Of a stretch of DNA of 32,098 bases, positions 1 through 32,098 are shown in pieces; the stretch's first letter is position 1, and every line of letters starts with the position of its first letter. The translations under genes and the position numbers were made by a program. The notes under the pieces are model-generated. The model was not told the origin of the DNA. It made no database searches and saw nothing but the letters and a program-made list of their open reading frames with translations. Source of the DNA: Candidatus Magnetocorallium paracelense (GTDB lineage Bacteria > Nitrospirota > Thermodesulfovibrionia > Thermodesulfovibrionales > Magnetobacteriaceae); NCBI GenBank assembly GCA_029001845.1, contig JAREWP010000046.1:1-32098 (forward strand), written 5' to 3'.

Positions 1-1
1 C

Positions 2-3000
2 GGAAGGGAAGAGGCGGTGGATAAAGTGACCGATCGTTTTACGGCGCAGGGAGTGGGCTCAAAGGAGTTAAAAGTATCCCACGCCTTTCATTCCGAGTTG
101 ATGGCTCCGATGTTGGAGGAGTTTGGAGAGGCGGCGGGCAGTATTGGTTATTCGACGCCCGTGACATCGCTGATATCCAATATAAGCGGAGAGTATGCCG
201 GTGAGGAGATAAGCGGCGGAGAGTATTGGGTAAGGCATGTGATGAGTCCCGTTCGCTTTTATGATGCAATGGAGAGGCTGAAGAGAGACGGTTATGAGAT
301 GTTTTTGGAGATCGGGCCGTCGCCTGTGTTGATCGGCATGGGGAGGAAGTGTTACGGAGAGGGAGGCGTATGGCTGCCCGGTTTGCGTGAGGGGGGAGGA
401 GAGAGGGCTCAGATGCTGGATACTCTCGGAGAGTTGTATGTAAGGGGAGAGGAAGCAGAGTGGAAGGGAGTTTACGGCGGATATGCCGGCAGAAAAGCAA
501 TTCTTCCCACCTATCCTTTTCAGAGACAGAGGTATTGGCTTGACAGAGTAGAGAAAGGAGTTAGAAGAATAAAAACTGAACAAAGCCATAACTTTTTAGG
601 CACAAAACTTAGCCTTCCCTTTTCAGAAGAAATCCGTTTTGAAGCACTTTTTAACGCGAAAACACCACCATATATGGATGACCACAGAGTATTCGGAAAA
701 GTAGTCGCACCGGCCGCTTCACATCTGTCTATGATTATAGCCGCTTCAAAAGAGGCGCTTCATCGGGATCGATGCATCATAAGTGATGTTCTCTTTTCCC
801 AGGCTCTTATACTCGATGACTTGGAAGATAAAAAAGTTCAATTAATTCTGTCTAAGTCAAACAATGGGAAGTCGTCGTTCAAACTCATAAGCCAGGGGGA
901 ATCGAAAGACGACGATTCATGGATTCTTCACGCTTCCGGTTCCTTAACGCTTACAAACATCGATCGTCCAAAATCCTTACATGCCTCTCAAATGATAGAG
1001 GAAATAAAATCTCTTTGTCAGAAAACAATATCGAGCGAAGACTTTTACACCGCCCTTAGAGACGCCGGATTTCATCTTGGCAATGAATTCAGATGCGCCG
1101 GGACTATTCAATACAACGACAATGAAGCCATCTGTAAACTCGATACCTCCGGGCTTTCGGCAAACGCATGGGATTATCGGTTCTATCCAGGATTAATGGA
1201 TACATGTTTCCAATTACTTAGTCTCTTTTGGGACACACAAAAACTCAATTCTCCTAAAGGCGATGCTCTCTATGTGCCATTTACAATTTCAAAATTCTCT
1301 TTCTATTCGACTCCCTTTTCAGGAGATGATCTGTGGTGCCATGCAAGAATAACAGAGAAGTCTGAAAATAGAAGGACTTCCCAACTCACTCTTTTTAAAG
1401 AAAATGGTGAAATCATGGCTGAGATTAGGGGATTCGAATTCAGAAAAGCCGGTGAAGACACTCTTTTACGTAATATTCAAAACGATGTAAGTGAATTGCT
1501 CTACGAAACACAGTGGCGACTTAAAGAAATAACAGAGAGTGCGCCATCGCTGCGGAAAGAATCAAAACAGTGGCTTATCTTCGCAGATAAAGAGGGTACA
1601 GGCCTGGAATTATCGGAACTTCTGCAAGAAAATGGCGACAACTGTATTATTGTACATCAGGGAGATAACTTCAGGAGAGCGGATAGTAATCGCTATTATT
1701 TAAATTCAAAGAACAGGGAAGATTATTTTTTGCTGTTTAAAGGAATAAGAGATCATCAAATAACAGGTATTATTCACTTGTGGAGTCTCGATGGAACTGT
1801 AAAAGAGCGGGATATTTCTCTGCCGGATATCGAGAAGGCGCAAACAATGGGATATATGAGCGCCCTCTATCTGATACAGGCTGTAATAGGGGAGAAACGA
1901 GAACCTCAACCAAACATATGGCTTGTAACAGCCGGCATGCACGACATCGGCGCCCTATCGTCTCAGCTACAATTTCATCTCTCCCCGCTATGGGGACTTG
2001 CAAGGGTTATCAACCTCGAGCATCCCGGGTTGAAGTGTAAATCTCTGGATATTGACATTGGAGATAAAGACAGAGGCGTCTCCTCTATATCTGTAGAACT
2101 AAACATAGGTAACGATGAAGACAGGATCGCCTACAGAGCCGGTAACCGCTACGTTGCAAGACTTACAAAGTCGAATGTTGAGAGAGATAACAACAAAATA
2201 GAGATTAATGACTCGAAGAGCTATTTAATAACAGGCGGATACGGTTCATTGGGCCTGATTGCCGCTCAATGGCTGGTTAATAAAGGCGCTCGACATATTG
2301 CGCTTATAGGAAGAAACGCACCCCGAGAAAATGCAAATAAATTACTTCTTGACCTCAGAACCAAGGGCGCTGCAATCATCGAATTGAAAGGAGATCTTTC
2401 CATAGAAAAGGATGTTTTCCATGCTTTTGATACGATAAAAAAGGAAATGCCCGAATTAAAGGGTATCATACATGCGGCCGGCGCATTGGACGACGGTATT
2501 CTCTTAAATCAAACCTCCGAAAGCTTTGAGAAAGTAAAGGCGCCAAAGATTACCGGCTCATGGATGCTTCATCGATTCACTAAAGATATGACTCTCGATT
2601 TTTTTATCTTCTACTCCTCAGCTGCGTCCATACTTGGTACGCCCGGGCAGGGAAATTATGCGGCCGTCAACTCCTTTCAGGACGCCCTTGCCCTATACCG
2701 AAAAGCGACAGGACTTCCCGGTACGAGCATTAGCTGGGGGCCTTGGACAGAGACAGGCATGTTCGCTAATCTGGACAAACGTGACTGGTCGAGATTCAGC
2801 TCCTATGGATTCTCAGGTATAGATATTCAAAAAGGAATCGAAACTCTCGATCGATTAACCGGTAGCGACAAAGGGCACATCGCCGTACTTCCTGTTGAAT
2901 GGGGAAAATATAGCGAATATTTCTTCAAAAATACGATCCCACCCTTTATTGAAGGAGCGGTCAGCATAAATAATGTAAAAATAAGCAGAAAAGCTGATAA

Positions 3001-3409
3001 AAGTAACGATTTTGTTTCTAAACTGGAAAGCACTCCCATAACACAACGGCGCTCATTTCTTGAATCACACATTCTCAATCACGTCGCTTCAGTTCTTGGT
3101 ATAAAGTCTGTCGATAAGATAGGTCCGAGACAGGGGCTTTTCGATTTAGGTCTGGACTCGCTTATGGCGGTAGAAATTAAGAATAATCTGGAAGCCGATT
3201 TCGGCAAGTCCCTTCGTTCTACGTTGATATTCGACTATCCTACTGTCGAATCGCTGGTGAATTACCTTTCAGGAGAACTTTTTCCCGATAACAGAGAAGA
3301 GGATCCACCATCTGACATCTCTATTGACAGCGATTTATCGGAATTTCTGGACGATATCGATATGCTCTCTGAAGATGAAATAAAAGAAAAATTTATGAAA
3401 GGCGAATAA
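2..3409 (+). CDS. Type I modular polyketide synthase, C-terminal part (AT end-DH-KR-ACP), 5' truncated by window edge
   Basis: The frame is open from the first bases, so the true start lies outside the window; the GTG at 17 is internal (numbering below starts there). Domains seen in order: the end of an acyltransferase with the HAFH signature typical of malonyl-CoA specificity (about residues 22-25) and the usual post-AT linker PTYPFQRQRYWL (about 165-175); a dehydratase with an intact HxxxGxxxxP motif (His223) and DxxxQ (Asp395, Gln399); a ketoreductase with GGYGSLG from residue 740, an LDD motif typical of B-type stereochemistry, and a catalytic SS...NYAAVN region near 881; an acyl carrier protein with DLGLDSLM (Ser1048 for phosphopantetheine). 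No enoylreductase or thioesterase is visible. An acidic tail after the ACP resembles the LSEDE-type tails of PKS subunits that hand the chain to another protein. All visible catalytic residues look intact. The product should be an alpha,beta-unsaturated intermediate. The first ~560 bases are markedly more G/purine-rich than the rest. Confidence 0.95.
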   Translation, partial: GREEAVDKVTDRFTAQGVGSKELKVSHAFHSELMAPMLEEFGEAAGSIGYSTPVTSLISNISGEYAGEEISGGEYWVRHVMSPVRFYDAMERLKRDGYEMFLEIGPSPVLIGMGRKCYGEGGVWLPGLREGGGERAQMLDTLGELYVRGEEAEWKGVYGGYAGRKAILPTYPFQRQRYWLDRVEKGVRRIKTEQSHNFLGTKLSLPFSEEIRFEALFNAKTPPYMDDHRVFGKVVAPAASHLSMIIAASKEALHRDRCIISDVLFSQALILDDLEDKKVQLILSKSNNGKSSFKLISQGESKDDDSWILHASGSLTLTNIDRPKSLHASQMIEEIKSLCQKTISSEDFYTALRDAGFHLGNEFRCAGTIQYNDNEAICKLDTSGLSANAWDYRFYPGLMDTCFQLLSLFWDTQKLNSPKGDALYVPFTISKFSFYSTPFSGDDLWCHARITEKSENRRTSQLTLFKENGEIMAEIRGFEFRKAGEDTLLRNIQNDVSELLYETQWRLKEITESAPSLRKESKQWLIFADKEGTGLELSELLQENGDNCIIVHQGDNFRRADSNRYYLNSKNREDYFLLFKGIRDHQITGIIHLWSLDGTVKERDISLPDIEKAQTMGYMSALYLIQAVIGEKREPQPNIWLVTAGMHDIGALSSQLQFHLSPLWGLARVINLEHPGLKCKSLDIDIGDKDRGVSSISVELNIGNDEDRIAYRAGNRYVARLTKSNVERDNNKIEINDSKSYLITGGYGSLGLIAAQWLVNKGARHIALIGRNAPRENANKLLLDLRTKGAAIIELKGDLSIEKDVFHAFDTIKKEMPELKGIIHAAGALDDGILLNQTSESFEKVKAPKITGSWMLHRFTKDMTLDFFIFYSSAASILGTPGQGNYAAVNSFQDALALYRKATGLPGTSISWGPWTETGMFANLDKRDWSRFSSYGFSGIDIQKGIETLDRLTGSDKGHIAVLPVEWGKYSEYFFKNTIPPFIEGAVSINNVKISRKADKSNDFVSKLESTPITQRRSFLESHILNHVASVLGIKSVDKIGPRQGLFDLGLDSLMAVEIKNNLEADFGKSLRSTLIFDYPTVESLVNYLSGELFPDNREEDPPSDISIDSDLSEFLDDIDMLSEDEIKEKFMKGE

Positions 3410-3412
3410 TAG

Positions 3413-3802
3413 ATGTTTCCTGTACACTCAAATAATTCAGAGGAAAATGAACCCCAACCGGTGAAATCCGAATTTTCAGAGCTTTGTCAAAATATTTATC
3501 AGGGATTTCCAAAGGTGTTGAATGAAGAGGTATTCGAGCAGTTGCTTAGGGGCAAACATTTCAGATTAGAAAGAATTCTCTCTACAGGTCAGGCTACGCC
3601 TGAGGGACAATGGTGCGATCAGGATTGGAACGAATGGGTGATTCTGCTAAAAGGCGGCGCCAGATTGAGATTCGAAAAGGAAACCAAGATAATAGAACTG
3701 GCGGAAGGAGACTATCTCAATATCCCTGCCCATTGCAAACACAGAGTCGAATGGACTGACAAGGAGAAAGAGACAATCTGGCTGGCTCTGCATTATAAGT
3801 AG
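3413..3802 (+). CDS. Small cupin-domain protein
   Basis: A 129-residue soluble protein with a single cupin fold in its C-terminal two thirds. The pattern is WVILLKGGARLRF, then EGDYLNIPAHCKHRVEW, which fits cupin motifs 1 and 2 with a Gly-Asp turn and two His residues (AHCKH) that could bind a metal. The ATG lies 3 bases after the PKS stop, with AAGGCG of the PKS 3' end placed as ribosome-binding site, so translation is probably coupled to the PKS. Members of this small-cupin group occur as free-standing proteins of unknown or varied function. In this context a tailoring or accessory role for the polyketide is an inference only. No signal peptide is seen. Confidence 0.8.
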   Translation: MFPVHSNNSEENEPQPVKSEFSELCQNIYQGFPKVLNEEVFEQLLRGKHFRLERILSTGQATPEGQWCDQDWNEWVILLKGGARLRFEKETKIIELAEGDYLNIPAHCKHRVEWTDKEKETIWLALHYK

Positions 3803-3854
3803 TTCCCGGTTTATACAGGAGTCCAAAAATCACTTTAGTATATCGAGGCAAAAT

Positions 3855-4652
3855 ATGTCATATAAAGAAAAACGAAAATTAGGTCGCACAGACCTAATGG
3901 TTGGGCCTTTAGGCATTGCCGGCGGTTACGGCGCTTCAGCCGGGGCAATCGAGTCAGCTTTTGAGCATGGGTGTAACTACTTTTATTGGGGCTCCTTCCG
4001 TCGCAGCGGAATGCGCCGGGCGATTATAAATCTCATTGAGAAGGGAAAGCGATCAAAACTGGCGATTGTGATACAAAGCTATGCGCGCAGGCCCTTTTTT
4101 CTTGAACGATCCTTAAACAAAGCGTTAAAACAGATCAATACAGATTACGCAGATATCTTGTTATTGGGTTGGTACAATTCGCCTCCCCCTCAATCGATTG
4201 TAGAGAGGGCTTTGCAGATGAAAGAAAAGGGTATGTTAAGATATTTAGCGATTTCCGCTCATAATCGAGAGATTTTCAAAACGTATTTAAATGACGGTAT
4301 TTACGATATCTTTCACATCCGATATAATGCAGCCCATCGAGGCGCTGAAAATTCAATATTCAGTGAGCTGCAAAAAACCAAAAACGATAAAAGACCCGGT
4401 GTTGTAACCTATACGGCCACCCGTTGGGGACATCTGCTCAATCCGAAAAAAATGCCGCCAAAGGAAAAAACACTGTTATCGAGCGACTGTTACCGCTTTG
4501 CCCTATCCCATCCTGTCGTGGATGTTTGTATGAGCGGCCCGAAAAACCAAATACAAATGAATGAAGCGCTTGAAACAATAAACTTGGGACCTCTTGATAA
4601 TATAGAACTGGAACGGATAAAGAAAGTCGGTGATTACGTTCATCACGGATGA
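3855..4652 (+). CDS. Aldo/keto reductase-like protein with a degenerate catalytic tetrad
   Basis: The 265-residue protein begins with the AKR N-terminal signature KRKLGRTDLMV and follows the TIM-barrel order of the family (a G-x-N-Y-F strand near 39-43, an INTDYADILLL strand near 94-104, a SGPKN cofactor-side segment near the C terminus). Where active AKRs have Asp in FDTA, this protein has Tyr44-Trp45. The following YG is replaced by Arg-rich sequence, the Lys strand reads IQSYA (Gln74) and the catalytic His strand reads LLLGWYN (Gly105). All four tetrad positions therefore appear substituted, so ordinary NADPH carbonyl reduction is doubtful. It lies 52 bases after the cupin gene on the same strand, probably in the PKS transcript. 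Its stop overlaps the stop of the convergent methyltransferase gene by 10 bases. It could be a subfamily with another chemistry or a binding protein. Confidence 0.8.
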   Translation: MSYKEKRKLGRTDLMVGPLGIAGGYGASAGAIESAFEHGCNYFYWGSFRRSGMRRAIINLIEKGKRSKLAIVIQSYARRPFFLERSLNKALKQINTDYADILLLGWYNSPPPQSIVERALQMKEKGMLRYLAISAHNREIFKTYLNDGIYDIFHIRYNAAHRGAENSIFSELQKTKNDKRPGVVTYTATRWGHLLNPKKMPPKEKTLLSSDCYRFALSHPVVDVCMSGPKNQIQMNEALETINLGPLDNIELERIKKVGDYVHHG

Positions 4653-5416
4653 ACCATAGGAACGAATCGGACCGGAAAGATGCTCTCTTTCTTTATACCT
4701 TTATCTGTTTTCGTAATGACCAATAGTTCCTGATTTGACGCACCAACAGGGATCACCATCCTCCCGCCAACCTTTAATTGTTCAACAAGAGCCTGAGGCA
4801 CTTCATCAGGTGCGGCTGTAACAATAATGCCGTCAAAGGGCGCCTGTTCGGGCCAACCTTTATAGCCGTCCCCCCATTTGACATGAACATTTTTATATCC
4901 CAATTTTTTTAATCTCTCTTCCCCTGTTACGGCCAAAGGCCTGACGATCTCTATTGTATATACCATAACTCCGATCTTTGACAAAACGGCGGCTTGATAA
5001 CCGGAACCGGCGCCAATCTCAAGAACCTTATCTCCCTCCTTTGCCTGAAGGAGCTCTGTCATAACACCAACAATATAAGGCTGAGAGATGGTCTGGCCAT
5101 GTCCGATCGGAAGAGGATGGTCATTATAGGCCATCTCTACAAGGTTGGAAGGTACGAACAGATGCCTTGGAATCTCCTTCATCGCTTTTAATACTTTTAC
5201 ACTCTTTACCCCCCTCCTGGAAATCTGATCCTTCACCATATGTTCCGCTTTCTTCTTCCACTTTGGCTCTCCATTAACGGCGCCCTGTCGATTATCGTTC
5301 TCTCCCGGATTAGCACTACAATTAGTAATACCGAGAATCGGGAAAACAATAAGAAACAATATAAAATATCTGCATACAATCAACTGTCTCATGTTTTTAA
5401 TCATCTTACTCCTCAC
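4643..5416 (-). CDS. pcm: Protein-L-isoaspartate O-methyltransferase, exported form
   Basis: PCMT transfers a methyl group from S-adenosylmethionine to isoaspartyl residues in damaged proteins. The catalytic domain (residues ~55-257) shows the family signatures: RHLFVP (84-89), TISQP (109-113) and SAM-binding motif I, EIGAGSGYQ (133-141), followed by DGIIVTAAPDEVP and the GGRMVIPVG strand. Unlike the cytosolic E. coli enzyme (about 208 residues), it has a ~50-residue extension with a hydrophobic stretch (residues ~11-30) that ends in GITNC, so it is probably exported. Cys33 might be lipidated, although Asn just before it is unusual for a lipobox. A related exported set of PCMTs is known in anaerobes and delta-group bacteria. 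Internal Met5 or Met9 are alternative starts. The gene is convergent with the AKR-like gene. Confidence 0.9.
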   Translation of the reverse strand: MRSKMIKNMRQLIVCRYFILFLIVFPILGITNCSANPGENDNRQGAVNGEPKWKKKAEHMVKDQISRRGVKSVKVLKAMKEIPRHLFVPSNLVEMAYNDHPLPIGHGQTISQPYIVGVMTELLQAKEGDKVLEIGAGSGYQAAVLSKIGVMVYTIEIVRPLAVTGEERLKKLGYKNVHVKWGDGYKGWPEQAPFDGIIVTAAPDEVPQALVEQLKVGGRMVIPVGASNQELLVITKTDKGIKKESIFPVRFVPMVHP

Positions 5417-5610
5417 ATCGTAAACTTATATCTTATCAGCTCATTTTTCAATATAACTTACCTAACCCGGCGTAGCCGGAACCAAACACGTTTCAAGGCA
5501 TAAGTTAAAAAATACTAGTGTTTTTTTGCACATAATTTTACTCATAAGCGATTAATCCGGCATGGCTGAAACCAAAAAGGTTCGGGGAATTTCGAAGAAA
5601 TTCCCTTCAA

Positions 5611-5735
5611 GTCTCCTCTCCCCTTGAGGGGAGAGGATTAAGGTGAGGGGTGACGGTGGAGAAGCGTTACCCTGTAGAGTTCCTTACCGCACCCCCTCAC
5701 CCCAACCCTCTCCCCCTTCAAAGGGGGAGAGGGAG
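5611..5735. repeat. Inverted-repeat element, CT/GA-rich arms
   Basis: Two hairpins face each other. The left one, CCTCTCCCC...GGGGAGAGG (around 5615-5636), has 9-bp arms and a TTGA loop. The right one, CCCTCTCCCCC...GGGGGAGAGGG (around 5706-5733), is similar. Between them AAGGTGAGGGGTG (5640-5652) pairs with CACCCCCTCACC, so the whole ~125 bases can fold into one structure. This is the pattern of a small non-autonomous element (MITE-like). No coding frame is present. Confidence 0.75.
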
Positions 5736-5934
5736 TAAAAAAACGCTGCTTTTGCAGCTTAACCTTAAAAGTTGGAGCATATTTCTAAATGCTCAAAAAT
5801 CTTAAAAATAAAGGCTGAAACAGTGACAATCATAAATATTGTTGCTTTTTTGCGCACAATTTCACTTATAAGCGGCTAATGGTCAGCCAGGTCAACGTCC
5901 TTCGTACAGGCTTTAATTAAAATTGGATCGCTGC

Positions 5935-6064
5935 AACACACCTCTAAATCTCCTCTCAAAAGGAGACTTAAAATACGACTTGTTCTCTAAAAGAACAGCA
6001 GGCTTTCCTGAAAACAGAATATAGTATAAGTCCCCTCTTGAGAGGGGATTTAGGGGTGTGTTAA
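5935..6064. repeat. Inverted-repeat element with AACACACC/GGTGTGTT ends
   Basis: The left arm is at 5935-5970 and the right arm at 6028-6064. Both end in AACACACC or its complement, and each contains its own small hairpin (TCTCCTCTCAAAAGGAGA on the left, TCCCCTCTTGAGAGGGGA on the right). The ~57 bases in the middle are non-coding. This is typical of a MITE-like palindromic element. Confidence 0.75.
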
Positions 6065-6111
6065 GCTTCTTACTTTTAGTAAAGCATTACGTTGGATTTC
6101 CTATACATAAG

Positions 6112-6187
6112 ATGTAGCCGCAGGCTTCAGCCTGCGCCCGCCTTCGCCAAGCCAACGGTTCACGCAGGCTGAAGCCTGCGGCTACAT
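6112..6187. repeat. Perfect 25-bp inverted repeat (GTAGCCGCAGGCTTCAGC type)
   Basis: The arms at 6112-6136 and 6163-6187 are exact reverse complements over 25 bases, separated by a 26-base CG-rich loop. Each arm also contains the internal palindrome CGCAGGCTTCAGCCTGCG or its complement. The GC content is far above the flanks, which marks it as a mobile or selfish repeat. Such GCAGGCTTCAGCCTGC palindromes are scattered in many bacterial genomes. Confidence 0.85.
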
Positions 6188-6282
6188 TTTTTACTTATAG
6201 TTCGCAAACCTGCATAAATAAAATAAAAATTCCATATGCGTTGTACTTTTTAAAAGGCTCAGCATACTCTTCCGTACACCTC

Positions 6283-6311
6283 TTGTGAATACGACATATA
6301 TGCTGTATAAT
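6283..6311 (+). promoter_or_regulatory. Sigma70-like promoter of the GH57 gene
   Basis: TTGTGA at 6283-6288, a 17-base spacer and a perfect TATAAT at 6306-6311. Transcription should start near 6318, which gives a leader of about 245 bases before the ATG at 6563. A purine-rich AAGGAG lies just upstream of that start. Confidence 0.6.
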
Positions 6312-6383
6312 ATAACAATTCGAACATAAATCTGTGAACGGTACAAAAACAGATGCCTGAACTTTCATTCTAAAAAAGCATTT

Positions 6384-6516
6384 AGCAGTCAGCCATCAGC
6401 ATACAGCTTTTTAATCGCGACACCTTGCCGTTCAAAACACATTCACCCGTAAGGTGAAGCTTATTATTGGCATTATATCAATACGTTCTTAAGCTGAACA
6501 CTGATAGCTGACTGCT
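6384..6516. repeat. Inverted repeat, AGCAGTCAGC...GCTGACTGCT ends
   Basis: The left arm 6384-6409 and right arm 6491-6516 pair with a few mismatches (AGCAGTCAGC against GCTGACTGCT, then CATCAG against CTGATA). The element lies in the long 5' leader between the predicted promoter at 6283-6311 and the glycosidase start, so it would form a structured leader RNA. Its ends resemble the arm sequence of the element at 24711-24820 (AGACTGAAGGCTGAAG). Confidence 0.7.
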
Positions 6517-6562
6517 GTTTTTAGCTTCATATAACATTTATAAACAATCATAAGGAGAATAT

Positions 6563-8674
6563 ATGGATCAGGTTTTTACTACAATAGAAATCTCTGAAAT
6601 TCCGAGTCACGTTGAATGTGATAAAGAGAGTTATAGAAACAGTGAATTTGATATTACATTAAAGGCGGATGGTTTTATTCCTTTCCCTCAGTTGATTATT
6701 AAAGGCGGCGCCATCGGAGAGCTGATATTTAAGAACGAAGAGATTCACTCTTTGGCCGACAACGGATATCAGGTAAAAATACCTGCCGGAGTACTGTCTC
6801 CCGGTCATTATCAGGTACAGGTCGAGGGATGCCGGAAAAGCGATATCGCCCTTGCAGATGGCTCTGACTGGATCAAGGTGTTTGCAGATATAACTGTCGA
6901 TGCTCCGGAAATTATAAAGCCTGTCATAAATGTTACAGGAGGATCATTTGACATCAAAATTTATTATGGCATCCATAAACATATGCACCAGCCCTATTAT
7001 AACTCTGTTGACACCCAGTATTGGGATGGAGAGAAGGATGAGATCTTTGGCTCCAGAATCGGGCCCTATACTCACTTTATTCCCGCAGCCGTTCGACAAT
7101 ATGTGGAAGGAGGTCTGCCCCATGCCGGCCTTTCTACAAGCTGGAGCGGCTCTTTAATTGAACAGTTAAACCGTTGCGCAGGCGAAGGTCTTTGCGGCGG
7201 ACGCTTCTCGAACTGGAATGATGCACTGAGGTCAATTGTACATGAAAAAACGGCTCTCGGAAATCCGAGAACGGATTTTGTCTCTTTTGGTTTCTATCAT
7301 CCTTTAATGTCACTGATTCCTCACAGAGATATTGTCAGGCAAACCAGGCTGCATCAGAAAATTATCAGAGATACTTTCGGCCTGGATGCTTCTCCTGTTA
7401 TGTTTCCCCCTGAAACCGCCTTTCATGTACGAATGATACCGGCATTAAAGGAAGCAGGCATCAAGGCCATTATATATGATTCCATTCACCGCAGCAGAAC
7501 ATGCAAAGATTATGTTTACAGCGGCATGAGCGAAGGGATGCTGCCCCCCAACCCTTCCGATCAGGAGAATGCGCCGGTCGGTAACTGGCTGCAATTACGA
7601 AATATATGGACAGGCAGTATGATCAGCCCTGCGCTTTTAAAACCGGAATATATCAAATACGAAGATCCTGACGGGAATATCCATAAAATCATCGGCGTCC
7701 CTGCAGAGAGGTACATTGGCAATGAAGACGCTCGAGGCGGATTCGGCGCTCTTCAATATCCGGATATCTTTGGCCAGGTTTATGACAATGTGAAATCAAG
7801 CGGATTGTATGACCCGGCTCATCCGCCATTTTTTATACTACACTCCGACGGTGATAATCACGGGGGAGGCGCAGACAGCTATTATAACCACAATACAGGG
7901 AATATGGTAAGGTGGCTCCATGAGGATTCCAGATTCGAGCTGATAACAATCAGAGATTATTTGCATAAATTTCCTCCTGATCCCGATAAAGCCGTTCATG
8001 TAGAGCCCGGTTCCTGGTCAGGCGCTGACAATGGAGATCCCCAATTCATGAAATGGTTCAGCAGATATAAAGAACCCTATTCTCCGGATCTCAATTCATG
8101 GGCCGCACTGACGGCATTTCAAAATTTGGCGCATACCCTTGAGGATTGCATGCCAACGTCTTCGAACCTGGATCATATCATGCGCTTACTTTTAACAGCC
8201 GAGACCAGCTGTTACTGGTACTGGACAGGTCAGACCGTCTGGGACCGACAGGTAACCGATGCCTGTAACGCCGGTTATGAAGCTGTAAAAAGTGACATCT
8301 CATCTCTTCAGGCAAAAGATACTTTGGGCCCGACTATTTTCGCTCCATGGATTACACCGGAAAACCCCGGCGGAAAGACTTGGGGACAGGGCTGCTTAAT
8401 CGACTCCGAAAAGACAGGAACAGCTCATACTTTTATATTCGATATAAACGGAATAAAACGTGTCGATTGCGTTATAAGATCTGACGGCCGGGAAAAGAGA
8501 TTACCTATGAAAAACAATGGCCCCTATCCCACTCAAACAGGCGCGGCTTTGACTGCAGACTATTATACCATCGATTTGCCGGAGCATTTAGGCAATATCC
8601 GTTATTATATTGAAGCAGAAGACAATAAGGGAAATATTTCTTCAAGCTCGCTTGAGCGTATTTTTATACCTTAA
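6563..8674 (+). CDS. Glycoside hydrolase family 57 protein
   Basis: The 703-residue protein has a beta-rich N-terminal region (1-125), a GH57 barrel and a C-terminal beta-sandwich-like domain (~600-703, ending in RYYIEAEDNKGN). GH57 signatures are visible: HMHQPY (His142 region), MFPPETAF with the expected nucleophile Glu284, and LHSDGDNHGG with Asp429 and Asp431, near which the second catalytic acid is expected. Family members act on alpha-glucans (amylases, 4-alpha-glucanotransferases, branching enzymes); the exact substrate cannot be read from the sequence. There is no signal peptide, so it should act in the cytoplasm on storage glucan or maltodextrin. The start is well supported by AAGGAG 8 bases upstream. 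The gene appears monocistronic, since a new promoter lies before the next gene. Confidence 0.88.
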   Translation: MDQVFTTIEISEIPSHVECDKESYRNSEFDITLKADGFIPFPQLIIKGGAIGELIFKNEEIHSLADNGYQVKIPAGVLSPGHYQVQVEGCRKSDIALADGSDWIKVFADITVDAPEIIKPVINVTGGSFDIKIYYGIHKHMHQPYYNSVDTQYWDGEKDEIFGSRIGPYTHFIPAAVRQYVEGGLPHAGLSTSWSGSLIEQLNRCAGEGLCGGRFSNWNDALRSIVHEKTALGNPRTDFVSFGFYHPLMSLIPHRDIVRQTRLHQKIIRDTFGLDASPVMFPPETAFHVRMIPALKEAGIKAIIYDSIHRSRTCKDYVYSGMSEGMLPPNPSDQENAPVGNWLQLRNIWTGSMISPALLKPEYIKYEDPDGNIHKIIGVPAERYIGNEDARGGFGALQYPDIFGQVYDNVKSSGLYDPAHPPFFILHSDGDNHGGGADSYYNHNTGNMVRWLHEDSRFELITIRDYLHKFPPDPDKAVHVEPGSWSGADNGDPQFMKWFSRYKEPYSPDLNSWAALTAFQNLAHTLEDCMPTSSNLDHIMRLLLTAETSCYWYWTGQTVWDRQVTDACNAGYEAVKSDISSLQAKDTLGPTIFAPWITPENPGGKTWGQGCLIDSEKTGTAHTFIFDINGIKRVDCVIRSDGREKRLPMKNNGPYPTQTGAALTADYYTIDLPEHLGNIRYYIEAEDNKGNISSSSLERIFIP

Positions 8675-8708
8675 ATACATTTCAATTAATCGCTTACTTC
8701 CCGGTCGA

Positions 8709-8737
8709 TTGACAAAATTCGCAAAAAATCGTATTAT
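8709..8737 (+). promoter_or_regulatory. Near-consensus sigma70 promoter with very short leader
   Basis: Perfect TTGACA at 8709-8714, an exact 17-base spacer and TATTAT at 8732-8737. Initiation would fall near 8744, leaving only about 9 bases before the ATG at 8753, with just a weak CAGG as possible ribosome-binding site. The transcript may therefore be nearly leaderless. Confidence 0.65.
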
Positions 8738-8752
8738 TAGTCAGGCTTTAAA

Positions 8753-10495
8753 ATGGAAAATAACAGCTTACTGACAGGCGCCCATATCTTATATGACAGA
8801 GCCGTTGAAAGAGCGAATGAAGTGCGTTTTATGGTTCCATCCGGTGAATCGAAATGGAAAGAGATCACCTGGCATGAGACCCTTGACAGAACAAAAAAAA
8901 CAGCATTGTATTTGGCCTCTAAAGGTGTAAAGCGGAACACAAAAGTAGCCATATATGCAAAAACCAGAGTGGAATGGTCATGGTACGGATACGGATTACA
9001 AGCCTGCGGCGGTGTTTTCGTACCTGTATTCTACGGTTCCACGCCTTCTCAGGCCGCCTATGTAATAAATCACTCCGATGCTGAAATTTTAGTTACCGAG
9101 CCGGAATTACTCCCGGTTATTTTTATGATTTGGAGCGATTTGACAAAGGTAAAAGAGATTATTCTTTTAGGCGATCTTGGTGATAATCTTATTGAAATCA
9201 CCCTGAACGGTTTGAATGCAAAAACAAAATCCACGCTAACCATAACTGATGTAAAATCCCGGATTGTTACAAACAATGAGGTATATGGCAGAGGTGCGGA
9301 GACAGATCAGACCAGGCCAGACCTTTTTGAAGATTTGCTGGCTGCCGTTAAGAGTGACGATCCATCCGCCATTTTGTATACATCGGGCACTACCGGTCAT
9401 CCTAAGGGAGTGGTGCTGTCAAATTATAATCTCTTTACAAATGCCGAAGACTGGATAGAAGTGCTGGGCTCTCTTATACCGGAGAAAAAAATCGATCTTC
9501 TCTGGCTGCCGACGTCACATATCTTTGGCTGGGGCGAACTGGGCCTTGGAAATACCCTTGCCTTTAAGACCTACTTTACAAATCCCGTGGACGTACTGAG
9601 CCTCATGACCGAAGTCAAACCGACTGTATTCATGAGTGTCCCCGCCTATTGGGAGAAACTCTATCTAACGGCCAAATCCTTTTCCGACAACAAAGTTGAA
9701 CAAATAGAAAAGCTCCATGAACTGACAGGCGGAGAGCTTCAATTCTGTCTTTCAGGCGGCGCAGGCCTTAAAAGAGAAGCCAAAGAATTTTTTTATGATG
9801 CCGGGATGTTGATTATAGAGGGGTACGGCCTTACGGAGTGTTCTCCTACACTTACAATGAACAGAAAAGATAACTTCGATTTCGATACTGTTGGCCTTCC
9901 CTTTCCCCGCGTTGACCTGAAACTCTCAGATGAGGGAGAAATCCTTGCAAAAGGACCGAATGTGTTTTCAGGTTACCATAAAGATCCCGAATCCACAAAA
10001 GCGGCCTTTGACAGTGATGGTTGGTTTTGCACAGGCGATTTGGGGAGATTTACGGACAAAGGTTTTTTAAAAATTACCGGCAGAAAAAAAGAGATTATTG
10101 TCACTTCCGGCGGAAAGAATGTCTCTCCTCAGCTGATTGAAGCAAGATTCAAAGACGACCCTTATATAGAAGGAATTGTGCTCTATGGAAACGAAAGGAA
10201 GTTTATTACCGCTCTTGTCACTCTCAGGGAAGAGCGGATAATGAATTTCGCCAAAGAAAAAGAGCTTGCCTTTTCGAATTACTCTGACCTGGTCGAGGCG
10301 CCGGAGATCCGGTCTCTTATAGAAAAGCAGATAGAAGAAGTAAATAAAGACCTCGCCTCATTTGAAACAATCAAAAAATTTCATATCCACCACGGCCACC
10401 TGACAGTTCAGGAGGGTTATCTGACTTCCTCTCTAAAATTGAAGAGATCGGAAGTATATAAGAGTTTCGGGGAAAAACTGGATGCGCTTTATTGA
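8753..10495 (+). CDS. Long-chain acyl-CoA synthetase (AMP-forming), FadD15-like
   Basis: This 580-residue adenylate-forming enzyme activates a fatty acid with ATP to an acyl-AMP and then to acyl-CoA. Motifs in order are the P-loop ILYTSGTTGHPKGVV (from residue 207), IIEGYGLTECSPT (~353-365), GWFCTGDLGRF, the hinge motif GRKKEIIVTSGGKNVSP and a C-terminal SLKLKR that supplies the catalytic Lys. The length and the LWLPTSHIFGWGE segment fit the long-chain FACL group rather than acetate or aryl ligases. The protein lacks a signal peptide and is probably membrane-peripheral. It stands alone behind its own promoter. A role in lipid metabolism is most likely; a link to the polyketide locus 5 kb upstream is possible but not shown. 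Confidence 0.93.
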   Translation: MENNSLLTGAHILYDRAVERANEVRFMVPSGESKWKEITWHETLDRTKKTALYLASKGVKRNTKVAIYAKTRVEWSWYGYGLQACGGVFVPVFYGSTPSQAAYVINHSDAEILVTEPELLPVIFMIWSDLTKVKEIILLGDLGDNLIEITLNGLNAKTKSTLTITDVKSRIVTNNEVYGRGAETDQTRPDLFEDLLAAVKSDDPSAILYTSGTTGHPKGVVLSNYNLFTNAEDWIEVLGSLIPEKKIDLLWLPTSHIFGWGELGLGNTLAFKTYFTNPVDVLSLMTEVKPTVFMSVPAYWEKLYLTAKSFSDNKVEQIEKLHELTGGELQFCLSGGAGLKREAKEFFYDAGMLIIEGYGLTECSPTLTMNRKDNFDFDTVGLPFPRVDLKLSDEGEILAKGPNVFSGYHKDPESTKAAFDSDGWFCTGDLGRFTDKGFLKITGRKKEIIVTSGGKNVSPQLIEARFKDDPYIEGIVLYGNERKFITALVTLREERIMNFAKEKELAFSNYSDLVEAPEIRSLIEKQIEEVNKDLASFETIKKFHIHHGHLTVQEGYLTSSLKLKRSEVYKSFGEKLDALY

Positions 10496-10535
10496 ATTTT
10501 TTTCTGAAAAACAGGATTAGAAGTATAAGACCAGG

Positions 10536-10729
10536 ACTCAGTAAATCCGGCTAAAACTGAAAAAACAATCGCAAATCAAAAGTACTCAAAAAAATAATTT
10601 TATAACCACGAAGATCAGGTCGGGCACGAAGAAATAAGAAAAAAATTTTAAAACTTCGTGAACTTCGTGGCCTTCGTAGTTAATTTTAACTTGCGATTAT
10701 TTTAGCTATTTTGCGCCAAATTACTGAGT
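10536..10729. repeat. About 194-bp inverted-repeat element containing CACGAAG hairpins
   Basis: Outer ends ACTCAGTAA (10536-10544) and TTACTGAGT (10721-10729) are exact complements. Inward, CGGCTAAAA pairs loosely, AATCGCAA pairs with TTGCGATT (10691-10698), and TAACCACGAAGATCA (from 10602) pairs imperfectly with CTTCGTAGTTA. The centre holds CACGAAG...CTTCGTG. The element fills the gap between the convergent acyl-CoA synthetase and ACT-protein genes; no coding frame is present. Confidence 0.7.
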
Positions 10730-10739
10730 TCTGAAGACA

Positions 10740-10765
10740 GCGCGGATAAACAAATTTATCCGCGC
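10740..10765. terminator. Strong GC-rich hairpin between convergent genes
   Basis: A perfect 11-bp stem (GCGCGGATAAA with its complement) and a CAAA loop, 16 bases beyond the stop of the minus-strand ACT-domain gene. It lacks a clear T-run on either strand, so termination activity is an inference from position and stability. Confidence 0.5.
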
Positions 10766-10781
10766 CGTCCTTTGATCATTC

Positions 10782-11462
10782 TTACTCCTTTGCTGTTTCA
10801 TAACACCCCAGAAAACGAAAGGATCGTTGTGTCTCGCTGTGTCCGAGGATGTTTTTAATGCCGTCGAGGATGTGGGTTTGAAACGTGTCATCCATAATAT
10901 GGCCTTCCATTATGATGTAGAACATTTTTGAATCGACCTTATCGGAAGTTGTTTCCAGCGCCGGCCGTGAGAATATATCTGTCATATTTACATTATATAT
11001 ACCTACGACACTACTGATGTCACGCAGTAACCCAGGCCTGTCATTATGAGGAGTGATTGCTATGAGCGTATGATAATTGGCTCCATCCTTTTTCTTGGGA
11101 ACGTCCGGTGCTTTCGATATGATAAAAAAATTGATTAATATCTCTTTTTGCAATCCTTCATTGTCTATGATATTACAGGAGACTTCCTCTCCTTGCGAGA
11201 GGATTGATACTTCGCCGTTTACAAAAAACCTGTTTTCGTATAGAGAGTCAAAATTCTTTTCCAGTCTCCCGTTCATAGTATCGCTTGTTATAAAAATCGC
11301 CTTATTGATTTCACTTCCTGACAACGCTTTTATCATGTGGCTCGATCTTTCAAAAGATACAACTTCAGATATCTTTAACAAATCGTTTTTTTCCAAATAG
11401 CTGACCAGAGCTCTGTGAGCGGAACTCTTTTCATCTCCTGTATAACCGTATCTAATTGTCAT
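10782..11462 (-). CDS. Shortened prephenate dehydratase-like protein with C-terminal ACT domain
   Basis: The first ~95 of 226 residues follow the first lobe of prephenate dehydratase (IRYGYTGDEKSSAHRAL in place of the usual AYLGPEG...H.AA; then AIFITSDTMNGR and NGEVSI). The second lobe, about 80 residues in active enzymes and ending in the essential TRF motif, is almost absent; the place of TRF reads INFFIISK. The C-terminal part (about 127-226) is a good ACT domain: TLIAITPHNDRPGLLRDIS, then FSRPAL where the ESRP phenylalanine-binding motif is expected, and FLGCYE at the end. Its ATG overlaps the DAHP synthase stop by one base (TAATG), so the two are made together. The likely role is regulation by an aromatic amino acid rather than prephenate dehydration, which is inferred from the missing catalytic part. 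Confidence 0.8.
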   Translation of the reverse strand: MTIRYGYTGDEKSSAHRALVSYLEKNDLLKISEVVSFERSSHMIKALSGSEINKAIFITSDTMNGRLEKNFDSLYENRFFVNGEVSILSQGEEVSCNIIDNEGLQKEILINFFIISKAPDVPKKKDGANYHTLIAITPHNDRPGLLRDISSVVGIYNVNMTDIFSRPALETTSDKVDSKMFYIIMEGHIMDDTFQTHILDGIKNILGHSETQRSFRFLGCYETAKE

Positions 11463-12511
11463 TACTTACTTCCCCCTAATTCATTAAATGCGTATTCTAT
11501 AAGTTCCAAAGTAACGGGAAGATTGATGCAGGAATCCGTTATGGAAACGCCGTATTGCAGTTCCTTGTCAGGCAGGACTTTCTGATTTCCTTCGTTTATA
11601 TAAGATTCCAGCATGACTCCCACTAGGCCTTCATTGGTTTGCATCTGAGTTATAACATCCCTGAATACATCGGGCTGTTTCCTGTAATCCTTGGAAGAAT
11701 TCCCGTGACTGCAGTCGACAACAACAACCGGTTTTACTCCCTTTGCCTTGAGTTTGTCCTGCACTGCTTTTATGTCATCTGAAGAGTAGTTAGGCTTGTC
11801 TCCGCCTCGTAAAACGATTATTCCATAGGGATTACCAATGGAGTGTATTGTAGCTTCCATGCCGTTTGGCTTGATACCGGGAAACTTATTGGGCGCCGAA
11901 GCCGTTATAACGGCATTTATGGCGGAATCTACGCTGCCTTGAGGGCTGTTTTTAAAACCCACCGATGTAGACAGACCCGAAGCCATCCTTTTATGCATTT
12001 GAGATTCCGTTGTTCTGGCCCCTACCCATGACCATGCAATCAAATCTCCAATATACTGAGGTGTGCTGGTGTTCACATATTCCGTTGCGCATGGAATACC
12101 CATCTCGTTTATATTCAAAAGCAGTTGTCTGGAAATATAACGGCCTGTTTCGATATCGCAGGACCCGTCCATATCCGGATCTTCCATGATTCCCGGCCAG
12201 TCCGCCAGAGTGCGCGGCTTTTCCAGATTAACTCTTTCTATGACCAGCAAACGATCTTTTACTTTTTCGGCAATATCGATAACCTGCCTGGTATACTCTT
12301 CGGTTTCTTTTATATTGTGAACCGAACATGAACCGATAACCAATATTTTTCGTTTATCTTTACCAAGAATAATATCCTCAATGGCCTTTCGTGTGTTCAT
12401 TACCATATCTCTGGCCTTTTCACTAAGCGGCAGAAGTTCCCAGAGCCATTCCGGTGATGAGGTATTACTGTATTCCTTGATACGTGTATCCTGTAATGTA
12501 CTCTCTTTCAT
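11462..12511 (-). CDS. aroF: 3-deoxy-7-phosphoheptulonate (DAHP) synthase, class I (AroF/G/H type)
   Basis: It condenses phosphoenolpyruvate with erythrose 4-phosphate, the first step of the shikimate pathway. The 349-residue protein aligns by eye with E. coli AroG over its length, including the N-terminal RIKE segment. Metal and substrate residues are present: Cys62 in GSCSVH (AroG has GPCSIH), EKPRT, GARTTESQ, a Lys in GIKPNG, VVDCSHGNSSK, the Glu of VMLESY, and SITDSCI. Some substrate-loop positions differ from AroG (ADWPG for VGWKG), so it belongs to a divergent branch. Ribosome-binding GGAAGG lies just upstream of the ATG. It is the first gene of an operon with the ACT protein. It could serve general aromatic synthesis or a dedicated pathway. 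The symbol is chosen among aroF/G/H, which the sequence does not separate. Confidence 0.9.
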   Translation of the reverse strand: MKESTLQDTRIKEYSNTSSPEWLWELLPLSEKARDMVMNTRKAIEDIILGKDKRKILVIGSCSVHNIKETEEYTRQVIDIAEKVKDRLLVIERVNLEKPRTLADWPGIMEDPDMDGSCDIETGRYISRQLLLNINEMGIPCATEYVNTSTPQYIGDLIAWSWVGARTTESQMHKRMASGLSTSVGFKNSPQGSVDSAINAVITASAPNKFPGIKPNGMEATIHSIGNPYGIIVLRGGDKPNYSSDDIKAVQDKLKAKGVKPVVVVDCSHGNSSKDYRKQPDVFRDVITQMQTNEGLVGVMLESYINEGNQKVLPDKELQYGVSITDSCINLPVTLELIEYAFNELGGSK

Positions 12512-12639
12512 ATATTAACCTTCCAAGTTTTTTTCGGGAAAGAAACAGAGTGATGAATGCTTATCCTTCCCGATAATAGGGTTTTGCCAATGGCGATAAG
12601 TAATAAAATGATAATTATATCATAAATGAATAATTTTTT

Positions 12640-12668
12640 TTGCGGAAATGACAAAATTCAGATAAAAT
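12640..12668 (+). promoter_or_regulatory. Sigma70-like promoter upstream of the ICMT-like gene
   Basis: TTGCGG at 12640-12645, a 17-base spacer and TAAAAT at 12663-12668. A start near 12675 would serve the gene that begins at 12679 or 12775. On the opposite strand TATAAT (12614-12619) could be the -10 box of the divergent aroF operon, though without a good -35. Confidence 0.4.
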
Positions 12669-12678
12669 TCACAGCCTT

Positions 12679-13419
12679 TTGAATAAGATTTCTAAAAGGA
12701 TTTTTAGCAATAAGTTTGAAAAACAATCTTATTTAAGCTATACTTGGTTACGACAGTTTGTATTTCCACCGGACATGACCAAAGCGATGTTTTCAGAGGA
12801 ATCGACGATAAATATTGTATTAATTTTTTCCGCCTTTGCAATCGTTCATTCTTTGACTGTCACGGAAAAATTAAAACGCTTAACAGCGTCTCTCTTTACG
12901 GATAATTTTGTCAGAGGCGCATATAGGCTGATTTTTACTCTTTTCAGCATACTCGTTACAACATTGGCATTCGGTTTAATCTCAAAACAGCCGCAAGGCG
13001 AGCTCATTTCCATACCTCAATGGCTTTTTATACTATCCCTTATTTTTCAGGGTATCGGTTTTATTGTTATAATTATCTCTTTCAGACATATCAATTTATT
13101 GGAGTTCACAGGTATTGCTCAATTTATTTCTTATATTAGGAAAAAGGAACTTACAGGCGATCTGGAAGGACTGAATATCGACGGTCTCGTAAAAGGAGGA
13201 ATATACGCTTATGTGAGGCACCCGCTCTATTTTGGTTGTATCCTGGTTTTTACTTTTAACCCCTATCCCACGATAAACACAATTGCTCTGTCCCTTGCGG
13301 CGGATATCTACTTTATAATCGGAGGATTAATAGAGGAAAAAAGACTTATAAAAATTTTCGGGCAAGAGTATCTGGAGTATAAAGAGAGCGTACCGGGATT
13401 TTTTCCTTTTACTAAATAA
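12679..13419 (+). CDS. Integral membrane protein of the isoprenylcysteine methyltransferase/NnrU-like group
   Basis: A polytopic protein with about 5-6 hydrophobic segments. The C-terminal third carries the marks of the ICMT/phospholipid methyltransferase superfamily: GGIYAYVRHPLYFGCI and EEKRLIKIFGQEYLEYKESV, which bind S-adenosylmethionine in characterised members. The methyl acceptor cannot be predicted. The frame opens at a TTG (12679) with no clear ribosome-binding site. The ATGs at 12775 or 12787 are likelier starts by comparison with the family, giving about 214 or 210 residues. It is divergent from aroF and is followed by the TAXI/TRAP genes about 110 bases downstream. Confidence 0.78.
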   Translation: MNKISKRIFSNKFEKQSYLSYTWLRQFVFPPDMTKAMFSEESTINIVLIFSAFAIVHSLTVTEKLKRLTASLFTDNFVRGAYRLIFTLFSILVTTLAFGLISKQPQGELISIPQWLFILSLIFQGIGFIVIIISFRHINLLEFTGIAQFISYIRKKELTGDLEGLNIDGLVKGGIYAYVRHPLYFGCILVFTFNPYPTINTIALSLAADIYFIIGGLIEEKRLIKIFGQEYLEYKESVPGFFPFTK

Positions 13420-13420
13420 A

Positions 13421-13459
13421 TTAACTGTTCACTGTGATCTGAGGTCAGAGATCGGTTGT
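13421..13459 (+). repeat. Solo copy of the AACTGTTCAC...GATC dispersed repeat
   Basis: TTAACTGTTCACTGTGATCT followed by GAGGTCAGAGATCGGTTGT. It begins one base after the stop of the preceding gene. It matches the ends of the copies at 14519, 20037 and 29965 with a few mismatches. Confidence 0.6.
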
Positions 13460-13526
13460 ATATCTCATTAATCTTATTCTGAAAACATGAATATCTTACA
13501 ACAACAATTTTAACAAGGAGGTAGTT

Positions 13527-14519
13527 ATGAAAAGATTATCTGTATTCGTAATTGTTTTTAGTTTTTTGATTTTTTCGACTGTAAACCTTTTCGCAAGAAC
13601 ATTTGCTACGATAGGAACGGGAGGCGTCACCGGCGTTTACTATCCTACAGGCGGCGCCATAAGCAGGATGATCAACAAAAAGTCCAATGTTTATGGCGTT
13701 AAAGTAACCGTCGAATCGACTTCAGGATCGGTTTATAACATTAATGCCGTATTAAGCGGCGATCTGGAGTTCGGTATTGCACAGTCAAACAGGCAATTTC
13801 AGGCGGTTAACGGGCTTGCCGAGTGGGCAAAGACAGGACCGCGCACAAAATTGAGATCTCTCTTTTCCATTCATCCCGAAACAATTACACTGATCGCTTC
13901 TGAAGATAGCAGCATAAAATCGGTAAGCGACTTGAAGGGTAAAAGAGTCAATATCGGAAACCCCGGATCCGGTCAGTTACAGGATTCAAAAGATGTGCTC
14001 GCCTCATTTGATATAAGTCCCGACGATATTAAAGCCGAATATGTAAAAGCAGTCGAAGCGCCCGGGCTTTTACAGGATGAAAAAATCGACGCCTTTTTTT
14101 ACACAGTCGGGCATCCCAATGGTAACATAAAAGAGGCGACATCAGGCCGTATTAAGGTCAATATTATTCCTATAAAAGGCGAAAATGTCGAATCCCTTCT
14201 TAAAAAGTACTCTTATTTCGCTAAATCCCTCATTCCGGGGAAATTTTATCCCTCCGCCCTTTCAAATAGCGATGTAGAAAGCATTGGCGTTAAGGCGACC
14301 CTTGTAACCTCCGCCGATACGAATGAAAAGATTGTATACGCACTGACAAAAGAGGTGTTCGACAACCTGGAGAGTTTTAAAAAACTCCATCCTGCATACG
14401 AAGTCCTCACTAAAGAGAATATGCTTCAGGGCCTCTCCGCGCCTGTTCACAAAGGAGCGCTGAAATATTACAAAGAAGCCGGACTGTTAAAATATATAAA
14501 CCCGGAGTTAATTAAATAG
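13527..14519 (+). CDS. TAXI family TRAP transporter substrate-binding protein
   Basis: This periplasmic binding protein captures a substrate for the permease encoded just downstream. It has a clean signal peptide (KR, a hydrophobic core, cleavage after NLFA at residue 23). The mature protein opens with FATIGTGGVTGVYYPTGGAI, the hallmark of the TAXI (TRAP-associated extracytoplasmic immunogenic) family, followed by ESTSGSVYNINAVLSGDLEFGIAQ-type residues that line the ligand cleft and by LKGKRVNIGNPGSG. The length of 330 is typical. The start is set by a perfect AAGGAGG 7 bases before the ATG. Known ligands of the family include glutamate and C4-dicarboxylates; the ligand here is not predictable. 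Confidence 0.93.
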   Translation: MKRLSVFVIVFSFLIFSTVNLFARTFATIGTGGVTGVYYPTGGAISRMINKKSNVYGVKVTVESTSGSVYNINAVLSGDLEFGIAQSNRQFQAVNGLAEWAKTGPRTKLRSLFSIHPETITLIASEDSSIKSVSDLKGKRVNIGNPGSGQLQDSKDVLASFDISPDDIKAEYVKAVEAPGLLQDEKIDAFFYTVGHPNGNIKEATSGRIKVNIIPIKGENVESLLKKYSYFAKSLIPGKFYPSALSNSDVESIGVKATLVTSADTNEKIVYALTKEVFDNLESFKKLHPAYEVLTKENMLQGLSAPVHKGALKYYKEAGLLKYINPELIK

Positions 14520-14552
14520 GCGGCAGTTCACAGGGATCTGTGGTCTGCTTTA
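14519..14552 (+). repeat. Solo copy of the GTTCACAG...GATCTGTGGTCTG dispersed repeat
   Basis: GCAGTTCACAGGGATCTGTG followed by GTCTGCTTT, directly after the stop of the binding-protein gene and within the 43-base gap before the permease. It shares its core with the copies at 13421, 20037 and 29965. Confidence 0.6.
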
Positions 14553-14562
14553 GCGGAGCCGA

Positions 14563-16596
14563 ATGTCCATTATAAAGACAGCAGAAAGGCTGGAGAGAGA
14601 AGAGAGAGGAGAGGTCAGGAATCTCCGACGATTTGAGCACTATATAGTCGGAGTTATTGCAGCTTCCTGGGCTCTCTTTCAACTGGCTTTGGCAGGTTTT
14701 CTTGTACTTGACAGCACAAAAACAAGAGCCATTCATCTTGCCTTTGCAATTTCCCTGCTCTATCTCATAACCCCCTGTTTCAAAAAAAAGAGGAGATTCT
14801 TTTCTTTCCTTTCGGGCCTTTCAGAAAGAGATAAAATACCGCTCATCGATTACATCCTTTCTCTACTCTCTGCAATAACTGCACTATATATCGTTTTTGA
14901 CTATGAAAACATCGCCTTAAGAGCCGGCATGGCGACCAATCGAGATATTATTCTTGGAATAGTTTTGGTGATTCTCCTGCTTGAGGCTGCAAGAAGAGTT
15001 ATCGGCCCCGCCCTTTCCATAATAGCAATCACATTTACAATCTACGCATTTCTCGGACCCCATATGCCCGATGTCCTTGCCTTTAAAGGCGTCTCTTTAA
15101 ATAAATATTTTAGTAACATTACGCTGTCCACTGAGGGCATATATGGAATTCCTATTGGAGTGTCGGCCTCTATAGTCTATTTATTTGTTCTCCTCGGCTC
15201 TCTTTTGGATAAAGCGGGAGCCGGTTTGTTTTTTACAAATCTTGCGCTCTCTCTGCTGGGTCGCTTTAAAGGCGGACCGGCAAAGGCGGCCGTCGTATCG
15301 AGCGGAGCAACCGGACTGGTATCGGGATCGAGCATAGCGAATATTGTTACAACAGGTCCATTTACAATACCATTGATGAAAAAAATTGGCTATCCTGCAA
15401 AAAAAGCAGCAGCCATAGAGGTGGCGTCCAGCACGGACGGCCAACTAATGCCGCCTATCATGGGAGCCGCCGCATTTATCATAGCGGAATATGTAAATGT
15501 CCCCTATCTTGAAGTCGTTAAGGCCGCCGCTGTTCCTGCTTTTGTTTCCTATTTCGGACTTTTTTGCATAACCCACCTGGAGGCTTCCAAGCTTGGGATT
15601 AAAGGACTGCCTAAAAATCTTTTACCGAATTTTTTTCATACGTTGATAAATGGAATCCACTACACCATTCCTCTTATTGCCTTGATATATGAACTTGTCA
15701 TACTCAGGCACTCTCCCGAACTTGCGGCTTTCAGGGCGATCTTATTAATTTTTCCGGTTATCTTTTATCAGGAAATAAGGAAAACCTTTTTCGGTGAAAT
15801 CAGCTTTAAGTCTGCACTTTCCAATGGAATAAGAATAATTTTTAGCGGCATCATACAGGGTTCAAAAAACATGATTCCCGTGGCCCTTGCATGTGCAACG
15901 GCCGGTATTATTGTCGGTGTCGTTAATATGGGAATCGGAGGGATGATTTCGATGATAGTCGAAAACCTTTCAGGCGGCGACATTTATCTCCTTTTAACAA
16001 TAACGGCTATCGCCAGCCTTCTGTTGGGAATGGGACTGCCCACAACAGCCACTTATATAGTGATGGCATCCTTAACTGCGCCGATTATAGTAGAACTGGG
16101 AGCTCTTTATGGTTTTATGATTCCTGTGATGTCCGCCCATCTTTTTTGTTTCTATTTTGGTATACTTGCTGACGACACCCCGCCTGTGGGACTTGCGGCA
16201 TATGCGGCATCGGCCATTGCCGAATCCAGGCCGATTCCGACAGGAATTCAGGGTTTTTTGTATGATATTAGAACATCTGTTATTGCATTTATGTTTGTCT
16301 TTAATCCGGATCTGATTCTCCATAATATTAATACATGGCCTCATGCAATGTTGATCTTTCTAATGGCGCTTACAGGTATGTCAGCATTCGAGTGTTTTGC
16401 CCAGGGATGGTGTTTAATAAAGAATAAGTGGTATGACATTCCCTTTTTCTTGATAACAGCATTTATTTTTTTCAATCCCGGCGCAATTGCGGATATCTTT
16501 AATATAGACAGTTCTTGGAAATACTATGTCTATATACTCGGTTTTGTTACATATGGATCTGTTTTGGGTATGCAAAAGTTGAGAACACCGACATAA
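14563..16596 (+). CDS. TRAP transporter fused permease (DctQM-type, TAXI partner)
   Basis: The 677-residue polytopic inner-membrane protein corresponds to the fused 4TM/12TM permease of TAXI-TRAP systems. It has a hydrophobic N-terminal DctQ-like part (to about residue 130), then DctM-like helices with SGATGLVSGSSIANIVTTG and the conserved GQLMPPIMGAAAFI, and later GMGLPTTATYIVMA and DDTPPVGLAAYA, which are the typical sodium/substrate-site helices. Transport is driven by an ion gradient, not by ATP. It is 43 bases downstream of the binding protein with AGCGGAG as weak ribosome-binding site, and both surely work together. The C terminus adds several more helices with no special motif. Confidence 0.93.
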   Translation: MSIIKTAERLEREERGEVRNLRRFEHYIVGVIAASWALFQLALAGFLVLDSTKTRAIHLAFAISLLYLITPCFKKKRRFFSFLSGLSERDKIPLIDYILSLLSAITALYIVFDYENIALRAGMATNRDIILGIVLVILLLEAARRVIGPALSIIAITFTIYAFLGPHMPDVLAFKGVSLNKYFSNITLSTEGIYGIPIGVSASIVYLFVLLGSLLDKAGAGLFFTNLALSLLGRFKGGPAKAAVVSSGATGLVSGSSIANIVTTGPFTIPLMKKIGYPAKKAAAIEVASSTDGQLMPPIMGAAAFIIAEYVNVPYLEVVKAAAVPAFVSYFGLFCITHLEASKLGIKGLPKNLLPNFFHTLINGIHYTIPLIALIYELVILRHSPELAAFRAILLIFPVIFYQEIRKTFFGEISFKSALSNGIRIIFSGIIQGSKNMIPVALACATAGIIVGVVNMGIGGMISMIVENLSGGDIYLLLTITAIASLLLGMGLPTTATYIVMASLTAPIIVELGALYGFMIPVMSAHLFCFYFGILADDTPPVGLAAYAASAIAESRPIPTGIQGFLYDIRTSVIAFMFVFNPDLILHNINTWPHAMLIFLMALTGMSAFECFAQGWCLIKNKWYDIPFFLITAFIFFNPGAIADIFNIDSSWKYYVYILGFVTYGSVLGMQKLRTPT

Positions 16597-16721
16597 GGTG
16601 AGAGGTGACTTCTGTAGAAATTTCTTATGCTGCACCAAGAAAATATCCGGCTTTGTTTTTTATAAGCAATGGAATTATAATAAAGAAGCTAATAAGTTGA
16701 AACAATCAACTTTATGTGACC

Positions 16722-17660
16722 ATGAAGGGAAAAAAGAATCAAACAGATTATGACAGCGGCTGGAAGGAAGTAATAGAGAACTATTTTGAAGATTTTGTGA
16801 ACTATTATTTTCCTGATGTTCATAGGGACATAGATTTTAATAGAGGAATAGAATTTTTGGATAAGGAGTTCAACAAGATAGTCAAAGAGTCTGAAGAGAA
16901 GAAAAGGTATACGGACAAACTGGTTAAGGTGTACCTTAAAACTGGAGAAGAGAAATGGCTATTGATCCACATAGAGGTGCAGGGAGCATATGAGGAAGGA
17001 TTTGAACTGAGGCTGTATGTATACAATTATAGAATTTACGATAGATATAAAAAGGAGGTAATAACCCTTGTAATATTGACAGATGAAGATGAAGAGTATC
17101 GTCCTGAAGTATATGAGGTAAAGAGGTGGGGTTTTGAGCTCAGGTGCAGATTTCCCGTGATAAAGCTTATAGATTACAAAGACAGGATAGAGTTAAAGGA
17201 TACAAAGAACCCCTTTGAAGTTATAACATACGCCCATTTAAAAAATCTGGAAACAAAAAGGGATGGAGAAAAAAGGTTATTCAGCAAGATAACAATAGTT
17301 AAGTCGCTCTATGGACTGGGATATAGTAAAGAAGATATACTGAATTTATATAGGTTCATAGACTGGATAATGGGTTTACCGGAAGAATTGTCAAGAAAAT
17401 TCCATGAGGAAATAACAAAATATGAGGAGGAGAGAAAGATGCCATTTATAACGACAGCAGAAAGAATCGGAATGAAAAAGGGAATGAAAAAGGGAATGGA
17501 AAAGGGAATGGAAAAGGGAATGGAAAAAGGAAAAGGAGAAGACATAGTAAAGTTGTACAAAAGAGCAAATATGCAACCTGAGAGTATCGCCGATATATTA
17601 GAGCTTGACATAAACTTTGTCAAAAATATTTTAAAAGAGAAATGTCTTTACAGAGCTTAA
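16722..17660 (+). CDS. Rpn family PD-(D/E)XK nuclease / putative transposase-like protein
   Basis: The 312-residue protein (from the ATG at 16722; a GTG two codons upstream is possible) matches the Rpn/YhgA-like group linked to RecA-independent recombination. The N-terminal half carries the nuclease core: RYTDKLVKVYL (Asp65) and WLLIHIEVQG (Glu85, Gln87, where Lys is usual in other PD-(D/E)XK enzymes). The C-terminal part has the typical GMKKGMEKG low-complexity repeats, then a short helical tail. The repeats come from five 12-base units at 17469-17528. A small hairpin (16694-16712) precedes the start. Base use is A-rich compared with the neighbours. Such genes are often multicopy; activity here is unproven. 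Confidence 0.85.
   Translation: MKGKKNQTDYDSGWKEVIENYFEDFVNYYFPDVHRDIDFNRGIEFLDKEFNKIVKESEEKKRYTDKLVKVYLKTGEEKWLLIHIEVQGAYEEGFELRLYVYNYRIYDRYKKEVITLVILTDEDEEYRPEVYEVKRWGFELRCRFPVIKLIDYKDRIELKDTKNPFEVITYAHLKNLETKRDGEKRLFSKITIVKSLYGLGYSKEDILNLYRFIDWIMGLPEELSRKFHEEITKYEEERKMPFITTAERIGMKKGMKKGMEKGMEKGMEKGKGEDIVKLYKRANMQPESIADILELDINFVKNILKEKCLYRA
17469..17528 (+). repeat. Five tandem 12-bp units inside the Rpn gene
   Basis: Units GGAATGAAAAAG (twice) then GGAATGGAAAAG or near-identical (three times), in frame and encoding G-M-K/E-K. Copy-number change would keep the frame because each unit is 12 bases. Confidence 0.9.
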
Positions 17661-17840
17661 AGAAGTCTTGGATATTTTCAAATTTTCATTCAAAAAAATA
17701 AACCAACGAAATAAGGTTTGACTTTTTATTAAGTCATAATTTTTGTGGTCAAAAGAACACTTTTTATCGAAACATCTTTTCCTTAATCTTAGCACTCGAT
17801 CTTCAACTTTAATACCTGGTTTCTCAAAGAGGAGAAAACG

Positions 17841-20009
17841 ATGTCTGACAGTTTATACATAATCACAAAAGACGTTAACAGCGGGAAATCCGTAGTTTCC
17901 CTGGGTTTAATGGATTTGTTGCAAAGAAATATTTGTAGAGTAGGTTTTTTTCGTCCTTTAATAGATGACGAGTTCAACAGTAGAGATCACGACATCGAGC
18001 TGATATCGAAATGGTGTAATATTGATCTCGGTCACGATGAGATGTACGGCATTGGAATGAAAAAGGCAAAAGAGCTCTTTTCAAAGGGAAAAACAGATGA
18101 AATCACTGAAAGTATCTTAAAAAAGTATAAAAACCTGGAAGATCATTACGACTTTATATTATGCGAAGGAACAGATTATACAGGTTCTGCAAACACTTTT
18201 GAATTCAACTTTAACGCAAACACGGCGATGAATCTGGGATGCCCGGTGCTTTTGGTGACGAGCGGTTATCGGCAATCCGTTGACAATGTAGTTCAATCGA
18301 CTGAAATGGCTGTCCTCTCTTTACAAAATGAAGGATGCGACATCACCGCCGTTATTGTAAACAGAATCGACCCCGATAAAGCGGAAGAGATTGTAAATAT
18401 TTTAAAATCCGGAAAATATCTTGAAGGAATTTCAGTTTACACGATACCTGAATATGCTTATCTGAATATGCCCATCGTCGGTGATGTTGCAGATATGCTG
18501 AAAGCAGATATTATAAGCGGAAATGAACGCCTCTCTCACAAAATAAAACATATCATGATTGCAGACATGAGAGTGGAAAACTTCCTGAAGCAATTAAAGG
18601 ATGACTCCTTAATTATCACGGCAGGAGACAGAGTAGATATTTTACTGGTCAGTCTGATAACCGATTTGTCGTCCCTTTCAAAAAACATATCAGGAATCCT
18701 TTTAACAGGAGGAGTTAAGCCTGCCAACGATATTTTAACATTAATAAACAGTTCAGGCAGACAAATTCCGATTCTCGGTGCGAATGAAGAGACAGCCTCT
18801 GTATATAAACATTTCACCGGATTGATCGCCAGAATAATGTCCTACGACACGAAAAAAATAACAAAAGCCATATCTATATTCGAAAAAAATGTAGACCTGA
18901 GCGATCTGGAACAGAAGGTAATTACAAAGGAGACGACAATCGTTACACCCAAGATGTTTGAATTTGAGATAATCCATAAAGCAAAAAAATACTTGCAACA
19001 TATTGTTCTGCCTGAAGGAGAGGATGATAGAATTTTGAAAGCGGCAGAGATCCTTCTGCAAAGAAAGGTTGTGCAAATCACGCTCCTTGGCAATAAAGAT
19101 CGAATTTTAAATAAAGCCGGAGAGATGGAACTGGAACTGGAGGATGCAAACATCGTCGATCCGTGGAAGTCTAATTTTCTTGACGAATATATCCGCACCT
19201 ATTATGATTTGAGAAAGCATAAAGGAATAAGTGAAGAGTTTGCAAGAGATATTATGACTGATGTGAGTTATTTCGGCACAATGATGCTTTATAAAGGAGA
19301 CGCCGACGGAATGGTGTCCGGAGCTGTACATACAACTGGAGATACAATAAGGCCTGCATTCGAATTCATTAAGACCAAAGAGAATGTTTCTATCATATCC
19401 AGTGTCTTTTTTATGTGTCTTCAGGATAGAGTTCTCGTCTATGGAGACTGTGCCGTAAACCCGAAACCCGATTCACAACAGCTTGCAGAAATTGCCCTAA
19501 GTTCCGCTCAAACGGCAATGAATTTCTCCATAGCCCCAAAAGTGGCGATGTTGTCATACTCTACAGGAGAATCGGGGAAAGGGGAAGAGGTCGAGAGAGT
19601 CAGAGAAGCTGCCGAAATTGCCAGAGAAAAGGCCGGGAAAATATTCCCTGATTTAAAGATAGAAGGCCCGATTCAATATGATGCGGCAGTGGACCCCGAT
19701 GTCGCTAAAACAAAAATGCCTGAAAGCGAAGTGGCGGGCAGGGCCACAGTATTTATCTTTCCTGATCTAAACACAGGAAATAACACATACAAGGCAGTAC
19801 AGAGATCGGCCGGAGCTGTTGCCATAGGCCCGATATTGCAAGGTCTCAACGCACCTGTCAATGACCTGAGCAGGGGATGTACGGTGCCTGACATTGTAAA
19901 TACTGTCGCCATAACAGCCATCCAGGCACAGGCCGAAAGGGGTTTCATTCACGATGAAGTGAAAAGAAGAAATGACCCCAATGTCTGCCTGACCCCTTTT
20001 AATAAATAA
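17841..20009 (+). CDS. pta: Phosphate acetyltransferase, long form
   Basis: Pta converts acetyl-CoA and phosphate to acetyl phosphate in fermentative or acetate metabolism. The 722 residues match the long (class II) form: a BioD-like P-loop domain at the N terminus (TKDVNSGKS, residues 9-17), a DRTGG-type regulatory domain (about 210-330, with LLTGGVKPA) and the catalytic PTA domain from about 385 (LPEGEDDRILKAAEILL; SYSTGESGKG; YDAAVDPDVAKTKMP; the C-terminal GPILQGLNAPVNDLSRGC). A good AGAGGAG precedes the ATG. No acetate kinase gene lies next to it in this window, which is unusual since ackA and pta are often adjacent; ackA could be elsewhere. Confidence 0.95.
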   Translation: MSDSLYIITKDVNSGKSVVSLGLMDLLQRNICRVGFFRPLIDDEFNSRDHDIELISKWCNIDLGHDEMYGIGMKKAKELFSKGKTDEITESILKKYKNLEDHYDFILCEGTDYTGSANTFEFNFNANTAMNLGCPVLLVTSGYRQSVDNVVQSTEMAVLSLQNEGCDITAVIVNRIDPDKAEEIVNILKSGKYLEGISVYTIPEYAYLNMPIVGDVADMLKADIISGNERLSHKIKHIMIADMRVENFLKQLKDDSLIITAGDRVDILLVSLITDLSSLSKNISGILLTGGVKPANDILTLINSSGRQIPILGANEETASVYKHFTGLIARIMSYDTKKITKAISIFEKNVDLSDLEQKVITKETTIVTPKMFEFEIIHKAKKYLQHIVLPEGEDDRILKAAEILLQRKVVQITLLGNKDRILNKAGEMELELEDANIVDPWKSNFLDEYIRTYYDLRKHKGISEEFARDIMTDVSYFGTMMLYKGDADGMVSGAVHTTGDTIRPAFEFIKTKENVSIISSVFFMCLQDRVLVYGDCAVNPKPDSQQLAEIALSSAQTAMNFSIAPKVAMLSYSTGESGKGEEVERVREAAEIAREKAGKIFPDLKIEGPIQYDAAVDPDVAKTKMPESEVAGRATVFIFPDLNTGNNTYKAVQRSAGAVAIGPILQGLNAPVNDLSRGCTVPDIVNTVAITAIQAQAERGFIHDEVKRRNDPNVCLTPFNK

Positions 20010-20036
20010 GGCTCCACTATAATATAAAACTATTTT

Positions 20037-20399
20037 TGTAACTGTTCACAGAGTTCAGAGACCAGTGATCTGTTAAAAAAAATTTGCCTGATTTTTCATG
20101 CTAAGGGTCTGCGCAAAAATAAATTACCCTCTTTGCATTTCATACTCATATCATCTTCGACTGAATTTCAATCGCAAAATGCTCAAAAGAGCTCTGCTAT
20201 TCCTCCGCTTTTGCTCAATCAGTTCAGCCGAATATGATACAATTATGAACGCCAACAGACCAATTTATTTTTTCGCAGACCCTAAGAACTCCTAATAAAG
20301 GGTGGAAATACCAATTATGCCAGTAAAATTCAATAAAAAAAGTCCCATTTATTTTACTTTCAACTGACCTCTGATCTCAGATCACAGTTAACAGTTACC
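20037..20399. repeat. Dispersed repeat copy with inverted ends, interrupted by another element
   Basis: The left end GTAACTGTTCACAGAGTTCA and the right end CAGTTAACAGTTACC are inverted relative to each other. The stretch 20297-20352 (AAAGGGTGGAAAT...AAAAAAAGTCCCATTTA) matches 30034-30088 nearly base for base, so this is a second copy of the 29965 repeat but about 190 bases longer. The extra length corresponds to the element at 20100-20286. Confidence 0.75.
20100..20286. repeat. 187-bp inverted-repeat element nested in a larger repeat
   Basis: Arms GCTAAGGGTCTGCGCAAAAA (from 20100) and TTTTTTCGCAGACCCTAAG (to 20286) are near-perfect complements over about 24 bases. The related repeat at 29965-30090 lacks this sequence at the equivalent place, as expected for an insertion. 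It contains no convincing gene. Confidence 0.7.
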
Positions 20400-20558
20400 T
20401 TATTTTTTTTACAATTCAGAGGTAAAAGAACGGCAGGCTCGATGGTGCAAAGTTTTTGCTCCTCATGCATGACTATTTGACTATTGTAATTCAACCTGCC
20501 ATTGTGTTATATTTTCAGTTATTTCTAAGTTTAATTCCCCTTATCTTAAATATTTCCA

Positions 20559-21833
20559 ATGATTACAATAAAGAAATTATGTAAAGTATTAATAGTCGTT
20601 TCCATTTTATTCCTCATCGACTCCATTACCGTAAAAAAAGCTTTTTCCTCCAATCTCTCGTTTACATCAAAGTCATACATACAATTCGATGAAGACGGGC
20701 TGGATGAGAACCAGACGAAATTTAGCGAGTACATGGATCTGGAACTCTATAATCTATATGAAAACAGAGTAAGTTTCCATGTCAGCGGATGGTTTCGTGC
20801 GAATATGATAAATTTCGATGAAGACAGACGAGAGGACGAACGAGAAAAAGACGAGCTAACCTATGCATATATTAAATATAAACCGGTGGCGGACAAATCC
20901 CTTTATTTCCGCCTGGGAAGACAGTATATCTTCGGCGGAGTCGCTTCGGAGCATTTGGATGGAATCGCAACAGGGATGGATTTTACGGAATATAACGGAA
21001 TATCGCTGTACGGAGGGTTTCCTGTAGAAACCGAGGATGATGGCAGAGGAGCAGATTACCTCTATGGCGGCAGAATATTTCAAAGAATAGACAGAAAAGC
21101 CGAACTGGGAGTTTCCTATTTAAAAGAGGTTAACAGAGGCAGTTCCTTTAGGGAAGAAGCAGGTGTGGATATCTGGCTCATGCCCACAGGATACTTTGAA
21201 ATACAGGCTCAATCCTTTTACAACAGCCTTGAAAACGCCTGGATAGAACATACATGTACTGTAAGATCCGATGCTTTGGACACAATTGTCTTAACAGCCT
21301 TTTTCTCTTATATCGATTATGAAGGAACCTTTTACGGTGAAACGACAAGCGCCTTTTCAGACTTACTGATGCCCGATGACGAAGATTCTGTCAGAGCAGG
21401 GGGCTCTGTAGAGAAGAGCTTATTTAATGACAGGTTAACAGTTCTGTTCGATTATACGAATTACTCCTTTCATGACTCTGAAGACGCCGATTACTACGGC
21501 CTGAAACTTCGCTTAAACATTTGGGGGGCAAGACTGGGCGCTTCTGTCTACAGGATGGACGGAGAGACCGGCAGGCTTAAATATATCCAGTCCAGGGCGT
21601 ATGCTATTAAATCATACAATAAATCCGATATTTCCCTTGAAGTCTTTAGCGTTAATTACGACGAACCTTACAATGGGTTAAGAACTGCATACTCCTTTAA
21701 CAGTACAATGGGCTATAATATTACCGATAATATCAGAACTGAAGGATATGTGGATTACTCCAAAACGCCCGATTTATCTCATAATGTAAAGGCGATTGTA
21801 AAACTCATCTATAATCTGGACAGGGAAATCTGA
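20559..21833 (+). CDS. Outer-membrane beta-barrel (porin-like) protein of a cytochrome conduit
   Basis: The 424-residue protein starts with a signal peptide (KK, hydrophobic core to about residue 20, cleavage near AFSS). The mature part alternates short polar and aromatic strands, for example LYFRLGRQYIFGG, AELGVSYLKEV, DRLTVLFDYTNYSF and a final AIVKLIYNLDREI, and has acidic loops (DEDRREDEREKDE), which is the pattern of an outer-membrane barrel. Its stop overlaps the start of the periplasmic pentaheme cytochrome (TGATG), and a lipoprotein cytochrome follows, so it probably forms the sheath of a porin-cytochrome complex as in MtrB- or ExtB-type systems. No specific family was recognised by sequence. 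The protein is well formed; function is inferred from context. Confidence 0.75.
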   Translation: MITIKKLCKVLIVVSILFLIDSITVKKAFSSNLSFTSKSYIQFDEDGLDENQTKFSEYMDLELYNLYENRVSFHVSGWFRANMINFDEDRREDEREKDELTYAYIKYKPVADKSLYFRLGRQYIFGGVASEHLDGIATGMDFTEYNGISLYGGFPVETEDDGRGADYLYGGRIFQRIDRKAELGVSYLKEVNRGSSFREEAGVDIWLMPTGYFEIQAQSFYNSLENAWIEHTCTVRSDALDTIVLTAFFSYIDYEGTFYGETTSAFSDLLMPDDEDSVRAGGSVEKSLFNDRLTVLFDYTNYSFHDSEDADYYGLKLRLNIWGARLGASVYRMDGETGRLKYIQSRAYAIKSYNKSDISLEVFSVNYDEPYNGLRTAYSFNSTMGYNITDNIRTEGYVDYSKTPDLSHNVKAIVKLIYNLDREI

Positions 21834-22297
21834 TGAACTATCGACTGAAACAATTATTTCTACCAATAATATTGCTCTTTTTGATAATACCATGCTTTGT
21901 TCAGGCTGAAAATGTAACGATACCGGACACCCATCCCTATGAGGTAACTGAAAAACCGGAGTGTAAGGAGTGCCACACTGATGACACGGGAGTATCATTA
22001 AAACCGATCGGAACATTTTCCCACAGTATGGACTGGCATAAAAGGCACAAGTTTCATGCATCGGAAAACGATCGCCTCTGCCGTTCCTGTCACAGAGTTT
22101 CCTTTTGTACTGACTGCCATTCATATAAAGAAGAAATGAGACCCAGCCTGAAATATTCAGGCTCTTCGGAACGATGGCTTCCTCACAGAGGAGATTATCT
22201 CTATCAACACCGTATAGACGGAAGAATCGATCCGGCCAAGTGTTTTAGATGTCACGGCAGACAAAACAACCAGAGGTGCAAAAGATGCCACAAATAA
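21833..22297 (+). CDS. Small periplasmic pentaheme c-type cytochrome
   Basis: The 154-residue protein has a signal peptide (cleavage after VQA, residue 25) and five CxxCH heme motifs (Cys44, 83, 92, 137 and 149). Additional His residues (HPYEV, FSHSMDWHKRHKFH, PHRGDYLYQH) could supply distal ligands for bis-His hemes. The dense packing of five hemes in about 130 residues implies an electron-wire function. It starts on the last base of the barrel gene stop, and the lipoprotein cytochrome starts inside its 3' end, so the three are translationally coupled. The most likely role is carrying electrons through or up to the outer-membrane barrel; the redox partner is unknown. Confidence 0.88.
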   Translation: MNYRLKQLFLPIILLFLIIPCFVQAENVTIPDTHPYEVTEKPECKECHTDDTGVSLKPIGTFSHSMDWHKRHKFHASENDRLCRSCHRVSFCTDCHSYKEEMRPSLKYSGSSERWLPHRGDYLYQHRIDGRIDPAKCFRCHGRQNNQRCKRCHK

Positions 22298-22974
22298 GGA
22301 CTTATAGTTTTCTTTTATATACCTTTATCCTTTTTGCCCTTTGTGCATGCGGGAGCGGTTCCGGCTCAAGCGACACATTCGAACCGGAATCAGGGCACCC
22401 CCTCACATGGTCCGACCCGTCTTCAGCCGGCGCTGCCGATTTCCACGGCACGGCAGTCAAGTCCGAATCCAATGACGCAGAACTATTGGATACAAGTACG
22501 GGAGAAGCTCTCTTTTCGGATAATTGCGCAGTCTGTCACGGAGACGACGGCAGCGGCGGCATAGGTCCCGACATCAGGGGTGTAACAGCCGATGAAATTG
22601 AAAACGCAGTGAACACAGTAACATTAATGTCAGGTTTCTCTTTCCTTGAAGAAAACGATCTCATCTCCCTTTCGGACTTTCTGGCAATTCAGGAAGACGA
22701 CGCCGAAACAGATGTGGAGGAACTTAATACCGCCTCCTGCACGGAATGTCACGGAGACGATTTGAATGGAGGAATTTCAGGAGTAAGCTGTTATGCCTGT
22801 CATAGCGGCCCCGGCGGTATTGCCGGCCATCCCGATGGCTGGGCATCAAAGAGCAGTGATACTTTTCATGGCAACTATGCAAATAACTTCAAAATTGCCT
22901 GCACTGCCTGCCATGGTGATGATTACACCGGCGACCTGGGTCCGAGCTGTTTTACCTGTCACGATTCGATATAA
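22285..22974 (+). CDS. Lipoprotein pentaheme c-type cytochrome
   Basis: I chose the ATG at 22285, because AGAGGTG sits at the right distance and the product then begins with a proper lipoprotein signal (hydrophobic segment, LCAC lipobox, Cys22). A GTG 12 codons upstream would add charged residues before it. The mature 208 residues open with an acidic, Ser/Gly-rich linker, then a class I-like monoheme domain (LFSDNCAVCHGDDGSGGIG, with a Met-rich LMSGF segment) and a C-terminal part with four more CxxCH sites (CTECH, CYACH, CTACH, CFTCH). It is probably anchored in the outer membrane, facing out or in, and completes a barrel/periplasmic/lipoprotein trio of the extracellular-electron-transfer type. 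Confidence 0.85.
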   Translation: MPQIRTYSFLLYTFILFALCACGSGSGSSDTFEPESGHPLTWSDPSSAGAADFHGTAVKSESNDAELLDTSTGEALFSDNCAVCHGDDGSGGIGPDIRGVTADEIENAVNTVTLMSGFSFLEENDLISLSDFLAIQEDDAETDVEELNTASCTECHGDDLNGGISGVSCYACHSGPGGIAGHPDGWASKSSDTFHGNYANNFKIACTACHGDDYTGDLGPSCFTCHDSI

Positions 22975-23060
22975 AAGTTAATAAATAAACAAATATTGTA
23001 AACCTTTATCTCCCCTATTGAGAAAAAGAGAAAAGAGGGGTTAGTTATCCATTTCACAAT

Positions 23061-23495
23061 ATGAGAACAAAATACTTCACTCTTATTTTATTAAGCTCAA
23101 TCCTATTCACCTTACCCTCTTGCGCTAAAAAGAAGCTGACTCCGACTCCCTTTGAAGCAAGGATAGGAAATACGTCGGTGAGTGTTATGCAGGAATTCAA
23201 GGACGCCTATGAAGACAGAGATATTTCTGAAATGAGAAGACTCTCGACATCGGACGGATTCAGGCAGATAAGTGTTCTAATGAAGGACTTTGACATAGCC
23301 GAACTCGATCTCAACCCCAAATGGCTAGACATAAAGGACAAGGAAATCCTTCTCTACATGTCATGGAAAGGAAAGTGGATAAAAAACAACGACACTACAA
23401 ATGAGAGAGGCCTTGCTCTTTTCATATTAAAAAGAGACAGTATGCGTCTTGATCAGGTTATGAGATCAAGCCCCTTCATCTATCCTCTGGATTAA
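23061..23495 (+). CDS. Small lipoprotein, possibly NTF2-like fold
   Basis: The 144-residue protein has a signal with LPSC lipobox (Cys21 region), so it should be lipidated. The mature part contains a helix-rich start (MQEFKDAYEDRDISEMRRL) and then beta strands (KEILLYMSWKGKWI, LALFILKR), as in NTF2/SnoaL-like domains; this is a weak structural guess. It lies 87 bases after the cytochrome trio on the same strand and may be part of the same transcript. No catalytic residues can be named. Confidence 0.6.
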   Translation: MRTKYFTLILLSSILFTLPSCAKKKLTPTPFEARIGNTSVSVMQEFKDAYEDRDISEMRRLSTSDGFRQISVLMKDFDIAELDLNPKWLDIKDKEILLYMSWKGKWIKNNDTTNERGLALFILKRDSMRLDQVMRSSPFIYPLD

Positions 23496-23527
23496 GAGCT
23501 GTACAATTGATTAAGAGCTGTACAATT
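23491..23527 (+). repeat. Two tandem copies of an 18-bp sequence at a stop codon
   Basis: ATTAAGAGCTGTACAATT occurs at 23491-23508 and again at 23510-23527, one base apart. The first copy contains the lipoprotein stop codon, so the duplication extended the 3' UTR only. Confidence 0.9.
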
Positions 23528-23572
23528 AAAGATAAAGAATTAGAAGCATAACTCATCCAATTCTTTATCTTT
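23528..23572. terminator. AT-rich hairpin between convergent genes
   Basis: AAAGATAAAGAATT (23528-23541) and AATTCTTTATCTTT (23559-23572) form a perfect 14-bp stem. It overlaps the last codons of the minus-strand gene. It might terminate both transcripts, but T-runs are weak. Confidence 0.4.
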
Positions 23573-24013
23573 ATTGCGAATTCTGTATATCGCCATAAGC
23601 AGAAGATTTTTATATACCCTTTTTGCCAGACTGTCGTCCAAGTTTATGATTTTTTCGAAATCGTCTATAAACAGTCTTAATAATTTAACCTCTGACAAGG
23701 CCATAACGGAAGCTGAAGCAGGACGTTTGTCGATAATGGAGAACTCTCCGAAACAACTGCCTGCCGACAGAGTATTTAACTTTATCTTAGTCAACCTGGC
23801 CGTTACTCCGGATGTTTTGGGGAGATATACCTCGACCTGGCCCTCAATGATTAAATAAAAGCTTATGTTAGTTCCGCCTTCGTCTACGATAATTTCGTTT
23901 TTATTAAAATTCTCAACAGCAAAAAATTTATGAATTTTTTTCAGCTCCTCTTCTGAAAGACCGCCAAATATCTCGTTTTCCGAGAGAAGCCTTATAATTT
24001 CATCTTGAGACAT
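23540..24013 (-). CDS. Cyclic nucleotide-binding domain protein, no DNA-binding part
   Basis: The 157-residue protein is a single CNB (cAMP receptor-like) domain: IFGGLSEEELKKI at the start, LIIEGQVEVYL, then the phosphate-binding cassette GSCFGEFSIIDKRPASASV (Gly89, Glu90, Arg97). The cassette keeps the Gly-Glu and Arg that bind cyclic nucleotide phosphate in active members. After the domain only a helical tail follows, with no helix-turn-helix, so it cannot act as a Crp-type factor by itself. GGAGG stands 5 bases before the ATG. It may sense a ligand and act on a partner protein, which is not identified here. Confidence 0.87.
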   Translation of the reverse strand: MSQDEIIRLLSENEIFGGLSEEELKKIHKFFAVENFNKNEIIVDEGGTNISFYLIIEGQVEVYLPKTSGVTARLTKIKLNTLSAGSCFGEFSIIDKRPASASVMALSEVKLLRLFIDDFEKIINLDDSLAKRVYKNLLLMAIYRIRNKDKELDELCF

Positions 24014-24073
24014 ACATATCCTCCATGGTAAATATATAGTATTTGTATTATCCTGTAGCAGTTGTTATTTTAA

Positions 24074-24466
24074 CTCTTTAAGGCATTAAATGAAAAGTCG
24101 GTAGAAAAAAACGAAGTTCAACGGCATGCTGTTTTAGTAATACAATCTAAATCTGAGATTATTGTTTATTTAAAAACAGAATTTGGAGAAGATATAGAGT
24201 TTATAAAGGAAAAGGAAGACAAAGAATTAGTTAATATTTTCGAGACTGATTGGTATAAAACGATTAGCAGTACGACAACACCGGGCGAAAGGATGAGAAT
24301 TTACGGAGAAAATCATGGCATGAGCCAGGATGAACTTAGCAGGCAGCTTGGTAAATTCACGAGACAAAAAATATCCGACATAGAGCTGGGAAGACGAAAT
24401 ATCAGTAAAGAAGTTGCAAAAAAACTGAGCCTTATCTTTAACGTATCAACTGACAGATTTATATGA
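24074..24466 (+). pseudogene. XRE-family helix-turn-helix protein lacking a proper start
   Basis: An open frame of about 130 codons with clear coding content but no ATG, GTG or TTG at its beginning. The C-terminal half is an XRE/Cro-type HTH: GMSQDELSRQLGKFTRQKIS, then DIELGRRNISKEVAKKLSLI and FNVSTDRFI to the stop. The N-terminal half (VLVIQSKSEIIVYLKTEFG, then EDIEFIKEKED) looks like the partner or dimer region of small antitoxin-like regulators. An ATG at 24090 is in another frame and meets a stop after four codons; a one-base insertion or two-base loss there could explain the loss of the start. A 57-codon product from the ATG at 24293 would keep the HTH. No toxin gene is next to it. Confidence 0.55.
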
Positions 24467-24710
24467 TACTCACAACGCAGTCTTCCATCTGTTTAAAATC
24501 TGTTTTTTTCAACAAGGGTAATCCATGCTTTACGACAAAGCTCTTCGCTGCACTCTTCGCATTTCGATTCCCCATGGGAAATAAAAACCTTTAAAACACT
24601 GTTTTTTCATTCATAATGTTTTAAATTCAGAAATTTAGACAGCTAATATTATATAATAGTATCCCCATATGGACAATAAAAAAAGGTAACTAATCAGGTA
24701 ATTAAGCTCA

Positions 24711-24820
24711 AGACTGAAGGCTGAAGCAAAAAATCAAATGAATTTGGTGCGTTGATCAATAATAAGCTTAAAGCTTTATCGATAACGTATATTTACCTGA
24801 CAGTCTTCAGCCTTCAGTCT
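24711..24820. repeat. Inverted repeat with AGACTGAAGGCTGAAG arms
   Basis: The arms at 24711-24726 and 24805-24820 are perfect 16-base complements around 78 AT-rich bases. The element lies about 50 bases upstream of the gspG start, so it is in or near its leader. The arms resemble the ends of the element at 6384-6516. Confidence 0.8.
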
Positions 24821-24869
24821 ATACACCTAAGTAGCTACACAAAAAGCTATATTCGAAGGAGGAGAATTT

Positions 24870-25304
24870 ATGACATATAAGATTTTTCGTCTGTTTAAAG
24901 AAAAAAAAGGATTTACACTGATAGAACTACTTGTAGTAATAGTAATTCTTGGCCTCCTTGCCGCATTGGTAGGACCGCGAATGTTCGGGAAAGTAGGCAC
25001 GAGCAAACAGGGCGCAGCGAAAACCCAGATAGAGCTCTTCGGGCAGGCGCTGGACCAGTTCAGACTCGATACCGGCAGGTATCCTTTAACTGCCGAAGGT
25101 TTGGAAGCTCTTACAAACAACCCCGGTGTGGAAGGTTGGGACGGCCCCTATTTAAAAAAGAAGAAAATTCCCCTCGATCCCTGGAGAAAACAATATAACT
25201 ATGAAGCACCGGGCAATAACGGAGACTATGACCTTTACACCTACGGTGCAGACGGGTCCGAAGGGGGAGAAAAAGAGAATAAAGATATTAACAGTTGGGA
25301 TTAA
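24870..25304 (+). CDS. gspG: Type II secretion major pseudopilin GspG-like
   Basis: The 144-residue protein has a short charged leader cleaved after Gly14 (KKG|FTLIELLVVIVILGLLAAL), with Glu at +5 of the mature protein for methylation and assembly. GspG-type features follow: VGPRMFGKVGTSKQGAAKTQI, a long helix, DTGRYPLTAEGLEALTNNP, PYLKKKKIPLDPW and the terminal calcium-loop region DYDLYTYGADGSEGG, ending in INSWD. Family members form the pseudopilus that drives type II secretion. GGAGGAG precedes the ATG. No other gsp gene is adjacent, so it is an orphan and may join a secretion system coded elsewhere. Confidence 0.93.
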   Translation: MTYKIFRLFKEKKGFTLIELLVVIVILGLLAALVGPRMFGKVGTSKQGAAKTQIELFGQALDQFRLDTGRYPLTAEGLEALTNNPGVEGWDGPYLKKKKIPLDPWRKQYNYEAPGNNGDYDLYTYGADGSEGGEKENKDINSWD

Positions 25305-25317
25305 GAAAAAATTGAAC

Positions 25318-25360
25318 CACGAAGGTCACGAAATTTAGCTTTTTTATCGTGACTTTCGTG
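25318..25360. repeat. CACGAAG-type hairpin after gspG
   Basis: CACGAAGGTCACGA (25318-25331) and TCGTGACTTTCGTG (25347-25360) pair over 14 bases with one G-U. It lies 14 bases after the gspG stop. The motif recalls the CACGAAG arms of the element at 10536-10729. It may act as a 3' stabiliser or terminator. Confidence 0.6.
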
Positions 25361-25427
25361 ATTATAAGAATTGATCGCCATTGTATTAACAGGCCTGAGA
25401 GAATTCCATTATTTAAAAACTCATATT

Positions 25428-25802
25428 TTAGCCCTTCCAATGACCATGCAAATTACAGTAACTCCTGGCGACAATATCTTTGCCTCCGGTAGTAAATTTA
25501 GCTTCAGGCGTTTCACCGGGGTAAAGAAATTTCATTTGCGTTTCATTATCATCTATGATTTCAATCCATTCGATGTAATGATCGTCCTGCATAGGGTGGG
25601 CAACCGAGCCGACACTTACTTTCACACCGCTATCGGCCTTTTCAACGACAGGGGTATGTTTTTCCGCAGAAGCGTCAACAGTATTTTCCTCCATTAAGAC
25701 CATAGCCGTCCCACAACAGGTTAACACACCCTTTGCACCATGAAGCACCTCAACAATATTACCGCATTTTTCACACTTATAAACCTCAAGTTTTGCTGCC
25801 AT
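25428..25802 (-). CDS. dfx: Desulfoferrodoxin / superoxide reductase (2Fe type)
   Basis: It reduces superoxide to hydrogen peroxide without releasing oxygen, a defence typical of anaerobes. The N-terminal desulforedoxin domain has the FeCys4 ligands Cys10, Cys13, Cys29 and Cys30. The catalytic domain keeps Glu47-Lys48-His49 (EKHTP), His69, His75, Cys116 and His119 (SYCNLHGHW), i.e. all residues of the FeHis4Cys site at the numbering known from Desulfovibrio. The length of 124 is typical. AAGGAGG is placed well before the ATG. It is convergent with gspG and stands alone, without a rubredoxin or rubrerythrin gene at its side. Confidence 0.96.
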
Positions 25803-26327
25803 TTGAACCCTCCTTGAAATGAATTTTTACAGACTCTCCGTTTAGTAAACAGTCCCGTATCATATAAATTAATAGAATCTGAGATTATTTAAAAAGAATC
25901 CATAAATATTATTATAACATAAGATTGTATGAAACTACCGTCGCATCCCTTCATCTAAATTTCCTCTACCTTTACCTGAAGAGGTAACTCAATCTGTTGA
26001 CTTAGTTGCAAAGATTCTATAAAATACTTCCATACCGCATATCAATACCATTAACTTAAGGGGTGAAGCGTTTTCCGACAGAAGCGGGTCATGTCTGAGA
26101 AGGCGGAGAGAAGCGGAGCCTTCGAGTTTAGCCGCTGAAGGCGGGAGGCGCTTTACTCCTTAAGTTAATGACATAGTACTGCATATAACAATACCGAAAA
26201 GGCCCGTATCTTTAACACCCGGGGAAACATAACTGTTATCGAACACTTCCAGAAAAAAAGGCTGCTATATTATACCATCGCCATAACCTTTCTTTTTCTT
26301 GCCCAATTTCTCTACACCACAACATCC
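25803..26327. other. Gene-free interval with an inverted-repeat element and an upstream coding extension
   Basis: 25803-26048 is AT-rich with no recognised signal. 26049-26170 is an inverted-repeat element. From 26171 the frame of the following membrane protein is open without a start codon and already encodes a hydrophobic segment. Confidence 0.65.
26049..26170. repeat. 122-bp MITE-like element with 22-bp inverted ends
   Basis: CATTAACTTAAGGGGTGAAG (from 26049) and CTTTACTCCTTAAGTTAATG (to 26170) are complements with two mismatches. The inner part (GACAGAAGCGGG..., TTCGAGTTTAGCCGCTGA) is GC-rich and structured. Its right end coincides with the first base of the open frame of the next gene. 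Confidence 0.75.
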
Positions 26328-27719
26328 ATGAATCAGATCCGCCAGGAGGAGCTTAACGAGTCTGTAAGAAACGTCTATTGGCTCGACAAAAGAACAATTT
26401 ACGACGGCACATCCAGTAATATTGGATGGTACGGTCTTTTGTTGATTGTCTATAAATTCTTCGGCTTTGACATACACACGGCAAAGCATGTCCGTCTTTT
26501 TATGCATCTCTTTTTCTTTATAATTCCCCTTTTACTCGTTTTACGTTGCTTTTTTCCGGTAAAACAGGCATTAATACTACTTATAATAACATGTCTGTCT
26601 CCGACTATTCTTTATATGAACACCTTACAGACAAGCTATGGAGTCGATCTCACATACATACCTTTTTGTATCTTGTTGTCAATAAGCGTAAGACCTGAGA
26701 AAAAGATGGAATTCGCTCTTCTGTCGATGATTCTGTGGTTTACAGCCATGATTGCATCGATGTCCTATCCGCCATTTCTGCTCTATCTCCCCTTTTTATT
26801 CATTGTTTATTTAATGACAATAAGAAAAGAGAGGAAAAGGCCTTCCAATTCAACCGGAATATTACTTATAAGTCTGACAGCCTTTGTGCTCCCGCTTTTA
26901 ACAGCCTTTTTATATCTAAAAGATTTCTCTATCCTGCTAAAAGACCCGATAAGCGGAGACGGAATATTCAGAGGAGGTGGAGGACTGACTTTAGACTCGA
27001 CATACTTCAAAGCATCTCTTAAATCGACATTAAAAGACCTCTTTATCTCAGGGAACACTTACTACTTTGAAATACAAAACGTCGAGTTTTCAAACCCCAT
27101 TGTCGCAATTGCTGTCATAGTTGTTCTTTCAGGCTCTGTCTTTCTTTTATTCAAAAGAAAAGATTACAGAATTCCTTTATTACTCGCCTTCTTCCTGCTT
27201 TGGATTTCACTGCTTCTTCCAAACCTGTCAAAGGGGCTGCCCGGTATTAGAAGATGCACCGGACTGATACTCTCATTCTACTGTCTTTTTATACTATTCA
27301 TACATAGTATAATGGCCGGATCTGAGAAGAGCCGTAATATACGTTTCATAGGTATTATTATATGTGTTCTTTTTTTAGGACACCATACAGGCGCCTATTT
27401 CAAAAATCTCACCCACTTCAATAAGCTCAGCGCATACAGCGACATAACCTGGTTTACGGTAAAAGGCGTTCCCCGAGAATCATTGAAATACTGGGCGACT
27501 CAATCGGATGGAAAAAATCCCGACATCTATCTCAAATGCATAGAGGCAGACAGCAACCTGCCACTGCCATGCAGATATGCGGAAATATATGCTGCTATTA
27601 CAGGTTACAGAAAGTGGAACAATATGGAAAATCGGCCTGTCTTCGGATACGACCTGAGCACAAAAAAATTCATCCCTCTTTCCATAAAGCTATGGGAAGA
27701 ATACTACTTTCCACACTAA
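26328..27719 (+). CDS. Polytopic membrane protein, possibly GT-C glycosyltransferase-like, 5' end uncertain
   Basis: The protein has about ten hydrophobic helices from residue 30 on and a soluble C-terminal tail (from about 365). An acidic first loop (RQEELNE) between an upstream helix and the next helix recalls GT-C glycosyltransferases, but no family signature is firm. The ATG at 26328 has no ribosome-binding site. The frame stays open back to 26171 and encodes a credible first membrane helix (YYTIAITFLFLAQFLYTT) just upstream, so the true N terminus lies before this ATG. Only CTG, ATA, ATC or ATT-type codons are available there, and a repeat element abuts the frame, so the gene may be 5' truncated. 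It may act on lipid-linked sugars; this is a weak inference. Confidence 0.6.
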   Translation: MNQIRQEELNESVRNVYWLDKRTIYDGTSSNIGWYGLLLIVYKFFGFDIHTAKHVRLFMHLFFFIIPLLLVLRCFFPVKQALILLIITCLSPTILYMNTLQTSYGVDLTYIPFCILLSISVRPEKKMEFALLSMILWFTAMIASMSYPPFLLYLPFLFIVYLMTIRKERKRPSNSTGILLISLTAFVLPLLTAFLYLKDFSILLKDPISGDGIFRGGGGLTLDSTYFKASLKSTLKDLFISGNTYYFEIQNVEFSNPIVAIAVIVVLSGSVFLLFKRKDYRIPLLLAFFLLWISLLLPNLSKGLPGIRRCTGLILSFYCLFILFIHSIMAGSEKSRNIRFIGIIICVLFLGHHTGAYFKNLTHFNKLSAYSDITWFTVKGVPRESLKYWATQSDGKNPDIYLKCIEADSNLPLPCRYAEIYAAITGYRKWNNMENRPVFGYDLSTKKFIPLSIKLWEEYYFPH

Positions 27720-27768
27720 TTGGAAATGATTACAGCTCTTATCTGTTATGAGAGAGTAATCGGATTAT

Positions 27769-28698
27769 TCAGGTAAACATAAAGTGAGAGATAATCTGCA
27801 TCGCTCTCTTAAAGTCGGCTTTCGGAATATACTGTATTGCAATTCCCCTGCGCGCCATCCCCCGAAAGTAGGTTTCCTGTCGTTTTGCAAATTGATGAAT
27901 GGCAATTTCAAGCTGATGAAACATCTGTTCCCTGGTGAGTTCTCCATCAATAAATTTACCTGCGTATTTGTATTCCAGGCCAAACATCTCATAGCGATCA
28001 CGATCGATGCCGCTTGCCAGAATACGTTGAGCTTCCTCAATCATCCCCTCATCCAGACGGTTACGTAAACGCTCTGTTATACGATGCCGAAGCTCCTTAC
28101 GATCCCAACGGACACAAAGCACAAGAGGATGTAGAGTGGGAGGATTAGGATGTCCCCACTCTACCGGCGTCTTTTGTGAAAAAAGAGCAATTTCCACAGC
28201 ACGCACAACTCGTTTCTTACTCGATCTGTCGGTGCGTGCGAACAAAACAGGATCGAGGTTGAACAACTCTTTGAGCAAATCATCTTTATCTCGTTCCGTG
28301 AGCTTTTTGCGCAGGGAGACATCTTCGGGAACATTAGGGGTCTTGTAATGTTTGAGCACAGCTTCGATGTACAGGCCGGTGCCGCCAACAATAATTGGTA
28401 ACCGACAACGATTCTGTATATCCTCTATTGCCAGGTAGCAGTCCCTTTGATAATGATAGAGAGTATATATACGATCAGGATCAACAATATCGATAAGATG
28501 GTAAAGCACAGCGCCTTTTGTCGTAGTAAATTCGGCAATATCCTTTCCGGCGCCAATATCCATTGTTCGATATACCTGGCGCGAGTCGGCAGAGATAATT
28601 TCACCATTAAGGGCCTGCGCCAGTTCAATTCCCAGATGGGTTTTCCCGGAAGCAGTCGGCCCACAGATCACAAGTATGTTTTTTCTCTGCCGATTCAT
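27769..28698 (-). CDS. miaA: tRNA dimethylallyltransferase
   Basis: MiaA transfers a dimethylallyl group to N6 of adenosine 37 in tRNAs that read codons starting with U. The 309-residue protein has the P-loop GPTASGKT (residues 13-20), the substrate motif DSRQVYRTMDIGAGKD (from 38), LIIVGGTGLYIEA-like sequence (PIIVGGTGLYIEA) and a C-terminal region QFAKRQETYFRG typical of the family. Its length is normal and all visible motifs are intact. Its ATG overlaps the stop of the upstream ATP-grasp gene (ATGA, 4 bases), so the two are translated together. MiaA often neighbours mutL or hfq; the ATP-grasp partner here is unusual. Confidence 0.96.
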   Translation of the reverse strand: MNRQRKNILVICGPTASGKTHLGIELAQALNGEIISADSRQVYRTMDIGAGKDIAEFTTTKGAVLYHLIDIVDPDRIYTLYHYQRDCYLAIEDIQNRCRLPIIVGGTGLYIEAVLKHYKTPNVPEDVSLRKKLTERDKDDLLKELFNLDPVLFARTDRSSKKRVVRAVEIALFSQKTPVEWGHPNPPTLHPLVLCVRWDRKELRHRITERLRNRLDEGMIEEAQRILASGIDRDRYEMFGLEYKYAGKFIDGELTREQMFHQLEIAIHQFAKRQETYFRGMARRGIAIQYIPKADFKRAMQIISHFMFT

Positions 28699-29903
28699 TT
28701 TGAGGCGTTCCTACCCAGTCTTTTACGAACAACAGCATCCAAGACAAAGACCTCATCAGTGGATTTGGCAACCATGAAAAAACCGATTTTTCGAGGACAG
28801 ACGATTTCCTTACGGAATGAATAGAACAGCGGCGTAAAAACCAGAACACCTCTTTTGGTTACAGGGTCGTAGGCATCGGCGCCCAGTTTCCGGAATAACT
28901 CCGGATAGGAGGTGATTTGTTGGTATCGTCTGGCAGGGGCGAACATAAAAAGAACATGTTGCTCATCTGCAATCTGTCTCTGTAAGGAATAAGGCAGAAT
29001 GCTCATCGGCTGGCGCGCATTGATCTCTATGCATGGAACAAGGCTTTCTTTGCCATTTTCATCTATAGTCACAAAACTGTCGATACCGGCCGGCCCCCAA
29101 TACCCTTGTTCATACAACATTTGTGAAACTAAGGTCGCTGTCTTGTTCAATTCTTTTTTCCAGGGAGTCGGGAGGAGATTGTCAGGGTCAAGGTGAATTC
29201 CATAAAAGACGCCGCCGGCATTATTGAGAGTGCGATGATGGGATAGCGCAGCTAATTGACCGTTTGAGGAAATTTCTACCAGTGTCGAGATGTCCAGTGT
29301 CCGAGGCAACCACTCTTCAATGAACAGGTTTCCACAAGGTCGTGATGTTACAGAACGGAGCAGGTTAGTTTTCTCTCGGATTTGTTTAGAATTTCTAATA
29401 TGGACAAATCCGATGCCGGCATTACCAAATTCCGGCTTTACAACACAGGGAAATGAGGCTTGGCAAGTGAGATAATCCAAGGCCTGAGAGGTATCCGGAA
29501 AACTGCGCGCACGGGGTACGCCAAATCCATACTTGGATGCAATACGATAACTGAAGAGTCGGGAATTGGCTTTTTTCACATTATCATCCGATGGAGACAG
29601 AGACTCAACACCATATTGAGCAAATCGATTGCGAGCATCCCGGTTCCAGCCATAGGGAAGGCCGACAAAATCAGGAATGCGCTGCCCCGGTGTTGCCGGT
29701 ACGGGCAATGAAAGACCGGCTGCTTTGAGATACCTGTAATATGAGTCAGGAATATCAATATCCAACAGAATATGATCTTCCTCATCGCCGACAAGCAGAT
29801 AGTACAGAGTCGACTCGGCTGTTATTGCCGACAAGGTTTCTGACCGAGTCCCCTGAAGTTGAAGATCGAAATTGACATTACAATAAAGTAGTTTCCGAGC
29901 CAT
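28695..29903 (-). CDS. ATP-grasp ligase-like protein of unknown substrate
   Basis: The 402-residue soluble protein has an N-terminal pre-ATP-grasp region (1-115), then ATP-grasp core segments: FPCVVKPEFGNAGIGFV (about 150-166, the ATP-binding Lys strand), NLFIEEWLP, and CIEINARQPMS (about 293-303), which carries the Glu-x-Asn metal ligands. ATP-grasp enzymes make an acyl phosphate and couple it to an amine or thiol; the acid and amine used here cannot be told. It is the first gene of a two-gene operon with miaA (4-base overlap). I do not recognise a named family. It could form a peptide- or amino-acid-like conjugate. No signal peptide is seen, so it is cytoplasmic. Confidence 0.8.
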   Translation of the reverse strand: MARKLLYCNVNFDLQLQGTRSETLSAITAESTLYYLLVGDEEDHILLDIDIPDSYYRYLKAAGLSLPVPATPGQRIPDFVGLPYGWNRDARNRFAQYGVESLSPSDDNVKKANSRLFSYRIASKYGFGVPRARSFPDTSQALDYLTCQASFPCVVKPEFGNAGIGFVHIRNSKQIREKTNLLRSVTSRPCGNLFIEEWLPRTLDISTLVEISSNGQLAALSHHRTLNNAGGVFYGIHLDPDNLLPTPWKKELNKTATLVSQMLYEQGYWGPAGIDSFVTIDENGKESLVPCIEINARQPMSILPYSLQRQIADEQHVLFMFAPARRYQQITSYPELFRKLGADAYDPVTKRGVLVFTPLFYSFRKEIVCPRKIGFFMVAKSTDEVFVLDAVVRKRLGRNASK

Positions 29904-29964
29904 ATCGAATTGATTGTATTATCTCAAAATGGAGAAAAAGGTAGTACATCAATAAATAAGTGTT

Positions 29965-30090
29965 TGTAACTATTCACAGAGTTCAGGGATCGGTGGTCTG
30001 TATAAAGAGATTCTTCATGGCAAGCTCGTCGAAAAGGGTGGAAATTCCACTTTTGCTCATGAAATTCAACAAAAAAAGTCCCATTTACCA
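29965..30090. repeat. Uninterrupted copy of the dispersed repeat seen at 20037
   Basis: GTAACTATTCACAGAGTTCA at the left, then GGTGGTCTGTATAAAGAG, TTCTTCATGG, and AAAAGGGTGGAAATTCC to AAAAAAAGTCCCATTTACC. It matches both flanks of the element nested in the 20037 copy. It lies between the ATP-grasp start and the radical SAM remnant. No gene is seen within it. Confidence 0.7.
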
Positions 30091-30148
30091 AATGTAAGAT
30101 TAACTCTTAACTATTACAACTAATGCAACTAACGACAACAGGTACCAT

Positions 30149-30433
30149 CTATGCATACTTCATTCTTGTTGCGTTGCCCGTGCCTACCCGTCTTTCTTTG
30201 TTACTCGTATATATAAGAACGTCCTCATTGTGATTGAGTTGATCACATTTTCCACAAATATGATCCTTAAAGTCTCCATTCAAATGTAAATCTCTCAATT
30301 TCCTGAGTTTCTCGCCTGCAATGACCTGGGAAACGCATTGTGTCCGCAAATCTCCTAAAACGACATCTTTATTGTAACGGAAGTTCCCCCCTGCCTGAAG
30401 GATGCCGGATGGCGGCAGAGCCTTATTTTTCAA
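30149..30433 (-). pseudogene. C-terminal fragment of a radical SAM/SPASM protein
   Basis: The 94-codon frame ends with a segment typical of SPASM tails in radical SAM enzymes: NKDVVLGDLRTQ, VIAGEKLRKLRDLHLNGDF and ICGKCD, where the Cys pair binds an auxiliary iron-sulfur cluster. The catalytic radical SAM barrel with CxxxCxxC is absent. Upstream in its own direction the sequence changes into the transposase end at about 30423, so the gene was cut by the insertion sequence. The first ~10 codons (MKNKALPPSG) are probably IS-derived. The 5' portion is not in this window. Confidence 0.65.
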
Positions 30434-31640
30434 TGGATTTTCGCTGAGACTGCAATTTTTTTCTCGTGACTACAGGCACCTCTCTGTGAGGCAGAACGGA
30501 GGGCATTTTAATATTAAGAGCTTTTAACAGTGCGGCATTACTGTCTGAAGGTGTCTGAATTCTAAGGCAGGAGCCCTGATCTTTTATTTTAACCTCAGTG
30601 GCGCAAAGCATTGACAACTGCTTTAAACCTTCCTCCACTGTCAGGTCAAATTCAAACCATGCCTGTTTGAGTTTCTTTGCAATCATATAGGCGAGCATAA
30701 CTGTAAATACATGGGCGCGGGTGCTCTTTTCAGTCCTTACATGCACGGGTCTTACCTCCAACAGTCCTGTCTTTCATGTCCTGAAAGCCGGCTCCACTTC
30801 CGTTAAATCCTTATACCTGTCATGCACTGTCTTTTTATCCGCCGACTCCTCCGGTAAATCCGTCTTTATAACATAGCATCCGTCCAGGGCCATCTCTTCT
30901 TCAAGGGTCTTCATATCCGGTTTCAGCTTTATTTCCCTTCCCGTAATCTCTGCCGTTAACCAACCCTCTGTTTTCAGCTTCTTTATTTTAGCCGTAACAT
31001 CCCTCTGCGCTTTCTCGGCAGACGCCTTGGGATGCTCTTTGAGATAAGTGTTTTTTTCTCTTACAAACTCCTCAATACCGTCAAGCTTGGACTGCCGGGT
31101 CGCAGCAAGCTCTTCCTGCCTGACAGGATTTCTTCTCAATATGTATCTGATCCTGCCCTCTTTTATCTCACACAACTGACTGTCAAACAAATTTAACTGA
31201 AACACTCCCTCTTTAATCATCTTATTTATCTGCGGCTTTGTGATTGCCGTTATATAATGAAAATCTTCAGGCAGCTCTTTTATCTGCGTGCTTTTTATCA
31301 TTCCTCTGTCACCGACAAAGGTTACTGTCCTGCATCCGAATCTCTCAGCAGCCTTCTTCACCTGTGAAGAAAAGGTCGTCTGATCCTGTGTGTTGCCGTG
31401 AAACACCTCCACGGATACCGGATCCCCCTCCTCGTCACACAAAAGACAGACCACTATCTGCTTCTTTCCCTTCTTGCCGTCACTGTTGTAACCGTAATCT
31501 CCGAAATAATTCTCCTGCCCCGGAACTCTTTTATTTAATACGTTTTCAGTAATTACCGGATTCGTTTTCTTTAGTATCTCTTTTAAAATTACATATCGAG
31601 AATCATCGAAAAACTCACTTAATACATCGGTTATGATCAC
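30423..31640 (-). pseudogene. IS1634/IS4-family transposase, N-terminally truncated and split by an in-frame TGA
   Basis: The first part (31640-30774) carries DYGYNSDGKKGKKQIVVCLL, VEVFHGNTQDQTTF, FVGDRGM and the AFRT just before a TGA at 30774-30776. The same frame continues after the TGA as KTGLLEVRPVHVRTEKSTRA, HVFTVMLAYMIAKKL, to 30423. These are the ordered marks of IS1634-type DDE transposases, in which AFRxLK is followed by LEVRPV; a single T-to-G change from a Leu TTA codon would give this TGA. The N terminus lacks the usual region with the first catalytic Asp (DvTS) and instead shows ~35 residues I cannot place. The element is therefore dead by two defects. Confidence 0.8.
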
Positions 31641-31872
31641 TTTAACCTAAATTGAGCGATTTTTATTAATAAACTGTATAATTCGCCAAAGCATAGCAAT
31701 ATTTATAATTGTAAAGTGCGCTAAAGCAATAACCGGGAAGATTTAAAGGAACAAGCTAATCATTCTGCCAAAATCAGGAATTTTTTATATTTATTTGCAC
31801 CTGAAATATGACTTTTCAACAAATTCGGACGCAACTGTCCCTCCCTGTTTACAAAGTCTTTTGATCTTTTAT
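31641..31872. other. AT-rich junction between insertion-sequence remnants
   Basis: On the minus strand a short open stretch (31743-31647) encodes IFPVIALAHFTIINIAMLW then RIIQFINKNRSI and a stop, which might be the tail of another transposase; this is a weak call. The rest shows no gene. It separates the two transposase remnants. Confidence 0.3.
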
Positions 31873-32098
31873 TTATACCGGTATCGGTACCGGATTTTGA
31901 GATCGTTCCCACAGAGTTTGGAGTCGTAGCGTATCCATTATCGTCTGAGATGTTTTCAGGATTATTTCTCTGCCTGTATTTACAATCTTTGCCGCAAAAT
32001 CCAGTGCTTTTCTCCTCACTGTCGTTGCATAACTCCCTACAGGTATTACCTCTTCCAAAACATCTTCTTTAAATGTCTCAAATAAAAAAAACGATATA
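31873..32098 (-). CDS. C-terminal part of a transposase, IS1380-like, cut by the window edge
   Basis: The frame runs in from the window end (LFETFKEDVLEEVIP, SYATTVRRKALDFAAKIV, TGREIILKTS) and stops at 31873. The order of a helix with TVRRK, AAKIVxTGREIILK and a short tail matches the C termini of IS1380-group transposases of the IS4 superfamily. The catalytic residues would lie beyond the window. Whether the element is complete cannot be judged. Confidence 0.6.
   Translation of the reverse strand, partial: ISFFLFETFKEDVLEEVIPVGSYATTVRRKALDFAAKIVNTGREIILKTSQTIMDTLRLQTLWERSQNPVPIPV

Follow-up and report, generated by a model that had tools for sequence, protein, structure and literature searches.

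The closest described relatives of the locus studied here are the Pcc porin-cytochrome complexes, whose periplasmic cytochromes carry 5–14 hemes and whose porins have 18–22 strands (Shi et al. 2014; PMC4245776); for those of Geobacter sulfurreducens, electron conduction has been shown in proteoliposomes (review, PMC4589669). Geobacter OmbB–OmaB–OmcB clusters encode, in this order, a porin, a multiheme cytochrome and a lipoprotein cytochrome. Five-heme periplasmic cytochromes have been reported from Geobacter sp. M18 (clusters GM18_3461–3463 and GM18_3467–3469), and a total of six hemes was argued to be too few for spanning the membrane (PMC4245776). Encoded in the window, by which we mean the whole 32,098-nucleotide stretch of Candidatus Magnetocorallium paracelense DNA analysed here, is a trio of overlapping genes with the same order as OmbB–OmaB–OmcB.

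The porin and pentaheme genes overlap by 1 base (21833) and the pentaheme and lipoprotein genes by 13 bases (22285–22297; Table 1), the ATG of the lipoprotein gene (22285) falling within heme motif 5 of the pentaheme gene, as it likewise does at 55 of 81 loci. The longest reading frame of the lipoprotein begins at 22249; this start was rejected because a lipoprotein signal (LCA↓C) results only from the start at 22285 (MPQIR...). The pentaheme has a leader of type I (PCFVQA↓ENV), and the mature trio comprises ~394 (porin), 129 (pentaheme) and 208 (lipoprotein) residues with ten hemes in total. A preliminary description of this DNA had given the same coordinates, overlaps, signal peptides and 5 + 5 CxxCH motifs, all exactly reproduced here, and its range of ~130–210 mature residues per cytochrome agrees with the ~129 and 208 found. 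In 20,000 shuffles of the mature pentaheme sequence the number of CxxCH motifs never exceeded two, so that five in 129 residues are far beyond chance. The calculated pI values (porin 4.6, pentaheme 8.7 and lipoprotein 4.05) are consistent with a basic wire flanked by acidic proteins. A search for an operon terminator within and after the trio gave none above chance. Located 86 bases past the trio (window 23061–23495) is a gene for a 144 aa lipoprotein with no Pfam or NCBIfam family, possibly part of the same operon.

Table 1. Features of the gene trio (window coordinates).
Feature	Coordinates	Strand	Description
Porin gene	20559..21833	+	424 aa including signal peptide; predicted outer-membrane 22-strand β-barrel; Pcc porin, OmbB-like
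Pentaheme c-type cytochrome gene	21833..22297	+	154 aa, ~129 mature; short OmaB-like; signal peptidase I type leader
Lipoprotein cytochrome gene	22285..22974	+	229 aa, 208 mature, five hemes; lipobox LCA↓C; presumably outer-surface
Pentaheme heme motif 1, CKECH	21962..21976	+	From sequence; invariant in 68 homologs
Pentaheme heme motif 2, CRSCH	22079..22093	+	From sequence; invariant in 68 homologs
Pentaheme heme motif 3, CTDCH	22106..22120	+	From sequence; invariant in 68 homologs
Pentaheme heme motif 4, CFRCH	22241..22255	+	From sequence; invariant in 68 homologs
Pentaheme heme motif 5, CKRCH	22277..22291	+	From sequence; invariant in 68 homologs
Class I monoheme cytochrome c domain of lipoprotein	22468..22692	+	Pfam PF13442; heme motif CAVCH at 22525–22539
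Four c7/c3-like hemes of lipoprotein (CTECH, CYACH, CTACH, CFTCH) in two diheme repeat units	22738..22962	+	Pfam PF14522/PF14537; alignment

Invariant positions across 68 pentahemes include the five CxxCH motifs and, outside these, exactly five histidines (H34, H64, H72, H118 and H126). As this is the number of additional ligands needed, all five hemes are probably bis-His ligated. The structure model of this putative wire is of moderate quality (pLDDT 71.5); it was left out of the geometry, and a Foldseek search with it gave no fold match in the PDB, a negative that says nothing at this model quality. In most homologs the pentaheme bears a lipobox (50 of 68 by a strict pattern and about seven more by eye), so its placement could differ between clades. 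In the pentaheme tree the window groups with L013, L002, L003, L014 and L015 (SH-aLRT 94, an open fork), and all of these, the window included, have the class I domain and no pentaheme lipobox. A long wire variant is encoded at L115:1234–2736 (minus strand), where a 500 aa, 19-heme cytochrome with a pentaheme core amid extra heme repeats adjoins a porin-like ORF fragment.

The porin belongs to no Pfam or NCBIfam family. Its AlphaFold2 model, built with 81 porins in the alignment, has 22 strands (mean pLDDT 91.6); the preliminary description would have been undermined by a model that did not close into a β-barrel, and such an outcome was not seen. The best matches by VIA-align are 22-strand barrels of TonB-dependent receptors (Z 17–20, 3.5–4.8 Å over ~335–355 residues), and MtrB is not among the VIA structural matches, a shared fold still being possible. 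Judged by residue ranges, the plugs of the matched barrels amount to ~133 residues in BtuB (134–594) and ~157 in FhuA (158–725). A fit of the pentaheme inside the 22-strand barrel is plausible, since 129 residues plus five hemes come close to the size of a plug.

Homologous porins in relatives carry heme domains of their own. At the N terminus of the porin at L014:3248–4834 is a class I monoheme domain (PF00034, E = 2.7e-9), with a separate pentaheme gene downstream, and the porin at L021:2565–4844 continues into a C-terminal proline-rich linker and a class III tetraheme domain (PF02085, E = 9.5e-13). An ORF laid out like the latter, with four CxxCH motifs, lies at L026:2624–4930 and would be a single-chain barrel plus donor. 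The L014 and L021 fusions would attach a heme carrier to the barrel, in the simplest case at its periplasmic face, and cytochrome–porin fusions in relatives provide independent support for a conduit.

Within the lipoprotein, residues 70–133 match Cytochrome_CBB3 (Pfam PF13442, E = 7.8e-12). The six lipoproteins closest to that of the window share five invariant CxxCH motifs, His38, His54, His182, His195 and Met115, which fits one Met/His class I heme and four bis-His hemes, and the earlier reading of a class I-like domain coupled to four bis-His-type sites holds. Owing to its position between a ligand-bearing N-terminal GHxxxW...FH segment and the diheme repeats (CxxCHG...CxxCH), the class I domain looks like an insertion into the repeat unit. 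It is found in 8 of 68 outer lipoproteins, most family members being without it, and the outer module as a whole is variable among relatives, with 3–18 hemes and, in some, PKD or CHRD domains.

A protein search in 60 related genomes yielded homologs, four of them close, and an alignment search yielded 80 named loci, which with the window make the 81 loci surveyed, spanning Nitrospirota, Geobacterales and other deltaproteobacterial lineages. The trio is a conserved unit: a homologous porin lies immediately upstream of the pentaheme at 75 of the 75 loci with enough sequence to be testable, and a downstream multiheme gene (at least three heme motifs) is present at 75 of 79, so the three homologs do occur together, as the preliminary description had proposed to check. 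Exactly five CxxCH motifs are found in 80 of 81 pentaheme ORFs, the remaining one being cut by a contig end. An apparent absence of the porin at L022 was rejected, as the site is interrupted by an assembly gap (Ns) and part of a porin is still present; porin–pentaheme fusions suspected at L060, L038 and L079 are artefacts, in which the upstream portion of each ORF is a wrong-frame reading of the porin gene.

Counting places with E < 1e-40, the short form is present in 23 of 395 Nitrospirota genomes and, within the Citrifermentans bremense family, in 29 of 48, with more than one copy in Geomonas relatives. Its distribution in the window's family is patchy, since among 18 other genomes of that family in the protein search the system occurs only in Ca. 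Magnetomicrobium (G006; its locus corresponds to L016). In the genome that carries the window (6.0 Mb, 99.6% complete) no further member of the porin family was found, and a pattern search of that genome revealed few dense heme clusters. Directly 3′ of the trio in close relatives are genes for a 758 aa protein combining a cytochrome P460 domain with three class I c domains (L016:6286–8559) and for a plastocyanin-like protein (L017:6240–7013). Porin and pentaheme distances are strongly correlated (Mantel r 0.90) and either correlates less with the lipoprotein (0.46–0.50); the porin–pentaheme covariation may partly come from shared species history. The same pattern, with the porin and periplasmic cytochrome closer and the lipoprotein less so, has been reported for Pcc (PMC4245776).

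The weaker matches are cytochromes of 230–280 aa with 8–9 hemes, encoded beside porins of ~400 aa. The pentaheme profile aligns to the N-terminal five hemes of these long OmaB-type cytochromes (hhalign probability 99.7, E = 6.8e-26) and to the 8-heme protein of C. bremense (probability 99.2), and the short-form porins align over their full length with a long-form set of 14 porins that includes the Pcc-layout porin of C. bremense (probability 99.8, E = 2.6e-30). The family search suggested in the preliminary description leads to Pcc-layout long forms, with no match to a solved Mtr protein. The long form of C. bremense encodes proteins of 404 aa (the porin), 231 aa (a cytochrome with eight hemes) and 777 aa (a lipoprotein with twelve hemes), ordered as in the window trio; this is the published layout of OmbB–OmaB–OmcB (PMC4245776, PMC4589669), and identification of the long forms as OmbB–OmaB–OmcB rests on layout, not on G. 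sulfurreducens sequences. Because the pentaheme and porin profiles match the long-form cytochromes and porins, we assign the window trio to a short-wire branch: as judged from sequence, it is a branch of Pcc (OmbB–OmaB–OmcB) with a half-length wire.

Each component agrees with this assignment. The porin has 22 strands in the model and is related by profile to OmbB-type porins of 18–22 strands, the pentaheme combines five hemes with profile homology to OmaB-type periplasmic cytochromes of 5–14 hemes, and the product of the third gene has the lipobox and five CxxCH motifs of an adjacent lipoprotein multiheme cytochrome, as in most Pcc clusters. The putative wire has five hemes where OmaB has eight, and the outer cytochrome has five hemes and a class I domain where the OmcB type has twelve hemes. 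By their description, the GM18 clusters are similar in that a periplasmic five-CxxCH cytochrome adjoins a Pcc porin and the outer cytochrome, with one typical and five atypical motifs, is small; a class I domain goes unmentioned there (PMC4245776); the window trio totals ten hemes, as against the six questioned there. The preliminary description called this conduit minimal, which is apt for heme number but not for the barrel, whose 22 strands are at the top of the Pcc range. Its contrast with larger known systems likewise stands for the shorter wire but not within Pcc, where five-heme cytochromes have been known since 2014 (PMC4245776).

The working principle proposed here, a chain of bis-His hemes inside a barrel with a surface multiheme cap, is that of Shewanella MtrCAB (PMC7198977). 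The components differ, MtrA having ten hemes and the window pentaheme five, and MtrB having 26 strands and the porin model 22, so that neither is of the MtrA or MtrB type. Hemes A1–A5 of MtrA superpose on the pentaheme NrfB (PMC7198977). Pentaheme profiles gave no match to solved Mtr chains up to E 1, porin profiles no sequence match to solved MtrB, and PDB sequence searches with all profiles no true relative, nor any solved Pcc wire or porin. Pentaheme parts also exist in the Ext complexes of G. sulfurreducens, as the lipoproteins ExtC and ExtF and the periplasmic ExtK (PMC6148476). Heme count and gene content set the trio apart from extABCD and extEFG, in which the periplasmic cytochromes beside the porin (ExtA and ExtG) are dodecahemes whereas that of the window has five hemes. 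In extHIJKL a rhodanese lipoprotein accompanies a porin, ExtJ and the pentaheme ExtK; the window lipoprotein is instead a cytochrome and the trio is without a rhodanese gene. Although the L014 porin of a relative, with its N-terminal class I heme domain, has a layout like that of the single-chain monoheme cytochrome–porin fusion Cyc2, the window porin has no CxxCH motif and its pentaheme is a separate protein.

The trio very probably forms an electron conduit of the Pcc type that crosses the outer membrane with a half-length wire, as this best explains the gene order, the 22-strand barrel, the bis-His hemes, the homology to Pcc, the covariation of r 0.90 and the fusions. The same observations lend support to the conduit role, itself deduced, that had been put forward in the preliminary description. 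The porin would form its barrel in the outer membrane, with the basic ~15 kDa pentaheme sitting plug-like inside, so that five bis-His hemes make a chain across the membrane. Electrons from the periplasm would reach the pentaheme at the barrel's inner mouth, move down its chain of five hemes and pass to the four bis-His hemes of the lipoprotein, then to the class I heme and on to an outside partner, or run in reverse. The acidic lipoprotein, presumably exposed at the cell surface, would cap the barrel there and exchange electrons with an extracellular partner or substrate. If there were no conduit, with the pentaheme shuttling freely in the periplasm or anchored to lipid, the barrel serving ordinary diffusion or as a channel for a substrate, and the lipoprotein acting on its own, the lipobox of many pentaheme relatives, which could sit at the membrane face, would be accounted for, and the barrel model was built without a ligand; yet 22-strand barrels of known proteins are normally plugged, and the porin linkage at 75 of 75 loci, the covariation, the homology to the Pcc pair and the cytochrome–porin fusions make such an arrangement quite improbable.

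For the conduit itself, we slightly favour the outward direction. The nearest characterised Pcc runs outward, in Fe(III) reduction (PMC4589669), and donor-side genes vary among relatives, with none beside the window trio; both argue against inward flow, in which electrons from outside, supplied for example by a partner cell, Fe(II) or Mn(II), would be taken up by the surface lipoprotein and delivered to the periplasm by the pentaheme. Inward flow is nonetheless a serious contender, somewhat short of an even chance, as the class I heme, together with what close relatives encode after the trio (a plastocyanin in L017, a cytochrome P460/class I protein in L016), suggests high-potential partners, and PCC complexes of Nitrospirota have been proposed to serve Mn(II) oxidation (PMC9040806). 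Less likely, and on balance doubtful, is a surface redox enzyme module, in which the conduit feeds an extracellular reductase or oxidase on the lipoprotein (class I domain) or among the neighbours rather than minerals. Such a role would suit the outer module as the variable part (3–18 hemes, PKD/CHRD in some, class I in 8 of 68) and the enzyme-like P460-domain neighbour in L016, but by sequence all five hemes of the window lipoprotein appear to be six-coordinate, with no catalytic five-coordinate heme evident. We further suggest, tentatively and as a reading that falls somewhat below even chances, that the window stands for a high-potential branch of Pcc specific to Nitrospirota, combining a soluble five-heme wire, free of a lipid anchor, and a 22-strand barrel with a surface lipoprotein whose Met/His class I heme, inserted among bis-His hemes, serves as a step-up outlet or inlet for an extracellular partner of high potential. 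If so, no smaller heme chain crossing an outer membrane would be known.

Conduits of the five-heme kind are already known, their parts having been reported by Shi et al. in 2014; the trio is real and widespread. In the open-access literature searched we found no description of the Nitrospirota branch, of the class I insertion or of the porin fusions. Clusters of the 5 + 5 type are easily missed, because the automated MHCscan survey sets a minimum of 15 hemes for a cluster (PMC11475568) and would leave this one out. Determining a structure and reconstituting the complex are easier with this small family, represented in the window by ten hemes, than with the 8- or 10-heme systems, and the family offers a direct test of the minimum heme chain, given the doubt raised in 2014 that so few hemes span the outer membrane.

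Elsewhere in the window's own genome are octaheme cytochromes of 450–484 aa (L141, L142 and L145) that by eye are hydroxylamine oxidoreductase/nitrite reductase-like, and an operon that by eye resembles DsrMKJ. At the right end of the window (30149–31640, minus strand) is a transposase-like sequence split into several ORFs, and near the C terminus of a 314 aa predicted protein (window 17500–17600) is an in-frame short repeat (GMKKGMEKGMEKG).
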